Shown piece after piece: positions 1-64,000 of a DNA stretch of 64,000 nt. The stretch spans positions 336 through 64,335 of the forward strand of contig NZ_LMFB01000011.1 in assembly GCF_001426685.1 (NCBI RefSeq), read 5' to 3'. The stretch is from Rhizobium sp. Root483D2 (GTDB taxonomy: Bacteria > Pseudomonadota > Alphaproteobacteria > Rhizobiales > Rhizobiaceae). The notes beneath the pieces were generated by a model. The model worked only from the letters and a program-made list of their open reading frames with translations, was not told where the DNA came from and ran no database searches. The position numbers were made by a program, and so were the translations under genes. Each line of letters begins with the position of its first letter. The stretch's first letter is position 1.

Positions 1-65
1 TAATGCCGGGAAACAGACATCAAACAGGGTCGCTGAGAATTTATCTCCCCGTCCCTTACATGAGA

Positions 66-147
66 CAAATTGCCCTCGGCAATTTGCTCAGGACGTCAGC
101 ATCACCGCAAAGCGGTGACGCAACGCGACAAATCCCTGAAAGGGATT
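66..147. repeat. Three consecutive short hairpins upstream of the initiator tRNA
   Basis: Three perfect inverted repeats follow each other: arms of 9 bases at 66-74/78-86 (loop CTC), 7 bases at 102-108/112-118 (loop AAA) and 7 bases at 131-137/141-147 (loop GAA). They lie just 5' of the tRNA and have very short loops. If an rRNA operon ends to the left, as is usual in rhizobia, they could be processing or stability structures in the 5S-tRNA spacer. The first about 60 bases of the window show nothing I recognise as the end of a 5S gene. Confidence 0.6.
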
Positions 148-156
148 GGCGCTTTC

Positions 157-233
<77 letters not shown>

Positions 234-243
234 AAATAACAAC

Positions 244-280
244 AAAAAGCCCGCGTGACAGAAATGTTCGCGGGCTTTTT
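244..280 (+). terminator. Rho-independent terminator after tRNA-fMet
   Basis: The stem GCCCGCG (249-255) pairs with CGCGGGC (269-275), flanked by A5 (244-248) and T5 (276-280), which extend the pairing and supply the U-tract. It lies 10 bases after the tRNA CCA end. This is the classic intrinsic terminator form. Confidence 0.9.
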
Positions 281-410
281 GGCGTTTAAGGTGCAGGTGA
301 GTGCCTGATCGGAAGATCTGTCATCTGCCGATCAGGCGCCACGCGTCTGCCTGCTGCGGTCCGTATAGGATCGTGTCGTCTCCCTCCCCCCAAATCAAAA
401 TCACAGACGA

Positions 411-1310
411 TCACTCGATCGCGGTCATAAATGCCGGCGCCTGTTGTTCGAAAAATTTCGAGAACGACGCGATCCGGGGTGGCAAGGCTTGGTAGGGCGG
501 ATAGTACAGCGTCAGCCAGAGGTCCGGGGGCGACCAGCCGTTCAGGACGTGGATCAGTCTGCCTGTGCGCAGATGTTCGGCGACGTGGAATTTTGGGAGC
601 ATCGCGACGCCTGTGCCATGTGCGGCCATGTCGGCGAGAACGCCGCCGCTATTGGTGCTGAAGGCTCTACCCGCTGAAATCGTGGCACTGCCGCTTCCAT
701 CCGACAAGGTCCAGGTCTCGCGTTTGCTTTCGCCGCTATAGGCCAGGCAATCGTCCGGTGTCAGCTCGTTCGGGTGTTTCATGTCGGCAAACCGGCTTCC
801 CGGCGCGGCGACGAGGATGCGGTGTACGATGCTGATCTTTCGCCAGATGGTGAACTTGTCCGAAGGTGCGGCCGAGATGCGGATCGCCAGATCGTAATCA
901 TCATCGATAATGTTCACCAGCCCGTCCGCGAGCGAGATTTCGAAGCTGATCTTTGGGTAAAGTTCCGTGAAACCGGACAGGATCGGTGGCAGGATCTGCT
1001 GGCCGAACCAGGTCGGCGCACTGATCCGCAGCCGGCCGTGATCGGCTTTATGCATGTTCATCACCTCTTTGCGCGCGTTTTCCAGCACCTCCATCGCAGG
1101 CTGAACCTGAGCTGCATAGATCGCTCCATCCGTCGTCAGGGAGACCTGGCGTGTGGTTCGAACGAAGAGCTGAACGCCGAGATCCTCTTCAAGGGCGGCA
1201 ATGGCGCGCGTGACGGCAGCCGGCGTCATGTCCAGTTCGCGTGCCACTTGAGCAAAATTCCGCTTTTCGGCAGCCAGAAGAAACGTTCGCAGAGCCTTGT
1301 AGTCATTCAT
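411..1310 (-). CDS. LysR-family transcriptional regulator
   Basis: 299 residues, the normal LysR length. The N-terminal winged helix-turn-helix is clear: residues 1-60 begin MNDYKALRTFLLAAE and contain the recognition-helix pattern DMTPAAVTRAIAALEEDLG, followed by LFVRTTRQVSLT. Residues 90-295 fit the two-lobed effector-binding domain. It is divergent from the dioxygenase gene at 1430 with a 119-base shared control region, the standard LysR arrangement. It therefore probably controls that gene and perhaps the run to 8.9 kb, possibly responding to an aromatic or quinone. The effector cannot be read from sequence. Confidence 0.93.
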   Translation of the reverse strand: MNDYKALRTFLLAAEKRNFAQVARELDMTPAAVTRAIAALEEDLGVQLFVRTTRQVSLTTDGAIYAAQVQPAMEVLENARKEVMNMHKADHGRLRISAPTWFGQQILPPILSGFTELYPKISFEISLADGLVNIIDDDYDLAIRISAAPSDKFTIWRKISIVHRILVAAPGSRFADMKHPNELTPDDCLAYSGESKRETWTLSDGSGSATISAGRAFSTNSGGVLADMAAHGTGVAMLPKFHVAEHLRTGRLIHVLNGWSPPDLWLTLYYPPYQALPPRIASFSKFFEQQAPAFMTAIE

Positions 1311-1324
1311 CGGATTGTTTCACC

Positions 1325-1359
1325 TGTTGCAATACATTGACAAGAATTATTACAATTCT
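1325..1359. promoter_or_regulatory. Candidate LysR operator / divergent promoter region
   Basis: The gap between the LysR gene and the dioxygenase gene holds TTG-N11-CAA (1327-1343) and a perfect 6-base inverted repeat AGAATT-N5-AATTCT (1343-1359). A TTGACA hexamer (1337-1342) sits immediately before the inverted repeat, which exactly fills the 17 bases where a sigma70 spacer would be, although no good -10 follows. LysR proteins typically bind T-N11-A dyads in such gaps. The assignment is by position and symmetry only. Confidence 0.45.
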
Positions 1360-1429
1360 GGCCATTGAGCAACTGACGTAAATTCCAATCACGCAAGACG
1401 AACAACATCTGCACCGAAAGGAAAACGTC

Positions 1430-2359
1430 ATGATCAAGGATATCAAGGGACTGCATCACATCACGTCGATGGCATCCGGCGCGCGGGAGAATAACGCTTT
1501 CTTCACGGACACGCTTGGCCTGCGCCGTGTGAAGAAGACTGTCAATTTCGACGATCCCAATGTCTACCATCTCTATTACGGCGACGAAACCGGCACCCCC
1601 GGCAGCGTCATGACCTCCTTTCCGTTTCCGAATATGATGCGCGCACGCCCTGGCGTCGGCGAAGTCAGCGAAACGCAGTTTTCCGTTCCAAAGGGCGCCC
1701 TCTCCTTCTGGCAGGATTGCCTGACATCAAAGGGCGCAGGCAATGTCCGGAGTGGGACGGTGTTCGGCGCCGGCAGCCTCATGTTCCAGGGACCGGATGG
1801 CGAAGGCTTTGCCTTGATCGAAGCTGACGATGTCCGCCAAGGCTGGACTGGCTCCGGTATCCCCGGCAGCGCGGCTATCCGTGGATTTTCAGGCGCGAAG
1901 TTTCGCCTGCATGAGGCCGCTGCAACGGCCGAACTTCTCGGCTTCATGGGCTATGAGCGGGCTGAGACGGACGGGAATGTGACCCGCTTCATCATTCCCG
2001 GCGGCAATGGCGCCGATACGATCGATCTTGAGGCACTGTCCGGGACGCCCCATGCGCGGCAGGGTGCCGGTTCGGTTCATCACATCGCCTTTGCGGTCAA
2101 AAATCGCGAAAAGCAACTCGAAGTCCGCAAAGCTCTGATGGATACGGGCTATCAAGTCACGCCGGTCATCGACCGCGACTACTTCTGGGCGATCTATTTT
2201 CGCACGCCCGGCGGCGTGCTGTTCGAGATTGCCACCAACGAGCCCGGTTTCGACCGCGACGAGGATACGGCGCATCTCGGCGAGGTTTTGAAGCTGCCGG
2301 CCCGGTATGAGCCGTACCGCGGTCAGATCGAAGCCGGTCTGCAGCCACTGGCGGCCTAA
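1430..2359 (+). CDS. VOC-superfamily ring-cleaving dioxygenase (MhqO-like)
   Basis: 309 residues built from two glyoxalase/VOC modules. The metal ligand set of extradiol-type dioxygenases is visible: His9/His10 in GLHHITS, His217/His218 in SVHHIAFAV and Glu266 in VLFEIATN. Close family members include Bacillus MhqO, which cleaves hydroquinone or catechol-like compounds during quinone stress. The ATG is preceded by AAAGGAAAACGTC, a good ribosome site. It is the first gene of the rightward run and is divergent from the LysR regulator. The substrate here is inferred to be a (hydro)quinone or related aromatic, not shown. Confidence 0.88.
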   Translation: MIKDIKGLHHITSMASGARENNAFFTDTLGLRRVKKTVNFDDPNVYHLYYGDETGTPGSVMTSFPFPNMMRARPGVGEVSETQFSVPKGALSFWQDCLTSKGAGNVRSGTVFGAGSLMFQGPDGEGFALIEADDVRQGWTGSGIPGSAAIRGFSGAKFRLHEAAATAELLGFMGYERAETDGNVTRFIIPGGNGADTIDLEALSGTPHARQGAGSVHHIAFAVKNREKQLEVRKALMDTGYQVTPVIDRDYFWAIYFRTPGGVLFEIATNEPGFDRDEDTAHLGEVLKLPARYEPYRGQIEAGLQPLAA

Positions 2360-2465
2360 CATGACCGCCACGTCGCTTTCCGACAATTCAGCGTCCGAAC
2401 ATTCAAGACGAAATGTCTTCCCTGCCCCATGCCTACTTTCAATCCAGTCAAAAGGAAAATGTCAG

Positions 2466-3155
2466 ATGTCCCATAAACTCCAGGTCCTCACGCCGCAGAA
2501 CAGCCAGATCATCTTCATCGATCAACAGCCGCAAATGGCCTTCGGTGTCCAGTCGATCGACCGCCAGGTCCTGAAGAACAATGTGGTCGGCCTTGCCAAG
2601 GCGGCCAAAATCTTCAACATTCCGACGACGATCACCACCGTCGAGACAGACAGTTTCTCGGGCAACACTTTCCCGGAACTGCTCGCCGTCGTTCCCGGCA
2701 ATGACATTCTCGAGCGCACATCGATGAATTCCTGGGACGATCAGAACGTCCGCGATGCGCTTGCCAAGCATGCCGCCGATGGCCGCAAGAAAATCGTCGT
2801 CGCTGGTCTCTGGACCGAGGTTTGCAACACGACCTTTGCGCTCTCCTGCATGAACGACACCGACTACGAAATCTACATGGTTGCGGATGCATCCGGCGGC
2901 ACGTCCGTCGATGCGCATAAATATGCGATGGACCGCATGGTGCAGGCGGGCGCCGTTCCCGTTACCTGGCAGCAGGTCCTGTTGGAATGGCAGCGCGACT
3001 GGGCCCGCAAGGAAACCTATGATGCGGTGACCTCCCTGGTGAAGGAACATTCCGGAGCCTATGGCATGGGGATCGACTATGCCGTGACGCATGTTCACGG
3101 TGGCACTGAGCGCGTCAGCCATGGCAAGCGGATCGGTCCAAACCCCGCGCAGTAA
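2466..3155 (+). CDS. Isochorismatase-family cysteine hydrolase (YcaC-like)
   Basis: 229 residues. The fold signature is FIDQQ with Asp19, and the nucleophile is Cys120 in GLWTEVCNTTFAL, with the usual Asp-Lys-Cys layout of isochorismatase-like amidohydrolases. YcaC-type members hydrolyse unidentified amides. The frame is open upstream to 2307, but the start at 2466 is chosen because the sequence before it overlaps the dioxygenase gene, has no family similarity, and AAAGGAAA precedes this ATG. It follows the dioxygenase gene by about 105 bases and is probably co-transcribed. The substrate is unknown. Confidence 0.85.
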   Translation: MSHKLQVLTPQNSQIIFIDQQPQMAFGVQSIDRQVLKNNVVGLAKAAKIFNIPTTITTVETDSFSGNTFPELLAVVPGNDILERTSMNSWDDQNVRDALAKHAADGRKKIVVAGLWTEVCNTTFALSCMNDTDYEIYMVADASGGTSVDAHKYAMDRMVQAGAVPVTWQQVLLEWQRDWARKETYDAVTSLVKEHSGAYGMGIDYAVTHVHGGTERVSHGKRIGPNPAQ

Positions 3156-3227
3156 AGCCGTCACCTCCCCCGGCAGGACGCCACCTGCCGGAGGGGGCCC
3201 GCGTCCTCATAGCGAAGGTCATCCCTG

Positions 3228-3518
3228 ATGAAACTCTATCTCCTTTCACTTGGCGCCGGTCTGCTGGTGGGTGTGGTCTATAGCCTGCTCAATGTCCGCT
3301 CGCCTGCTCCGCCTGTCGTCGCGCTTGTCGGTTTGCTTGGAATTCTCGTGGGCGAGCAGCTGGTACCGTTGGTCAAAAGCATCTGGGCCCGCGAGCCAGC
3401 CGCCGTGTCCTGGCTGCATCAGGTCAAGCCGCATATGTTCGGTCATCTCCCCAAAGGTGGAGCGACGATCGCGACGGCGGCTTCCCAGGGTGACGATCCG
3501 GTATCGGGGAAAAGCTGA
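3228..3518 (+). CDS. XapX-domain small membrane protein
   Basis: 96 residues. The N-terminal about 55 residues are two hydrophobic helices (LLSLGAGLLVGVVYSLL and VVALVGLLGILVGEQLVP) linked by NVRSPAPP, the pattern of the XapX (DUF1427) domain. The function of the family is not established. A GAAGG ribosome site lies 9 bases before the ATG. Its TGA overlaps the ATG of the amidohydrolase gene (ATGA at 3515-3521 area), so the two are translationally coupled; XapX genes often accompany such hydrolases. The remaining 40 residues are hydrophilic and probably cytoplasmic. Confidence 0.85.
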   Translation: MKLYLLSLGAGLLVGVVYSLLNVRSPAPPVVALVGLLGILVGEQLVPLVKSIWAREPAAVSWLHQVKPHMFGHLPKGGATIATAASQGDDPVSGKS

Positions 3519-5500
3519 TGACGACGCGCCGCACATTCCTGGGCGCGGCATCGAGCCTCGCCTTTGCAAACCTGTTTTCACCGGCCAATGCCGCCGATCC
3601 TTTTCTGACCGGAGACGCTTCCATGCACGCCGATATTGTTCTTCATAATGGATTGATCACGACGCTTGACCGCGCCAATCCGAACGCCACCGCGGTTGCC
3701 ATCAAGGATGGATTGTTCATTGAGGTGGGTACGGACAGCGAGGTTATGGCGCTGGCCGGCCCGGAGACGAAGATCGTCGATCTCAAGGGCAAGCGCGTGC
3801 TGCCAGGCCTCATCGACAACCACACCCATGTCGTGCGCGGGGGCCTGAACTTCAACATGGAACTTCGCTGGGATGGCGTGCGCTCGCTTGCCGATGCGAT
3901 GGATATGCTGCGGCGGCAGGTGACCATCACGCCTGCCCCGCAATGGGTGCGCGTGGTCGGCGGCTTCACCGAACACCAGTTTGCCGAAAAACGGCTGCCG
4001 ACGATCGACGAGATCAATGCAATTGCGCCAGATACGCCTGTCTTTCTGCTGCATTTGTATGACCGCGCGCTGCTCAACGGGGCTGCCCTTCGCGCTGTCG
4101 GCTATACCGGGGACACGCCGAACCCGCCCGGCGGCGAGATCACCCGCGATGCCAATGGCAACCCAACGGGGCTGCTGCTCGCCAAGCCGAATGCCGGTAT
4201 TCTGTATTCGACGCTGTCCAAGGGGCCGAAGCTGCCGTTCGAATATCAGGTCAATTCCACCCGCCATTTCATGCGGGAGCTGAACCGGCTCGGCATTACC
4301 GGCGTGATCGATGCGGGCGGCGGCTTTCAGAACTACCCGGATGATTACGCTGTCATCCAGAAGCTCTCGGACGAAGACCAGCTCACGGTGCGCCTTGCCT
4401 ATAATCTGTTCACGCAGAAGCCGAAGGAGGAGAAGCAGGACTTTCTCAACTGGACGCAGTCGGTCAAATACAAGCAGGGCAACGACTATTTCCGCCATAA
4501 TGGCGCTGGCGAAATGCTTGTCTTCTCCGCTGCGGATTTCGAAGACTTCCGTCAGCCGCGGCCCGAGATGGCACCGGAAATGGAAGGCGAGCTTGAAGAG
4601 GTGGTTCGAGTTCTCGCTGAAAACCGCTGGCCGTGGCGCATGCATGCCACCTATGACGAGACCATCAGCCGCTCCCTCGACGTCTTCGAGAAGGTCAACA
4701 AGGACATCCCGCTTGAAGGCCTGAACTGGTTTTTCGACCATGCCGAGACCATTTCGGATCGCTCCATCGACCGGATTGCGGCTCTTGGCGGCGGGATCGC
4801 GACCCAGCACCGCATGGCCTATCAGGGCGAGTATTTTGTCGAGCGCTATGGCCATGGTGTTGCGGAGGCCACGCCGCCGATCAAGCGGATGCTGGAAAAA
4901 GGCGTCAATGTCTCGGCCGGTACCGATGCGACCCGTGTGGCCTCCTATAATCCCTGGGTCTCGCTGTCCTGGATGGTCACGGGCAAGACGGTTGGCGGCA
5001 TGCAGCTTTATCCCCGCGCCAACTGCCTCGACCGCGAGACCGCGCTGCGCATGTGGACGGAAAAGGTCACCTGGTTTTCCAATGAGGAAGGCAAGAAAGG
5101 CCGGATCGAAAAGGGCCAGTTTGCCGATCTGGTCGTGCCGGACAAGGACTTTTTCACCTGTGCCGAGGACGAGATTTCGTTTCTGTCCTCGCTGTTGACC
5201 ATGGTCGGCGGCAAGATCGTCTATGGCGCTGAAGACTTCCAGGCGCTTGACGAAAACCATGTTCCTCCCGCCATGCCGGACTGGTCTCCTGTGCGCACGT
5301 TCGGCGGCTATGCTGCCTGGGGCGAGCCGCAAGGCGCGGGCTTGAATTCGTTGCGCCGCACCGCGATCTCGACCTGCGGCTGCGCCAATTCCTGCAACGT
5401 CCACGGCCACGACCATGCCGGAGCATGGACAGCGAAGCTGCCGATTGCGGATTTGAAGGGTTTCTTCGGGGCGCTGGGTTGCGCCTGCTGGGCCGTGTGA
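3518..5500 (+). CDS. Tat-exported amidohydrolase (YtcJ/AepA-like)
   Basis: 660 residues. The N-terminus MTTRRTFLGAASSLAFA is a twin-arginine signal with cleavage likely after ANA (about residue 25). The mature part begins MHADIVLHNGLITTLD and shows the amidohydrolase-3 features: the metal motif DNHTHV near residue 105, a metal-site His in the WFFDHAE stretch and the C-terminal GTDATR. Such enzymes hydrolyse N-acyl or cyclic amide bonds; the substrate is unknown. ATG3623 at the mature start is itself preceded by CCGGAGACGC, so a cytoplasmic form is possible. The C-terminal tail carries CGCANSC and a histidine-rich stretch (HGHDHA) that could bind metal. Confidence 0.87.
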   Translation: MTTRRTFLGAASSLAFANLFSPANAADPFLTGDASMHADIVLHNGLITTLDRANPNATAVAIKDGLFIEVGTDSEVMALAGPETKIVDLKGKRVLPGLIDNHTHVVRGGLNFNMELRWDGVRSLADAMDMLRRQVTITPAPQWVRVVGGFTEHQFAEKRLPTIDEINAIAPDTPVFLLHLYDRALLNGAALRAVGYTGDTPNPPGGEITRDANGNPTGLLLAKPNAGILYSTLSKGPKLPFEYQVNSTRHFMRELNRLGITGVIDAGGGFQNYPDDYAVIQKLSDEDQLTVRLAYNLFTQKPKEEKQDFLNWTQSVKYKQGNDYFRHNGAGEMLVFSAADFEDFRQPRPEMAPEMEGELEEVVRVLAENRWPWRMHATYDETISRSLDVFEKVNKDIPLEGLNWFFDHAETISDRSIDRIAALGGGIATQHRMAYQGEYFVERYGHGVAEATPPIKRMLEKGVNVSAGTDATRVASYNPWVSLSWMVTGKTVGGMQLYPRANCLDRETALRMWTEKVTWFSNEEGKKGRIEKGQFADLVVPDKDFFTCAEDEISFLSSLLTMVGGKIVYGAEDFQALDENHVPPAMPDWSPVRTFGGYAAWGEPQGAGLNSLRRTAISTCGCANSCNVHGHDHAGAWTAKLPIADLKGFFGALGCACWAV

Positions 5501-5572
5501 CGGCGGGCGGCTCCGCGGAAGGGTTGGGCCGCCGTTGCCGCTAGCCAGCCTTTCCGGATTGATGTCAAATGG

Positions 5573-5595
5573 TTCATTGCAAAAATCGCAATGAA
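5573..5595. promoter_or_regulatory. Inverted repeat upstream of the DoxX gene
   Basis: A perfect 8-base dyad, TTCATTGC-N7-GCAATGAA, lies 107 bases before the DoxX start in the 201-base gap after the amidohydrolase gene. It is AT-rich against its surroundings and is followed by AGAATTGATGCAATT. It looks like an operator, perhaps for the LysR protein of this cluster, but no exact copy occurs in the LysR gap. Confidence 0.4.
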
Positions 5596-5701
5596 TTCGA
5601 AAGAATTGATGCAATTGTTGGCGATAATCTTTCCAGTCACTATCGCTCCATCAGCCGCAAACAAAATGATGGCTTTCGCCGACAGCATTACAGGAGCAGA
5701 C

Positions 5702-6145
5702 ATGATCGACCCTTTTTTGTCCACCCGCCGCCAGGGCTCGCTTCTAGCCGATATACTCGCTGCACCGGCAACGCGGGTTGTCGCGCTGCTTGCTCTGTGT
5801 GCAGCCTATATCCAGGGGCCGCTCACCAAGCTGTTTGATTTTCCAGGGGCGGTTGCCGAGATGGAGCATTTCGGCCTCCATCCGGCAACTCTCTCTGCCG
5901 CCGGTGTCATCGCATTCGAACTCACGGCCTCGGCAATGGTTTTGTCCGGCATTCTGCGCTGGCTGGGCGCGCTTTCTCTCGCCGTCTTCACGCTTCTGGC
6001 GACTTTCGTTGCGCTGCGGTTCTGGGAGATGCCCGCCGGCATGGAGCGCATGATGGCAACCAATGCCTTCTTTGAGCATCTTGGCCTGGCTGGTGCCTTC
6101 GTCCTGGTTGCCATCACCGACCTCACGCAGGGAGCGCGCAAATGA
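5702..6145 (+). CDS. DoxX-family membrane protein
   Basis: 147 residues with four hydrophobic helices and the DoxX-like opening IDPFLSTRRQGSLLADILAA. The frame is open from 5591, but ATG5702 is chosen because ACAGGAGCAG lies directly upstream and the earlier residues do not fit the family. DoxX proteins associate with quinone or thiol oxidoreductases and are often found with aromatic or oxidative-stress genes; no enzymatic activity can be assigned. The stop overlaps the start of the MFS gene by four bases (ATGA), so the two are coupled. Confidence 0.85.
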   Translation: MIDPFLSTRRQGSLLADILAAPATRVVALLALCAAYIQGPLTKLFDFPGAVAEMEHFGLHPATLSAAGVIAFELTASAMVLSGILRWLGALSLAVFTLLATFVALRFWEMPAGMERMMATNAFFEHLGLAGAFVLVAITDLTQGARK

Positions 6146-7743
6146 CCGCCATAAAATCGTCAGGCGGCAGTTTTGCGCCGCTTCGTCAGCCGGTGTTTGC
6201 GGTCCTCTGGGCAGCGACGGTTCTGGGCAATACCGGCAGTTTCATGCGCGACGTCGCCAGTTCATGGTTGATGACCGACCTTTCGGCGGCCCCCGCGGCT
6301 GTTGCGATGGTCCAGGCCGCCGGTACGCTGCCTATTTTCCTGTTGGCAATCCCGGCAGGTGTGCTTTCGGACATCCTGGACCGTCGCAAATTTCTGATTG
6401 CAATCCAGCTTTTGCTTGCCAGCGTTAGCATCTCGCTGATGACATTGTCCCACTTCGGCATGTTGTCGGTCAGCGCGTTGATTGGGCTGACGTTTCTCGG
6501 CGGCATCGGAGCGGCACTGATGGGGCCGACCTGGCAGGCGATCGTGCCGGAACTGGTGCCGCGCGAGGATGTGAAGGGTGCGGTTGCGCTCAACTCGCTC
6601 GGGATCAATATCGCGCGCTCCATCGGTCCGGCGGCTGGGGGCTTGCTGCTCGCCGCATTCGGCGCCGCCGTGACCTATGGTGCAGATGTTGCAAGCTATA
6701 TTCTCGTCATTGCCGCCCTCGTCTGGTGGCCGCGCGCCAAAAACGCCGATGATGCACTGTCGGAAAACTTCTTCGGCGCATTCCGGGCCGGGCTTCGCTA
6801 CACCCGCGCCAGCAAGCCTCTGCATGTCGTGCTGTTGCGGGCTGCGATCTTCTTTGCTTTTGCCAGTGCTGTCTGGGCGCTTTTGCCGCTGGTCGCCCGT
6901 CAGCTCCTGGGCGGTGATGCAGGCTTCTACGGTCTCCTTCTCGGCTCGGTCGGTGCAGGCGCCATCGGCGGCGCGCTGGTGATGCCGCGTTTGCGCCAGC
7001 GCCTTGATGCCGACGGTCTTCTTCTCGGTGCAGCTGTCGTCACGGCTCTGGTCATGGCCGTACTTTCGCTCGCTCCGCCGCAATGGGTGGCCATCGCCGT
7101 CCTTCTTTTCCTCGGGGCTGCATGGATCACCGCCCTCACCACGCTGAACGGTGTGGCACAGGCCGTCCTGCCAAACTGGGTGCGCGGCCGTGGACTGGCC
7201 GTCTATCTCACCGTCTTCAACGGCGCGATGACGGCTGGCAGCCTTGGATGGGGTGCGGTCGCGGAAGCGGCGGGTGTTCCCGGCACGCTTCTGATCGGGG
7301 CCGTCGGGCTCCTCATCGCCGGTCTTATCATGCACCGGATCAAGCTTCCCTCCGGTGAAGCCGACCTGGTCGCGTCCAATCATTGGCCGGAACCGCTCGT
7401 GGCCGAGCCGGTCGCCCATGACCGCGGCCCCGTGCTCATCCTGATCGACTATCACGTTGAAAAGCTCAACCGTACCAAGTTCCTGCACGCGCTTAACGAC
7501 ATGTCGTCGGAGCGCCGCCGGGATGGGGCCTATGGCTGGGGCGTGACGGAGGATTCGGCCGATCCGGAAAAGATCACCGAATGGTTCATGGTCGAATCCT
7601 GGGCTGAGCATCTGCGCCAGCATAAACGCGTCTCGCATGCGGATGCCGACCTGCAGAGCAAGGTTCTGGCTTTTCACACCGGCCCGGAAAAACCGCTCGT
7701 TCGGCATCTGCTGACCATCAACAAGCCGGGCAAAGCGACCTGA
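6142..7743 (+). CDS. MFS exporter with C-terminal ABM-like extension (MFS_3/DUF894 family)
   Basis: 533 residues. Residues 10-405 form a 12-helix major facilitator; the inter-half loop motif GVLSDILDRRKF after helix 2 is the MFS motif A. The family is the EntS-like MFS_3 group. Residues 430-525 form a soluble extension (ILIDYHVEKLNRTKFLHAL ... GWGVTEDSADP ... FMVESWAEHLRQH) of the kind fused to these transporters and resembling antibiotic-monooxygenase-type ferredoxin-like folds. It overlaps the DoxX gene by four bases. It probably exports a toxic small molecule handled by the neighbouring enzymes; the substrate is unknown. Confidence 0.88.
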   Translation: MTAIKSSGGSFAPLRQPVFAVLWAATVLGNTGSFMRDVASSWLMTDLSAAPAAVAMVQAAGTLPIFLLAIPAGVLSDILDRRKFLIAIQLLLASVSISLMTLSHFGMLSVSALIGLTFLGGIGAALMGPTWQAIVPELVPREDVKGAVALNSLGINIARSIGPAAGGLLLAAFGAAVTYGADVASYILVIAALVWWPRAKNADDALSENFFGAFRAGLRYTRASKPLHVVLLRAAIFFAFASAVWALLPLVARQLLGGDAGFYGLLLGSVGAGAIGGALVMPRLRQRLDADGLLLGAAVVTALVMAVLSLAPPQWVAIAVLLFLGAAWITALTTLNGVAQAVLPNWVRGRGLAVYLTVFNGAMTAGSLGWGAVAEAAGVPGTLLIGAVGLLIAGLIMHRIKLPSGEADLVASNHWPEPLVAEPVAHDRGPVLILIDYHVEKLNRTKFLHALNDMSSERRRDGAYGWGVTEDSADPEKITEWFMVESWAEHLRQHKRVSHADADLQSKVLAFHTGPEKPLVRHLLTINKPGKAT

Positions 7744-7791
7744 TACGAGACGTCCAACGCTATCCACAATTGTGATGAGGACAGTTAAACC

Positions 7792-7896
7792 ATGAGATTT
7801 ATTGCAATTGTGGGCGATAGCGTGCTGGTTCATTCCCTCCCCATGAACTTGCACGAGACAAAACAACCGCATCCAACCTGGCAGGAGCCGCTATGA
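7792..7896 (+). CDS. 34-residue ORF coupled to the hydrolase gene
   Basis: A short frame starting [11 protein letters not shown] and ending WQEPL, preceded by GATGAGGACAG. Its TGA overlaps the ATG of the alpha/beta hydrolase (CTATGA at 7891-7896), which is the geometry of translational coupling. It could be a leader peptide that controls entry into the hydrolase gene, or a real small protein; I do not recognise it. It is too short to judge by codon statistics alone. Confidence 0.4.
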
Positions 7897-8864
7897 CAGA
7901 CCGTCTTTTTCCGCTCACCCGGCGTGATACACTTCGTGCCGGCGCTGTCCTTGCGGCAGGCATCACGCTGCCGTTCCATTCAACCTTCGCTGCAACCGCC
8001 ACACAGGCACAAACAGGAGAGAACACCATGGGCTTTGTTAAAACCACAGACGGCACGGAGATCTTCTATAAGGACTGGGGTCCAAAGGACGCGCAGCCGA
8101 TCGTTTTTCATCATGGCTGGCCGCTTTCGGCCGACGACTGGGATGCGCAGATGCTGTTTTTCCTGGCACAGGGCTATCGTGTCATCGCGCATGACCGCCG
8201 TGGTCACGGACGTTCGGCGCAGGTTTCAAGCGGTCACGACATGGACCACTACGCCGCCGACGCCTTTGCCGTCGTTGAAGCACTCGACCTGAAGAACGCG
8301 GTTCATATCGGGCATTCAACGGGTGGCGGTGAAGTGGCCCGCTACGTTGCCAAGCATGGCGAACCGTCTGGCCGTGTCGCCAAGGCTGTGCTTGTTTCCG
8401 CCGTGCCGCCCTTGATGCTGAAGACCGATGCCAATCCTGAAGGCCTTCCGTTGGAGGTCTTTGACGGTTTCCGGTCTGCATTGGCCGCCAACCGGGCGCA
8501 ATTCTTCCGTGACGTACCTACCGGGCCGTTCTATGGCTTCAACCGCGAAGGTGCCGTGGTGCATGAGGGGGTCATTCAAAATTGGTGGCGCCAGGGCATG
8601 ATGGGTGCCGCAAATGCACACTATGATGGCATCAAGGCTTTTTCCGAAACGGACCAGACCGAAGACCTGAAGGCCATCAGCGTGCCGACACTGGTTTTGC
8701 ATGGGGAAGACGACCAGATCGTGCCGATTGCAGACGCCGCGCATAAATCCATCAAGCTGTTGAAGAACGGCACGATCAAGACCTATCCGGGTTTTTCGCA
8801 TGGCATGCTCACCATCAATGCTGACGTGCTGAACGCCGATCTCCTCGCTTTCATCAAGGCGTAA
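7893..8864 (+). CDS. Alpha/beta hydrolase, non-heme chloroperoxidase-like, with Tat signal
   Basis: 323 residues. The nucleophile elbow GHSTGGG, the oxyanion region [11 protein letters not shown], the acid in GEDDQIVP and His in GFSHGML near residue 308 make the Ser-Asp-His triad of the bromo/chloroperoxidase-like hydrolases. Residues 1-45 add a twin-arginine signal ([16 protein letters not shown]). The usual family start corresponds to Met46 (8028), which has its own ribosome site, AGGAGAGAACACC, so exported and cytosolic forms may both be made. It follows the 34-residue ORF with a four-base overlap. Confidence 0.87.
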
Positions 8865-8958
8865 AGGAACAAGCAGGATGGCGCCGAAGGCGATGTGCCT
8901 TTGGGGTCAGCCAATCACCAGACTACTGCAGCGTTGCGGGAGAATGCTTTCCCTGATG

Positions 8959-9879
8959 TTAGTGGCGGTTGCGCGAACGCCATTCCTGCGGCGCCATACC
9001 TGCCACTTTCTGGAAGATTTCGATAAGGACATCTTCATCGGAGAAACCGCAGATTTCGGCGATTTTGGCGATGGGTTCACCGCTTTTGCTGAGAAAGGAT
9101 TTGGCCATGTTCACGCGGCATTCCGAAATCCATTCGAGCACCGGCTGTCCGGTTGCCGCCAGGAAGCCGGAACAGAGGTCGTCCGCATGAAACCCGCTCG
9201 CATCGGCAATCTGATGGATTGTCATCGGTCTGGAAAGGTTCGCGGTTATATATGTCTTTATGCGTTTTTCCTGCATGGACGTCAGCCGGCCGGACGGCGC
9301 AAGGCTCTGGGCTGGAGACCGTCCGTAACGGTGCGCAAGATGGGCATTGAATGCCAGCCCGACATGCGGAAGCAGCATGTCCCTCACCTCGTCCGGCATG
9401 TCGAACATCGGCATCAGGGCCGCCCCGATGTTGCGGATGATCTGATCGTCAATGCCGCGGCAGATTTCAAGATTGTCGATCTGCGGCTCGCCCGCCTCCT
9501 CCGTCAGCTCGGCGAGATGAGCACTGGGAATATGAAAGGCGAGCGCTTCGAAACGTCCCCGCACCGAAATTGCAGAGCCGTTTTTCAGGCTGATCAGGCA
9601 AATCGAGCCCTTGGCATATGTCTTCACGGGTGCCGGCGGCCGGTCCGACCAGATGTCGCAGTGATCCACGTCGATCAAATACAGCATCACCAGAAATGCA
9701 TCATCGGGGGGCAACAGGACCGGAGCGTCGCCGTCTTCGTAAAAGCGATCGAGATGCACGACGGAGAGATGCGCGTCGCGAAGCGGCCGGATCACCAGTG
9801 TCCTTGCTGTTGGGATGCCGAAACCTGCCGCAATTCCGTCGCCAGCCGCCAATGCTTCACTCACATCTGTCTCGATCAT
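8959..9879 (-). CDS. AraC-family transcriptional regulator
   Basis: 306 residues. The C-terminal about 100 residues hold two helix-turn-helix units (MTIHQIADASGFHADDLCSGF and PIAKIAEICGFSDEDVLIEIF) ending in the AraC pattern KVAGMAPQEWR. The N-terminal 190 residues fit the AraC-binding-like sensor domain (FEALAFHIPSAHLAEL). The gene is divergent from a second AraC gene at 10073 and convergent with the hydrolase gene, so it may control its neighbours at 7.9-8.9 kb. The inducer is unknown. Confidence 0.9.
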   Translation of the reverse strand: MIETDVSEALAAGDGIAAGFGIPTARTLVIRPLRDAHLSVVHLDRFYEDGDAPVLLPPDDAFLVMLYLIDVDHCDIWSDRPPAPVKTYAKGSICLISLKNGSAISVRGRFEALAFHIPSAHLAELTEEAGEPQIDNLEICRGIDDQIIRNIGAALMPMFDMPDEVRDMLLPHVGLAFNAHLAHRYGRSPAQSLAPSGRLTSMQEKRIKTYITANLSRPMTIHQIADASGFHADDLCSGFLAATGQPVLEWISECRVNMAKSFLSKSGEPIAKIAEICGFSDEDVLIEIFQKVAGMAPQEWRSRNRH

Positions 9880-9890
9880 CTCACCTGCGA

Positions 9891-9925
9891 ATCCGGGTCT
9901 GCAACCCGGATGTCCACCATTGGAC
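9891..9925. promoter_or_regulatory. Two adjacent dyads in the divergent AraC gap
   Basis: ATCCGGGT-N5-ACCCGGAT (9891-9911) is followed at once by GTCCA-N4-TGGAC (9912-9925), 12 bases upstream of the leftward AraC start. The first could be an mRNA hairpin in its leader; the pair together could be an operator shared by the two regulators. No experimental consensus is recognised. Confidence 0.4.
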
Positions 9926-10072
9926 CGTATCTATCCTTCATTCCAACGTCTATCTTGTAGAAAAGCATCTTTGGAGAGAAAATTCGACGATCAGGAAAAA
10001 ACCGCGTAGAACCGGAAGGCAGCGGCGGTACCCTGATTCAGAACCCAGTATTTTCGCGAGAAAGGTAATCCT

Positions 10073-10984
10073 TTGGCCCAAGTCTCCGACCGTACGATCG
10101 GAACCGCTCCTGCAAAAGCAACCGATGGGTTCGGCTGCCCGTTGACGCAATTGTCGGTCAATCAATCGCTGACGGGGTCCGACATCGCGATTTTCCGCAA
10201 GGCCACGAGCGGTGCCCGGCTCGACCAGGTCAAGACAGCGGCGAGCGATCGGGGCTTTGTGCTCGGGGTCTCCCTGGCCGCAGGCCATACGCGCCGCATC
10301 TTCCACCCGCATCAGGTCACGACCCACGAATTCGCCGAGAATACGATCTATATTCGCGATCTCGCTGAAAACTACAAAGCGGATCTGAGCACGCCCTTTG
10401 ATTTCCTCCTGTTCCAGATTTCGCAGGCGTCGCTCACCAGGTTTGCCGATGACGCCGAACTGAGCGGAATAACGTCGCTTTCGGTGGAAACCGCATCCAA
10501 GGACATCGTGCTTTCCAATCTTGCGCGCGCGCTGATGCCGGCGCTTGAACGGCCGCAAGAAGCCAGTGCGCTGTTCGTCGAGCAGATGACCACTGCAATC
10601 GGGACCTATCTGGTTCAACGGTATGGCGGACAGGGAAAAGCGGCGCCGGTGCGGATCAGAACCCTCTCGCGGGTACATGAGGATCTGGCAAAGAGCATCC
10701 TACTTGAGAATCTGGAGGGTGACATCTCGATTGCGCAGGTTGCGGAGGCCTGCAACCTGTCACGCGGCTATTTCATCCGCGCCTTCCGGGAAACGACCGG
10801 GATGACACCGTATCAATGGCTTCTGAGCGAACGGATCAACCGGGCCCGCGGGCTGCTGCGAACGTCCAATGCACCGCTCGCCGAGGTGGCTATCGCCTGC
10901 GGCTTTGCCGACCAAAGCCATTTTACCCGGGTATTCTCCACGATCGCCGGCGTGACGCCGGGGAATTGGCGCAGGAATTCCTGA
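10073..10984 (+). CDS. AraC-family transcriptional regulator
   Basis: 303 residues with a TTG start; GAGAAAGG stands 7 bases before it and no ATG fits better. The C-terminal DNA-binding part reads ISIAQVAEACNLSRGYFIRAF and APLAEVAIACGFADQSHFTRVF followed by IAGVTPGNWR, a well-conserved AraC/XylS signature. The N-terminal domain shares layout with the leftward AraC protein (both have a FxxFHI/LLFQIS-type segment and ALMPxxxxP), so the pair may be diverged duplicates. The target is not evident. Confidence 0.9.
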   Translation: MAQVSDRTIGTAPAKATDGFGCPLTQLSVNQSLTGSDIAIFRKATSGARLDQVKTAASDRGFVLGVSLAAGHTRRIFHPHQVTTHEFAENTIYIRDLAENYKADLSTPFDFLLFQISQASLTRFADDAELSGITSLSVETASKDIVLSNLARALMPALERPQEASALFVEQMTTAIGTYLVQRYGGQGKAAPVRIRTLSRVHEDLAKSILLENLEGDISIAQVAEACNLSRGYFIRAFRETTGMTPYQWLLSERINRARGLLRTSNAPLAEVAIACGFADQSHFTRVFSTIAGVTPGNWRRNS

Positions 10985-11057
10985 TCGGTAGACGCCATGT
11001 CTACGCGTGTCTCGCGCGCGAAATCACAATGTGGAACTCGGGGACGCCGCAGGCGCC

Positions 11058-11789
11058 CTATCTGCCGCCCGGTGAAAACTCCGCCATCACGCCTGAATAT
11101 GTCTTGGCAAACGGCGTGACGTAAGAGCCCCGCTTGCTGGTGGTCAGACGTTGGGCGATCAGCGCTTCCGCCTGCTTGACCGCTGCAGAGACACCGTCGA
11201 TGACGGGCACGCCGTATTCCTGTTGCAGCGCAAAGGCCAGATCGGCCATGCCGGCGCAACCGAGAACGATCGCCTCGGCGCTATCCTCGGCAAGCGCGAG
11301 TTCGATCTGCCGCCGCAGCTTGCCAAGCGCCCCGGAGGCGACGTCTTCCAGTTCGAGCACAGGAATGTCGGCCGCCCTCACCCGCGCCCGCCCGCCAAAG
11401 CCGTAATGGCGCGTCAGGTTTTCCAGGAGGATGCGCGAGCGTTCCAGCGTCGTAACCACTGTAAAGCGCTGCGCCAGAAAACCTGCCGTTACCAATGCGG
11501 ATTCGCACAAGCCAAGCACGGGAAATTTGGCCAGCGCGCGGGCAGCGTCCAGCCCCGTATCATCAAAGCAGGCTATGACAGCGGCATCGATGCCTTCGGC
11601 GGCTGCGATCTCCGAGAGCAAGCCCGGCAGCGCCAGCGCGCCGTCATAATGGCCTTCGATGGAAGCGGGGCCCATCCTTGCAGTCGCGGTGACGATTTCG
11701 GTGCCAGGGTTTGCAACCGCGCGGGCAGCCTCTGCCGCCTTGTCCGTCATGGATCGGGTGGTGTTGGGATTGACGATAAGGATGCGCAT
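11058..11789 (-). CDS. Asp/Glu/hydantoin racemase-family protein
   Basis: 243 residues beginning MRILIVNPNTTRSMT, the hallmark opening of the hydantoin-racemase branch. The two catalytic cysteines of the Asp/Glu racemase fold are seen in AAVIACFDDTGLDAAR (Cys73 region) and EAIVLGCAGMADLA (Cys about 179). The family racemises hydantoins, amino acids or allantoin-like compounds. It is the last gene of the ABC importer operon, 6 bases after the second permease, which implies that the imported compound, or a product of it, is chiral and needs racemisation. Confidence 0.87.
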   Translation of the reverse strand: MRILIVNPNTTRSMTDKAAEAARAVANPGTEIVTATARMGPASIEGHYDGALALPGLLSEIAAAEGIDAAVIACFDDTGLDAARALAKFPVLGLCESALVTAGFLAQRFTVVTTLERSRILLENLTRHYGFGGRARVRAADIPVLELEDVASGALGKLRRQIELALAEDSAEAIVLGCAGMADLAFALQQEYGVPVIDGVSAAVKQAEALIAQRLTTSKRGSYVTPFAKTYSGVMAEFSPGGR

Positions 11790-11795
11790 GCGGGA

Positions 11796-12617
11796 TCAGA
11801 TCACTTTCGCCTGACGGCGGCGCAGGCCCAGAATGATCGCGAGCGCCAAGAGGATGATGGAGAAGGAGAACAGCGTGGTGACGGTACCGAGCGCATAGAG
11901 CACCGGCGTGGTAACATTGGTCGTCATGCCGTAGATTTCCAGCGGCAAGGTGTTGTAGGTGCCCGACGTCATCAGCGTGCGGGCAAATTCGTCATAGGAG
12001 AGCGTGAAGCCGAACAGGCCAACGCCGATCAGGCTCGGCGCGATCATCGGCAGAACGACATGCGCAAAGGTCTGCCAGGACGACGCTCCGAGATCGCGCG
12101 CGGCTTCCTCATAAGCCGGCGAAAAACGATTGAAAACGGCGAACATGATCAGCACCCCGAACGGCAGCGTCCAGGTGAGATGTGCTCCGAATGCCGAGGA
12201 ATACCAGGCGGGCTTCAGGCCGAACTGCTGGAAGACGACGCCGATGCCGAGCGAAATGATGATCGACGGGACGACGAGGCTGGCAACCGTGAGATAAAAC
12301 AGCACGGTCGATCCCCGGAACTTGCGCCGAAAGGCAAGACCGGCCAGCAGCGACACCGCGACATTGACGATCATGACCATCAGCCCGAGCGTGAACGAGC
12401 GTTTGAACGAGGCGCCGAAATCACCGACCGCCTGCTGTTCGAACAGGTTAAAGAACCAGTGCACGGAAACGCCGTTAAGCGGAAATGTCAGGCCTCCATC
12501 CGGGCCCTGGAACGACAGGATGAATACGGCCGATAGCGGTCCGTAGAGGAACAGCACAAACAGCGTGAAGAAGGCGGCCAGCACGTAGAATTCAAGGGTG
12601 CGTTTCTCGTGGCTCAT
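11796..12617 (-). CDS. PotC-like ABC transporter permease
   Basis: 273 residues with six predicted membrane helices. The EAA loop that contacts the ATPase is EAARDLGASSWQTFAHV followed by LPMIAPSLIGVGLFGF. It is paired with the permease gene immediately upstream (1 base apart) and belongs to the binding-protein-dependent spermidine/putrescine-type (PotC) group. As part of the five-gene importer operon its substrate is probably a small nitrogenous compound. Confidence 0.9.
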   Translation of the reverse strand: MSHEKRTLEFYVLAAFFTLFVLFLYGPLSAVFILSFQGPDGGLTFPLNGVSVHWFFNLFEQQAVGDFGASFKRSFTLGLMVMIVNVAVSLLAGLAFRRKFRGSTVLFYLTVASLVVPSIIISLGIGVVFQQFGLKPAWYSSAFGAHLTWTLPFGVLIMFAVFNRFSPAYEEAARDLGASSWQTFAHVVLPMIAPSLIGVGLFGFTLSYDEFARTLMTSGTYNTLPLEIYGMTTNVTTPVLYALGTVTTLFSFSIILLALAIILGLRRRQAKVI

Positions 12618-12618
12618 C

Positions 12619-13545
12619 TTAAAGCTCCTTGCGGATATCGACGACGCGCAGGATGGCGGCGACCATCAGGAGCACGACGATCAGAAGCACGACGGCATTG
12701 GCGGCGGCCGCTGGATATTGCAGCAGCGACATCTGGTTCTTCATCATCAGCGCCACCGACGCGCTCTGCCCGCCGGACATGACTTGCACTGTGGAGAAAT
12801 CCGCCATGACGAGCGTTACCACGAAGATCGAGCCGATGGCGATGCCCGGTTTTGCCAGCGGGATGATGACGTTCCAGAGGATCTGCCAGCCATTGGCGCC
12901 GGCATCGCGGGCCGCTTCGATCAGCGAGCGATCGATGCGCATCAGCGTATTGAAGATCGGCGTCACCATGAACAGCGTGTTCAAATGCACCATGGCCAAT
13001 ATCACGGCGAAATCGGAATAGAGCAGCCACTCGATCGGGCTCGGGATGATGCCCATTTCGATCAGGGTTGTATTGACCAGACCATTGCGGCCAAGCACCG
13101 GGATCCAGGAGATCATCCGGATGATGTTCGATGTCAGGAACGGCACGGTGCAGATGAGAAACAGCACCATCTGCATGGTCGTCGTGCGGATGTGGAAGGC
13201 GAGGAAATAGGCAACCCAGAAACCGATCAGCAGCGTCAGCCCCCAGACCAGTGCCGTATATTTCAGTGTGTTCAGATAGGTCTTCCAGGTGACCCAGGAG
13301 CCGAGCGTGTCGGTATAGTTCATGGTCAGGAAATCAGGATAGAGCCCGGCAAAGTCATAGTCCCAGAAACTGACGACGGCGATCATCAGGATCGGCAGCA
13401 AGAAGAAGAAGCCGAGGATTAACGCCAAGGGCACGGCCTGCAAATAGGAGGCGAGCGTGGCCGCAGCCCTGCCGATGCGCTCAGACAGCCCCGGCTTCCC
13501 GCCTGCTTCGATCTGCGTCTCGTCCTGCGTGATGACTGCGGTCAC
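12619..13545 (-). CDS. PotB-like ABC transporter permease
   Basis: 308 residues, six core helices after a hydrophilic N-terminal stretch. The EAA motif is EAARDAGANGWQILWNV with LPLAKPGIAIGS-type continuation. The start is GTG at 13545. It is separated from the binding-protein gene by 153 bases that contain a palindromic repeat element, and from the next permease by one base. The PotB-type partner of the downstream permease. Confidence 0.9.
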   Translation of the reverse strand: MTAVITQDETQIEAGGKPGLSERIGRAAATLASYLQAVPLALILGFFFLLPILMIAVVSFWDYDFAGLYPDFLTMNYTDTLGSWVTWKTYLNTLKYTALVWGLTLLIGFWVAYFLAFHIRTTTMQMVLFLICTVPFLTSNIIRMISWIPVLGRNGLVNTTLIEMGIIPSPIEWLLYSDFAVILAMVHLNTLFMVTPIFNTLMRIDRSLIEAARDAGANGWQILWNVIIPLAKPGIAIGSIFVVTLVMADFSTVQVMSGGQSASVALMMKNQMSLLQYPAAAANAVVLLIVVLLMVAAILRVVDIRKEL

Positions 13546-13569
13546 GTGTCGGGTCTCCGGTTGTTTCTT

Positions 13570-13691
13570 TACCTCCCCCTTGAGGGGGGAGGTCGCAGCA
13601 AAGCTGCGGGTGGGGGTGATCCCTTGTTTGGCGCAATACGATCACCCCACCCCGGCACTGCGTGCCGACCCTCCCCCTCAAGGGGAGGGTA
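13570..13691. repeat. About 120-base imperfect palindromic intergenic repeat
   Basis: Two 50-base arms (13570-13621 and 13640-13691) are inverted copies: each runs from a CCTCCCC(C)TTGAGGGG block through a short GC hairpin (CGCAGCAAAGCTGCG on the left, GGCACTGCGTGCC on the right) to GGTGATC, meeting at a GATC-N18-GATC centre. The form is that of the abundant mobile palindromic elements in rhizobial intergenic regions. It lies inside the importer operon between the binding-protein and first permease genes, where it may stabilise the upstream message or reduce read-through. Confidence 0.8.
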
Positions 13692-13698
13692 GAGATCA

Positions 13699-14988
13699 TC
13701 AAGCAGCGATGAACTCGTTCCAGCGCCGTACCATGTAGCGGTCCTCGTCCATGACCGAGTTCCAGCAGGCAACCTTGCCCATGCGTTCTTCGAACGAGCC
13801 GCCATCGCGGATCGCGCCGGCTTTTTCCATGATCTTGCCTTCCGGAGACATGATGTCGCCGGTCGCGGCCTTGCCTTCGATCCAGTAACCCCATTCGTCG
13901 GCGGTCATGAATTCCTTGGCGGTGTCCATGGCGGCGGAATAGTAGCCCTGGCGGTTGAGGTAACCGCCGACCCAGCCGGACGTGTACCAGTTGATATACT
14001 CATAAGCCGCGTCGAGCTGCGCACCTTCCAGATGCGCGGCAAGGCCGAGACCGCCGCCCCATGAGCGATAGCCTTCCTTGAGCGGCTGGTATTTGCAGGC
14101 GATGCCCTTCGAGCGGACGGCGGCAACGGCCGGCGACCACATTGACTGGATGACCACCTCGCCGGACGCCATCAGGTTGACGCTCTCGTCGAACGACTTC
14201 CAGAAGGCGCGGAACTGGCCGTCCTGCTTGGCCTTGATCAGGAAGTCGATCGTCGCGTCGATCTCTTCCTTGGTCATGTTGCCCTTGTCGGCATATTTGA
14301 TATTGCCGAGTGCTTCCATGATCATCGCCGCATCCATGATGCCGATCGACGGGATGTTGAGGATCGAGGTCTTGCCCTTGAAAGCCGGGTCCATGATATC
14401 GGCCCAGGAGGTGATGTCGCGGCCGACGAGGTCCGGGCGGATGCCGAGCGTATCGGCGTTGTAGATGGTCGGTACCATGGTGAAGAGCTCGGTTTCGCCG
14501 TTGGCGAATGTTTTGTCGCCGGCCTTTTCGACATAGCCGACCGTATGCGGCGCGGTGCCCTGGGCGATGACACTGTCGGGCTTGAGCTTGCCGGTTTTGA
14601 ACAGTGGCACGATCTTGTCGTAATATTTCAGCTTCTTGACATCCATCGGCTGGATGACGCCGGCCGGGAAGACCTTCTTGAGGATCCAGTATTCGATATC
14701 GGCAATATCGTAGCTGTCCGGCTGGGTAACGGCGCGCTGGGCGGCAGCGTCGCTGTCCGTCGCCGTCATCTCGAGCGTGATGCCGAGATCGGCCTTGCAC
14801 TTTTCGGCGATGGCATTGATGTTGGAGACGCCGGTGCCAAACTGGCGCAGCGTGATCGGGTTCTGCGCCCAGATGGTCGGGAAACCGGTGATGAGGCCGG
14901 AGCCGATCATGGCGCCGGTCGCGGCGGCACCGGTTTTCAGCAGGCCGCGCCTTGAAATTCCCTTAGATGTCTTTGTTTCATTGGTCAT
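13699..14988 (-). CDS. Periplasmic substrate-binding protein of PotD-like ABC importer, Tat signal
   Basis: 429 residues. The N-terminus has a twin-arginine motif (SRRGLLKTGAAATGA) and likely export as a folded protein. The rest fits the family-1/PotD type of extracellular solute-binding protein (QFGTGVSN ... VPTIYNADTLG ... GGGLGLAAHLEGAQ). Cytosines and ligand residues cannot be assigned without a structure. The ribosome site lies in GAGGGAACTGAC before the ATG. It is separated from the ATPase gene by 33 bases and from the permeases by the palindromic repeat. Confidence 0.9.
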   Translation of the reverse strand: MTNETKTSKGISRRGLLKTGAAATGAMIGSGLITGFPTIWAQNPITLRQFGTGVSNINAIAEKCKADLGITLEMTATDSDAAAQRAVTQPDSYDIADIEYWILKKVFPAGVIQPMDVKKLKYYDKIVPLFKTGKLKPDSVIAQGTAPHTVGYVEKAGDKTFANGETELFTMVPTIYNADTLGIRPDLVGRDITSWADIMDPAFKGKTSILNIPSIGIMDAAMIMEALGNIKYADKGNMTKEEIDATIDFLIKAKQDGQFRAFWKSFDESVNLMASGEVVIQSMWSPAVAAVRSKGIACKYQPLKEGYRSWGGGLGLAAHLEGAQLDAAYEYINWYTSGWVGGYLNRQGYYSAAMDTAKEFMTADEWGYWIEGKAATGDIMSPEGKIMEKAGAIRDGGSFEERMGKVACWNSVMDEDRYMVRRWNEFIAA

Positions 14989-15021
14989 GTCAGTTCCCTC
15001 TTTTTTGATTGTGTGACTGGA

Positions 15022-16110
15022 TCAGGCGGCGATGCGGCCCAAAAGAACGGCATCTTCGAGGCCCCAGCTGAGCGGCACCGCATCGCCGACCGATACGGGT
15101 TTCTCGAAATAATCGGCATCGGTCGTGATCACGGTGAAATCGTCGCTGCCGGCCCCAGTGACGGTGATTTTCACCGAGGCGCCGCGGTATTCGACATTGG
15201 AGACCACGCCGTTGAAGCCGAGTGTCTTCTCCGATGGCGCGGCCAGCCGGACGCGGTCGGTGCGCACGCCGATATCGATCGGAGCGCCCGGCTCCTGATC
15301 GGGACCGGCCACGGTGAATGTCTGGCCCTCCGCCACTTCCAGCGTCACCCTGCCCTCGCCGCTGCCGATGACGCGGCCGGTCAGAACGTTGTGATCGCCC
15401 ATGAACCGGGCAACGAAAGCCGTCGCCGGGCGCTCGAAGACGTCGCGCGGATGCGCTGCCTGCTCGATGCGGCCGTCATTCATGATGACGATGATATCGG
15501 CCAGCGCCATGGCCTCTTCCTGGCTGTGGGTCACATGCACGAAGGTGATGCCGAGGCTTTTCTGCAGCTTCTTCAGTTCGGCGCGCATGCGGATCTTCAA
15601 AAACGGATCGAGCGCCGACAGCGGCTCGTCGAGGAGAAGCGCTTCCGGATCGGTGATCAGAGCGCGGGCCAGCGCCACGCGCTGCTGCTGGCCTCCGGAA
15701 AGCTGGGCCGGGCGCCGATTGGCATAGGGCTCCATCTGCATCAGTTTCAGCATATCGAGCGCCTTGGCGCGGCGTTCCTGCTTATCAACGCCCTTCATCT
15801 TCAGGCTGAAGGCGACATTGTCGATGAGATCGAGATGGGGAAACAGCGCATAGGACTGAAACATCATCGCCGTGCCGCGCTTGGCCGGCGGAAAGTCGGT
15901 GACCACAACATTGCCGAGCCGGATATCGCCCGACGAAATGCTTTCGTGACCGGCAATCATCCTCAGCGTCGAGGTCTTGCCGCAGCCGGAAGGGCCGAGG
16001 AAACAGCAATAGCTGCCGGAAGGTATTTTCAGGCTGATGGCATGGACGGCGGTCGTGCTGCCATAAACCTTGGAAACGGATACGATATCGATTTCAGCCG
16101 CTTTGGACAT
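15022..16110 (-). CDS. PotA-like ABC importer ATPase
   Basis: 362 residues from ATG16110. Walker A is GPSGCGKTSTLR, the ABC signature [15 protein letters not shown] and Walker B ALLLDEPLSAL; the C-terminal third is the TOBE regulatory domain typical of the PotA/MalK branch. The frame is open to 16185, but GGGGAG stands 5 bases before ATG16110 and the first residues of the longer form have no family match; ATG16113 is adjacent and also possible. First gene of the leftward operon, divergent from the GntR regulator. Confidence 0.92.
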   Translation of the reverse strand: MSKAAEIDIVSVSKVYGSTTAVHAISLKIPSGSYCCFLGPSGCGKTSTLRMIAGHESISSGDIRLGNVVVTDFPPAKRGTAMMFQSYALFPHLDLIDNVAFSLKMKGVDKQERRAKALDMLKLMQMEPYANRRPAQLSGGQQQRVALARALITDPEALLLDEPLSALDPFLKIRMRAELKKLQKSLGITFVHVTHSQEEAMALADIIVIMNDGRIEQAAHPRDVFERPATAFVARFMGDHNVLTGRVIGSGEGRVTLEVAEGQTFTVAGPDQEPGAPIDIGVRTDRVRLAAPSEKTLGFNGVVSNVEYRGASVKITVTGAGSDDFTVITTDADYFEKPVSVGDAVPLSWGLEDAVLLGRIAA

Positions 16111-16279
16111 CATGTCTCCCCTGTGACGGGAAGAGCAATGCATCAAGCGTGCCAGACTCCATCGCCGCAGACAAATATCTGACAAGATTGGGAAAAATTG
16201 ATAACGGTGAAATCGCTTGAAATTTGGACAATTTCAGTTTTGCTTAAAATATAGACATTCGTCTGCAATGTGCTCATCA

Positions 16280-16294
16280 AATCGTATACAATTT
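16280..16294. promoter_or_regulatory. Candidate FCD-GntR operator
   Basis: The 267-base divergent gap between the ATPase and the GntR gene contains ATCGTATACAATT, centred on the palindrome GTATAC (16284-16289). FadR/FCD-type GntR proteins often bind TNGTATACNA-like sites, and this is the only such site I found in the gap. It lies about 90 bases before the GntR start and about 170 before the ATPase start, fitting joint control. Confidence 0.5.
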
Positions 16295-16377
16295 GGCCAT
16301 ATGAGTGCCGACAAATTCGGGTTAACTTTGCTGGGGGAAAACGCTAGTATAGAGCAAGCAACCCGGAATGAGATGCA

Positions 16378-17082
16378 ATGAAAACCGCAGCAGCGCCCGC
16401 CGAAGACCAGATCGACGTCAGCACCGATTATATCCGGGATTCCATTCGTGATGCGATCGTCGATCGCCGGCTTGCCCCCGGCACCAAGCTGTCGGAGGCC
16501 GATGTCGGCGCGCTGTTCAATGTCAGCCGCACGCTGGTGCGCGGCGCTCTGCAGGCTCTGTCCTATGAAGGCCTCGTCAATGTCGAAAAGAACCGCGGCG
16601 CCTTCGTTGCCTATCCCTCGCCGGAGGAGGCCCGCCAGATCTTCGCCACCCGCCGGATGATCGAGCCGGGCATTTTGCGCGAGGCCGCCAAGCATATGGG
16701 GCCGTCGCATTTCCAGCATTTGCGGCAGGTGCTTTTGGAAGAGGGCCGCCTGATGAACGAGCGCGGCCAGACGGCACGGCGCGCTGAGATCAAGGCGTCG
16801 GGCGATTTCCATCTGATGCTGGCATCGATGACCGGCAATGCCGTCATGCAGCGCTTTATGGATGAGCTCGTCGCCCGCTCCTCGCTGGTCATCGCCCTTT
16901 ATGGTCAATCGGCCATTTCAAGCTGCGGCCACCAGGAACATCAGGACATCGTCACCGCCATCGAACGCGGCGATCTCGACAGCGCCTGCCATCAGATGAT
17001 CCATCATATCGACCATATCGAAGCCGATCTCGACATGCGGGAAAACAAGGGACACAACCTGCGCGAAGCATTCCGGCTATAG
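16378..17082 (+). CDS. GntR-family regulator with FCD domain
   Basis: 234 residues. The N-terminal winged helix (DSIRDAIVDRRLAPGTKLSE ... FNVSRTLVRGALQALSYEGL) is followed by an all-helical FCD ligand domain (residues 85-225) with the metal-binding type residues of the family (ASGDFHLMLASM, HQEHQDIVTAIERGD). FCD regulators sense carboxylates and amino-acid derivatives, often needing a metal. Divergent from the importer operon, so its likely effector is the transported compound or a breakdown product. Confidence 0.92.
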   Translation: MKTAAAPAEDQIDVSTDYIRDSIRDAIVDRRLAPGTKLSEADVGALFNVSRTLVRGALQALSYEGLVNVEKNRGAFVAYPSPEEARQIFATRRMIEPGILREAAKHMGPSHFQHLRQVLLEEGRLMNERGQTARRAEIKASGDFHLMLASMTGNAVMQRFMDELVARSSLVIALYGQSAISSCGHQEHQDIVTAIERGDLDSACHQMIHHIDHIEADLDMRENKGHNLREAFRL

Positions 17083-17265
17083 GCCGCTGGTCCCTGTAAA
17101 GAGTGCATCTTTCATTATCCTCAATGTCTGCAGCAAGCCGGCCGGGAGCGATCACGGTGCTGCCTCCGGCCCGCGTTGTTCAAGGCTTTAAAATTACGAT
17201 AGGCCGTATTGCAAATGGCATTGCCTGCTCCATGTACCCCCTCAAGACCAACCGGAGCAGCGCCT

Positions 17266-17454
17266 ATGAAAATCCCCATCACAGTGCGTATCGATCCGGA
17301 TCTCTTGGATGCCGTTCGCGATTGTGCGGTTCGAGAAAATCGCAATCTGACCAATTTTATCGAGACAGCGCTTCGTGACCGCATCGGAGCCAATATTGCG
17401 CTTGCGCCCCATACCCGGCCCAAGACGATGGCCGGATCGACGGAAGGACGATAA
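17266..17454 (+). CDS. Ribbon-helix-helix protein, first gene of the kai operon
   Basis: 62 residues starting MKIPITVRIDPDLLDAV, the short beta strand plus helices of the Arc/CopG fold (helix 2 in RNLTNFIETALRDRIG). ACCGGAGCAG precedes ATG17266; the frame extends to 17209 without a better site. The gene ends 5 bases before kaiC, whose ribosome site GAAGGA lies inside its last codons, so it is part of the same transcript. It may be an autoregulator or a DNA-binding output of the Kai module; unlike toxin-antitoxin pairs there is no toxin beside it. Confidence 0.75.
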   Translation: MKIPITVRIDPDLLDAVRDCAVRENRNLTNFIETALRDRIGANIALAPHTRPKTMAGSTEGR

Positions 17455-17459
17455 TCAGC

Positions 17460-19160
17460 ATGACATCCATCTCTCCCTCCCTCGTGGCAGGAACGGCGCT
17501 TCCGAAAGCCGCAACCGGGATCCTAGGCTTCGACGACGTTACGCTGGGCGGTCTTCCCGCCCAACGGCCGACCCTCGTCTGCGGCGGGCCGGGCTGTGGC
17601 AAGACCCTGTTTGCCATGACGGTTCTCGTCAATGGCGCGACGATGTTTGACGAGCCGGGCGTGTTCATGAGCTTCGAGGAAGCCAGCGAGGATCTGGCCT
17701 TGAATGTCCAGTCGCTGGGCTATGATCTGCAGAGCCTGATGGATGCCAAGAAGATCGTGATGGACTATGTCCGGGTGGAGAAGAGCGAGATAGAGCAGTC
17801 GGGAGATTATGATCTCGACGGATTGTTCATCCGGCTCGATCACGCGATCAAGAGCATCGGCGCCAAGCGGGTCGTTCTGGACACGCTTGAGGTCCTGTTT
17901 GCCGGTCTTGGCAATACGGATATTCTTCGCGCTGAACTGAGGCGCCTGTTTGCCTGGCTGAAGGAACAGGGCGTCACTGCGATCATCACGGCGGAGCGGG
18001 GCGAAGGGTCCCTCACCCGTTACGGGCTGGAGGAATATATTTCTGACTGTGTGATCCTGCTCGACAATCGCGTCGAGCATCAGATCACCACGCGTCGCAT
18101 CCGCATCGTCAAATATCGCGGCTCTGCGCATGGCACCAACGAGTATCCGTTTCTCATCGACGATCAGGGCATCTCCGTTTTGCCGATCACCTCGGCCGGG
18201 CTTGCCCATTCGACCAATAACGACGCGGTATCGACCGGGATCCCCGGCCTTGATGGCATGTTGGGCGTCGGTGGGTTTTATCGCGGCTCCAGCGTCCTCA
18301 TCTCGGGGACGGCAGGGACCGGAAAAACCAGCATCGCCAGCAGCTTCGTCGATGCTGCCTGCCGGCGCGGTGAAAAGTGTCTGTATTTTGCCTTCGAGGA
18401 ATCGCCAGCGCAGATCGTCCGCAACATGCGATCGATCGGCATCGATCTTGAGCCATGGGTCGATGCCGGCCTGTTGAAGTTCGAGGCCGCACGCCCGAGC
18501 CTGTCCGGGCTTGAGATGCACCTGGCCCGCATGCACCGCGAAATCGAACGGTTCAAACCGGACGCCGTTGTGCTCGATCCGATCTCGTCGTTGCGCGGGG
18601 AACAGGGCGAAGTGCACTCGGCCCTGCTCCGCGTCATCGACCTTCTCAAAAGCAACGGTACGACCGCAATTTTGACCAATCTCGTCTCCGGCCAGCAGGT
18701 GACCGACGCCACGGATATCGGCATGTCGTCACTGATGGATACGTGGCTTTCGCTTGTACATGTCGAATCGAACGGCGAGCGCAACCGGGGTCTCTACGTT
18801 TTGAAATCCCGTGGCATGAGCCACTCCAACCAAATCCGCGAATATGTTCTGGGCACCCGAGGTATCCATCTCATCAATGCCTATGTCGGCGCCGGCGGGG
18901 TGCTGACAGGGTCTTCGCGCTTGGCACAGGAAGCGGCGGACGCGGTGGAAGAAACGCGCCGGGAACAGGAGAACACGCGGCGCCGGCGTGATATCGAGCG
19001 GCGGCGCGAAACGATCGAGCGCCAGATCGCCGACCTTAGATCTGCACTTGAGGCTGAGGAGGAGGAGGTCAACCGGGTACTCGAACAGGATGCCGCGCGC
19101 GAGACGTCCTTTGCCAAGAACAGGGACGCGATGGCCGCGCGCCGGGGAGCTGCGGAATGA
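17460..19160 (+). CDS. kaiC: KaiC-family double-domain ATPase/autokinase
   Basis: 566 residues, two RecA-like domains. CI: Walker A GGPGCGKT (42-49), Glu pair in [10 protein letters not shown] (73-74). CII: Walker A GTAGTGKT (283-290), Glu pair in FAFEESPAQ (313-314). Aligned by eye with cyanobacterial KaiC, the phosphorylation segment reads [11 protein letters not shown], placing Ser423 and Ser424 at the positions of Ser431/Thr432, and Thr418 at Thr426. The C-terminal 80 residues (485-555) form a charged coiled coil. Followed by two kaiB genes (4-base overlaps) and a histidine kinase; no kaiA. Non-cyanobacterial Kai systems of this kind act as hourglass timers or stress regulators. Confidence 0.93.
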
Positions 19161-19504
19161 GCGGGCTGGATGATGAAGAACAGGGCTTGAATGACGGTTT
19201 GGGAGTAGGCGGCGAGGCCGTTGACGACGGCCACTACAATTTGCGCCTTTACGTGGCTGGCAATACGCCCAAGTCTGCTGCGGCTTTGGCCAATCTTAAG
19301 CAGATATGCGAGGAACATCTTGCCGGACGGTACCGGATCGAGGTCATCGACCTCCTGGAAAACCCGCAGCTTGCTGCCGGTGACCAAATCCTAGCGGTCC
19401 CTACCCTCGTGCGGCGTCTGCCGCCACCATTGAAACGCATCATCGGTAATCTTTCGGACTCCGAGCGCGTTCTCGTCGGCCTCGACCTGCAGCCGTTGAC
19501 GTGA
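19157..19504 (+). CDS. kaiB: KaiB-family protein (canonical copy)
   Basis: 115 residues. After a 25-residue acidic extension the thioredoxin-like KaiB fold reads [18 protein letters not shown], then [38 protein letters not shown] and [18 protein letters not shown]. These are the strongly conserved KaiB segments, including the region that changes fold when KaiB binds KaiC CI in cyanobacteria. It overlaps kaiC by four bases (ATGA) and the second kaiB by four bases. Probably the KaiC partner. Confidence 0.92.
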
Positions 19505-19830
19505 GCGGCATGGATGAAACCCCGAGGCGGACATATGTGTTGAGACTTTACGTAACCGGAACGACCGCACGCTCCGTGCATGCAATTTCGAATGCCCGGC
19601 GCATCTGCGACGCGCATTACACGGATGACTATGAGCTGGAGGTGATCGACCTCTATCAGCATCCGGAGGCGGCAAGGGAGCATCAGATCATTGCCGCGCC
19701 GACGCTGGTGAAGATCATGCCCGGCCCGATCCGGCGCATTATCGGTGATCTGTCCGACGAGCCAAGGGCCCTTGAGGCGCTGGGCATCGTGCAGCGAAAG
19801 AGTACGAACAGGACCGGCAAAGATGATTGA
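19501..19830 (+). CDS. Second KaiB-like protein (divergent copy)
   Basis: 109 residues. It keeps the KaiB framework ([61 protein letters not shown]) but differs at several otherwise fixed positions: TARS for [12 protein letters not shown] for DQILAVPT, and a lysine-rich C-terminal tail. Start is GTG at 19501, overlapping the first kaiB. It may bind KaiC differently or bridge to the kinase encoded next, whose start overlaps its last codons by 8 bases. Confidence 0.88.
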
Positions 19831-21514
19831 AGACGGCAGCCTTTCTCGCGAGACGGAGGCATTGCGCGAGCGCCTGAGGGAGGCGGAAGAAACACTCGAT
19901 GCGATCCGCAACGGTGAAGTCGATGCGGTCGTCGTTGCCGGTGAAGGTGGCGTGCCGCAGGTCTATACCTTGGAGACCGCCGACCAGACCTACCGGATCC
20001 TTGTCGAGGAAATGCGCGAAGGTGCCGTGACCCTGTCGGCCGACGGCACTGTTCTCTACAGCAACAGGCGGTTTGCCGAACTCGTCGGCGTCAATACCAG
20101 CTCCATCGTTGGCGGCCTCCTGTCACGGTACGTGTCTCCAAACGACATCGCCCGGCTCGATGTGGCTGCAGCCCAGTCCGGCAAGGGTGAATTTGACCTG
20201 GTCTCGGTGAACGGCTTGCTTGTTCCTGTTCACTTCTCCTTCGCCAGGCTCGGTGGAGACGAGCGGTCACCTGAGACGTTCTGTTGCGTGGTGACGGATC
20301 TGACCGATCAGAACCGCACGGGAGAGGAACTGCGTTCCGCACATGAACGGCTGCTGTTGGAGGTGGAGGAGCGCCAGCGCACCGAGGAGCTTCTGCGCCA
20401 CAGTTTGAAGATGGAAGCCGTCGGCCAGCTCACCGGTGGTGTTGCGCACGATTTCAACAATCTGCTGATGGCGATTTCCGGTGGTCTCGATATGCTGAAG
20501 CGGACCGACGATCCGGTTCGCCGCGAACGGATCGAGATCGGCATGCGCCAGGCGGTCGACCGGGGCGCCGGGCTGACCCGCCAGCTTCTGACGTTTTCCA
20601 GGCGCCAGGCCATCGATCCCGAAGCGATTGACATCCCCCGCCAGATTGCCGGAATGCGCGAGCTTTTGGAGCGGTCGCTACGCGGCGACATTCAGGTGGT
20701 CACCGATTTCGCCGCCGACCTGTGGCCGGTCTATCTCGATACCAACGAGTTTGAACTCGTCGTGATGAACCTGTGCATCAACGCCCGGGATGCCATGCCG
20801 AACGGCGGTACGATTACCGTTTCTGCAAAAAACAAACCTTCCTTGAAAGCGGGCCGGTTCTCCGGCGATTTCGTTCAGGTCATCATTGCCGACAATGGGT
20901 CCGGCATGACGCCTGAGGTTCTCGCGCATGCTCTGGAGCCGTTTTATACGACAAAGGATGTCGGCAAGGGCTCCGGACTCGGATTGGCGCAGGCATATGG
21001 GTTTGCAAACTCGGCAGGCGGCAAGCTGGATATCAAGAGCGAGGTGGGACAGGGCACGAGTATTTCGCTGCTGTTTCCCCGTTCCGACCTCTCACCCAAC
21101 GCCCGTACTGCCGAGATTGGCCATGCGAAAACGGAGCTGGATCAAGGGCCGGGCAACGGCCATGTGCTCCTCGTCGAGGACGATCATGAAGTGGCGGAAT
21201 TCACCGCAGAGATGATCAGGAGTTCCGGATACCGGGTGACGCGCGTGGCTTCTGCCCAGGCAGCCCTTGGTGCCTTGGCCAATGGCCGTAATATCGATCT
21301 GGTCTTTTCCGATATCATGATGCCCGGCGGGATGAACGGTGTGGACCTTGCCAAGGAAATCCACACGCGCAAATACGATGTCCCGGTTTTGCTGACCAGC
21401 GGCTATGCCGCCGCATTTCAGGCCGAGGCCCATGCGTTGGGCGTGCGGATATTGGCAAAGCCCTACAGAATGGAAGAGCTGTCTGCGGTATTGCTGGAAC
21501 TGATGCAGCCATAG
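19823..21514 (+). CDS. PAS hybrid histidine kinase of the kai operon
   Basis: 563 residues, no membrane segment seen. Short N-terminal coiled coil (1-35), a PAS domain (about 55-165), HisKA with phospho-acceptor His209 in LTGGVAHDFNNLLMAI, HATPase with DNGSGM and GSGLGLAQAYGFA, and a C-terminal receiver (VLLVEDDHEVAEF; acceptor Asp in FSDIMMPGG). The start ATG19823 overlaps kaiB2. It is in the place where other non-cyanobacterial kai operons carry a kinase, so it is the likely output or input of KaiBC; a phosphotransfer to an unlinked regulator is expected but not visible. Confidence 0.92.
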   Translation: MIEDGSLSRETEALRERLREAEETLDAIRNGEVDAVVVAGEGGVPQVYTLETADQTYRILVEEMREGAVTLSADGTVLYSNRRFAELVGVNTSSIVGGLLSRYVSPNDIARLDVAAAQSGKGEFDLVSVNGLLVPVHFSFARLGGDERSPETFCCVVTDLTDQNRTGEELRSAHERLLLEVEERQRTEELLRHSLKMEAVGQLTGGVAHDFNNLLMAISGGLDMLKRTDDPVRRERIEIGMRQAVDRGAGLTRQLLTFSRRQAIDPEAIDIPRQIAGMRELLERSLRGDIQVVTDFAADLWPVYLDTNEFELVVMNLCINARDAMPNGGTITVSAKNKPSLKAGRFSGDFVQVIIADNGSGMTPEVLAHALEPFYTTKDVGKGSGLGLAQAYGFANSAGGKLDIKSEVGQGTSISLLFPRSDLSPNARTAEIGHAKTELDQGPGNGHVLLVEDDHEVAEFTAEMIRSSGYRVTRVASAQAALGALANGRNIDLVFSDIMMPGGMNGVDLAKEIHTRKYDVPVLLTSGYAAAFQAEAHALGVRILAKPYRMEELSAVLLELMQP

Positions 21515-21560
21515 CGATTGCCTGCGGGCAATAGCTACAAAAGTTTTTCAGGAAGCAATG

Positions 21561-21845
21561 TCAGCCGTCGAGGCTCGTCAGCAATGGCAACGTGGCCGCT
21601 GGCTCATTTGCATCCGCGTTTTTGACCTTTCGCTTCGCAGGCTTGCGGGTTTTGCGCGGTACATCCTCGGTCAATGAGAGCGTCAGCGGCTCACCTGCCG
21701 GCGCCGGTTCTAGGTTTAACGGAGCAGCGTCGACATGTTCAACGGATTGACCCGCTACTGCGGCTGTCGCGCGATCTGCATTCGGCTTTGATGGTGTTTT
21801 TTGGACCTTCGTGTCCGGCTCGTCGTGGCGTTTATAGCGGATCAT
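21561..21845 (-). CDS. Small hydrophilic protein of unknown function
   Basis: 94 residues, starting MIRYKRHDEPDT, rich in Lys, Pro, Ala and Thr and with a basic patch KTRKPAKRKVK near the end; likely disordered. No family recognised. AAGGGAATGCAAG precedes the ATG. It converges with the kai kinase gene. Composition is low in complexity and the reading is supported only by ribosome site and lack of competing frames, so it could be a non-coding stretch. Confidence 0.5.
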   Translation of the reverse strand: MIRYKRHDEPDTKVQKTPSKPNADRATAAVAGQSVEHVDAAPLNLEPAPAGEPLTLSLTEDVPRKTRKPAKRKVKNADANEPAATLPLLTSLDG

Positions 21846-22084
21846 CTTGCATTCCCTTATTCAATGTTCCCCTCTTGTTCTCATTGGACGATGCTGGTGT
21901 CAACCATTTCGGTAAGTTCGCCCGGTTTGCCATCGCCATCAGCAGGTTCTGCGCCTAAATTTTCGATGCCGGGCACGGAAAAGCGCCTTGAACAGTGGAC
22001 CGTTTAAGGCGCTTTGCTATCGGTGAAGGCAGAATTGGACGCCTGCAGAATTTTTTTACGAAGCGCCTTTCCAGACCCGGCTTA

Positions 22085-22567
22085 TTACATATCAACCTTC
22101 GCGTTTTTGCCCATATCCGGCCGGCTGTCGCTCACTGCGGCAGCAAACATCTTGATATAGCTGACCACCGTACCGGGGCTATCCCAGTATTCGGCGGACG
22201 AAGGATCGATCTTGAGCACGCGGATCGACGGGTCGTCAGCATCATCCCACCAGGCTTTCGACGGAGTGGAAAACAGTTCTCTGATCTTCTCGCGATCATT
22301 GGAAACCGTGGCTTTGCCGGAGACCGACACATATTTTTGGCCCTTGGAATCCGCGAAGGCCAGACACACGTCCGGAAACTTCTCGATCTCCTCGTCCTTG
22401 TGACTTTCAGCGTCGGTCAGGAAATAAATCGCGTTTTCCATGCGCTCGACATGGGCCGCCATTGGCCTGGCGCGGATGTCGCTGTCATCCCGCGTCGCGA
22501 GCATGCAGAACGTGATCTTTTCCATCAGGTCATAGGCCCGCGTCACGTCGTCTATCGTCTGGGTCAT
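22085..22567 (-). CDS. General stress protein 26-like, PNPOx-fold flavin-binding protein
   Basis: 160 residues. The split-barrel pattern is clear: MEKITFCMLATRDDSDIRARPM, IYFLTDAESHKDEEIEKFP, VCLAFADSKGQKYVSVSGKA and the C-terminal KAWWDDADDPSIRVLKIDPSSAEYWDSP. This is the GSP26/YaiE-type pyridoxamine-phosphate-oxidase-like group. Start ATG22567 is chosen because GGAGAAAGACG lies before it; the frame runs to 22633. An EcfG-type promoter sits 30 bases upstream (22597-22621), which fits the stress role. Confidence 0.87.
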   Translation of the reverse strand: MTQTIDDVTRAYDLMEKITFCMLATRDDSDIRARPMAAHVERMENAIYFLTDAESHKDEEIEKFPDVCLAFADSKGQKYVSVSGKATVSNDREKIRELFSTPSKAWWDDADDPSIRVLKIDPSSAEYWDSPGTVVSYIKMFAAAVSDSRPDMGKNAKVDM

Positions 22568-22596
22568 TTCGTCTTTCTCCATGGCTTCGCACCAGC

Positions 22597-22621
22597 AACC
22601 CGCAGACCCCTGTAAGGTTCC
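22597..22621 (-). promoter_or_regulatory. EcfG/RpoE2-type promoter of the GSP26 gene
   Basis: On the minus strand GGAAC (22617-22621) is followed by 18 bases and TT (22597-22598), the -10 reading GGTT with a 16-base spacer. This fits the alphaproteobacterial general-stress sigma consensus GGAAC-N18-TT. The start codon is 30 bases further, giving a leader of about 20 bases. Confidence 0.7.
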
Positions 22622-22780
22622 GCCAGGCGGCAATTTGCTGCCGCCTTATCGGCTCTTTGCAATCCGTGCCTTTGGCGATAAGCCAATATTTTTGAAGCCA
22701 CCTCGATAAACACCAAGACTGCCGTATCTAAGCGTTCAGGCGCCAGATTGCCGCCGCATAGCATCACGAGGAGTCGGCCG

Positions 22781-24730
22781 TTGAGCACGCAAGCATCCAA
22801 GGTCACAGATATGCACGGCGCGGTTCCAAGCCAGGGTTCACTGGCCAACACTGCTTTGTCGGGGCGGACGATCCTGATCCTGATCGGCGTCGCCGTCATC
22901 CTGCGGGTGGGGCAGGAAATTTTCGTGCCGCTGGCGCTCTCACTGCTTTTGACCTTCACCCTTGCACCGATCGTCTCCTTCCTGCGCAAGCGGTATGTGC
23001 CGAAAATTGCCGCCGTGATCCTGGCGGTCGTCTCCGCGTTTCTGGTGATTGCTGCCTTCAGCTTCATTGTCGCCGGTCAGGTTGCCAATCTGGCGGAGAA
23101 TATTCCGACCTATCAGCGCAACATCGTCGGAAAGGTGCATGCCCTCAGTCAGGCCGGATCCGGCAATGGTGTGCTCGAACACCTGAGTAAGGTCGTCGAG
23201 CGGGTCGGAGCCGAGATGCAGAACCGCGCGGTGGAAAGCCAGGACGCGTCTGCACCGGAGGCGAACATCCGCGAACCAATGCCGGTCGAGATCATCACGC
23301 GCTCCAAGCCGATCGAAACTTTGGTGAACGTCATCCTGCCCCTCATCAGTCCGTTCGCGACTGCGGGCCTGGTCATCGTTCTGGTGATTTTCATGCTGCT
23401 GGAACGCGAAGAGCTGCGCGACCGCTTCATCCGCCTGGTCGGGCTTGGCGATCTTCACCGTACCACGGCCGCCCTACAGGACGCGGGGAAACGGGTCGGC
23501 AAGTACCTTTTGATGCAATTGGTGGTCAACGCACTCTATGCCGTACCGATCACCATCGGGCTCTGGCTGCTGGGTATCCCAAACGCAGTCCTATGGGGCC
23601 TGCTGACGCTGGTGCTGCGGTTCGTGCCTTATATCGGCCCGGTGATTGGCATGATCCTGCCGCTCTTCCTGGCGTTGGCGATTTCCCCTGGCTGGTCGCT
23701 TGTCGCCTGGGTCGCGGGATTGTTCATCGTCACCGAACTGATCAGCAATAACATCATCGAACCATGGCTCTATGGCAGCCATACCGGCCTGTCTCCACTC
23801 GCCATCATCATTTCAGCCATTTTCTGGTCTTGGCTATGGGGGCCGCTGGGGTTGATGCTCTCGACACCCCTAACGGTCTGCCTGGTGGTCCTTGGACGAT
23901 ATGTTCCGCAGTTCAGCTTCCTCGACGTTCTGCTTGGCAACGAGCCTGTGCTCCAGCCGCAGGAAAAACTCTATCAGCGCCTGCTTGCCGGCGATCCCAG
24001 CGAAGCCACCGATAATGCGGAGGAGTTTCTCGAGGATGAGTATCTGATCGACTATTACGAAAAGGTCGGCTTGCCGGCGCTGGTGCTGGGCGAGACGGAT
24101 CGTCAAAGAGGGGTCATGTCCGAGCAGCAGATCGCACTGGTCGCTTCAAGCGCGCAGATCCTCATCGGCAATCTCGCCGAGATCGCCGAGGAAGAGGAAA
24201 ACGAAGAGGATGAGGCGGACAAGCCGGATAAGCCGGATGAGGGCGGCGAGGACGAAAAAGACCTCGACCTTCCCGATGGTAAAGGACGTACAATCGTCTG
24301 CGTGGGGGGCAGAGGTGCGCTCGATGACGCCGCCGCATGGATGATGGCGCAGGTCATCGCCGTTCAAGGTGCAGACGTGGTGACGGCGGAACACACCATC
24401 TTTGCGGGCCGCAACGCGATATCCACGGAAGGCGCTGACACGGTTCTTGTGGCTTTCCTCAACGACAATTCCAAATCACACGCGCGTCAGATCGTCCGGC
24501 GCCTGAAGCGCGCCAAGCCGTCTCTGCGCGTGGGCATCATCACGCCAATGGCAGACGGTGATGAGCGGCCACGTATCGAACCTGAGGAGATCAATGCAGA
24601 CTTTGTGTCCATCAGCCTGACGGAAGCTGTTCGCAATGCGCTCGGTCAGACCGATGCCGTGGTTTTGAAAAGCATCGCGCGAAAGCTGTCAAAACCACGC
24701 CCGCGGGCTGGTCAGGCTGTGGATGCGTAA
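22781..24730 (+). CDS. AI-2E/PerM-family transporter with acidic linker and C-terminal domain
   Basis: 649 residues from TTG22781, which has GAGGAG 7 bases before it; ATG22811 is an alternative. Residues 20-385 hold the 8-helix PerM core (LRFVPYIGPVIGMILPLF is the family core). The cytoplasmic part continues with a helical region, a very acidic stretch (EEEENEEDEADKPDKPDE, about residues 478-495) and a final domain of about 140 residues (GRTIVCVGGRGALDDAAAW ... GADTVLVAFLN) reading like a Rossmann or cobalamin-binding-like fold. The fusion is long for the family (usual about 350). Substrate unknown. Confidence 0.83.
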   Translation: MSTQASKVTDMHGAVPSQGSLANTALSGRTILILIGVAVILRVGQEIFVPLALSLLLTFTLAPIVSFLRKRYVPKIAAVILAVVSAFLVIAAFSFIVAGQVANLAENIPTYQRNIVGKVHALSQAGSGNGVLEHLSKVVERVGAEMQNRAVESQDASAPEANIREPMPVEIITRSKPIETLVNVILPLISPFATAGLVIVLVIFMLLEREELRDRFIRLVGLGDLHRTTAALQDAGKRVGKYLLMQLVVNALYAVPITIGLWLLGIPNAVLWGLLTLVLRFVPYIGPVIGMILPLFLALAISPGWSLVAWVAGLFIVTELISNNIIEPWLYGSHTGLSPLAIIISAIFWSWLWGPLGLMLSTPLTVCLVVLGRYVPQFSFLDVLLGNEPVLQPQEKLYQRLLAGDPSEATDNAEEFLEDEYLIDYYEKVGLPALVLGETDRQRGVMSEQQIALVASSAQILIGNLAEIAEEEENEEDEADKPDKPDEGGEDEKDLDLPDGKGRTIVCVGGRGALDDAAAWMMAQVIAVQGADVVTAEHTIFAGRNAISTEGADTVLVAFLNDNSKSHARQIVRRLKRAKPSLRVGIITPMADGDERPRIEPEEINADFVSISLTEAVRNALGQTDAVVLKSIARKLSKPRPRAGQAVDA

Positions 24731-24800
24731 CGGCGATAGTGGCCATACGGAGGGAGAGCTTTCGCACGGCAAGGGTGGACCGAACCCGCTATTGCTCGCT

Positions 24801-25196
24801 TTACGTCCTTCTGCGCGTCCGCAGAAGCTCCTCTTCCGAAATGCCGAAATGGTCGAGAACGATGTTCAGGTTACGGCGATTGGATTTGAAGTAGACGTCA
24901 AAGATATCGCCAAGCAGCGGCACGCTTCCACCGATGGTATCGACGCCCAGATTTCCCAGCATGCGCAGGAGAGTTTGGGGTGGCACACCAAGCTGGCGGG
25001 CCTCGTTGACGAGAAACAGGCCCACCAGCGCGGCACCGGCATCGCCCACGCCAGGCAAAAGCCCGAGGATCGAATCCGCGCCCAGTCTCACACCCGTTCC
25101 CGGTATCCGGATCGCCGTATCCATCAGCCTGGCTATGCCATGCATCCGGCGCAGCCGCCGTATCCGATCCTCATGGTCGATGCCGGGAGCGTTCAC
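24801..25196 (-). CDS. DUF4112-domain protein
   Basis: 131 residues. It contains RLMDTAIRIPGTGVRLGADS, ILGLLPGVGDAGAAL and DTIGGSVPLLGDIFDVYFKSNRRN, the glycine/proline-rich segments typical of DUF4112, probably a small membrane-associated protein. The function is unknown. It converges with the PerM gene. A GGAAC-N18-TT candidate lies about 208 bases upstream. Confidence 0.82.
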   Translation of the reverse strand: MNAPGIDHEDRIRRLRRMHGIARLMDTAIRIPGTGVRLGADSILGLLPGVGDAGAALVGLFLVNEARQLGVPPQTLLRMLGNLGVDTIGGSVPLLGDIFDVYFKSNRRNLNIVLDHFGISEEELLRTRRRT

Positions 25197-25266
25197 TTTG
25201 TACCTGCCTTCGGTGCCGGATCATCCGCCATGTGTCGCCTCGGATTTGGGGTGGAAAATCGGGACC

Positions 25267-25295
25267 ATCGTCACGCTTGAAAATCGTCACGCTTG
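25267..25295. repeat. 13-base tandem direct repeat in the DUF4112 leader region
   Basis: ATCGTCACGCTTG occurs at 25267-25279 and 25283-25295, a 16-base period. It is inside the 302-base gap 25197-25498. Apart from this and the weak promoter at 25403-25427 I see nothing coding in that gap. Confidence 0.6.
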
Positions 25296-25402
25296 GCGGC
25301 ATGTCACTCACTTAGGAAGGCTTAAAGGCCGCTGCCAGTGCCTGGCTCGGCGAATTGCGGAGGAATATCCGCGACGCGTTCACAACCTTTTTGCCGCTCC
25401 TA

Positions 25403-25427
25403 AACACCAAGCTGACGCAAAGGTTCC
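25403..25427 (-). promoter_or_regulatory. Weak EcfG-type promoter candidate upstream of DUF4112
   Basis: Minus-strand GGAAC (25423-25427), 18 bases, TT (25403-25404). The match is exact to GGAAC-N18-TT, but the distance to the ATG at 25196 is about 200 bases, much longer than for the other matches here, so it may be chance or may serve an unseen short transcript. Confidence 0.3.
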
Positions 25428-25498
25428 ATACGCCAGCTCACGCTGGTCGTTGGCAAAAGCGGCAAGCATAGGGTCAGACTGGTTGGGAGGGAAAACGC

Positions 25499-25819
25499 TT
25501 GAGCCACGCGGCTTATCCGAATACGCCGGACGGCAGGTATTTTGTCGTTCGCGGCCGCCTCTGGCGCCGGAGCAATCCGGACCTTGATGAGGAAACCCGT
25601 GAGCGCCTTGTCAAGGCGCTGATGTCGGCCCGCCGTGCAGTTCGCGATGCGAAGGGTGATGCCGCTGCGCTGGCGCTGGCCCGGCAGCGTGTCGATGAGG
25701 CCAAGGTTTCGCTCGGCGAACGTGGCCCTGTCTGGTGGAACGACGGCGCGCCGGACTTCAACCGGCATCTGGTCAAGAACACGCCCTATGCCGTTTGGGC
25801 CGAGGATTTGCGTCTATGA
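25499..25819 (+). CDS. Conserved-looking hypothetical protein
   Basis: 106 residues from TTG25499, with GGGAGGG 7 bases before it. Sequence YPNTPDGRYFVVRGRLWRR then an Arg/Ala-rich helical middle (residues 30-75), and PVWWNDGAPDFNRHLVKNTPY at the end. No function recognised; the form is that of a soluble, mostly helical small protein. It is followed by the 2H phosphoesterase gene 52 bases on and may share its transcript. Confidence 0.72.
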   Translation: MSHAAYPNTPDGRYFVVRGRLWRRSNPDLDEETRERLVKALMSARRAVRDAKGDAAALALARQRVDEAKVSLGERGPVWWNDGAPDFNRHLVKNTPYAVWAEDLRL

Positions 25820-25871
25820 TTGTGCGGAGGCTGTTCTGCATAGAATATGGAATGAGAGGCAGCGCCGCAGA

Positions 25872-26390
25872 ATGAAGACGCTTCATCCCCTTATTGTGAC
25901 CGCGCAGATTGCGCAGGATGATCTGAAGCCGTTCGACCGTCTGCGGCAAGCGCATTTTCCGCAGGCTAGAAACTTTCTGCGTGCGCATCTGACGGTGTTT
26001 TACCGCTTGCCGGGGGAATATGCCGGCCAGATCATGAAGCAACTCACGGACGCGGCGGTAGCAACCAGCATAATCAAGGCAGAGGTTAACGGCGTTCGCC
26101 ACATTGGTGCCGGCGTGGCGTTCACGGTCATCAGCCCGGAACTCCAAACTGTCCGTGCCGGGCTGAAATCCGCCTTCGCGCCTTATCTGGTGTCGCAGGA
26201 CATGCAAAAATGGCAGCCGCACATCACGGTGCAGAATAAAGTATCAAGACCTGCAGCAGACAGGCTTTACACGGATCTCGCCGGGACCTTCAGTCCGCAT
26301 GAGATCGATATCATCGGGCTCGACCTGTGGAGATATCTGGATGGTCCGTGGGAACACGAATTTGCCGCGCCGTTCAGGAGCGGTGCTTGA
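25872..26390 (+). CDS. 2'-5' RNA ligase-like 2H phosphoesterase
   Basis: 172 residues. The two HxT motifs of the 2H superfamily are present: HLTVFYRLP at about residue 38 and HITVQNKV near residue 117. Members act on 2'-5' or cyclic phosphodiester bonds of RNA or nucleotides. ATG25872 follows the previous gene; the upstream frame to 25635 lies on it in another phase. It converges with the cysteine-rich gene, whose end overlaps it by 17 bases. Substrate not known. Confidence 0.85.
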   Translation: MKTLHPLIVTAQIAQDDLKPFDRLRQAHFPQARNFLRAHLTVFYRLPGEYAGQIMKQLTDAAVATSIIKAEVNGVRHIGAGVAFTVISPELQTVRAGLKSAFAPYLVSQDMQKWQPHITVQNKVSRPAADRLYTDLAGTFSPHEIDIIGLDLWRYLDGPWEHEFAAPFRSGA

Positions 26391-26589
26391 GTTCGATATC
26401 CCCGTTAAAGCAGACCGGATCGGCGTCAATGCAGTCGATGCAGATCCCGCAGCAATCCTGATCGAACTGGCTCGCAAGCTTTCTCTCGCGGCAACAGTCA
26501 CACATCATGATGCGATCCATCGAAGTCTTTTCCGGTGGAATGATCTCAATCAGCAACGCTTTTGAAGCATTGGCGCCCGTCGTTGACAT
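26374..26589 (-). CDS. Small cysteine-rich protein
   Basis: 71 residues. The C-terminal half has six cysteines in CDCCRERKL (35-43) and CCGICIDCID followed by DADPVCF, a likely zinc- or iron-binding knuckle. The start at 26589 has GTGAGGT upstream; longer frames to 26802 lie on the next gene. It overlaps the 3' end of the 2H phosphoesterase gene by 17 bases head to head. No known family recognised. Confidence 0.7.
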   Translation of the reverse strand: MSTTGANASKALLIEIIPPEKTSMDRIMMCDCCRERKLASQFDQDCCGICIDCIDADPVCFNGDIELKHRS

Positions 26590-26695
26590 GATAACCTCAC
26601 TTGACTGATGTCTAATCAAGGAAATGGGGACGCTGGTCCAGGCTTTCCATGGGCTTGGCGATATTTTTGGCCCCTTGGACCACCGTTTCCACAAT

Positions 26696-27103
26696 CTAGG
26701 ATGCTGTTTTCTGAGCACCTTCGCGCTGCCGGTCCGGCTGGGCCAGAAACATTTCGCCGAGCAGCGAAAGCATCGCAACCACGCTATAAGGCTTCGGGAC
26801 AAAGCGGGCCTCGCCCGGCAGTATATCGTCGTCGAGTTGGTGACCGCCGGAGGTTACGATCGTGGGAATACGTTTCCCGTAGCCTTGCAGGAGCTTTGCG
26901 AGATCAAGACCAGTCAAACCGCCCGGCATGTCGATATCGGTGATGACGGCATCAATCTCGTGCAGGCCCAAGATCGCGACGGCCTCAAGGACGGTCCGCG
27001 CCTCGCGGACGCCGTAGCCTTCGTCTTCGAGCGCCTCCGTCAACAGCATCCGGATGAGCGGCTCATCTTCGACAACGAGTATGGTACGCATGTCATTGTC
27101 CAT
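26696..27103 (-). CDS. Single-domain response regulator
   Basis: 135 residues, only a receiver. Acidic pocket ILVVEDEPLIR, acceptor Asp in AVITDIDMPGGLTGLDLA (about residue 59), Thr/Ser switch in TIVTSGG and Lys in FVPKPYSV. Start ATG27103 has GTGGAGACC before it. There is no output domain, as in alphaproteobacterial stress phosphorelay proteins (SdrG-like FAT-GUY group); the FAT-GUY motif is not exactly present (RFVPKPYS keeps the PFxFAT-position as PKPYS). A divergent EcfG-type element lies upstream at 27286-27312. Confidence 0.87.
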   Translation of the reverse strand: MDNDMRTILVVEDEPLIRMLLTEALEDEGYGVREARTVLEAVAILGLHEIDAVITDIDMPGGLTGLDLAKLLQGYGKRIPTIVTSGGHQLDDDILPGEARFVPKPYSVVAMLSLLGEMFLAQPDRQREGAQKTAS

Positions 27104-27285
27104 GGCGGTCTCCACTCTGGTTACTCGATCAACGCGCCTGCCCAGATTTAGATTGCCTTTGGCTAACAGTATTTGGAAACAATATGAATAAAATGCCAAC
27201 AATCGACTGTGAAGCGCGCCGGGACTGCAGATAGCGCGCGGTCAGCTGCTAGTCCCCGGTTGGCGTATCGCTCGCAATTACGGCC

Positions 27286-27312
27286 GGAACTTTCTCCGAT
27301 CGATGGGGTTCC
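27286..27312. promoter_or_regulatory. Bidirectional, interdigitated EcfG-type promoter
   Basis: GGAAC (27286-27290) with TT at 27309-27310 (N18) on the plus strand, and GGAAC (complement of 27308-27312) with TT at 27288-27289 (N18) on the minus strand. Thus GGAAC-N17-GTTCC makes two overlapping sites, each -35 covering the other -10. Plus strand it serves the 48-residue membrane protein (ATG 24 bases downstream). Minus strand it could serve the response regulator at 27103, with a leader of about 175 bases. Confidence 0.65.
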
Positions 27313-27333
27313 CTTGCTCAAAGGAGAACCACG

Positions 27334-27480
27334 ATGGACGACGATATTTTCGCAGTCGCGCTGATGAACCTTGCCTTTGGCGTGCTGGCACTGACGATCG
27401 GCTATATCTACACGCTGCCCAGCGGCAGCACGCTCCCGATAGACTCCGCTCCTGTCGTCATCGCCATTGGCGCGCAATGA
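27334..27480 (+). CDS. 48-residue single-span membrane protein
   Basis: Starts MDDDIFAVALMNLAFGVLAL with one hydrophobic helix (about residues 6-28, ending in YIYTLP) and a short periplasmic or cytosolic tail ending in IGAQ. CAAAGGAGAACCACG gives a near-perfect ribosome site. An EcfG-type promoter lies 24 bases before the ATG. It is too short for a family assignment, but the promoter, ribosome site and helix together support it. Probably a stress-induced membrane peptide. Confidence 0.7.
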   Translation: MDDDIFAVALMNLAFGVLALTIGYIYTLPSGSTLPIDSAPVVIAIGAQ

Positions 27481-27538
27481 CGCATGTCAGCCGTTTTTGC
27501 CCACCCCGCCCTCCAACGCAGATCTTGAGTGACGCCTG

Positions 27539-27775
27539 ATGGCTGAGCCCTTCCGAGGCAATGTTTTCATCCATCCGATGCACTTCGATGCCGGCGGCAC
27601 GCTGGTCGATAGTGACCTCGTCGTGGTTTCAGGCCTGACTTTATCTGAAGCGATAGAAAAGCAGTTTGGCGCCGGTACGCTTGAGAGCGGCGAAAAGCAT
27701 TGCCTTGTCGGCACGGTATCATTCGTCGAACAGGGCAAGATTTTCACACGGCCAATCTATCGGCGCCCGTGGTGA
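27539..27775 (+). CDS. Hypothetical small protein
   Basis: 78 residues: MAEPFRGNVFIHPMHFDAGGTLVDSDLVVV then LTLSEAIEKQFGAGTLESGE, ending IYRRPW. It reads like a globular small protein but no family is recognised. The ribosome site is poor (TTGAGTG) and the nearest EcfG signal is upstream of the 48-residue gene, so it may be second in that transcript. Confidence 0.55.
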   Translation: MAEPFRGNVFIHPMHFDAGGTLVDSDLVVVSGLTLSEAIEKQFGAGTLESGEKHCLVGTVSFVEQGKIFTRPIYRRPW

Positions 27776-27897
27776 TCGCATCCTCTCTGGGGTGCCGCAT
27801 TTCCCGCCTTGGAGCCTCATCGCGCATCAACAACGCGTGCCTGCCATCAATTTTGCGGTCTTATTCCCGACTTTTGGACACGGCTGCGTGATGGCTG

Positions 27898-27922
27898 GGA
27901 ACATTGCCCTTCCTCGAATGTT
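27898..27922 (+). promoter_or_regulatory. EcfG-type promoter of the first DUF982 gene
   Basis: GGAAC at 27898-27902, 18 bases, TT at 27921-27922 (-10 context TGTT). The start of the DUF982 gene is 25 bases downstream and its ribosome site CAGGAAGG lies in between. Confidence 0.7.
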
Positions 27923-27947
27923 GCGCTGTTTTGCAGGAAGGATTGAT

Positions 27948-28193
27948 ATGCCGGACATCATTTGGGACATTCCCCTTACCATCACGAGCGACGAGGGCCC
28001 GTACACGATCAATGGCCCGAAAGAGGCCTTGCATTATCTCGAAAATAATTGGCCGGTTGACTGTGGTCCGCTGTGCGAAGCTGCCAAGGTCGCATGCACC
28101 GCTGCGCTGCAGCCCGGTGAAGAAATTGAGGAATCCCGCGGCGCTTTCGTCCGCGCGGCGATCGAGGCCGAAAATCCCGTCCTGGCGCCTTAG
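27948..28193 (+). CDS. DUF982 protein, copy 1
   Basis: 81 residues. The DUF982 pattern is present: PLTITSDEGPYTINGPKEALHYLENNWP, CEAAKVACTAALQ, and SRGAFVRAAIEAE. This small family is nearly restricted to rhizobia and has no defined function. CAGGAAGG precedes ATG27948. An EcfG-type promoter immediately upstream suggests stress induction. Two relatives are at 28345 and 52141. Confidence 0.85.
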   Translation: MPDIIWDIPLTITSDEGPYTINGPKEALHYLENNWPVDCGPLCEAAKVACTAALQPGEEIEESRGAFVRAAIEAENPVLAP

Positions 28194-28282
28194 AGATTCG
28201 GGTAATTGTCACAGCTTTTCCCCGCAAATTTGGTGAAAGCGAACCATCCGCAGCGTCAAAAATCATGCTGTTCAACTGCCGA

Positions 28283-28307
28283 GGAACAAAGTCTCTCATC
28301 CAACGTT
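28283..28307 (+). promoter_or_regulatory. EcfG-type promoter of the second DUF982 gene
   Basis: GGAAC at 28283-28287, TT at 28306-28307 after 18 bases, with -10 CGTT, the full consensus GGAAC-N16-CGTT. The DUF982 start is 38 bases downstream. This is the best match in the window. Confidence 0.8.
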
Positions 28308-28344
28308 TGCGGCGCGGGAGATCTCGTTTCTTATGGAGGAAGGC

Positions 28345-28608
28345 ATGCACCCGAATGAAATCTGCAATCCGACTGAAATCCAGTGGCAGCCCGTTATTGT
28401 CCGGCTTCGGGGCGGCATCGAGCGCAAGGTCTGCGGGCCGCTTCAAGGGTTTGAAATCCTGAGCCGGCATATGGTCGGTCCCAACAGCAATATCTCTGCA
28501 AATGCTGCCCGCTGTTGCCGGCTGGCGCTTGAGCGCAAGATGACGCCGGAACAGGCCCGTCAGGCATTTGTCGCCGCCACGATGGACCAGGAGCTACGCG
28601 CCAATTGA
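28345..28608 (+). CDS. DUF982 protein, copy 2
   Basis: 87 residues from ATG28345, with GAGGAAGG in front. Sequence WQPVIVRLRGGIERKVCGPLQ, NAARCCRLALERKMTPEQARQAF matches the DUF982 layout (strand pair, then two helices). It is only distantly like copy 1, so the pair is old. Function unknown; stress-type promoter upstream. Its end lies 25 bases before the converging MgtC gene. Confidence 0.83.
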   Translation: MHPNEICNPTEIQWQPVIVRLRGGIERKVCGPLQGFEILSRHMVGPNSNISANAARCCRLALERKMTPEQARQAFVAATMDQELRAN

Positions 28609-28633
28609 GACGGTGCCGATCACGGCTTCCAGA

Positions 28634-29101
28634 TCACCGGTCGGGATTTTTCTCGCCGGGTTCCTCGGGTGGCTTGAAATTGCCATTCAAGCGAAGCGTC
28701 AGGAAAGTCATGACGGATAGGACGAGCGCGATATCATAGGCGCCGAGCCCGACAGCGGTGCCGATCGCGCCGGTGGCCCAAAGACTGGCAGCGGTCGCGG
28801 TACCACGCACGCTTTTGCTGACCACCAGAATAGCGCCGCCGCCGATAAAGCCCATCCCGGTGATCAGGCCTTCGACAATGCGCGCGGTGGCTTCTGCATT
28901 TCCCGCCGTCAGGTTCTCCGTGGCTTGAATGAAGCCGCAACTGGCAATGGCCACGAGGGGAAATGTTCTCAAGCCCGCGCTGCGTTCGCTCTTTTCGCGA
29001 TCCCAGCCGATGGGCAATGCCAGGATATAGGCGACGACGAGCGCGCCGATATGCGGCACGATATTGAAGGACAGGCCGATATCGTAGATCTGGTTCAGCA
29101 T
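28634..29101 (-). CDS. MgtC/SapB-family membrane protein
   Basis: 155 residues with four or five helices. Family cores: LALPIGWDREKSERSAGLRTFPLVAIASC and GLITGMGFIGGGAILV (GxGFIGGGAI is diagnostic), then SVRGTATAASLWATGAIGTAVGLGAYDIA. In pathogens MgtC modulates ATP synthase and survival in low Mg2+; in rhizobia it is a less defined stress protein. The C-terminal cytoplasmic tail is short, unlike long MgtC forms with an ACT-like domain. No EcfG signal seen directly upstream. Confidence 0.92.
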   Translation of the reverse strand: MLNQIYDIGLSFNIVPHIGALVVAYILALPIGWDREKSERSAGLRTFPLVAIASCGFIQATENLTAGNAEATARIVEGLITGMGFIGGGAILVVSKSVRGTATAASLWATGAIGTAVGLGAYDIALVLSVMTFLTLRLNGNFKPPEEPGEKNPDR

Positions 29102-29158
29102 AGCCTTGTCCCCATATTGATGCAGAAAGATTCCTTATCGGCGCGCCCCGGAGGCTAA

Positions 29159-29180
29159 GGGCCAGCCCGAAAGCTGGCCC
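29159..29180 (-). terminator. Hairpin downstream of the PRC-barrel gene
   Basis: An 8-base perfect stem GGGCCAGC/GCTGGCCC with a 6-base loop, 10 bases past the PRC-barrel stop. There is no clear T-tract, so it may act as a weak terminator or 3' stabiliser before the MgtC gene 58 bases on. Confidence 0.45.
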
Positions 29181-29189
29181 AAGACCGGT

Positions 29190-29636
29190 TTATTTTTTCA
29201 TCTTAGAATAGTCGAGCTTGGGCGCGTTCGACAGATCATCCTTGGTCGTATCAACATAGGCTTTCCAGGTTCCGTCCGTCTCGGCAAGAGCAACCGAGGC
29301 GGGGTCGAGCACGACATAGCTTTCGCCGATGCTGAGGAAGCCGCCGACGCTGGCAACGATCCCGATGACCGCCTTGCCGTCGCCGACAACGATATCGGAA
29401 ATCTCACCGATTTCCTCATTCTGCTTGTTGACGATGTCAATGCCGATCAGCTTCGACGTCATCAGGTCGGTGTCCTGAATGTTCACATACTTGAGCGGAA
29501 TGGTGGCAGCAGTGCCCATTGTAATACCGGGACCGCTGAGGGTCGCATCGGCGCCTGTTGCGGCGGCAGTCTGCGCGAGGGCGGCGCCGGCGAAAAGGGA
29601 AAGTGCGACGCCAGCGAGGATGGGACGTAGGCTCAT
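29190..29636 (-). CDS. Exported PRC-barrel domain protein
   Basis: 148 residues. N-terminal Sec signal (RPILAGVALSLFAGAALAQTA; cleavage after ALA). Residues 60-115 (MTSKLIGIDIVNKQNEEIGEISDIVVGDGKAVIGIVASVG) form the PRC-barrel. The final lysine-rich tail is hydrophilic. Such secreted PRC-barrel proteins are common in rhizobial stress regulons but their molecular role is unknown. An EcfG-type promoter lies 64 bases upstream. Confidence 0.87.
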   Translation of the reverse strand: MSLRPILAGVALSLFAGAALAQTAAATGADATLSGPGITMGTAATIPLKYVNIQDTDLMTSKLIGIDIVNKQNEEIGEISDIVVGDGKAVIGIVASVGGFLSIGESYVVLDPASVALAETDGTWKAYVDTTKDDLSNAPKLDYSKMKK

Positions 29637-29699
29637 ATTGGGTAGGCTCCTGTATCGAATGCATGTGACAGAGATGAAGCCGTCTGCCCGGCGGCACTT

Positions 29700-29724
29700 A
29701 ACACGCGACCGGGCATAAGGTTCC
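29700..29724 (-). promoter_or_regulatory. EcfG-type promoter of the PRC-barrel gene
   Basis: Minus strand: GGAAC (29720-29724), 18 bases, TT (29700-29701), -10 context GTGTT. The start codon at 29636 is 64 bases further. The rest of the gap 29637-29834 shows nothing else. Confidence 0.65.
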
Positions 29725-29834
29725 AGACCTTCGGTTCAAAACGAGCCGGCGCGACCACTCCACACAGCAATGGATAGCCGGCTATGGCCTTGGCTTTTCG
29801 GGGCAATCCGGCAAACCGGTGATGCCTGGCATGG

Positions 29835-30767
29835 TCATCCATAAGACATCAAACGGGACGCTGCGATATCGGCAAGCACCGAAAGCGCCAGCGAAGCGGA
29901 GTCCCGCGCCGGACCGAAGACGCCTATCGGTGCCTTGATGCGGCGCAATTCCGCGTCACCATATCCCAATGCCGCCAAGCGCTCGACGCGGTGCCGGTGC
30001 GTTCTCGTGCTTCCCAATGCGCCGATATAAAAGCCGGGCGAGTGGAGCGCCACCTCCAGAACTGGTATCTCTTGCTCCAGGTCGTGATGCAGCATGACGA
30101 TGGCGGTGTATGCATCGATCTGTGAGGTCATAACCGGCTTGCCCGCCCCTGCGCGGGTGAGGACAACGTCATAGCCGGACGCTTTGCCGAGCCGTGCCAC
30201 GGTTTCTGCTTCGATCGACTGTCCGGAAATGAGCAGCCGTGTGCGCGGGCGGTACGCGGTCAGGAATTCGTCCTCCTGCCAACCAGCCCTTGGAGGTGCT
30301 TCCACGAGGTCCAGCGACTGATGCCTGGGCGCATATCTGAGACCCATTGGCTGGCGTCCGTTCAGACTTTCAAGCACCCTTTCTATGCCGGTGACGTCGC
30401 GTAGCAGGTGGATTGCAACGGAAATTCCGCCGCCGCATGGGAGAACAATATCCATAAAGGGCGAGCCATCGCCGAACAGGACCGTGCGGTCGCGTCCGGC
30501 CTCCATGGCAAGCAAAGCCTCCGCAGCAACGGCTGCCTCGACACAGCCGCCGGAAACATAGCCGCAAAAGCGGCCATCGGCGGCGACCACCACATGGGAT
30601 CCCAGAGTGCGGGCCGCACCGCCGCGTATTTCGACGAGGGTGGCCAATGCAACTCCGGCACCTTCGCGGAAACACTCGACTGCAAAGCCAAGGATTTCCG
30701 CAGGGTCATCGATTAGCAGCGCCCTGACCGGTGTTGGGAGCAGAGCGGTAGTGGAGATTTCAAGCAT
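29835..30767 (-). CDS. paoD: XdhC/PaoD-type molybdenum-cofactor insertion factor
   Basis: 310 residues from ATG30767, which has AAAGGGAACAGC before it; ATG30809, 2 bases after the stop of the large subunit gene, is an alternative. XdhC-CoxI N-terminal part (FREGAGVALATLVEIRGGAARTLGSHVVV ... GYVSGGCVEAAVA) and C-terminal Rossmann part (TRLLISGQSIEAETVARL ... GFYIGALGSTRTHRHRV) are both present. PaoD/XdhC bind and hand over the sulfurated molybdenum cofactor. Gene order PaoABCD as in E. coli supports the assignment; length agrees with PaoD (about 318). Confidence 0.85.
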   Translation of the reverse strand: MLEISTTALLPTPVRALLIDDPAEILGFAVECFREGAGVALATLVEIRGGAARTLGSHVVVAADGRFCGYVSGGCVEAAVAAEALLAMEAGRDRTVLFGDGSPFMDIVLPCGGGISVAIHLLRDVTGIERVLESLNGRQPMGLRYAPRHQSLDLVEAPPRAGWQEDEFLTAYRPRTRLLISGQSIEAETVARLGKASGYDVVLTRAGAGKPVMTSQIDAYTAIVMLHHDLEQEIPVLEVALHSPGFYIGALGSTRTHRHRVERLAALGYGDAELRRIKAPIGVFGPARDSASLALSVLADIAASRLMSYG

Positions 30768-30811
30768 GCTGTTCCCTTTCCCAACATCAGCCATCGATAC
30801 CGGCTGCATGG

Positions 30812-33007
30812 TCACGCGATCTCCGGAAGACCGCCGATCAGCTTGTCCAGCGTGACCGGATAGTCGCGCACCCTGACCCCGGTCGCATTGTAGACGGCAT
30901 TGGCGATGGCGGCTGCCACGCCGCACAGGCCAAGTTCGCCGACCCCCTTTGCCTTCATCGGCGACGACATCGGATCGGTCTCGTCCATGAAAATGACCTC
31001 CTGATGGGGGATATCGGCATGAACGGGCACTTCGTAACCGGCCAGATCGTGGTTGACGAAAAACCCACGGCTCTTGTCAACCGCAAGCTCTTCAAACAGC
31101 GCACCACCAGCGCCCATCGTCATGGCCCCGATCACCTGACTGCGCGCCGTGACCGGATTGAGGATACGTCCGGCCGCACAAACGGCCAGCATCCTGCGAA
31201 TCCGGCTTTCTCCCGTCATGGCATCGACGCCGACCTCAACGAAATGCGCGCCAAACGTCGATTGCTGATGGGTCTTCGAGAGGTCACCCCATGTCATCGT
31301 GTCTTCGCCCACCAGACCACCGGAACCTGCCGCCTCCGCCAGCGGGACGGACCGGTTGCCGGAGCGAACGGTGCCATTTTCGAAGGCCACATCGTCGGAA
31401 TTGAAGCCAAGTTTTTGCGCTATTGCCTCCCGCAGCTTTACGCAGGCGGCATAGACGCCGGATGTTGCGGAATTGGCACCGAACTGCCCGCCGGAACCGG
31501 CCGAAACGGGAAAACGGGAATCGCCAAGGTGGACGCCGACCTTGTCCATCGCGACACCCATCATTTCTGCGGCCGTCTGCGCGATGATCGTATAGCTGCC
31601 GGTGCCGATGTCGGTCATATCCGTTTCGACCGTGATGACGCCCTCGCTGTCCAGCTTCACGCGCGCGCCTGACGGCATCACAAGGTTATTTCGAAACGCC
31701 GCCGCAACGCCGGTGCCAATCAGCCATTGACCTTCGCGCTTTGATCCGGGTTTGCCACGCACATCCCAGCCAAAACGCTCCGCACCAAGCTTCAGACAAC
31801 CGACGAGGTCGCGATGGGAAAATGGCCGCTCGGGCTTTTCGGGATCAACCTTGGTGTCGTTGAGAATACGAAACTGGACGGGATCGATGCCGACTTTCTC
31901 GGCGATCTCGTCAATCGCGATCTCGAGCGCCATCAGGCCGGGCGCCTCTCCCGGTGCCCGCATGGCGTTGCCCTCTGGAAGATCGAGTGTCGCCAGCCGC
32001 ATCGCCGTCATGCGGTTTTCACCGGCATAAAGCAGACGTGTCTGCATGACGGCGGTCTCGGGATTTCCACCCTCAATGTCGCCCGACCAGCTCTCATGCG
32101 CGATGGCCGTGATCTTGCCGTCGCGTTCGGCGCCGATGCGGATGCGCTGGATGGTCGCCGGGCGGTGGGTCGTGTTGTTGACGAGAAGCGGGCGCGGCAG
32201 CGCGATCTTGACCGGGCGTTTCGCAGCCTTGGCCCCGAGAGCGGCCAGCAGGGCATCTGCCCGCAGAAACAACTTACCACCGAAACCGCCGCCAATGAAC
32301 GGCGACATCAGATGGATTTTCTCCTTGTCGATGTCGAGCGTGGTCGCCAGATCGGATCGCCACCAGTCGATCATCTGGCTCGACGTCCACAGCGTCAACG
32401 TGTCGCCGTCCCATGCGGCGATAGAGGCATGCGGCTCCATCATTGAATGCGATTGGTCAGGCGTTGTGTAGGATTGGTCGAGGGTGACGGGCGCGGTCTT
32501 GAAGGCACTTTCAAAATCGCCGGCGGCCGAGTCCGGCTCTTCCGTCTCGGGCTTCACGGCGGTATCCATCGCGGCCTTCAGGTCGAATGCGCCCTTTTCT
32601 TCGGTGTAATCGACCTCGATCAGGGCTGCGGCCGCGCGTGCCTGCTCGAAGGTCTCCGCCACCACGACGGCGATCGCCTGATGATAATGCTGTATTTCGT
32701 CTCCACCGAAAAGATTGGCGGTGTTGTATTTCCCCTTCTTCAGCTTACCGACTTCCGGTGCCGTCACCACGGCGATCACGCCCGGCACTTTCTTTGCCGC
32801 GGAGATATCCATCGATTTGATACGGCCCTTGGCGATTGCAGCACCGACCGGATAGCCATAGGCGTAGCGCACATCTGCATCGTGCCATTCATAGGCGTAC
32901 ATTGCCCGCCCGGTTGTCTTTAACTGACCGTCGATGCGGGGGATCGGCTGACCGACGACCTTGAGATTGTCGATGGGATTGGTGGTTGCTGGTGTATCGA
33001 ACTGCAT
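30812..33007 (-). CDS. paoC: Aldehyde oxidoreductase molybdopterin-binding subunit (PaoC-like)
   Basis: 731 residues; E. coli PaoC is 732. Xanthine-oxidase-family features: FGGDEIQHYHQAIAVVVAET, IGGGFGGKLFLRADALLAALGAKA (cofactor contact), APGEAPGLMALEIAIDE, GSGGQFGANSATSGVYAA and the C-terminal active-site Glu in KGVGELGLCGVAAAIANA. It oxidises aldehydes with a Mo-cytosine-dinucleotide cofactor in the periplasm together with the two subunits upstream. Start at 33007, 3 bases after the FAD subunit stop. No signal peptide, since it is exported with the Tat-tagged small subunit. Confidence 0.9.
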   Translation of the reverse strand: MQFDTPATTNPIDNLKVVGQPIPRIDGQLKTTGRAMYAYEWHDADVRYAYGYPVGAAIAKGRIKSMDISAAKKVPGVIAVVTAPEVGKLKKGKYNTANLFGGDEIQHYHQAIAVVVAETFEQARAAAALIEVDYTEEKGAFDLKAAMDTAVKPETEEPDSAAGDFESAFKTAPVTLDQSYTTPDQSHSMMEPHASIAAWDGDTLTLWTSSQMIDWWRSDLATTLDIDKEKIHLMSPFIGGGFGGKLFLRADALLAALGAKAAKRPVKIALPRPLLVNNTTHRPATIQRIRIGAERDGKITAIAHESWSGDIEGGNPETAVMQTRLLYAGENRMTAMRLATLDLPEGNAMRAPGEAPGLMALEIAIDEIAEKVGIDPVQFRILNDTKVDPEKPERPFSHRDLVGCLKLGAERFGWDVRGKPGSKREGQWLIGTGVAAAFRNNLVMPSGARVKLDSEGVITVETDMTDIGTGSYTIIAQTAAEMMGVAMDKVGVHLGDSRFPVSAGSGGQFGANSATSGVYAACVKLREAIAQKLGFNSDDVAFENGTVRSGNRSVPLAEAAGSGGLVGEDTMTWGDLSKTHQQSTFGAHFVEVGVDAMTGESRIRRMLAVCAAGRILNPVTARSQVIGAMTMGAGGALFEELAVDKSRGFFVNHDLAGYEVPVHADIPHQEVIFMDETDPMSSPMKAKGVGELGLCGVAAAIANAVYNATGVRVRDYPVTLDKLIGGLPEIA

Positions 33008-33010
33008 GGC

Positions 33011-33961
33011 TCAACCCCTTGCTTCGGCGATGACTGCGCCGAGCGTGCGCTCGACGAGATCGACCTTGAATCGGTTCTGTTCGGTCGGGTGGGCACCGGC
33101 AAGAAGAATGCCGGCCGTTGCCCGCGCACCTTTTGGCAGTGCTTCGTCCGCTTCATCGATGCGCCAGGGTTTGTGGGCAACGCCACCGACTGCGACCCGT
33201 CCAGTCCCGTCCGGTTGAATGACAGCCCCAACGGAGACGAGCGCAAAGGCATAGGAAGCGCGGTCCCGGACCTTCCGGTAGATGTGCCGGCCGCCGATCG
33301 GTGCGGGCAGCAATACTGCGATGATGAATTCGCCGGGCTCCAGAACGGTTTCGATATGTGGCGTATCACCCGGCAGGCGGTGGAAATCGGCGATCGGGAT
33401 CGAGCGGCGGCTGCCGTTCGCTTGCACGGTTTCTACGACGGCATCGAGCGCCCGCATGGCGATGGCCATATCGCTGGGATGAGTTGCGATACAGGCTTCG
33501 CTGGTTCCTGTGACGGCGTGCTGGCGGCTGAAGCCGCCAATGGCGGAACAGCCGCTGCCCGGCTGGCGCTTGTTGCACGGCTGGTTGGTGTCATAGAAAT
33601 ACGGACAGCGGGTGCGCTGCAAGAGATTGCCTGCGGTGGTCGCCTTGTTACGAAGCTGGCCTGACGCTCCTGCGAGAAGCGCTCTCGACAACAGCCCGTA
33701 ATCGCGGCGCACGGTTGCGTGGGCGGCAAGATCGGTGTTTCGAACCAGAGCGCCGATGCGCAGGCCACCGTCCGATGTGCCCTCGATTTCGGCGAGGCCA
33801 AGACCGTTCACGTCGATCAGATGTGTCGGGGTCTCGATCTCAAGCTTCATCAGGTCGAGCAAATTGGTGCCGCCTGCAATGAATTTGGCGTCCGAATTGG
33901 AGGCAGCTGCCTTGGCGGCCGCTTCGATGGAGGACGCGCGTTCGTAGGTGAAGGCTCTCAT
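33011..33961 (-). CDS. paoB: Aldehyde oxidoreductase FAD-binding subunit (PaoB-like)
   Basis: 316 residues from ATG33961, overlapping the small-subunit stop (ATGA); longer frame upstream overlaps that gene. FAD-binding pattern [15 protein letters not shown] and [11 protein letters not shown]. It has a cysteine cluster [24 protein letters not shown] that in E. coli PaoB ligates an extra 4Fe-4S cluster, so this is the PaoB rather than the plain XdhB type. Electrons pass from Mo through 2Fe-2S centres to this subunit. Confidence 0.9.
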
Positions 33962-34596
33962 GCTCGTGTCCCCGCTGCTTCGACGATCGCTTCGACAATG
34001 TTGGAATAGGCGCCGCACCGGCAGATATTGCCGCTCATGCGTTCGCGAATTTCGGCTGGGGTAACGCCTGCGTCTGCGGTCAGATTTTCGGTGACGTGGC
34101 TGGGGATGTTCGCCTTGATCTCTTCCAGCATCGCCACGGAGGAACAGATCTGCCCCGGCGTACAATAGCCGCACTGGAACCCGTCATGCTTGACGAAGGC
34201 GGCCTGCATGGGGTGAAGGTCGCCGGGTTTGCCCAGACCTTCGATCGTTGTAATCTCGTCTCCTTCGTGCATGACGGCGAGTGTGAGACAGGAGTTGATA
34301 CGGCGGCCATCGACCATAACGGTACATGCGCCGCATTGGCCGTGATCGCAGCCTTTTTTGGTTCCGGTCAAATGAAGATGCTCGCGAAGGGCATCCAGCA
34401 GCGTGGTTCTGTTATCGACGGCGAGATCCCGGCTTTCTCCGTTGACCACGAAAGATAGGTTGGTCATATCCGGCATCTGGTTTCCCCCTGTTTGTGCTGC
34501 GGCTTTGTTCGTCGTGGCGCCGGTGATCGCAATCGTCGCAGCCGACGAGATCAGTAGGTTCCGGCGGGATATTTCCAGTTGGATCGTAGGCTGCAT
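33958..34596 (-). CDS. paoA: Aldehyde oxidoreductase 2Fe-2S subunit with Tat signal (PaoA-like)
   Basis: 212 residues. N-terminal twin-arginine signal [18 protein letters not shown] carries the assembled complex to the periplasm. The first 2Fe-2S cluster is [15 protein letters not shown] ... NSCLTLA, the second [13 protein letters not shown] ... [11 protein letters not shown]. Length fits PaoA (229 with a longer signal). First gene of the leftward paoABCD operon; no candidate regulator gene is adjacent. Confidence 0.92.
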
Positions 34597-35195
34597 ATCC
34601 AGCTCCCGTGTTTTGGCCCAATGGGCAGGTGTAAAGGCGAAGTTTGACTGGGTTGGCGTGGTGAAAGAGGCTGACGCACCATCGCGCCATCATGACCCTC
34701 GCATCGGCAGTCCGCGTTCGTTCAAGCAAAACGAGTCCTGCCCTGGCCCGATAACCATCGAGCCGGTGAAAAGTTCGCGATAAATTTTTCCGCTGCGTTC
34801 ACGCTTCCGTCAGGACGGCTCAGAAATCTTGAAAAGCGCAGGAGCGGACACGTCTGCCGCATTTCGATGGGCGGCGGTGCAGTTGATGCCTGGCTGTTTT
34901 GGAGGGGACAGAACCGGCGCGGGTTATCGCCTCCTGCCATCGCCCGCAATCAGAAGGACGGCCTTTGGGCGGTTTGCCCTTATCGGGCGTCGAAAGAACC
35001 GGAAACTTGCCTTCCTCTCGCTTGAAGGTTTCGTCCGGCGCGCTACATCGCGCGGGCGTGGTCGAATTGCCGGCGGTTGGGGTCGCCCTGAAAATAATGC
35101 GTGTGTTTCTAATTTACGGGGTTGCGCTGAACAGTTTCGCATGACGACTTGGCCCCGCGCCCACCTGTCCTCTTATCCATCCGACGAGATCTTTC
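34597..35195. other. 599-base gap without a supportable gene
   Basis: This gap is bounded by two divergent operons, paoABCD (left) and the CHASE3 kinase operon (right), so it must contain both promoters. Frames of 70-180 codons exist (for example 34722-34949 minus and 34829-35365 plus) but look like Arg/Gly/Pro-rich chance translations and have no ribosome site. No tRNA, repeat or EcfG-type signature was seen. Confidence 0.6.
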
Positions 35196-38100
35196 ATGAA
35201 GCAGAGCAATATGCCCAACACATCAGCGCGAAAGTTGGGTCTGGACCCGGTTGTGGCCTTCAGCCTGGCTGGCGCCATCGCTTTCTTTCTGATCAGCGGG
35301 CTGGTTGCCTATCTCAATCTTCAGAGCCTGCGCGAAAACAATGGGGAAGTCGTTCACTCCCATGACGTGATCGTCGCTCTGGACGAGCTGCTGTCGAGGG
35401 TACAGGATGCCGAGACCGGGCAGCGCGGTTTCCTGCTGAGCAACAACCAGCGCTATCTTGAGCCTTATAATTCCGCCGTGGCCGCGATCCCGCAAAAGCT
35501 GACTGAAATCACTGAACTGACCAGCGATAACCCGGCGCAGCAACGCCGGATCGGGGCACTCAAAACCCATGTGGAGGCCAAGCTTGCCGAGCTGAAGGAG
35601 ACCATCGATCTGCGCGGGACGCAGGGTATTGATGCCGCCCTTGCGGTCGTCAATTCGGAGCGGGGCAAAGTCCAGATGGATGCGATCCGGATGCAGCTTT
35701 CGGCCATGGGAAAAGAAGAAAGCGATCTGCGTGTGAAGCGCCTTGCCGAAATGGATGGCGCCTACCGTACGGCCTATGCCAGCAGCATACTCTCTGGCCT
35801 TCTTGGAATTCTCCTGACCGCCGCGATCGGGGTGTTGTTGCGCCGGGCGACGCTCGCGAGAAGACGTGAGGAATGGCTGCAGTCAGGCCATGTCGGATTG
35901 AGCGCCGCGATCATGGGCGACAAGCGTACCGAGCAGCTGGGCGAGAGCATCCTCGAATTTTTGGCCGGATATGCCGGCGCGATCGCCGGCGCGGTTTTCG
36001 TCGGAGGCAAGGGCGTATTTCGCCGCGCCTCGATTTATGGCGTGCCGGACGTATCAGCGGTTCCAGAGCAATTCAAATTGCGGGAAGGTCTGCTTGGACA
36101 GGCAGCGGCTGAGGGGCGGCCCAACGTGGTCAGCGATATCCCCGATGGTTACATCACCTTCGGATCGGCGCTGGGGCGGGACAAGCCGCGGCATCTGGTC
36201 ATTTCTCCCGGCAGCGTCGATGGCGATGTCAATACGGTGATCGAACTGGGCTTTTTGCGGCCGGTCGACGAAAGTGTACTGGTCTTGCTCGAGCAGGTTT
36301 CCCCCTCGATCGCGACAGCGGTCCGCTCGGCAAACTATCGTGTCGAGCTGCAGAACCTGGTCGAAGAAACACAGCGGCAGTCCGAAGAGCTGCAGGTTCA
36401 GAGCGAGGAGCTGCGCGTTTCCAACGAAGAGCTGGAGGAACAGAGCCGGGCGCTGAAGGAATCGCAGGTGCGGCTGGAGCAGCAGCAGGTTGAGCTGGAG
36501 CAGACGAACTCGCAGCTTGAGGAACAGACGCAGCAGCTGGAAGGCCAGCGCGACGATCTGGAGCGCGCGAATGCTGCCGTTCAACTGAAGGCACGCGAGC
36601 TGCAGCAGGCCAGCCAGTATAAATCGGACTTCCTCGCCAACATGTCGCATGAGCTGCGCACGCCGCTCAACTCTTCCCTCATCCTCGCCAAGCTGCTTGC
36701 GGATAATCCGGATGACACATTGACGGCAGAGCAGGTCAAATATGCGCAGACCATTCAGTCGTCAGGCAATGACCTGCTCAACCTGATCAATGATATCCTC
36801 GACCTCTCGAAGATCGAGGCGGGGCATATCGATATCAGGCCGGAAGCCGTGTCAGTGGAGCGTCTGGCCAACAATATCCGCCAGCTGTTTCAGCCGATCG
36901 CGGAAAACAAGCGGCTGACATTCGACATCGACATTGCACCGGAATGCCCTGCCATCATCCAGACGGATCTGCAGCGGCTGGAACAGGTGCTGAAGAACCT
37001 TCTGTCGAATGCTTTCAAGTTCACGGAAACCGGACGCGTCGGTCTCTCGATCCGGCGTGCTCCTGACGGGCAGATCGCGCTCGCCGTGACGGACAGCGGC
37101 ATCGGCATTGCCGAGGAACAGCAGCGCAGCATCTTCGAGGCTTTCCATCAGGCCGACGGCACGATCAGCCGCAAATATGGCGGCACCGGTCTTGGCCTCT
37201 CGATTTCGCGCGAACTCGTCCGTCTGCTCGGCGGCGCGATCCATCTGACCAGCCGTCAAGGGCATGGAAGCACGTTCACGATCACCATTCCGGAAGCTTA
37301 CGATCCGGCAACCGTTGCACCCCGCGACGCTCGCAGCACGGCGGTGTCAGCGGCGCCTACGATTTCCCCGGCGATCGAAACACGCGCCGTTTCCATCGAG
37401 CGGCACAATCTCGTGGACGACGACCGGGCGGCGCCATCTGACGAAAAGCGGGTTCTTCTGGTCATCGAAGATGACGATACCTTTGCCGCCATCCTGCGGG
37501 ATATCTCCCGCGAAATGGGCTTTCGAACCCTGGTGGCCGGAACGGCGCAGGAGGCTCTGGATCTTGCAAAGCAATTCATGCCGAGCGCCATCGTCCTCGA
37601 CGTCGGCCTGCCGGACCAGTCAGGCCTTTCCGTTCTCGACAGGCTGAAGCGCGATGTCCGCACCCGCCACATACCCATCCATATCGTCTCCGGCGACGAT
37701 CACGCCGAAACGGCCTTTTCGCTCGGCGCCGTCGGTTACATGTTGAAGCCCGTGAAGCGGGAGCAGCTGATCGAGGTGTTGCAGAAGCTCGAAGCCAAGC
37801 TCTCGCAGCGTGTCCACCGCGTCCTGATCGTCGAGGATAACCAGATCCAACGCGATGCCGTGGCAAAGCTTTTGACCTCGCATGACGTCGAGACCATGGT
37901 CGCCGGTACTGCGGCGGAATGCCTGCAGCTTCTGAAGGAACAGACGTTCGACTGCATGGTGCTGGATCTGTCCCTGCCGGACGCATCCGGCTATTCCCTG
38001 CTGGAGACGCTGAGCAAGGAAACCGCCTACGCCTTTCCGCCCGTGATCGTCTATACCGGCCGCGTGCTGTCAGCCGATGACGAACAGCAGCTGCGGCGCT

Positions 38101-38633
38101 ACTCCAAATCGATCATCATCAAAGGCGCGAAATCGCCGGAGCGTCTGCTCGACGAGGTCACGCTGTTCCTGCATCAGGTCGTCTCCGAACTGCCGGACGA
38201 ACAGCAGAAGATGATCCGCAAGGCGAGAAACAGAGACGCGCTGCTTGAGGGGCGGCGTATTCTGGTTGTCGAAGACGATGTCCGCAATGTCTATGCGCTC
38301 ACCAATATCCTTGAGCCGCGCGGCGCCATCATCGAGATCGCGCGAAACGGCCAGGAAGCGCTCGACGCGCTTGCAAAGGCCGCAAGTCAACCTGGGTCGG
38401 CGATCGACCTCGTGCTCATGGATGTCATGATGCCGGTCATGGATGGGCTGACCGCCACCCGGGAAATTCGCAGGAATGCGGACTGGAAGAGGCTGCCGAT
38501 CATCGCGCTCACCGCCAAGGCGATGCCGGATGATCAGCAGCGCTGCATCGACGCCGGCGCTAATGATTACATGGCCAAACCCCTGGATGTCGAAAAACTT
38601 CTGTCCCTCGTTCGCGTCTGGATGCCCCGGTGA
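35196..38633 (+). CDS. CHASE3-GAF hybrid histidine kinase with three receivers
   Basis: 1145 residues. TM1 about 18-40 and TM2 about 192-215 bracket a periplasmic CHASE3 sensor (QDAETGQRGFLLSNNQRYLEPY). A GAF domain (about 230-385) is followed by a Gln/Glu-rich coiled coil (390-480), HisKA with His485 in NMSHELRTPLNSS, HATPase (DSGIGIAEEQQ, KYGGTGLGLSISREL), then three receivers with Asp802, Asp924 and Asp1076. Start at 35196; ATG35211 is also possible. It shares 4-base overlaps with cheR and is the first gene of a signalling operon. No chemoreceptor is present. Confidence 0.93.
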   Translation: MKQSNMPNTSARKLGLDPVVAFSLAGAIAFFLISGLVAYLNLQSLRENNGEVVHSHDVIVALDELLSRVQDAETGQRGFLLSNNQRYLEPYNSAVAAIPQKLTEITELTSDNPAQQRRIGALKTHVEAKLAELKETIDLRGTQGIDAALAVVNSERGKVQMDAIRMQLSAMGKEESDLRVKRLAEMDGAYRTAYASSILSGLLGILLTAAIGVLLRRATLARRREEWLQSGHVGLSAAIMGDKRTEQLGESILEFLAGYAGAIAGAVFVGGKGVFRRASIYGVPDVSAVPEQFKLREGLLGQAAAEGRPNVVSDIPDGYITFGSALGRDKPRHLVISPGSVDGDVNTVIELGFLRPVDESVLVLLEQVSPSIATAVRSANYRVELQNLVEETQRQSEELQVQSEELRVSNEELEEQSRALKESQVRLEQQQVELEQTNSQLEEQTQQLEGQRDDLERANAAVQLKARELQQASQYKSDFLANMSHELRTPLNSSLILAKLLADNPDDTLTAEQVKYAQTIQSSGNDLLNLINDILDLSKIEAGHIDIRPEAVSVERLANNIRQLFQPIAENKRLTFDIDIAPECPAIIQTDLQRLEQVLKNLLSNAFKFTETGRVGLSIRRAPDGQIALAVTDSGIGIAEEQQRSIFEAFHQADGTISRKYGGTGLGLSISRELVRLLGGAIHLTSRQGHGSTFTITIPEAYDPATVAPRDARSTAVSAAPTISPAIETRAVSIERHNLVDDDRAAPSDEKRVLLVIEDDDTFAAILRDISREMGFRTLVAGTAQEALDLAKQFMPSAIVLDVGLPDQSGLSVLDRLKRDVRTRHIPIHIVSGDDHAETAFSLGAVGYMLKPVKREQLIEVLQKLEAKLSQRVHRVLIVEDNQIQRDAVAKLLTSHDVETMVAGTAAECLQLLKEQTFDCMVLDLSLPDASGYSLLETLSKETAYAFPPVIVYTGRVLSADDEQQLRRYSKSIIIKGAKSPERLLDEVTLFLHQVVSELPDEQQKMIRKARNRDALLEGRRILVVEDDVRNVYALTNILEPRGAIIEIARNGQEALDALAKAASQPGSAIDLVLMDVMMPVMDGLTATREIRRNADWKRLPIIALTAKAMPDDQQRCIDAGANDYMAKPLDVEKLLSLVRVWMPR

Positions 38634-39469
38634 CCGAAATGTCAGCGCCAGAAAAGGTAGAGGACATTGAAATCCGGCTTCTGCTGGAAGCGCTGTATGT
38701 CCGCTATCATTATGACTTTCGCAATTATGCGATGGCGTCGATCAAGCGCCGCCTGCGGCAGGCACGCGATCAATTGGGGTTCGCAACGATTTCGGCAATG
38801 CAGGAAAGTGTTTTGCACGATCCGCAGATGCTGCCTCGCGTGCTCGGATATCTGACCGTGCAGGTCAGCGAAATGTTCCGGGATCCGAGCTATTTCCAGG
38901 CGATCCGCGAACAGGTCGTACCTCATTTAAGCACCTATCCATCCTTGAAGATCTGGATTGCGGGATGCAGCGGCGGCGAGGAACTGTACTCTCTGGTCAT
39001 CCTGTTTCGCGAGGAAGGGCTTGAGAGCCGGACGATCTTTTACGCCACGGATATCAGCCAGGAGGCGCTTCGCACTGCAGAAGCGGGGGTCTACAATCTC
39101 GACCGCATCCAGCTGTTTACCGAAAACCACCGGAAATCCGGCGGCAAGTCCTCATTGTCGGACTATTACAGCGCGGCTTATGGACGAGCCGTGTTTGACA
39201 AGTCGCTGCGGCAGAATGTTGTCTTTTCCGATCATAGTCTGGTGACCGATGCGGTTTTTGGCGAAATGCACCTGATATCCTGCCGGAACGTTCTGATCTA
39301 TTTCGACCGGCCGCTTCAGGATCGCGCCATCGGCCTGTTCAAGCATTCGCTCGCCCGCAAGGGCTTTCTCGGCCTCGGTGCCAAGGAAAGCCTGCGTTTT
39401 TCCGATCATTCTGGCGCCTTCAAGGATTTTGTCCGCGAGGAGAAAATCTATCAGAGGTCAGGCGAATGA
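38630..39469 (+). CDS. cheR: CheR-type protein glutamate methyltransferase
   Basis: 279 residues. SAM-binding loop KIWIAGCSGGEELYSLVIL (where CheR has GCSTGEE), the N-terminal helical domain (YDFRNYAMASIKRRLRQARDQ) and the C-terminal LISCRNVLIYFDRPLQ and GFLGLGAKES motifs. The start at 38630 is GTG overlapping the kinase stop; ATG38639 follows. There is no tetratricopeptide extension. Without a nearby MCP its target is unclear; in similar operons it may modify the CHASE3 kinase or a distant receptor. Confidence 0.9.
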   Translation: MTEMSAPEKVEDIEIRLLLEALYVRYHYDFRNYAMASIKRRLRQARDQLGFATISAMQESVLHDPQMLPRVLGYLTVQVSEMFRDPSYFQAIREQVVPHLSTYPSLKIWIAGCSGGEELYSLVILFREEGLESRTIFYATDISQEALRTAEAGVYNLDRIQLFTENHRKSGGKSSLSDYYSAAYGRAVFDKSLRQNVVFSDHSLVTDAVFGEMHLISCRNVLIYFDRPLQDRAIGLFKHSLARKGFLGLGAKESLRFSDHSGAFKDFVREEKIYQRSGE

Positions 39470-40032
39470 ACCAGAACCGGCCGCAAGCCATCGTGATCGG
39501 AGCCTCGGCGGGTGCGCTGGAGGCCCTGTCGGTCATTCTGCCGGCACTGCCCGGCAATTTCGATCTGCCTCTCATCGTGGTCGTTCATATCCCGCCTGAC
39601 AAGCGCAGCGTGCTTGCGGAACTCTTCCAGGCGAAAAGCCGGATCGTTGTGCTTGAGGCCGAAGACAAACAGCCGATCCGTGGCGGCACCGCCTATTTTG
39701 CGCCGCCGAACTATCACCTGCTTGTCGAAGCCAACGGAAGCCTGTCCTTGTCCAGCGACGAAGCGGTGCTGTTTTCGCGTCCATCCATCGACGTTCTGTT
39801 TGAAACGGCTGCGGATGCCTATGGCGCCGGCCTGATCGCCATTGTTCTCACCGGTGCCAATCACGATGGCGCTGCCGGTCTGCGTGCGGTTGTCGAGGCA
39901 GGCGGAACGGCGATTGTTCAAACTCCAGACGGCGCGTTTGCGCCTGCGATGCCGCAAGCGGCGATAGCGATGTGTCCCACCGCTCACGTCATGCCGCTCG
40001 ACGCCATCCTCTCATTTTTGCAAAAGGTTTGA
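39466..40032 (+). CDS. cheB: CheB-type methylesterase lacking a receiver domain
   Basis: 188 residues, just the catalytic domain. The triad is Ser14 in IGASAGALEAL, His41 in VVVHIPPD and Asp134 in TGANHDGAAGLRAV. Classical CheB has an N-terminal receiver of about 140 residues, which is missing here, so activity cannot be switched by direct phosphorylation and may be controlled by a partner or left constant. Overlaps cheR by four bases and is followed 6 bases later by the second hybrid kinase. Confidence 0.9.
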   Translation: MNQNRPQAIVIGASAGALEALSVILPALPGNFDLPLIVVVHIPPDKRSVLAELFQAKSRIVVLEAEDKQPIRGGTAYFAPPNYHLLVEANGSLSLSSDEAVLFSRPSIDVLFETAADAYGAGLIAIVLTGANHDGAAGLRAVVEAGGTAIVQTPDGAFAPAMPQAAIAMCPTAHVMPLDAILSFLQKV

Positions 40033-40038
40033 CCGAAC

Positions 40039-41604
40039 ATGAGCCCCGTATCCTTTCTTTTGGTCGATGATCTTGAGGAAAATCTCCTCTCTCTGGAGGC
40101 GCTTTTGCGCCGCGAGGGTCTGGTCCTTCTGAAGGCGCGCTCCGGCGATCAGGCGCTTGAACTGCTTTTGCAAAACGATGTGGCGCTCGCCCTTATCGAC
40201 GTCCAGATGCCGGGCCTGAATGGCTTCGAGCTGGCAGAACTGATGCGCGGCAATGAGCGCACCCGGCGTGTGCCGATCATCTTCGTGACAGCCGGCAGCG
40301 CCGATGGCCAGCGCCGCTTTCGCGGCTATGAGGCAGGCGCTGTCGATTTCATTCAAAAGCCCATCGAAACCGACATTCTGCGCAGCAAGGCCGATGTGTT
40401 CTTCGAACTCTACCGGCAGCGCCAGCAGATCGCATCGCAGCGCGACGAGCTGGAGGCGCAGGCCGACGCCTTAAAGCAGGCCGATCGCCGCAAGGACGAG
40501 TTTCTGGCAACCCTGGCGCATGAATTGCGCAATCCGCTGGCGCCCTTGCGCCACGGGCTGGATATCCTGCGCCGGGATCCCGACGGGCCGGATGCCGGCA
40601 GCATTCGCGATATGATGGATCGGCAAATGGTGCATCTGGTGCGGTTGATCGACGACCTTCTGGACGTCTCGCGGGTCAGCCAGGGCAAGATCGAGCTTCG
40701 CAAGGATGCGATCGTGGTTGGGGATGTCGTGCGATCGGCGATCGAGGCGAGCCGTCCCCTTATCGAAGCGGCGCAGCATTCACTCACTGTCGATATTCCG
40801 CCAGAGCAGCTCTGGCTCGATGCCGACCACACCCGCATTTCGCAGGTCATCGCCAATCTTTTGAACAATGCCGCGAAATACACACCTTCTGGCGGCCGGA
40901 TCGATGTTTCCGTGCGCGCTGTGGGTGGCGAGGCCGTCATCGAGGTTTCGGACAATGGCATCGGCATACCCGCCGCCATGCGATCCGAAGTGTTTCAGCT
41001 CTTTGCCCAGGTCGATGATCATCTGGGCCGGGCGCAGGGAGGCCTCGGAATAGGTCTGGCGCTGGTCAAGCAGCTGGTGGGCCTGCATGGCGGGACCGTT
41101 GAGGCAAAGGGCCGCGCCGATGGCATCGGTAGCGTGTTCAGCGTTCATTTGCCGCTGTCGTCCAAAACGGAAACGCAGGACCGTCCGATGGAAGTTTCAT
41201 CGAGCGAAATTCCGGCCGCGCATTCCTTGAAGGTGCTTGTGGTCGATGACAATGCCGAGCTCGCCTTCATGCTGGGCTTGATGCTGGAAGAGATGGGACA
41301 TGATTTCGAAATCGCGTCGGATGGGCCAAAAGCGCTTGAAGCCGCACAGCGGTATCGTCCCGATGCGATCCTTCTGGATATCGGATTGCCCGGCATGGAC
41401 GGTTACGAGGTCTGCCGGGCTTTCCGAAAGGACGAGCTCTTCAGGAATACGCCTATCATCGCGCAGACAGGCTGGGGACAAAGCCGCGACAAGACGCTGG
41501 CGCAGGAGGCAGGGTTCAATCATCATCTGACCAAGCCCGTGGCCTTCGAGGATCTTGAAAAGCTTTTGGCAGAGGCGGCCTTGCCGCAGGCTTCTGGAAT
41601 GTGA
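40039..41604 (+). CDS. REC-histidine kinase-REC hybrid protein
   Basis: 521 residues, soluble. Receiver 1 with Asp54 in ALIDVQMPGLNG, short coiled coil, HisKA with His161 in TLAHELRNPLAP, HATPase (DNGIGIPAAMRSEVFQLF, GGLGIGLALVKQLV), receiver 2 with Asp447 in LLDIGLPGMDGYEV. The arrangement suggests a step in a phosphorelay between the large CHASE3 kinase and an unlinked output. Last gene of the operon, convergent with the SDR gene. Confidence 0.93.
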   Translation: MSPVSFLLVDDLEENLLSLEALLRREGLVLLKARSGDQALELLLQNDVALALIDVQMPGLNGFELAELMRGNERTRRVPIIFVTAGSADGQRRFRGYEAGAVDFIQKPIETDILRSKADVFFELYRQRQQIASQRDELEAQADALKQADRRKDEFLATLAHELRNPLAPLRHGLDILRRDPDGPDAGSIRDMMDRQMVHLVRLIDDLLDVSRVSQGKIELRKDAIVVGDVVRSAIEASRPLIEAAQHSLTVDIPPEQLWLDADHTRISQVIANLLNNAAKYTPSGGRIDVSVRAVGGEAVIEVSDNGIGIPAAMRSEVFQLFAQVDDHLGRAQGGLGIGLALVKQLVGLHGGTVEAKGRADGIGSVFSVHLPLSSKTETQDRPMEVSSSEIPAAHSLKVLVVDDNAELAFMLGLMLEEMGHDFEIASDGPKALEAAQRYRPDAILLDIGLPGMDGYEVCRAFRKDELFRNTPIIAQTGWGQSRDKTLAQEAGFNHHLTKPVAFEDLEKLLAEAALPQASGM

Positions 41605-41611
41605 AGAGCTT

Positions 41612-41653
41612 GTCACCCTGGAGGGAGTTCTGACCATACATCTCCAGGGTGAC
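41612..41653. terminator. Hairpin between convergent genes
   Basis: A perfect 12-base inverted repeat, GTCACCCTGGAG (41612-41623) and CTCCAGGGTGAC (41642-41653), with an 18-base loop, lies in the 62-base gap between the REC-kinase stop and the SDR stop. Neither side has a T-tract, so it could work bidirectionally but weakly. Confidence 0.5.
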
Positions 41654-41666
41654 GGTAGTTTTCCGA

Positions 41667-42560
41667 TCAGGCGGCGTAATAGTCCGCTTGATCCAGGTCG
41701 GACAAGAGATCCGGACCGGCCGGAGCCCATCCAAGGACAGCGCGTGTCCGGGCGCTGGACGCCGCCATAGTGCCGCCGGCCATGCTGGCAAACCAGCCGA
41801 AATGCTCGCGAGGGCGCGGCTCAACGGGTAAGCCCAACTGGCGGCCGATGACCTCGGCAATCTGACGTAACGGGACCGCCTCGTCAGCTACGGCATGATA
41901 GACACGCTCGGTCACGCCGCTTTCAAGCGCGAGGCGATAGATGCGGGCGGCATCATCGCGGTGCACCCCCGACCAGCAGTTCGAGCCGTTGTCGAGATAA
42001 GCCGAGACACCTGTTTGACGGGCCAGGCGGACGAGGACCGGGATGAAGCCGTAGTCTCCTAGTCCGTGAACGGAGGGAGCAAGCCGCACGGTTGCTGCCC
42101 GAACGCCGCGCTCGGCAGCGGCCTGGGCGGCCAATTCCGATTTGCGTGGCGCAGCCGGGTTCGGGAGGTCGGTTTCGATGGCGCCGAGCGGCAGGCCCGA
42201 GAGGCCCGAAGTTACCAGCAACGGACGGTCTGAACCGGACAGCACCTTGCCGAGAAATTCGATGACCCGCTCATCGAGCGCCGCACTTTCCAGAAACTTG
42301 GAAAAGTCGTTGCCCAAATTTCCTTGGATGAAATCGTGATTGAAAGCCGTGTGAATAACAGCATCCGCTTCCATGGCAGCCTGCTGCAGCACGGCAAAAT
42401 CCTCCAGGCTGCCTGTGACGGGGCGGGCGCCGCTTGCCGTCAGTGCAATCGCCTTGTCCGCTGATCGGGACAGTCCGGAAACCGTATGGCCGGCTTCGAT
42501 CAGGTCCTTGACGATCGCCGAGCCGACCCAACCGGTCGCCCCTGTAACAAATACATGCAT
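41667..42560 (-). CDS. NAD-dependent epimerase / SDR-family oxidoreductase
   Basis: 297 residues from ATG42560 with AAGGAGA before it. Rossmann motif VTGATGWVGSAIVKDLIEAGH (GxxGxxG), and later a proline-rich substrate part (EPRPREHFGWFASMAGG). It is an extended atypical SDR of the type often annotated as NAD(P)-binding; the usual YxxxK motif is not evident, so it could be non-catalytic or act on sugar nucleotides or quinones. It lies 62 bases after the O-methyltransferase gene in the same direction, probably one transcript under the TetR regulator. Confidence 0.85.
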   Translation of the reverse strand: MHVFVTGATGWVGSAIVKDLIEAGHTVSGLSRSADKAIALTASGARPVTGSLEDFAVLQQAAMEADAVIHTAFNHDFIQGNLGNDFSKFLESAALDERVIEFLGKVLSGSDRPLLVTSGLSGLPLGAIETDLPNPAAPRKSELAAQAAAERGVRAATVRLAPSVHGLGDYGFIPVLVRLARQTGVSAYLDNGSNCWSGVHRDDAARIYRLALESGVTERVYHAVADEAVPLRQIAEVIGRQLGLPVEPRPREHFGWFASMAGGTMAASSARTRAVLGWAPAGPDLLSDLDQADYYAA

Positions 42561-42622
42561 TGATATTCTCCTTGATAAGGTCGCCGCCTGAGCGGGTGGA
42601 CGTTTGTGTCTGAAATGCCGGA

Positions 42623-43276
42623 TCAGGCGCTGCGCATGGTCACTAAAATATCGTCTGCTACGGATGTGGACATATAGCGGCCGGGGTTGGACCGGATATA
42701 ATCGACATATTCCGGGCAATCATCGGCATCGTCGGCAATGATCAATGCACCGGGGCTCAGTTGCGGCTCAATCAGCTTGAAAATATCGAGGTAGAGGGCC
42801 TTGGCACCATCGAGCAGAACCAGGTCGATCGCGTCTGGAAGGTCGGTGAACGTCTTGAGGGCATCGCCCTGCCTGAGATCGACAAGGTCAAGAAGTCCGC
42901 CTGCGTCAAGGTTCTGTTTTGCACGAAGCACTTTGGATGGTTCGAATTCGCTCGTAATCAATTGGCCGCCACCATTATCGCGCAATGCTGCGGCCAGGAA
43001 CAACGTCGAGATACCGAAGGACGTTCCAAATTCCACAATCGTGCGGGCGTAACTGGAGCGCGCCAACAGGTACAGAAGACGGCCTGTCTCGCGCGACACC
43101 GGAAGCCAAAGTTCCTTTATCAGGCCGTAGAAATGCAGATAGTCCGTCTTGCTGCGCAGGAGGCGCTCACGCTCCTCTTCGGATAGGGCGCCCATGGCGG
43201 GGCTGGTCGCCGCATCGGCCTCGTCGAACAGGCGGTCAAGAAGTGCGCCCAGTGGCTGGCGTGTCAGGGTGGTCAT
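42623..43276 (-). CDS. Class I SAM-dependent O-methyltransferase
   Basis: 217 residues. SAM motif I is TIVEFGTSFGISTLFLAAAL, with the acidic turn in ITSEFEPSK and metal-site Asp in LVLLDGAKALYLDI and IIADDADDCPEY, typical of catechol-O-methyltransferase-like enzymes. Divergent from the TetR gene with a 90-base gap. Substrate unknown; together with the SDR protein it could detoxify a phenolic. Confidence 0.87.
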   Translation of the reverse strand: MTTLTRQPLGALLDRLFDEADAATSPAMGALSEEERERLLRSKTDYLHFYGLIKELWLPVSRETGRLLYLLARSSYARTIVEFGTSFGISTLFLAAALRDNGGGQLITSEFEPSKVLRAKQNLDAGGLLDLVDLRQGDALKTFTDLPDAIDLVLLDGAKALYLDIFKLIEPQLSPGALIIADDADDCPEYVDYIRSNPGRYMSTSVADDILVTMRSA

Positions 43277-43366
43277 CGGAAATGCCTTTGTGTCAGGTAA
43301 CTTGCTTTCGAGAGTGAAAATACGAATAATTCGTCGTGTTCGCTAATCGCATTGCAGGTGCCCCAG

Positions 43367-44002
43367 ATGACAGATCGCGCAAGTGCCCGTATTTCTTCAC
43401 GAAAAGCACCAAAGCAGGCCCGCTCGAACGATCTGGTCACAGCCATTCTCCAGGCTGCTATTCAGGTTTTGGCGCAGGAAGGCGCGCAGCGTTTCACCAC
43501 TGCGCGGGTTGCGGAGCGGGCGGGTGTCAGCGTCGGTTCACTCTACCAATATTTCCCCAACAAGGCGGCGATCCTGTTCCGGCTGCAAAGCGACGAGTGG
43601 CGGCAGACGTCGAGCCTGCTCGGCGCGATCCTCACTGATTATTCCCGGCCACCATTGGATCGGCTACGATCCCTCGTTCACGCTTTCCTCCAGTCCGAAT
43701 GCGAGGAGGCGGCGGTGCGTGGAGCCTTGAGCGATGCGGCCCCGCTTTATCGCGACGCGTCGGAGGCGCATGCCGCCAAGGAGACGGACGAGCCGCTGAT
43801 CGCCCGGTTCATGCTGGAGCTTCTGCCGCAGGCATCGCCGCAAGCGCGCGAACTCGCCGGCGATCTCGTCACCACAACGCTGAGCACGGTTGGAAAAGAA
43901 TTTTCCACCAGCCCACGCACAGACAAGGAAATCGAGGTCTATGCCGGTGCGATGGCCGACATGTTCAGCTCATACCTGCTCGGTGTGGCAGCAGGGAAAT
44001 GA
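43367..44002 (+). CDS. TetR-family transcriptional regulator
   Basis: 211 residues from ATG43367; TTG43352 is upstream in frame but less likely. DNA-binding domain: ILQAAIQVLAQEGAQRFTTARVAERAGVSVGSLYQYFPNKAAIL. The C-terminal ligand domain is helical with a variable pocket. Divergent from the O-methyltransferase and SDR genes, which it probably represses; effector unknown. Confidence 0.92.
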   Translation: MTDRASARISSRKAPKQARSNDLVTAILQAAIQVLAQEGAQRFTTARVAERAGVSVGSLYQYFPNKAAILFRLQSDEWRQTSSLLGAILTDYSRPPLDRLRSLVHAFLQSECEEAAVRGALSDAAPLYRDASEAHAAKETDEPLIARFMLELLPQASPQARELAGDLVTTTLSTVGKEFSTSPRTDKEIEVYAGAMADMFSSYLLGVAAGK

Positions 44003-44248
44003 AGCAGACGGGTGCCGGACGCGCAGTAACTTTTTAGCGCTGGGTATCCTTGCTGACAGCTGTGGAATGCCAGCGCTCGGGAAACTGAAACCGGACTTGA
44101 GACTTTTCGTTAGGGCCTGTCTTCCCCTGCGCTGCACAAAAATGTTGCGGCGCATACATTGTGACCCCGTCGCACATGCTCATCCTGATTCCTCATGAAC
44201 TCCGGCAATGCATCGATTGACAGCCGTGGCTGCACCCTCAATATGTCG

Positions 44249-44265
44249 TTGTCAGACATCTTACA
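44249..44265 (+). promoter_or_regulatory. Candidate FrlR-type operator upstream of the importer operon
   Basis: TTGTCAGACAT (44249-44259) matches the two motifs in the frlB-frlR gap (TTGTMAGACAA) with one base different, and its overlapping minus-strand reading TTGTAAGATGT starts with the same eight bases as the other variant. It lies 36 bases before the binding-protein start. Three copies in the locus suggest one GntR/UTRA regulator for both operons. Confidence 0.6.
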
Positions 44266-44294
44266 AAATGTCGCTGAGTATGCTGGGAGGCACT

Positions 44295-45119
44295 ATGAAT
44301 ATTTTCGCAAAGCTTATTGCTGGCACTGCGCTGCTGGCTGCCGCAAATTCTGCCTATGCAGGCGAAACGCTGGATCGCGTCATGGAAAACAAGGCGATGG
44401 TTGTTGCGACCAACAGCAGCTGGCCGCCGCAGAGCTTTCTCGATGACAACAATGAAATGGTTGGCTTCGATATCGATGTCTCCCGTGAGATCGCCAAGCG
44501 CCTCGGCGTCGAAGTGAGCTTCCAGACACCGGACTGGGCCACACTGACGGGTGGACGCTGGCAGGGCCGCTACGACATTGGCGTCGGTTCCGTCACGCCG
44601 ACCAAAGCGCGCGCGCAGGTCATCGATTTTGCCGGCATCTACTATTACAGCCCCTATGTCTACGTGGTTCACAAGGATAGCCCCGCCAAGGCGGTGAGCG
44701 ATCTGAACGGGAAGGTCATTGGCGTCGAGACCGCCACGACATCGGAAGACTTTATCCGCCGTCAGCTGGAAATCGATGCTCCCGGCCTGCCGCCGATCGA
44801 GTACAAGCTGGAGCCGGGCGAAATCCGCACATTTGCCGATTCGATGCTGCCGTTCGACGACCTGCGCCTTGGCGCCGGTGTGCGTCTCGATGCCGTCATT
44901 GCGCCCGAGCAGACTGCCAAGAACGCGATCAAGAATGGCTATCCGCTGCGCATTCTCGAAGACGGCTACGCCTTCCGCGAACCGCTGGTCGTCATCGGCG
45001 AAAAGACCGATCCGGAATGGACCGCAAAGATCGGCGGCTTCATCGCCGACATGAAAAAGGACGGCACGCTCGCTGCCCTGACGACCAAATGGTATGGCAA
45101 GGACTACAGCGCCGACTAA
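44295..45119 (+). CDS. Amino-acid ABC transporter binding protein
   Basis: 274 residues from ATG44295 with GGGAGG before it. Sec signal peptide (MNIFAKLIAGTALLAAANSAYAG; cleavage after AYA). The family-3 solute-binding pattern is VATNSSWPPQSFLDDNNEMVGFDIDVSREIAKRLG and GSVTPTKARAQVIDFAGIYYYSP. Binds a polar amino-acid-like ligand; context suggests an Amadori compound such as a fructosyl amino acid. First gene of the importer operon. Confidence 0.92.
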   Translation: MNIFAKLIAGTALLAAANSAYAGETLDRVMENKAMVVATNSSWPPQSFLDDNNEMVGFDIDVSREIAKRLGVEVSFQTPDWATLTGGRWQGRYDIGVGSVTPTKARAQVIDFAGIYYYSPYVYVVHKDSPAKAVSDLNGKVIGVETATTSEDFIRRQLEIDAPGLPPIEYKLEPGEIRTFADSMLPFDDLRLGAGVRLDAVIAPEQTAKNAIKNGYPLRILEDGYAFREPLVVIGEKTDPEWTAKIGGFIADMKKDGTLAALTTKWYGKDYSAD

Positions 45120-45130
45120 GCCTTCAATAA

Positions 45131-45150
45131 TGCCGGGCGCGAGCCCGGCA
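45131..45150 (+). terminator. Hairpin after the binding-protein gene
   Basis: An 8-base stem TGCCGGGC/GCCCGGCA with a GCGA tetraloop, followed by TCTTCTT, 11 bases after the stop. In ABC operons such stem-loops partly terminate or protect the binding-protein message so that it is more abundant than the following genes. Confidence 0.75.
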
Positions 45151-45173
45151 TCTTCTTGCCAGATGAGCCTCCC

Positions 45174-46454
45174 ATGACCTATCCAGATACCTATTACCGC
45201 CGCACCTTGGCGAACGCGGCCGAGCGTCCTGCACTCTCCGGCTCCGTCGATTGCGACACCGTGATCATTGGCGGTGGCCTCGCCGGCCTGACGACCGCCC
45301 TGCAGCTTGCCCGTGCGGGCCATTCCGTCACAGTTCTCGAAGCCAGCAGCGTCGGCTTTGGCGCATCCGGCCGCAATGGTGGCTTCGTCAGCCCCGGTTT
45401 TGCAACCGGCAGCGACGCCATCGCCCGTGCCGCAGGCCCTGATGCTGCGCGAAAACTGCATCTGCTTTCGATCGAGGGCGTGGATTTTATCCGCAACACG
45501 ATCCGCGAACTGGAAATCTCGGAGGCAAAACCGCAGGCCGGCATCATGAGCGTGACACGCTACGATGACGGCGCAAGCCTGAAGGCGCATGCGGACCATA
45601 TGCGCCGCGAATACAACTATGAACTCGAGTTTATCGGGACCGACGCGGTCCGCGGGCGCCTCAAATCCAACCGCTATTTCCAGGCGCTGCGCGATCCGAA
45701 AGCCTTCCACATGCACCCGCTGAATTATCTACGGGCGCTCGCAACAGAGATCGAGCGGCTGGGGGGCCGTATCTACGAAAATTCACAGGCGACGCGTTGC
45801 AGCCTGGCGGGCGCACAAAAGCTCGTCACATGCCAGGGCGGACAGGTGCGCGCCCGCCAGATCGTCTTTACCACGGGGGGCTACACATCCTCGCTGGTCG
45901 GAAAACTCAATCGCGCCTATTTGCCGATTGCCACCTATGTCATGCTGACGGAAGAAGCGCCGGACCTCATCCGTAGCGCGATTGCCACCCGCGATGCGAT
46001 CGGCGACAACCGCCGTGCCGGCGACTACTACCGTGTCGTCGAGGATGGAAAGCGTATCCTTTGGGGCGGCCGCATCACCACGCGGGCTGCCTCGCCCGCA
46101 GCGCTTGCCGGTGAACTACGCCGCGAGATGACGACCACCTATCCCCAGCTGAAAGACCTGAAGACCGAGCTGGCCTGGTCCGGCCTCATGTCCTATGCCC
46201 GCCATCTCATGCCCCAGATCGGGGAAATGCAGCCGGGTGTGTGGCATTGCACCGCCTTCGGGGGACACGGCCTCAACACGACGGCGATTGGCGGCAAGCT
46301 GGTGGCTGAAGGCATTCTCAAGCAATCGGACCGCTACCGGCTCTTCAAACCGTTCGGCCTCGTTTGGGCGGGCGGTCTTGCGGGGCTTGCGACCGCACAA
46401 CTCACCTATTGGAAATTGCAGGCGCAGGACTGGTGGCGCGAACGCGCCGCCTGA
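45174..46454 (+). CDS. FAD-dependent amine/D-amino-acid oxidase-like protein
   Basis: 426 residues from ATG45174. The dinucleotide motif DTVIIGGGLAGLTTALQLARAGH with Glu at the end of strand 2 (VLEA), and FGASGRNGGFVSPGF are typical of the DAO group including PuuB-like gamma-glutamylputrescine oxidases. Located between the binding-protein and permease genes. It may oxidise the imported amine or glycated amino acid, as amadoriase-type oxidases of the DAO superfamily do; substrate not shown. Confidence 0.87.
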   Translation: MTYPDTYYRRTLANAAERPALSGSVDCDTVIIGGGLAGLTTALQLARAGHSVTVLEASSVGFGASGRNGGFVSPGFATGSDAIARAAGPDAARKLHLLSIEGVDFIRNTIRELEISEAKPQAGIMSVTRYDDGASLKAHADHMRREYNYELEFIGTDAVRGRLKSNRYFQALRDPKAFHMHPLNYLRALATEIERLGGRIYENSQATRCSLAGAQKLVTCQGGQVRARQIVFTTGGYTSSLVGKLNRAYLPIATYVMLTEEAPDLIRSAIATRDAIGDNRRAGDYYRVVEDGKRILWGGRITTRAASPAALAGELRREMTTTYPQLKDLKTELAWSGLMSYARHLMPQIGEMQPGVWHCTAFGGHGLNTTAIGGKLVAEGILKQSDRYRLFKPFGLVWAGGLAGLATAQLTYWKLQAQDWWRERAA

Positions 46455-46473
46455 TCAAAAAATCGGGGACATT

Positions 46474-47445
46474 ATGCTCGGAAGACTGTTACTCACCTAT
46501 CCCACGGTGGCGCGCCGCATCGGCGTCTTGCTGATTTTTGCCCTGGTCGCTGCGGCACTTTATGCGCTGGGAATAAGCTCCGCCTGGATCGGCAAGCTCT
46601 ATCCGCCGGCGATCGACTGGCTGAAAGACAACAAGCAGCTTGGGCGCGCCCTTTCTGCCGTCGCGATTGCCCTGATCATCGCGTTCAACTGGAAACTGTT
46701 GCAGCTTCTGCCCCGCCGGCAACAGATCGTGACGGTCTGGATCGAGTTGTTCGTCCTCCTGATGCTGTTCTTCTACTCCTTCGATCTCTCCTTGTCCTTC
46801 ATCGCCCGCAAGATCGGTTTCATGATCTCGCAAGGCGTGGTCACGACGCTCTACATCTCCGCCATCTCGATTGCGATTGCGACCGTCATTGCTCTGGCGG
46901 GGGCGATGGCGAAGCTCTCGAAGAATGGTGTGGTCTACGGTCTTGCCACTTTCTATACGTCGCTTTTCCGTGGCCTGCCCTTGCTGATGCAGATCTATAT
47001 CATCTATCTCGGGCTGCCGCAGGTCGGCTACGTCATCAGCGCTGTTCCCGCAGGCATCCTCGCTTTGTCGCTCTGCTACGGTGCTTACATGACCGAGATT
47101 TTCCGCGCCGGCATCGAGAGCATCTCGCGTGGCCAGACGGAAGGGGCGACAGCGCTTGGACTGAGCCCCAATCAGACGATGTTCTTGGTCATTCTTCCAC
47201 AGGCGATGCGGGTTATCGTCCCGCCGACCGGCAATCAGTTCATCGCCATGCTGAAAGACTCGTCGCTCGTCTCCGTCGTCGGTGTCTGGGAGATCATGTA
47301 TCTCGCCCGCACGCAGGGGCAGACGGAGTTCCGCCATATCGAAATGCTGATCACCGCCTCGATGATCTACTGGGTTCTGTCCATGGGCCTCGAATACCTG
47401 CAGTCGCGCATTGAAGGCCATTTCGGACGTTTCAACGCCCGCTGA
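46474..47445 (+). CDS. Amino-acid ABC transporter permease
   Basis: 323 residues from ATG46474. N-terminal hydrophobic helices before the core; the HisM/GlnP-type core contains YGLATFYTSLFRGLPLLMQIYI and the EAA-like loop EGATALGLSPNQTMFLVIL followed by PQAMRVIVPPTGNQFIAMLK. It is the only permease gene, so the channel is likely a homodimer. The N-terminal extension of about 100 residues is longer than in simple GlnP. Confidence 0.92.
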   Translation: MLGRLLLTYPTVARRIGVLLIFALVAAALYALGISSAWIGKLYPPAIDWLKDNKQLGRALSAVAIALIIAFNWKLLQLLPRRQQIVTVWIELFVLLMLFFYSFDLSLSFIARKIGFMISQGVVTTLYISAISIAIATVIALAGAMAKLSKNGVVYGLATFYTSLFRGLPLLMQIYIIYLGLPQVGYVISAVPAGILALSLCYGAYMTEIFRAGIESISRGQTEGATALGLSPNQTMFLVILPQAMRVIVPPTGNQFIAMLKDSSLVSVVGVWEIMYLARTQGQTEFRHIEMLITASMIYWVLSMGLEYLQSRIEGHFGRFNAR

Positions 47446-47499
47446 TCCCACAATGCCTGCCGGAACCACTCATTGCGGGAAATCCTTGAAGGAACGTCC

Positions 47500-48252
47500 A
47501 TGTTGCCATCATCCAAGCCTGACATCGAGATCGCGCTGACCGGCGTGCACAAATGGTACGGTGCGTACCATGCGCTCACAGATATCAACCTTGAGATTGC
47601 CAAGAAGGAGCGGATCGTGATCTGCGGGCCATCCGGCTCAGGCAAATCCACGTTGATCCGCTGCATCAACCGGCTCGAAGCCCACCAGGAAGGCATCATC
47701 GCCGTTGGTGGTATCGAATTGAACGAGGACGAGAAAAACATCAACGACGTGCGCCGCGAAGTCGGCATGGTGTTCCAGCACTTCAATCTCTTTCCACATC
47801 TCACCGTTCTGCAGAACTGCATTCTCGCACCCGTCTGGGTCCGCAAGATGAGCAAATCAGCAGCAACCGAAATCGCCATGCACTTCCTGGAGCGCGTGCG
47901 CATTCCAGAACAGGCTAACAAATATCCGGGCCAACTGTCCGGAGGCCAGCAGCAGCGAGTGGCCATCGCCCGCGCGCTGTGCATGAGCCCCAGGGTGATG
48001 CTGTTTGATGAGCCGACCTCGGCGCTTGATCCGGAGATGGTCAAGGAAGTGCTCGATACGATGGTATCGCTGGCGCAAGAGGGTATGACGATGATCTGCG
48101 TGACCCATGAGATGGGCTTTGCCCGTCAGGTTGCCGACCGGGTGATCTTCATGGACCAGGGCCGTATCGTGGAAGAGGCGCCGCCGACCCAATTCTTCGA
48201 TAATCCACAGAACGAACGGAGCCGGCTGTTCCTCAGCCAGATCCTTCACTGA
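47500..48252 (+). CDS. Amino-acid ABC transporter ATPase
   Basis: 250 residues from ATG47500, with GAAGGAACG before it. Walker [14 protein letters not shown], signature [15 protein letters not shown], Walker [17 protein letters not shown]. Member of the GlnQ/HisP branch. Followed at once by a strong terminator, so it is the last gene of the operon. Confidence 0.93.
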
Positions 48253-48265
48253 CATCTGGACGATG

Positions 48266-48297
48266 AAAAGAGCCGGACCCGTCGCACCGGCTCTTTT
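48266..48297 (+). terminator. Rho-independent terminator of the importer operon
   Basis: An 11-base perfect stem AAAAGAGCCGG/CCGGCTCTTTT, loop ACCCGTCGCA, ending in T4. It lies 14 bases after the ATPase stop and, by symmetry with A4 on the other side, may also serve the convergent kinase gene. Confidence 0.9.
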
Positions 48298-48315
48298 GCT
48301 GCGTGGTCGGCGGGC

Positions 48316-49128
48316 TCAGAGCGGGTGCGGTTCCTGCGGAAAACCGCCCACATGGGTGCAGGTGCGGGCCGCATTGTCGCGGCCGGAGACGATGCAGGCT
48401 TGAAGTCCGCTTCCTGCGATAAACGCATGCAGAAAACCGGCGATGAAGCTGTCGCCGGCACCCGTGGTATCGACGATATCGACAGGAGTTATTCCGGTCT
48501 CAGCCCATTCGTTGCCGTCGGTTGCCGCCGACCCCTCGCTGCCGCGCGTGACGACTGCAAGCTTTGCGCCCTTAGCAAGCAATAGCTTCATCAACGTCTC
48601 GGCCCTCTCCCGGTCTTCACCCGCCGAACCGAAGGCGATACGCAGACCGTCTATTCCGAGATGAACCGGATCATTGTTGACGGAAATATCCTGCGACACG
48701 CTGATGCCTGCGGCAGCCAAACGGCGGCGCGTGGCCCCTTCGTCGGCAATCCAGCCGATATGAACGTGATCCATGGTTAGAAGTGCGGCAAAATCCGTGT
48801 CGTTTGGCCTGTAGTCCTGGCAGACACCAAAATCCTCAAAGGCGAAGATGCGATCTCCGCTCTCTGTGATCTCGATATTTGTGTAGGCGCTCTTTCCAGG
48901 CAGCGTCTGGAGATGGTCAAGCTTCACACCGTTCTGTGACAGCAGGCTGCGGGTGCGCGCACCATCGGCGTCCTCGCCCACGGCGCCGAAATAATAGACA
49001 ATGTGGCCCAACAGAGCGAGCTGGACGGCAACATTGACGGCGTTACCGCCGACCAGCGACTGGCCGACGGGAGGCTGGAAGCGATCGACACAATTGTCGC
49101 CAACGATGGCGAAACGGTAGTGAGACAT
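48316..49128 (-). CDS. frlD: PfkB-family sugar kinase, fructoselysine-6-kinase-like (FrlD)
   Basis: 270 residues. Ribokinase signatures: LVGGNAVNVAVQLALLGH near the N-terminus and VDTTGAGDSFIAGFLHAF with the catalytic Asp at about residue 225. Sequence and length resemble FrlD, which phosphorylates fructosyl-amines on O6 (family knowledge). Immediately downstream of the deglycase gene and in the same direction, 133 bases apart. The pair FrlD plus FrlB breaks Amadori compounds to glucose-6-phosphate and the free amino acid. Confidence 0.8.
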   Translation of the reverse strand: MSHYRFAIVGDNCVDRFQPPVGQSLVGGNAVNVAVQLALLGHIVYYFGAVGEDADGARTRSLLSQNGVKLDHLQTLPGKSAYTNIEITESGDRIFAFEDFGVCQDYRPNDTDFAALLTMDHVHIGWIADEGATRRRLAAAGISVSQDISVNNDPVHLGIDGLRIAFGSAGEDRERAETLMKLLLAKGAKLAVVTRGSEGSAATDGNEWAETGITPVDIVDTTGAGDSFIAGFLHAFIAGSGLQACIVSGRDNAARTCTHVGGFPQEPHPL

Positions 49129-49261
49129 GGAACCTCAAAGATTGATTGCAACGGCAAGGCCGCGACTGTCATTTTGACGGCCGCGGCCTTCTTAACTCAG
49201 CCAGCTTTGACACTTGCAAAAACATGCGCCGCCGCTTGACGGTCATCTTGCCGATGAGGGC

Positions 49262-50275
49262 TCAGTAGGCAACCTTCTTGTAATAGCGCCGTGTCGTCAG
49301 TGGATGGTTGCGCATGACTTCGAGATGCGCGCTGATGCGCTCCAGCACCGTTGCCAGCAGGATCGGCGAGATCAGGCCACGCACCTCCGGCGAAATGCCC
49401 GGCAGCACGAAGTCCGCCGTGTCCAGTACCGTGAGCTTGTCGGTGTAATTGGGCGCGAATTTTTCGACCCGGTCGGCAATCGGCCGGCACGCGTCTTCGC
49501 CCTTGAACAGGATGACGCTGACGCCCTTCTCGACCAGTTCGAGCGTGCCGTGGAAAAAGTCGGACGCATGGACGGGGCGGGTGCGGATCCACTGCATTTC
49601 TTCAAGAATGCACATGCCGTAATAGAAAGCCTGCGGCCAGACGTTCCCGCTGCCGGTGACGATATGATAATCGGAGGCGGCAAGGATTTTTGCAAAACCG
49701 TCGGCCTTGTCTTCATAGGCGCGCTTGACCTCGACAAGACGCTTTGGAAGCTGCTGCAGTTCACTGGCGAGCTGCTCGTAGTTCGAAATCTCGTTGCGAT
49801 GCTTCATGATCGACAGCGCGATGAACAGCGACTGAAGATAGAAGGATTCGCAGGACGTATCGTCTTCGGCGAAATTGACGAAGACATGATCGCCACCCTT
49901 GCCGAGCGGTGTGTCCTCGTGACCAACCAAGGTGAGGACCGTAGCGCCGGTTTCCTTGACCTTTGCCAGCAGCGCAACGCTCTCCTTGGTCGTTCCCGAC
50001 AGCGACGGCATGACGACGATCGAGTTTTTCGTCAGATTTGCCGAGCCCGTGATGAAGAGTTCGGCTGTCAGATCGATGAAAGACGGAAAGCGGGACTTGC
50101 GCTGCAGCAGCTGATAGGCCGGCTGCATCAGGATGGCGGCGCCACCCGTTCCAAGGAAGAATATGTTTTCGGCGCCCGCTTTAAGGCAATCGGCAATCAC
50201 CTGATCGAACCGTCCGGCAAGACCGGCAGCGCCGGACTGGATGCGCAGGTATCTTTCTTCATCGAAATTCAGCAT
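49262..50275 (-). CDS. frlB: SIS-domain fructosamine-6-phosphate deglycase-like (FrlB)
   Basis: 337 residues from ATG50275. Two SIS folds: ENIFFLGTGGAAILMQPAYQ, VVMPSLSGTTKESVALLAKVK and ATVLTLVGHEDTPLGKGGDHVF; C-terminal Glu/His-bearing helices (MQWIRTRPVHASDFFHGTLELVEKG) match the catalytic region of FrlB/FraB-type deglycases. Its partner kinase lies downstream. In FrlB-type enzymes the lysine amino group is released as the sugar phosphate leaves. Divergent from the GntR regulator. Confidence 0.83.
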   Translation of the reverse strand: MLNFDEERYLRIQSGAAGLAGRFDQVIADCLKAGAENIFFLGTGGAAILMQPAYQLLQRKSRFPSFIDLTAELFITGSANLTKNSIVVMPSLSGTTKESVALLAKVKETGATVLTLVGHEDTPLGKGGDHVFVNFAEDDTSCESFYLQSLFIALSIMKHRNEISNYEQLASELQQLPKRLVEVKRAYEDKADGFAKILAASDYHIVTGSGNVWPQAFYYGMCILEEMQWIRTRPVHASDFFHGTLELVEKGVSVILFKGEDACRPIADRVEKFAPNYTDKLTVLDTADFVLPGISPEVRGLISPILLATVLERISAHLEVMRNHPLTTRRYYKKVAY

Positions 50276-50341
50276 GGAAAACTCACTGTTGTGGAGACCA
50301 CGGCCCACCCGCGATCGTTTGATCCTGCCATGGCCGGCAAG

Positions 50342-50481
50342 TTGTAAGACAACTGACATCTTGAAATTATGGTGTCAAGGGTCTTTGCTTCGTTGAAGGG
50401 CCCAAAATCATCAATGTACGGCGCACCATACTGCTGCAGAGTTTTGACACTTGGCTTGACCTCCCGACATTTGTCAGACAA
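50342..50481. promoter_or_regulatory. Two TTGTMAGACAA motifs in the frlB-regulator gap
   Basis: TTGTAAGACAA at 50342-50352 (a palindrome GTTGT-N3-ACAAC begins one base before) and TTGTCAGACAA at 50471-50481. They are 119 bases apart, 67 bases before the deglycase start and 37 bases before the regulator start respectively. GntR/UTRA regulators bind short symmetric sites of this kind, so the pair is the expected operator set for both genes. Confidence 0.65.
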
Positions 50482-50517
50482 TGAGAAGAATAGCCGGAAC
50501 GGAAATCGAGGATTGCC

Positions 50518-51249
50518 TTGGACGAACCCCTTCGTGATGCCCGCACCCTGGTGATCCAGCTTCGTGATCGCATTGCCGATCTCATACGGGATGAAGGCCT
50601 GAAACCCGGCGATAAACTCCCGACCGAGGCACAGCTGACCGCGCGCTTCAAGATCTCGCGCCCGGCCGTGCGCGAGGCGCTGAAACTGCTGGAACAGGAC
50701 AACATCATCTATGTCGAGCATGGGCGCGGCCGCTTTGTCTCGGCCATCTCTGCCGTGCAGGTCGACCGGCCGATTACCGTCTTTGAAAGCGTCACGGAGA
50801 TGGCGCAGCAATATGGCTACACGCCCAAAAACAAGGTTCTGTCGATCTCCGAACTTGCTCCGGACGAAACCGTCGCGAAACAGCTGCGGCTCGAACCGGG
50901 CGACCGCGTCATTCGCATCGAGCGCCTGCGCCTGGAAAACGACACCCCGATCATGTACTGCATCGACTATGTGCCGCGCGCCATTATCCCGATGCGCCTT
51001 TACGATATCGACTGGAGCGGATCGCTCCTGTCCTTGCTGGATCAGCAAAAGCAGCGGCCACGCATGTCCGCCGCCTCGGTAACGGCCGTGATGCTTCCCG
51101 ATGACGTCGTCGCGCGCAACGACTTGCGCGATTTCGGCCCGGCACTCCTGATTACCGAAACCTGTTTCAACGCGGCGGGCACCCCCGTCATTTACGCGAT
51201 CGACTACCATCGCGGCAGTCATTTTTCCTTCAGCCTGGTGCGCAAGTAG
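50518..51249 (+). CDS. GntR-family regulator with UTRA domain (FrlR-like)
   Basis: 243 residues from TTG50518. Winged helix: VIQLRDRIADLIRDEGLKPGDKLPTEAQLTARFKISRPAVREALKLLEQDNIIYVEHGRGRFV. The UTRA sensor (about 90-235) is like HutC: VAKQLRLEPGDRVIRIERLRLENDTPIMYCIDYVPR. UTRA proteins bind small sugar phosphates or amino-sugar derivatives; here the likely effector is a glycated amino-acid phosphate. Divergent from frlBD and linked to the importer by the shared 11-base motif. Confidence 0.9.
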   Translation: MDEPLRDARTLVIQLRDRIADLIRDEGLKPGDKLPTEAQLTARFKISRPAVREALKLLEQDNIIYVEHGRGRFVSAISAVQVDRPITVFESVTEMAQQYGYTPKNKVLSISELAPDETVAKQLRLEPGDRVIRIERLRLENDTPIMYCIDYVPRAIIPMRLYDIDWSGSLLSLLDQQKQRPRMSAASVTAVMLPDDVVARNDLRDFGPALLITETCFNAAGTPVIYAIDYHRGSHFSFSLVRK

Positions 51250-51575
51250 ACTTGAGCGGCCGTCACGCCATAGCGCGCGCCAAGTGAAATGGTCATTGCA
51301 CCGCTGGTAAATTTTCGAACAGTCGATAAATTACCACTACGTTCAAAGGTCCACGCTCAAAGGTTTCAAATGCACGTATGGGTTCGCGATTACGAAATCG
51401 ATCAGGCACGATGCGTGCTGAAGAAAAAACGCCAGTGCAAAGCCCCCTTCCCGGCCGCAATGCAGCCCGGTCCCACCGGTCGCGCTTGAGCAATTCCTGT
51501 CTTTCCTTCATCCGTAGTCAGCCGCTTTATCGAACCCAGCGTTAAAGCCTTTCTACCCATCATTTTGGGTGCCGC
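51250..51575. other. 326-base gap, no gene seen
   Basis: Only short, Arg/Lys-rich chance frames are present (for example 51289-51489 plus). A weak inverted repeat GGTAA...TTACC lies at about 51306-51335. Otherwise nothing distinctive was found. Confidence 0.5.
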
Positions 51576-52022
51576 ATGGCGATATTTTTCAAAACCGCGA
51601 TTACCGATGCCGCAGCATTCGCGATGCTGGAGGAACGGCTGTCGAGCGGACAGGGTTTCGACGGCTACTTCAATCAATATGGTGAGGAGGACGAGTTGAC
51701 CCTTTCCTGGGCTCCGGCCATGAGCGCGGACGAGTTCAAGGACGAGGTGACGGACGCATTGAGAACATTATGGCAGACAACGCGCTTTTGGCTGGTCTAC
51801 CAGCGCGTTGAGAGCCGCGACGATCTCAGCATCAACGAAATCCGCAGCGCTGCAATCCGCCTGAGCCGCAGTTATGCGCAAGCCGTCGTCGTCACGTTCT
51901 GCCTGCTGGGCCGGGCCGACAGCAACAGCGATCTCGAACTGATTTTCGTCTGCTTTCGCGACGAAGCGGAACGCCGCAATTTTCGGGTGCGCTATGAGGG
52001 AAAATTCATCCCGGCGTCATAA
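51576..52022 (+). CDS. Hypothetical protein of 148 residues
   Basis: Starts MAIFFKTAITDAAAFAMLEERL; about one-third charged, with an alpha/beta pattern and a strand-rich C-terminal half (YAQAVVVTFCLLGRADSNSDLELIFVCFRDEAERR). No family recognised. No convincing Shine-Dalgarno sequence (GGGTGCCGC only). It is followed by the third DUF982 gene after an EcfG-type promoter, but that promoter is downstream of this gene. Confidence 0.65.
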   Translation: MAIFFKTAITDAAAFAMLEERLSSGQGFDGYFNQYGEEDELTLSWAPAMSADEFKDEVTDALRTLWQTTRFWLVYQRVESRDDLSINEIRSAAIRLSRSYAQAVVVTFCLLGRADSNSDLELIFVCFRDEAERRNFRVRYEGKFIPAS

Positions 52023-52086
52023 CCGTTTTCGCTGCATCCGACCGTCTGACAGCCAGCCTTGTCAGAACAATGCCGTTTCCTGGCAT

Positions 52087-52111
52087 GGAACAAATATTAG
52101 CGATCCGAGTT
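52087..52111 (+). promoter_or_regulatory. EcfG-type promoter of the third DUF982 gene
   Basis: GGAAC (52087-52091), 18 bases, TT (52110-52111), with -10 AGTT. The start codon at 52141 is 29 bases further; GGGAGGAG ribosome site lies in between. Confidence 0.7.
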
Positions 52112-52140
52112 GTTTTGATGGCTCTGGGAGGAGCCCCAAA

Positions 52141-52407
52141 ATGATCATCGAAACGGAAATGAATTGCAGCGATATCTGCTGGGCCGAGCCCGTGCGCGTG
52201 CGCGTCGGCCATGGTGTCCCCGTCAATATCGATGGCCCGCAATCCGCCTTAAACACCATGATGCAACGATGGCCGCAGACAGGCGGCGAGCAGTATGAGC
52301 GCGCCCGAAAACTCTGCATGGCGGCGCTTGGCAGACGCGTCCCGGCGGCATCCATCCGCGACGACTTTGTCGCCGCATGCGTTGAGGCTGATATCCTCGC
52401 CGAGTAA
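52141..52407 (+). CDS. DUF982 protein, copy 3
   Basis: 88 residues from ATG52141, preceded by GGGAGGAGCCCCAAA. Pattern PVRVRVGHGVPVNIDGPQSALNTMMQRWP, ARKLCMAALGRRVPAASIRDDFVAACVE is the same strand-helix DUF982 layout as the copies at 27948 and 28345, again under an EcfG-type promoter. Function unknown. Confidence 0.85.
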   Translation: MIIETEMNCSDICWAEPVRVRVGHGVPVNIDGPQSALNTMMQRWPQTGGEQYERARKLCMAALGRRVPAASIRDDFVAACVEADILAE

Positions 52408-52798
52408 TGTTGGCTTCAGCGGCCAGAGTCTGATCAGGACTTCTGAAACACGCCATTCATGCTGCGCCCGGTTGCAAGCATCTTACTTCCAGTTATGCAA
52501 TGGCTGAAAACAGTGCAAGAGCCTCTGGATTGGCCAGCGCCATCTGGTTTTGGCTAGCGTTTCCGTTGATTTCAATTTTGTCGCTTAGTCAATGTGCCTA
52601 GAAAAAATGGTATTTTCGGCAGGGGTCGGGCATATCGGAGCGTGTTCCGGTCAGCCTTCAGACTCAGTTCCGGTCGGCCTTCAGACTCACATGCGATCTG
52701 CGCTGAATGCACATGAGGGCGGCTTGGCTTCAATTGACGGAACAAAAGGCAGATGAGGCGATTGTCTTGGCTCTATCCTCAAATCCGGAGCCCCCTTG
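52408..52798. other. 391-base gap with tandem repeat and a possible gene remnant
   Basis: A 23-base tandem repeat (52644-52666 and 52667-52689, one mismatch, starting GTTCCGGTC) is followed by an EcfG-type promoter for katE at 52739-52763. On the minus strand 52493-52588 an open fragment of 31 codons ends in a stop and reads protein-like (SDKIEINGNASQNQMALANP), but it has no start codon; it may be the tail of a lost gene. Confidence 0.5.
52739..52763 (+). promoter_or_regulatory. EcfG-type promoter of katE
   Basis: GGAAC (52739-52743), 18 bases, TT (52762-52763), -10 context GATT. The katE start is 35 bases downstream. Large catalases are known targets of the alphaproteobacterial general stress sigma factor. 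Confidence 0.7.
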
Positions 52799-54916
<2,118 letters not shown>

Positions 54917-54922
54917 TCGTGA

Positions 54923-54952
54923 TATGGGCAGGGCCTTTGCGGTCCTGCCCAT
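54923..54952. terminator. Hairpin after katE
   Basis: A 9-base perfect stem ATGGGCAGG/CCTGCCCAT with a 12-base loop, 7 bases after the katE stop. There is no T-tract; flanking GATC bases extend it slightly. It lies between katE and the convergent HlyD gene, so it may act on both strands. Confidence 0.5.
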
Positions 54953-55001
54953 GATCAAAACAAAGATCGCCAAACTTCTGTCCTGAACTGAAGGTCGAGC
55001 T

Positions 55002-56411
55002 TCAAGGCTCCCGGATGGCTGTGTCGAGGCCGCGCAGCAGCGGGTAAAGGAAATAGGAAATCACTGTCCGGCTTCCGACCTTGATCTCTGCTGAAACGGT
55101 CATCCCCGGCAAGAGGCGAACGGGCTCCCCTGGGGCTTGCAGAAGTGTGCTGGCGAGCAGCACGCGTGCCTTGAAGAACGGCACGGCTGGCTCGCCGCCA
55201 CCTGCTGGTTTTTCCGGAGGCGGAAACGCGTCCCGGCTGATGGTTCTGACGGTCCCCGTCACGGTACCGAATTTCTGGAATGGGTAGGCATCAAGCTTGA
55301 CCCGCGCCTCCTTATCGACGGCGACACGGCCAATGTCCTGCGAGGTGATCGAAACCTCTGCCTCAAGCGGAACATCCAGCGGAACAAGTGTCACGATCGG
55401 TTCGGCCTCCCGAACGACCGAGCCGACCGAGCGTTGTGCAAGGTCGAGCACGACGGCATCTTCCGGGGCCGTCAGCGTCACCATGTTGCGGCGCAGCTCC
55501 ATCTTCTTCAATTCTTCGCCCGCCATGTCGCGCTGGTTGCGCAATTCGACCAGCTGCTCCATGGAGGCACGCCGGAAGTCCTCGATGAACGCCTGCCGGT
55601 CAGCTGTCAGCTTGGCCAGCGAATGCCCGGCCTCCGCCGCCTTGCCGTGCAGCGCAGTGATATCGGCATCGACATCAAGCCGCGCGTCGCGCGAACCGAG
55701 GAAGGCGACGAGCGATCCGGTATCGTTCCTGTAGAGCGTCTCGCGCGCTTTTTCGATCAGGATCAGGTTGTCGCGGCGGCTGGTGAGAACCGTCTCCTGG
55801 TTTGTACCCGATTGGATCGCGGCGGCCTGCCCGGCGATTTGCTGATCGAAATTCTGCACCTGGGCGGTGTAGAAAGCGTGGCGCTGCGCAAAAAGCTGGA
55901 CCTGCAGCTGCTCGTCGGGAGACCCTCCCGCCAGTTTCGAATAATCCGTGCCGGCAATCTCGGCGTTGATACGCTTGACCTGGGCATCGAGGGCCGTAAA
56001 TTTGGTGCGCTGCTGATCGACATCAGATTGGCTGAAGGTCGCGTCAAGCGTTGCCAATGTCTGCCCGGCCTTGACGATCTCGCCCGTGGTCACGTCGATC
56101 GTGCGGATGATCGATGTTTCCAGCGGTTGAACGATAATGGTCGGCCGGGTGGTGATCAGCTTGCCAGGTGCAATGACCACCTCGTCGATCTTGGAGAGCG
56201 ATGCCCAGACGATGGCCGTGCCAATCAGCGCGGTGATCCCGTAGAGCGTCATCCGGGCAATTCTGGGCGGAACGCGCTCTTCCAGTTCGACCGCATCGGA
56301 TTGGAATTCGGCAAAGGCCGGCGGCAGCTTCGGCTTGACGATAATTTCCGTGTCCCGCTTTGCGGCGGGAACCGGCAGGTTTTGGTGGAGTTTTTCCGGA
56401 CGCGCGTTCAT
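55002..56411 (-). CDS. HlyD-family type I secretion adaptor
   Basis: 469 residues. Short cytoplasmic N-terminus, one membrane helix (LYGITALIGTAIVWASL), long coiled coil (about 130-330), and the barrel-sandwich parts flanking it (VVIAPGKLITTRPTIIVQPLETSIIRTIDVTTGEIVKAGQTLATLD near residue 75-120, and QDIGRVAVDKEARVKLDAYPFQ). Pairs with the ATPase upstream, which it overlaps by four bases. It links the inner-membrane exporter to a TolC-like pore encoded elsewhere. Last gene of the leftward operon. Confidence 0.92.
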   Translation of the reverse strand: MNARPEKLHQNLPVPAAKRDTEIIVKPKLPPAFAEFQSDAVELEERVPPRIARMTLYGITALIGTAIVWASLSKIDEVVIAPGKLITTRPTIIVQPLETSIIRTIDVTTGEIVKAGQTLATLDATFSQSDVDQQRTKFTALDAQVKRINAEIAGTDYSKLAGGSPDEQLQVQLFAQRHAFYTAQVQNFDQQIAGQAAAIQSGTNQETVLTSRRDNLILIEKARETLYRNDTGSLVAFLGSRDARLDVDADITALHGKAAEAGHSLAKLTADRQAFIEDFRRASMEQLVELRNQRDMAGEELKKMELRRNMVTLTAPEDAVVLDLAQRSVGSVVREAEPIVTLVPLDVPLEAEVSITSQDIGRVAVDKEARVKLDAYPFQKFGTVTGTVRTISRDAFPPPEKPAGGGEPAVPFFKARVLLASTLLQAPGEPVRLLPGMTVSAEIKVGSRTVISYFLYPLLRGLDTAIREP

Positions 56412-58552
56412 GCCGATTGCCTCGTTTGCTGCGTCCAGAGATGACGGTAGGTAATGCAGCGCGAGACGAGCTGATCGTGGCGGCCGATATCGGCGATCTT
56501 GCCGCGATCGACGACGAGGATCGCATCGGCATCGACCAGCGTGGTCAGGCGATGGGACACGATGATCACGGTACGCCCCTCGGCAATCTTGCTCAGGTTC
56601 TGCCGCAGGATGGCTTCGCTGTCGGGATCAAGTGCGCTGGTGGCTTCATCCAGGATCAGCAGTTTCGGATTGGTGATCAGCGCACGGGCAATGGCCAGGC
56701 GCTGCTTCTGGCCGCCGGAAAGGTTCGAGGCATTTTCCTCCAGCATGGATTCAAAACCGCGCGGCAGCCGCTCGATGAACTCTTCGGCGCCGGCAATGCG
56801 GGCGACTTCGATGATCTCCTCGATGCTGGCATCGGGCTTGGCGGCGGCGATATTGTCGCGCACCGAGCCGCGGAACAGAAAATTGTCCTGCAGAACGACG
56901 CCGATGCTGGAGCGCAGATGGACCAGATCGATTTCCCGGCTGTCATAGCCGTCGATCCGGACCAGCCCCTGCTGGTTCTGGTAGAGCCCCTGGATGAGAC
57001 GGGTCACGGTCGTCTTTCCCGATCCGCTCTTGCCGACAATTCCAAAGACAGACCCGGCGGGAACCGTGAAGGACACGTCGTCGAGCGCCGGCGCACCGTC
57101 GGGCCCATAGCGGAACGTGACCTTGTCGAATTCGATGCGGCCCTTCAACTGCGGCCGGATCCCCCGCCCACGGCCGAACTGTTCCGGACGCTGGTTCATG
57201 ATCTCGCCGAGCATGCGCACGGACAGGGCCACTTCCTGATATTCGTGAACCATGGTGACGATCTGCACGAGCGGGCCGGACACGCGGCCTGCCAGCATGT
57301 TGAAGGCGACCAGCGCACCGATAGTCATGGAACCGCTGAATACATCTAGCGCTCCGAGCCCGATGATCGCAACGCTCATCAGTTTTTCCAAAAGCCCGGT
57401 CAATGCCTGGGCAACGGTCGAGATCTTATCGACGCGAAAGCGCACGGAGATGGCTTGCGCGGAACGATCGTCCCAGACCTGGCGCTGACGCGGCTCGAGC
57501 GCCAGTGACTTGACGGTGCGCATGCCATGCACCGTCTCGACCAGCAGCGCCTGACGCTCGCCTTCGGCCTGATAGAGGGCCTGGAGCCGCCGCTGAAACG
57601 GCCCCACCAGAACCATGACCACCAGGCCGACAAGGGCTGCAAAGCCCAGGACGACAAAGGTCAGCTTGACGCTGTAGAGAACCAGGATCGGTATGAAGAC
57701 CAGGAGCGAAACCGCATCCAGAAGGGTAAGGAACAGCCGGCCCGTCAGGAACTCGCGGATACGGCCCGTCTGTTGCATATGCTTGACCAGCACACCGGCC
57801 GAGGCCTGCTCGAACAAGGCGATCGGCAGATTGAGAAGGTGCCCGAACGTGCGCGTGGCGATCCTGATGTCGATCTTGTTGGTCGCGTAAAGCAGCAGGT
57901 AGCGCCTCAGGAAAGTAAAGGCCGCATCGAAAAGGAGCGCAATAGCAATGCCGATGGTGAGAACCGCAAGTGTAGAATAGCTCTGGTGGACAAGGACCTT
58001 GTCGATCACAAGCTGGAAAAAGATCGGCGTTGCGAGCCCCAGCCCGTAGAGGACGAAGGCAGCGAGCGCCACGTCGCGAAGTAAGCTGCGCTGGCGGACA
58101 ATTTCTGGAATGAACCAGCGAAAACCGAATGGCTGATCGGTGTCGGAAAGACGATAGCTGCGTTTGACGAGGATGACCGATCCGCGCCAATGTTTTGCAA
58201 ATTGCTCCTGGTTGAGCAGGATGAATTCCGGACGCTGGGCCAGGGGATCGAGCACCCGGATCATCTCGCCCTCACCGCTGCCTGCCGCACCGGCGATGAC
58301 AACCCAATTGCCGTTTTCAAGCTCGGCGAGCAACGGAAAGGCGTCGCCGAGCTGAAACAGAGACCGCCAGGTCAGCGTCAGGTTTTTGGCCTTCAGCCCC
58401 GCGTCCTTTGCCATGCGCAGGAGTTGCCGCATCGGCACCGCCTGCTCGCCGACCGCATAGTCGTGCAAAAGCCGTTCGGGTGACAGATCAACACCATGGT
58501 GACGGCCGACCAGGGCCAGACACTGGAGGTTTGTGTGCGCGAGTGTACTCAT
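56408..58552 (-). CDS. HlyB-type type I secretion ABC transporter with degenerate C39 domain
   Basis: 714 residues. Residues 1-130 are a C39-like domain; aligned with HlyB the catalytic Cys is replaced (TNLQCLALVGRHHGV, Thr at the site) and the His is missing, so no leader peptide is cleaved. Six membrane helices follow (about 165-440), then the ATPase: Walker A GKSGSGKTT, signature LSGGQKQRLAIARAL, Walker B LLILDEATSALDPDSE. Such CLD-type transporters export unprocessed proteins with a C-terminal signal, here most likely the large exoprotein at 60162. Confidence 0.92.
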   Translation of the reverse strand: MSTLAHTNLQCLALVGRHHGVDLSPERLLHDYAVGEQAVPMRQLLRMAKDAGLKAKNLTLTWRSLFQLGDAFPLLAELENGNWVVIAGAAGSGEGEMIRVLDPLAQRPEFILLNQEQFAKHWRGSVILVKRSYRLSDTDQPFGFRWFIPEIVRQRSLLRDVALAAFVLYGLGLATPIFFQLVIDKVLVHQSYSTLAVLTIGIAIALLFDAAFTFLRRYLLLYATNKIDIRIATRTFGHLLNLPIALFEQASAGVLVKHMQQTGRIREFLTGRLFLTLLDAVSLLVFIPILVLYSVKLTFVVLGFAALVGLVVMVLVGPFQRRLQALYQAEGERQALLVETVHGMRTVKSLALEPRQRQVWDDRSAQAISVRFRVDKISTVAQALTGLLEKLMSVAIIGLGALDVFSGSMTIGALVAFNMLAGRVSGPLVQIVTMVHEYQEVALSVRMLGEIMNQRPEQFGRGRGIRPQLKGRIEFDKVTFRYGPDGAPALDDVSFTVPAGSVFGIVGKSGSGKTTVTRLIQGLYQNQQGLVRIDGYDSREIDLVHLRSSIGVVLQDNFLFRGSVRDNIAAAKPDASIEEIIEVARIAGAEEFIERLPRGFESMLEENASNLSGGQKQRLAIARALITNPKLLILDEATSALDPDSEAILRQNLSKIAEGRTVIIVSHRLTTLVDADAILVVDRGKIADIGRHDQLVSRCITYRHLWTQQTRQSA

Positions 58553-58586
58553 GGCCTCACTTGGAACAAAGGGCTTGCGTGGCCGG

Positions 58587-58895
58587 TCAGTTGAAATTCG
58601 GCGAAGCGTTCACCGAAAGCGGCGGCTGCTGGCCTGAATCTGCAGCCGGCATTTGCGCAATGTCCCCGATGCGGCGCACCGCGCCCGCCTCGACCAGGCC
58701 GTTTAAGGCTTTCTGCATGAGGTCCACCGCATTGGCGAAAGCATCCACCGGCATGATGATCCGCTGGCGAAAGACGGGTCGCGGATTGTTGCTGGCATCG
58801 CGCTCGGTCGGCGAAAGCGACATCATGTCGATCCGCACGATCGTGCCCGTCACGGTGATCTCACCGATTCCATCGGCATAAAGCTCATTGTTCAT
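58587..58895 (-). CDS. Small conserved-looking protein of the secretion operon
   Basis: 102 residues from ATG58895, preceded by GGAGACGATA. A strand-helix pattern (IGEITVTGTIVRIDMMSLSP, PVFRQRIIMPVDAFANAVDLMQKALNGLVEAG) gives a compact domain; the last 20 residues are Gln/Pro-rich. No family recognised. It has no signal peptide, so it is probably a cytoplasmic accessory such as a chaperone for the exported protein, or an ATPase-associated factor. Gaps to its neighbours are only 34 and 31 bases, so it is co-transcribed. Confidence 0.75.
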   Translation of the reverse strand: MNNELYADGIGEITVTGTIVRIDMMSLSPTERDASNNPRPVFRQRIIMPVDAFANAVDLMQKALNGLVEAGAVRRIGDIAQMPAADSGQQPPLSVNASPNFN

Positions 58896-58926
58896 TATCG
58901 TCTCCATTGGTTGATGGTGAGGCCGG

Positions 58927-60159
58927 TCATGCGGCATGCACGTGCTCCCAGGGCGGGAAAGGATCGTTCAGAGCGTCGGCGAGGCGAGGATCAAATCCGG
59001 TTTCGGACCCGATCAGACAGTCGTCGAGCGCGGCGCGGATGGCTTTTTCCACAAAGCCTGCTCCGATAAAGACCAGCTCCTGGCGCCGGTCGCCCCAGAC
59101 TGGGCTCCAATTCCGCTCAAGCAACGCTGCAAATTGCGGATGCCGGGGCCAATGTCCCTTCGGAACGGTGACCCACCACATACCTTTGGATTCGACCCGA
59201 TGCTGCACGCCGGCAATCGACAGAAGCCCGATCCAGTCCGGCCGGGTTGCCAGCCAGAAATGGCCCTTTGCCCGGATGAGACCCGGCCATTGCCTGTTCA
59301 GGAAGTTTTGAAGTTTGGCGGGATCGAAGGGCTGCCGCGCACGGTAAACGAAGCTGGATATGCCATATTCTTCCGTTTCGGGCACATGGTCTCCCCAGCC
59401 GTATAATTCCTTATGCCAGAGTGGATGCCGGGCCGATTTTGCTTCGCTGAACAGGCCGGTATCGAGAATGCCGGATAGCGGAACATGGCCGAAATCCGTT
59501 TCGATCACGCGCGCGCCGGGATTAAGCGCTGCAACGATTCGGCGCAACGCATCGCGCATCTGCGGCGTCACCTCCGATATCTTGTTGATGACGACGACAT
59601 CGGCAAATTCGATCTGCTCAACCAGCAGATCGACCAGGGTGCGATGATCGTCATCCGCCCTTGCCTCGCCACGATCGCTCAACAGGTCGGTGCTGGTATA
59701 GTCAGTCAGCAGATTGACGGCATCGACGACTGAAACCATCGTATCGAGCCGGGCGATATCGCACAGCGCAGCGCCCGTTTCATCCCGGAAAGAAAATGTC
59801 GCCGCGATTGGCAGAGGTTCGGCAATCCCGGTTGCCTCGATCAGCAGATAGTCGAACCGCCCCTCCGCAGCCAGCCTGCGGACTTCGTTCAGCAAATCGT
59901 CGCGCAGGGTGCAGCAAATGCAGCCATTCGTCAGCTCCACCAGCGTTTCGTCGGTACGCGACAATTGCGCGCCGCCATCGCGAACGAGATCCGCATCAAT
60001 GTTGATCTCGCTCATATCGTTGACCAGGACAGCGACGCGAAGACCCTCGCGGTTGCGCAGCACATGGTTCAGGATCGTGGTTTTTCCCGCGCCCAGAAAA
60101 CCCGCAAGCACTGTCACTGGCAATCTTTTGCCGCCTTGCACGCCCGCCCACTCTGTCAT
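58927..60159 (-). CDS. CobW/COG0523-family GTP-dependent metallochaperone
   Basis: 410 residues. P-loop [24 protein letters not shown], metal-binding CxCC motif in [16 protein letters not shown], Switch and base motifs (VINKISEVT; Asn-Lys-xx-Asp type reading NKIS). The C-terminal CobW domain (residues 270-400) includes [11 protein letters not shown]0523 proteins deliver Zn2+, Co2+ or Fe/Ni-type metals to client enzymes. It lies 2 bases after the stop of the exoprotein gene and before the secretion genes, so its client may be the metal-dependent domain of the exoprotein before export, or the gene may only share the promoter. Confidence 0.9.
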
Positions 60160-60161
60160 CG

Positions 60162-63100
60162 CTACGCTGCCAGCTGCGGCCGGAACGCCACATCCACATA
60201 GTAGTTGGAGCTGCTGAAACTGCTGGTCGGAAACAGCCCGCTGGCGCCATAGGCATAGACGCCGTTGCCACCGCTCAAGGCCGATGACAACGCATGCAGG
60301 TTGCCGTGAGTGACTTCCGAATTGAAGAAGTTGTTTGCGGCCGAGTAATTGCCATTGGTGCTGTAGGAGACGACATAAGTCGTGTTCGCCTGGATCTGGA
60401 TCTCCTGCGACAGGGAGACGGCTTGCCAGCCGCTGGCGCTTTCGCCGGTAAAGGTGGCACTCGCAAGCAGCGTTCCGGCCGAGTTCCAGAGATAGCCGGT
60501 ATGAGACCCTGTATTGGCCGCTCCCTTGTAGAAGCGGATTTGGGATATCCATCCCCCCGTATCCGCCTGAAACTTCATCCCGAGATTGACCGGGTTGTTG
60601 TCGTTGACCGAGACGATCGTCGGGACCGTGCTGGCACTGAACAGGCTTTGTGTCGCAGCCGGGTTGGTGAAGGTCATCGACGCCGTTGCCGTTGCGGTGC
60701 CGCCTCGCCCATCCGAGATGGAATATTTGAAGCTGGCCGGTCCGGTATGGCCATTGGCCGCAGTAAACGTCACAGTGTTCGACTGACTGTTGAACGCGAC
60801 CGTACCATTGACCGCATCGCTGACACCCGTGAGCGAAATCGGATCGTTATCGGGATCGCTGTCATTGGCAAGCAGAGCTGACGCCTGAATGGTAAAGGGC
60901 GTATTGGTGCTTGCGGCAAGACCGGGATCGTTGACGGCGACCGGAGACGCATTCTGCTGCGACCGCTCAAAGAGCACATCAACCCAGTAGTTCGCCGCGT
61001 TGTAGCTTCCTGTGGGAAACAGGCTGTTCGTCCCGTAGGCGTAGACGCCATTGCCGCCGCTTGTCGAACTGGACGGGGCAGTCAGCGCGCCATTGGTACG
61101 GCTTGTCGTGAAATAGTTCGACGTCACAGCGTAACGGCCATTGGAATGATAGCTCGCCACATAGGTCGTTCCGGCGGTAATCGCCAGCGGTTGCGAAAAG
61201 CTCACTGTCTGCCAGCCGCTCGCGGTTTCGCTTGTGAACGTGGCTGTGGCCAGCCGGGTGCCCGAACTGCTCCAGATCGAGCCGGTATGCGTGCCGGTAT
61301 CCTGCGCGCCCTTGTAATACCGCAACCCGGTGATCGTGCCCGCAGCAGATGAACTGAACTTCATGCCCAGTTCGACGGAGCTTGCATCGGTCGTGGACGT
61401 GACAGCTGGCGTATCCGAAAGGCTGAACAGACTTGTTGCCGTCGATGGCGGTTTCACCGTCAAACTGACGGTGGCAGACGCCGTCCCCCCGCGGCCATCC
61501 GCGATGGTGTAGCTAAAACTTGCCGCACCGGTGTATCCGGCCGACGGTGTAAACGTTAAGGCATTGGTCTGGCTGTTGAAATTGACTGTTCCGTTGACCG
61601 CGCCGTTTGCGCCGGTAATGCTGAGCGCGTCGCCATCCGGATCCGAATCGTTGGCGAGCACAAGCGAGCCGTTGATCGTCAGCGCCGTGTTTTGCTCAGT
61701 GATATAGCCATTGTCGTTGCTCGCTGTCGGAGCCGTATTCACCGTCGAGGGGGTAAACAGAACATCCACCCAATAGTTGGCACCGCCGAAACTGTTGCCG
61801 GGGAATGTCGTGTTCGTGCCATAGGCATAGACGCCGCCGTTCTGGCCGACGCTCAAGGGCCCTTTGATGTAGGCGGAATTGAAATATCCCGACGACGACG
61901 AATAAAAGCCGTTGGTATGATAGGAGGCGACATAGGAAGTGCCCGCCGTGATCTGGATGGCACTGGAAAAATTGACCGTCTGCCAGCCTGAAATCGATTC
62001 CCCGGTCGATGTGCCGGTCGCAAGCAGCGTCCCATCGGCCTTCCAAAGGCTGACTTTGTGCGCACCGATATTATAGAGCCCCTTGAAGAACCGCACGCCC
62101 TCCACCGCACCGCTGGTACTGGCTTGAAAACGCACACCCAGTTCCACGCCGTCGCGGTCCACTGTCGTCTCAACGGCGGGCTTTGTGGCCTGCGTCCACA
62201 GGGTCGAGGCCGTGGGCAGGGTGACGGTGACCTGTTTGCCGGTCGATGGCGTTTCCAGATTGACGCTGTCATCGACGGCCCGTGACTTGATCGTATAGGT
62301 GCCGCTTGCCTGCACGACCCAATTGTAGCTCCAGTTTTCGCGGCCAGTGGCCTTGAACCAGGAGAGGCCTCCATCGGTGGAGACTTCGATGCCGGCAATG
62401 ATGCCGCCGCCGGAATCCTGCGCCGTGCCGGTCACGGTCACATGCTGCCCCTCGACGAAACTCGCGCCGATGATCGGCGACGTGATCGTCGATGTCGGCT
62501 TGATATGATCGGGCGATTGCGTCGCAAGGATCAGGCTGGCATCGATCGTCGTGGGCTGAATGCCCATATCGGCGAACATGTTGATCATCGCCTGCTGCAC
62601 GTTCTTGTCGGTGGGGGTTACTGCCCCCTCATGGGCGGCATTCAACCCCCAGGACCAGAAGACGGTGCCGGCGCCGAACACGAGGGCTCCGCTTTCTGCG
62701 CGGTACATGGTTAAACTATGCGTCGCTTCGCCCGGCCCAACCGAGGAGCCATAATCGCGCAGATACGTATCCACCGAAATGTTTGAGAGCGACAGATTGA
62801 CCAGGCCGGCCGGCCGGAAGCCGTTCTCGACGTCGGAATCCCATTCGTAGCCAAGAAGGTTTTTGACAAGCTCGAAGGTTTGCCCCGGCAGGATGTTCGC
62901 CACATCCGTATTGCGCCAGAAGCGAAGGTTGGAATAGTCGTAAGGCACGGAGATCGCGTCCTGCCGGTAGCTGTCCACGGTGAACATGGTGCCGGTCAGC
63001 GCATTTTCCGGCTTTTGCCCCGGATCCGCATAGCGGGGATCGCGCCAGGTGCCTGTGCCGATATTGCTCGGATCCGTGCTGGTGCCCCATGTTTCCTTGT

Positions 63101-64000
63101 AGCAGACCATGGTGCGATACGCAGTGCCGTTGCCGTCGATGCTGTTTTCCCAACGGACCTTCCAGTAGCACTCGTTGCCGCTCCAGAAGGCGAGGTTCAC
63201 ACCGGCGTCGCGCGCCGCCTCGACATTGGTCCGCTGTTCCGCCGACCAGTATTCGTCATGGCCGACCGAGAGAAAGGCCTTATGATTGAGCAGCTGGCTT
63301 CCGTTGCGCGTCGCATCGACCCCGGAAATGTAGGAGACGTCGTAGCCGTTCTGTTCGATCCACTGAATGGCGGAATGTTCGGCCCCGAAGATGAAGTCAT
63401 GGGTGCCCCCCTTGCCGCTGGTATTGGTCACGATCGGGCGGTTATAGCTGATCGCCGAAGCGCGGCCGATGGCGGTGATGCCGCAGCTGCAATTGGGTGG
63501 CAGGTAGCCGATCATGTCGTTGGGATCGACCGGAACCTCGCCGAAATAGAGGCTGGCGCCCCCCCATTCATTATAGGCCTGCCAGGTCGTATCCGATGTC
63601 TGAAAGACGATATCGCTGGTCGATCCATCGTCGCGGACGATGAATGGCACCATGCTCTGGCCGGCGGTCCCGTCCTCGCGGACCAGCTTTGCAAAATAGA
63701 CGCCGGAAACGGCATCTGCCGGTACGGCCCAGCTTGCCGAGACCGACCAGTTACCGGCATCAATCAATCCGAGGGACATATCGACAATCGGATGCGGCTG
63801 GATCTGTGCCGTGGTCAACGATTTGTCGATGGTCGCGACCTTGCGGGCCCCATCGCCGCCGTAATAACCCAAGCGGTAGATGTCGAGGCGGTAATGCGTC
63901 GAATCGGTGGCAATCTTGAAATCAACCGTCTGGCCGATATTCGTGCTGATCTGCGTGGCAAAACCCTGGATATTCGCATCCCCGTCGCCATCGATACCCC
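60162..64000 (-). CDS. Large modular exoprotein, N,N-dimethylformamidase-like domain plus cadherin-like and DUF4082 modules (5' end outside)
   Basis: The frame stays open to the right edge, at least 1279 residues. Near the edge it reads [17 protein letters not shown], then a dimethylformamidase large-subunit-like catalytic region ([46 protein letters not shown]; about 430 residues). Next come an Ig-like domain (residues about 470-550), then DUF4082, cadherin-like Big_9 ([14 protein letters not shown]), DUF4082, Big_9, DUF4082. It ends in [13 protein letters not shown]. There is no Sec signal in the visible part and no RTX GGxGxD repeats. Type I secretion genes follow, so it is probably exported unprocessed. 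Dimethylformamidases are iron-dependent amidases; activity here is unknown. Confidence 0.82.
60170..62205 (-). repeat. Three DUF4082 plus two cadherin-like modules (about 780-base period)
   Basis: DUF4082 modules at about 61750-62205, 60960-61440 and 60170-60655 each have the pattern ELGMKFSS...[21 protein letters not shown] and ANYWVDVLF. Between them are cadherin-like repeats at about 61450-61745 and 60660-60955 with NDSDPDxDxxSxTG and [19 protein letters not shown]. The spacing repeats at about 770-790 bases. Such repeats usually extend exoproteins from the cell surface and mediate adhesion. Confidence 0.8.

Follow-up and report, generated by a model that had tools for sequence, protein, structure and literature searches.

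We identified in the window (the whole stretch of 64,000 nucleotides analyzed) a five-gene unit that is, judged from its sequence, the form that the BltDE type I system takes in Pararhizobium. The unit as such was already known; the new part consists of its two accessory genes, one for a CobW GTPase and one for a small protein of 102 amino acids, and of the rules that link them to their neighbors. The sequence-only reading of this DNA had placed five genes on one leftward strand, and all five frames (exoprotein, cobW, small gene, hlyB and hlyD) are indeed present on the minus strand with gaps of 2, 31, 34 and -4 bases, in that order. The exoprotein gene starts 619 bases beyond window position 64000, as read on the contig. 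An Rfam scan of the 19-kb region around the unit returned no match. The features of the unit are:

60162..64000 in the window and on to 64619, minus strand: exoprotein gene, 1,485 amino acids (contig reading and Pfam)
62640..63887, minus strand: dimethylformamidase (DMFase)-type domain, exoprotein residues 245-660 (Pfam DMFA2_C and alignment)
63252..63260, minus strand: His454-Asp-Glu456, aligned to the catalytic His519 and the iron ligand Glu521 of the Paracoccus DMFase
60165..60179, minus strand: C-terminal PQLAA of the exoprotein (comparison of exoprotein ORF ends)
58927..60159, minus strand: ZigA-like CobW/COG0523 GTPase, 410 amino acids, with a CxCC motif (profiles and tree)
58587..58895, minus strand: 102-amino-acid protein, candidate secretion adaptor (structure prediction and linkage of its tail to HlyB)
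58593..58604, minus strand: SPNF tail motif of the 102-amino-acid protein, confined among the homologs examined to copies next to HlyB
56408..58552, minus strand: HlyB-type ABC transporter with a degenerate C39-like domain, 86% identical to the presumed BltD of R. johnstonii 3841
55002..56411, minus strand: HlyD-type adaptor, 71% identical to the presumed BltE of R. johnstonii 3841

The bltDE genes (pRL90164-165) were named in R. leguminosarum bv. viciae 3841, where the upstream genes pRL90159 and pRL90161 encode non-RTX proteins of 179 and 184 kDa in which motifs some 140 residues long recur (Krehenbrink and Downie, 2008; PMC2275737). On plasmid pRL9 of R. johnstonii (leguminosarum) 3841 we found the order exo-cobW-exo-cobW-small-hlyB-hlyD, with computed masses of 178.6 and 183.9 kDa for the two exoproteins. 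By position, order and mass, we infer that these are the printed BltDE genes, tag by tag. The window proteins share 86% (HlyB), 71% (HlyD), 78% (small protein) and 63% (second exoprotein) identity with those of strain 3841 and are encoded in a like order, although 3841 carries two exoprotein-CobW pairs and the window one. The unit is BltDE-type by its closely related ABC transporter and adaptor and by the genes for large non-RTX DUF4082 proteins that lie upstream of them. The view that such a unit had not been described is thus contradicted for the transporter and its two large non-RTX neighbors, which are in print as BltDE (PMC2275737). Neither CobW nor the tags pRL90160, 90162 and 90163 occur in the available portion of that paper, and the literature searched, itself available in part, held no description of the CobW or small-gene helpers, which other papers could mention. 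In PMC11406972, the part available concerns another CobW gene.

The two accessory genes accompany the transporter well beyond the window. A scan of an 84,980-species collection returned 139 relatives of the small protein, and the best 80 of the 139, selected via the small gene, make up the named loci. Among these best 80, CobW lies ahead of the small gene in 79, HlyB follows it in all 80 and an exoprotein gene is within reach in 75. The order exo-cobW-small-hlyB-hlyD was found in 46 of them and exo-cobW-exo-cobW-small-hlyB-hlyD in 18. Six more show cobW-exo-cobW-small-hlyB-hlyD, with the first exoprotein gene beyond the covered stretch, and four have two CobW genes along with exoprotein pieces that the gene clustering had merged; in total, 28 of the 80 have two CobW genes with exoprotein genes. 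The remaining named loci include three without an exoprotein, one with the exoprotein downstream and one on a 3-kb contig, and a single locus of the 80 (L143) has neither CobW nor exoprotein. Counted independently of the small gene, 23 of 201 related genomes have a DUF4082 protein above the curated cut-off. They comprise 22 of the 26 with the small gene and 1 of the 175 without it (Fisher 2.7e-24, relatedness ignored). Seventeen of the 22 genomes with both have the full five-gene order, and three (G008, G016 and G021) keep cobW-small-hlyB-hlyD together and carry the exoprotein and a second small gene at another place. Within the window's own genus, 12 of the 24 other genomes carry the small gene together with DUF4082, and the remaining 12 lack both. 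Another alphaproteobacterial family has the full operon as well (L209), and the closest plasmid match, p3 of Pararhizobium qamdonense, has the five genes arranged alike and a small gene that is 100% identical. This gene arrangement is far beyond chance. The refuting condition set with the sequence-only reading, that both helpers are missing beside other homologs, did not hold for most exoproteins linked to a type I secretion system (T1SS).

Pfam describes HlyB as an ABC transporter with a C39-like domain and recognizes HlyD as such. The HlyB/HlyD RTX systems share this ABC transporter with a C39-like domain and a periplasmic adaptor, whereas the window unit has an exoprotein without the RTX nonapeptide and a small tailed protein coded between CobW and the transporter. 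The match of HlyB to the C39-like profile begins at profile position 15, and the catalytic cysteine of the C39 motif presumably lies before that position. One cysteine is invariant in 107 of 107 HlyB proteins (selected by a motif), and we take it to be the second, non-catalytic cysteine of the C39 motif. By profile comparison, the catalytic cysteine and histidine of C39 peptidases were not found in the N-terminal domain of HlyB. The domain thus appears to be without its catalytic part and is presumably non-cleaving. The proposal of a dedicated type I unit with such a domain, and with a conserved CobW and small gene, is supported.

The GGxGxDxUx nonapeptide of RTX proteins is absent from the window exoprotein and was found in 2 of 76 exoprotein ORFs, a set drawn from the named loci together with the window. 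A second-locus paralog (L061) carries the nonapeptide, and a related RTX-repeat protein in genome G121 (L290) is encoded beside another type I transporter with neither helper. Sixty-seven of 75 exoproteins have an N-terminal motif like MLRIxIKNxDYLSxxGG followed by a variable linker rich in alanine, serine and threonine. We do not propose cleavage of a double-glycine leader, given the C39-like domain without its catalytic part and the existence of other N-termini. At the opposite end, 72 of the 76 complete ORFs in 81 loci (the named loci and the window) terminate in LAA and 4 in LVA, which resembles the end of the host tmRNA degradation tag, ANDNYAEARLAA. Some paralogs end otherwise (LAG, LVS, LSA, IAA or SAV).

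The 102-amino-acid protein had no match at E<=1 in Pfam or NCBIfam. Its AlphaFold2 model, built from 48 aligned sequences, has strands at residues 9-16, 19-32 and 38-49 and a helix at 50-69; the pLDDT is 76.7 overall, mostly 87-96 in the core and under 50 in the tail from residue 85, which is probably disordered. Foldseek searches of the PDB with this model gave 573 matches at E<=10 and zero at E<=0.001. One of 24 family members matched DUF3467 (PF11950) at E 0.15, a hint only, and hhalign of the two families gave P 0.038 and a probability of 1.4% over just 29 columns. Distant homologs were recovered in 27 of 385 genomes across Alphaproteobacteria and in 17 of 297 in the order, and it is their tails that suggest a function. 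Among the 62 homologs with enough flank, all 39 ending in SPNF or SSNF have HlyB no more than 2.5 kb downstream, and 22 of the 23 untailed ones lie away from HlyB (Fisher 6.7e-16, relatedness ignored). The single untailed homolog near HlyB precedes a tailed sibling at one shared T1SS. A stop was flagged inside the match of the untailed G441a, G484 and G519 sibling, whose ends are possibly not original; minus these three, the linkage is 39 of 39 versus 0 of 20. Eleven matches with short flanks, no locus or decay (eight from the Alphaproteobacteria-wide set and three from the order-level set) were left out of the tail count. Five second-locus small genes that follow an exoprotein have neither tail nor transporter, and of the copies in genome G441, the tailed one has HlyB whereas the two untailed ones lack it.

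Because the tail tracks HlyB across homologs, including within-genus and within-genome contrasts, the 102-amino-acid protein is most likely a secretion adaptor that would dock on the transporter. For the same reason we regard it as highly improbable that the protein is instead the small subunit of a DMFase-type enzyme with no part in secretion. The Paracoccus DMFase does have a small subunit, of 15 kDa, and its large subunit shows no activity when this partner is missing (PMC7686228, available in part); in addition, the small gene lies near an exoprotein gene in most loci. That subunit is, however, composed of four helices and two strands (PMC7686228), compared with the three strands and long helix predicted here, and at E<=10 the small-protein profile picked up none of the DMFase chains of the PDB set. 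Furthermore, in five genomes (G077, G079, G167, G441 and G519) a member of the small family adjoins HlyB, and the 5-20 kb covered there contain no relative of the exoprotein.

In the exoprotein, Pfam recognized a DMFA2_C domain (3.6e-102), a Big_7, three DUF4082 and two Cadherin_5 domains; DMFA2_C domains are also common outside the unit (70 of 201 genomes). The Paracoccus DMFase holds its iron with Tyr399, Tyr440 and Glu521 and has His519 and Asn547 in the site (PMC7686228, available in part). Our alignment to it is a profile-profile comparison with seven relatives, 718-760 residues long, that together give a profile matching 6LVB at 9.2e-207. This alignment places Tyr349, His454, Glu456 and Asn482 of the exoprotein at conserved positions of the site and Cys377 at the iron ligand Tyr440. 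The ligands that the sequence-only reading expected are thus retained in part: these four residues stand and the second iron tyrosine aligns to a cysteine, so that the two-tyrosine, one-glutamate iron site, of which Tyr349 and Glu456 are kept, is not found intact. The metal site rests on this alignment because the predicted structure of the DMFase domain was unusable (pLDDT 39). The exoprotein has four cysteines (377, 379, 484 and 506), and 79 of 89 domain sequences have a Cys-x-Cys loop in the Cys377 region; the set of 89 counts the window protein twice (window and L009) and includes one sequence cut at a contig end. The loop is absent from giant, Bradyrhizobium-like and other second-lineage forms. 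Both N,N-dimethylformamidase (6LVB) and N-acetyl-(R)-beta-phenylalanine acylase (8HUY) share with the exoprotein PF20254 and one active-site tyrosine, histidine, glutamate and asparagine; the exoprotein differs from them in Cys377 at the second iron tyrosine, in the fused cadherin/DUF4082 repeats, in its linkage to type I genes and in having no small subunit recognized.

With its P-loop GTPase domain, CxCC motif and CobW_C domain, the second gene product is a COG0523/CobW protein. It matched the ZigA model (NF038288) over its full length with 566.7 bits, under the 600-bit equivalog cut-off, as did two exoprotein-linked CobW proteins of the other lineage (561.8 and 568.9 bits). It has CxCC and GTPase motifs in common with the zinc metallochaperone ZigA. 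The nearest CobW paralog in the window genome (64% identity) passes the cut-off (600.6 bits) and adjoins a Zur-like repressor gene and znuA. CobW proteins of at least 73% identity occur in 19 of the 201 related genomes, each time at the operon beside the small gene. A CobW match is present in 87 of the 201, and 66 of these hold only relatives of 59-70%; the other 21 are the 19, G039 (67%, inside the operon) and G154. In G154, G784 and G805, small-hlyB-hlyD stands without CobW and the exoprotein gene is about 16, 49 and 32 kb off, respectively, yet the gene next upstream of the exoprotein, 0.4-0.8 kb away, encodes a CobW of 70-72%. The small-hlyB-hlyD genes of G154 and G784 adjoin polysaccharide or sugar-nucleotide genes (assigned by eye, with one nucleotidyl transferase confirmed). 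In G008, G016 and G021, counter to a pairing of CobW with the exoprotein, CobW stays with the transporter and the exoprotein is elsewhere.

A tree of 46 CobW proteins clusters the first CobW of eight tandem Rhizobium loci with the G154, G784 and G805 copies (98/93). In R. johnstonii, the domain of the first exoprotein shares 85% identity with that of G154 and 60% with that of its own tandem neighbor. Because of this grouping and these identities, the latter taken from R. johnstonii alone, the tandem appears to unite two old exoprotein-CobW lineages and does not look like a recent copy. In this tree the second exoprotein-linked lineage has zinc-locus copies of ZigA as its neighbors (94/84). These copies fall among the linked CobW proteins, so that the latter do not form one separate clade. 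By this tree position and its relation to ZigA, the CobW of the unit is zinc-type by descent. The idea of an iron enzyme loaded by CobW fares poorly on both counts, as the CobW is closest to a zinc chaperone and the iron ligand Tyr440 aligns to Cys377.

Exoproteins are also encoded away from a CobW gene. Around five giant DMFase/DUF4082 paralogs (L285-L289), the covered stretch contains no CobW and no small gene, and the enzyme domain of one of them (L288) is 90% identical to that of the first, CobW-paired exoprotein of R. johnstonii. Both helpers are likewise absent from the covered stretch around the exoprotein pieces L294 and L295, on contigs of 3.7 and 4.0 kb. Genome G112 has an exoprotein, a small gene and a T1SS and no close CobW, and the best CobW of G880, whose locus reads exo-small-hlyB-hlyD, is a 46% match of partial length. 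The CobW-less exoprotein L284 has not lost its metal motif, which is preceded by aspartate in place of threonine.

We consider it fairly probable that the unit is a dedicated, BltDE-type, non-RTX type I system that exports the exoprotein with the help of an adaptor and a metal GTPase. HlyB and HlyD, with a putative TolC encoded elsewhere, would export the modular exoprotein, probably by a C-terminal signal ending in PQLAA. Once at the cell surface or outside it, the exoprotein would work as an amidohydrolase-like enzyme carried by cadherin/DUF4082 spacers. The 102-amino-acid protein would serve as a cytosolic adaptor, its strand-and-helix core holding the exoprotein and its loose, SPNF-ended tail docking on HlyB, as the linkage suggests. 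Gene linkage also suggests that the ZigA-like CobW serves the exoprotein rather than the transporter, and most likely it hands the exoprotein a metal or rations metal, probably zinc. Type I systems pass unfolded chains. Because of how they work, if the domain needs metal to fold, its final metallation would be likelier after export than before. Counting against this mechanism are the unchanged supernatant proteins of a bltD mutant of strain 3841 (data not shown in that paper; PMC2275737, available in part), the giant paralogs with no helper nearby, among them L288 with its kinship to a CobW-paired exoprotein, and the absence of a close CobW in G112 and G880. The protein profiles printed in that paper come from Y-mannitol medium. 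Further points against it are the CobW that stays with the transporter in G008, G016 and G021, the ZigA copies among the linked CobW proteins, the five second-locus small genes that have neither tail nor transporter, and the lack of a solved structure resembling the small protein.

The linkage of CobW to exoprotein genes could also mean, as the sequence-only reading had it, that CobW loads the DMFase domain with metal in the cytosol and that export of the metal-bearing enzyme follows. We think this improbable. Nothing indicates loading before export, the export of unfolded chains speaks against it, one iron ligand aligns to a cysteine, and the G112 and G880 exoproteins keep the other motifs with no close CobW in the genome. 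Somewhat less unlikely, though still doubtful, is a role for CobW as a zinc-starvation passenger that keeps cell zinc available during synthesis of a metal-rich exoprotein and makes no contact with it. The nearest same-genome paralog, with its ZigA-level score and its Zur-like and znuA neighbors, fits such a role. Zur-like patterns were however not enriched over shuffles upstream of the exoprotein gene in 59 loci, and CobW recurs beside exoprotein genes even far from the transporter. There is very little likelihood, in our judgment, that the unit exports a bacteriocin, as Krehenbrink and Downie (2008; PMC2275737) guessed for BltDE from the likeness of the transporter to bacteriocin exporters and as a 2024 review repeated (PMC10925705; both available in part). 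The C39-like domain without its catalytic part, a cargo of 1,485 amino acids with modules and a hydrolase-type domain, and the lack of a recognized immunity-type gene among the five genes of the unit all argue against it.

More tentatively, and with less expectation of being right than for the dedicated exporter itself, we propose an alphaproteobacterial class of type I systems in which RTX repeats are not read directly: the SPNF peptide of a small adaptor would dock on the transporter, the adaptor core would bind the cargo, and rhizobial cargo would come with its own ZigA-related GTPase as well. Given the likeness of the cargo's C-terminus to the tmRNA tag, the adaptor could also shield the cargo from proteolysis ("export or destroy"). 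The paralogs with other C-terminal residues speak against such a shielding step.

Cargo recognition by type I systems without RTX repeats is, in our judgment, poorly understood, and a tail of four residues that goes with the transporter even in distant loci offers a compact, testable candidate for a docking signal. Given that a metal-chaperone GTPase recurs next to a secreted protein, one may ask how the metal site of a protein exported unfolded is completed. The locus is common in rhizobia, with 96 of the 111 plasmid records that carry the small gene belonging to Rhizobium.

The exoprotein gene of the operon starts outside the window. Its N-terminus lies in L009, the operon's locus including the DNA beyond the window edge; L311 is the unit on plasmid p3 of Pararhizobium qamdonense:

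L009:9904-9955, N-terminal motif of the exoprotein, a short way beyond the window edge
L311:9808-13734, exoprotein gene as annotated in P. qamdonense p3 (1,308 aa)

The motif, MLRIxIKNxDYLSxxGG, is frequent at exoprotein N-termini and is followed by a variable linker rich in Ala, Ser and Thr. The start annotated in P. qamdonense p3 is internal, with 188 stop-free codons upstream in the same frame, and the motif lies within this extension. The opposite end was compared with the host tmRNA tag:

window 60165-60179, exoprotein C-terminus
L312:1495-1850, host tmRNA

Of 76 complete exoprotein ORFs from the named loci and the window, 72 end in LAA and the other 4 in LVA. The tag (ANDNYAEARLAA) has a similar end, and the terminus of this secreted protein is a possible ClpXP degron.

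Two features precede the operon:

L009:10025-10079, shared block 70-124 bases 5' of the exoprotein start
L009:10286-11500, partial ABC transporter ATPase pieces just 5' of the operon, of which Pfam confirmed one

By eye, the block (ATCACATCGG.GGATA ... CGATTGGTG.GGTTCGC) is common to the window operon and five related strains, and may be a regulatory site. Short ABC ATPase genes are annotated at the matching position in P. qamdonense p3, with two annotated integrases past them.

At second loci (L061, L062, L063, L064 and L065), a small-gene copy without the tail follows the exoprotein; the L061 exoprotein carries DUF4347 and RTX repeats towards its N-terminal side. Another genome of the same order holds an apparently decayed locus:

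L069:900-1560, small-gene remnant, then an hlyB start merging into an hlyD end

Judged by eye, it looks like a degraded small-hlyB-hlyD locus.

In R. johnstonii 3841 the unit has annotated neighbours:

L310:1745-10725, where the unit meets its neighbours

Genes annotated for surface polysaccharide, aminotransferase and acyltransferase functions adjoin the unit and, speculatively, an N-acyl sugar is a conceivable substrate for the DMFase-type domain.
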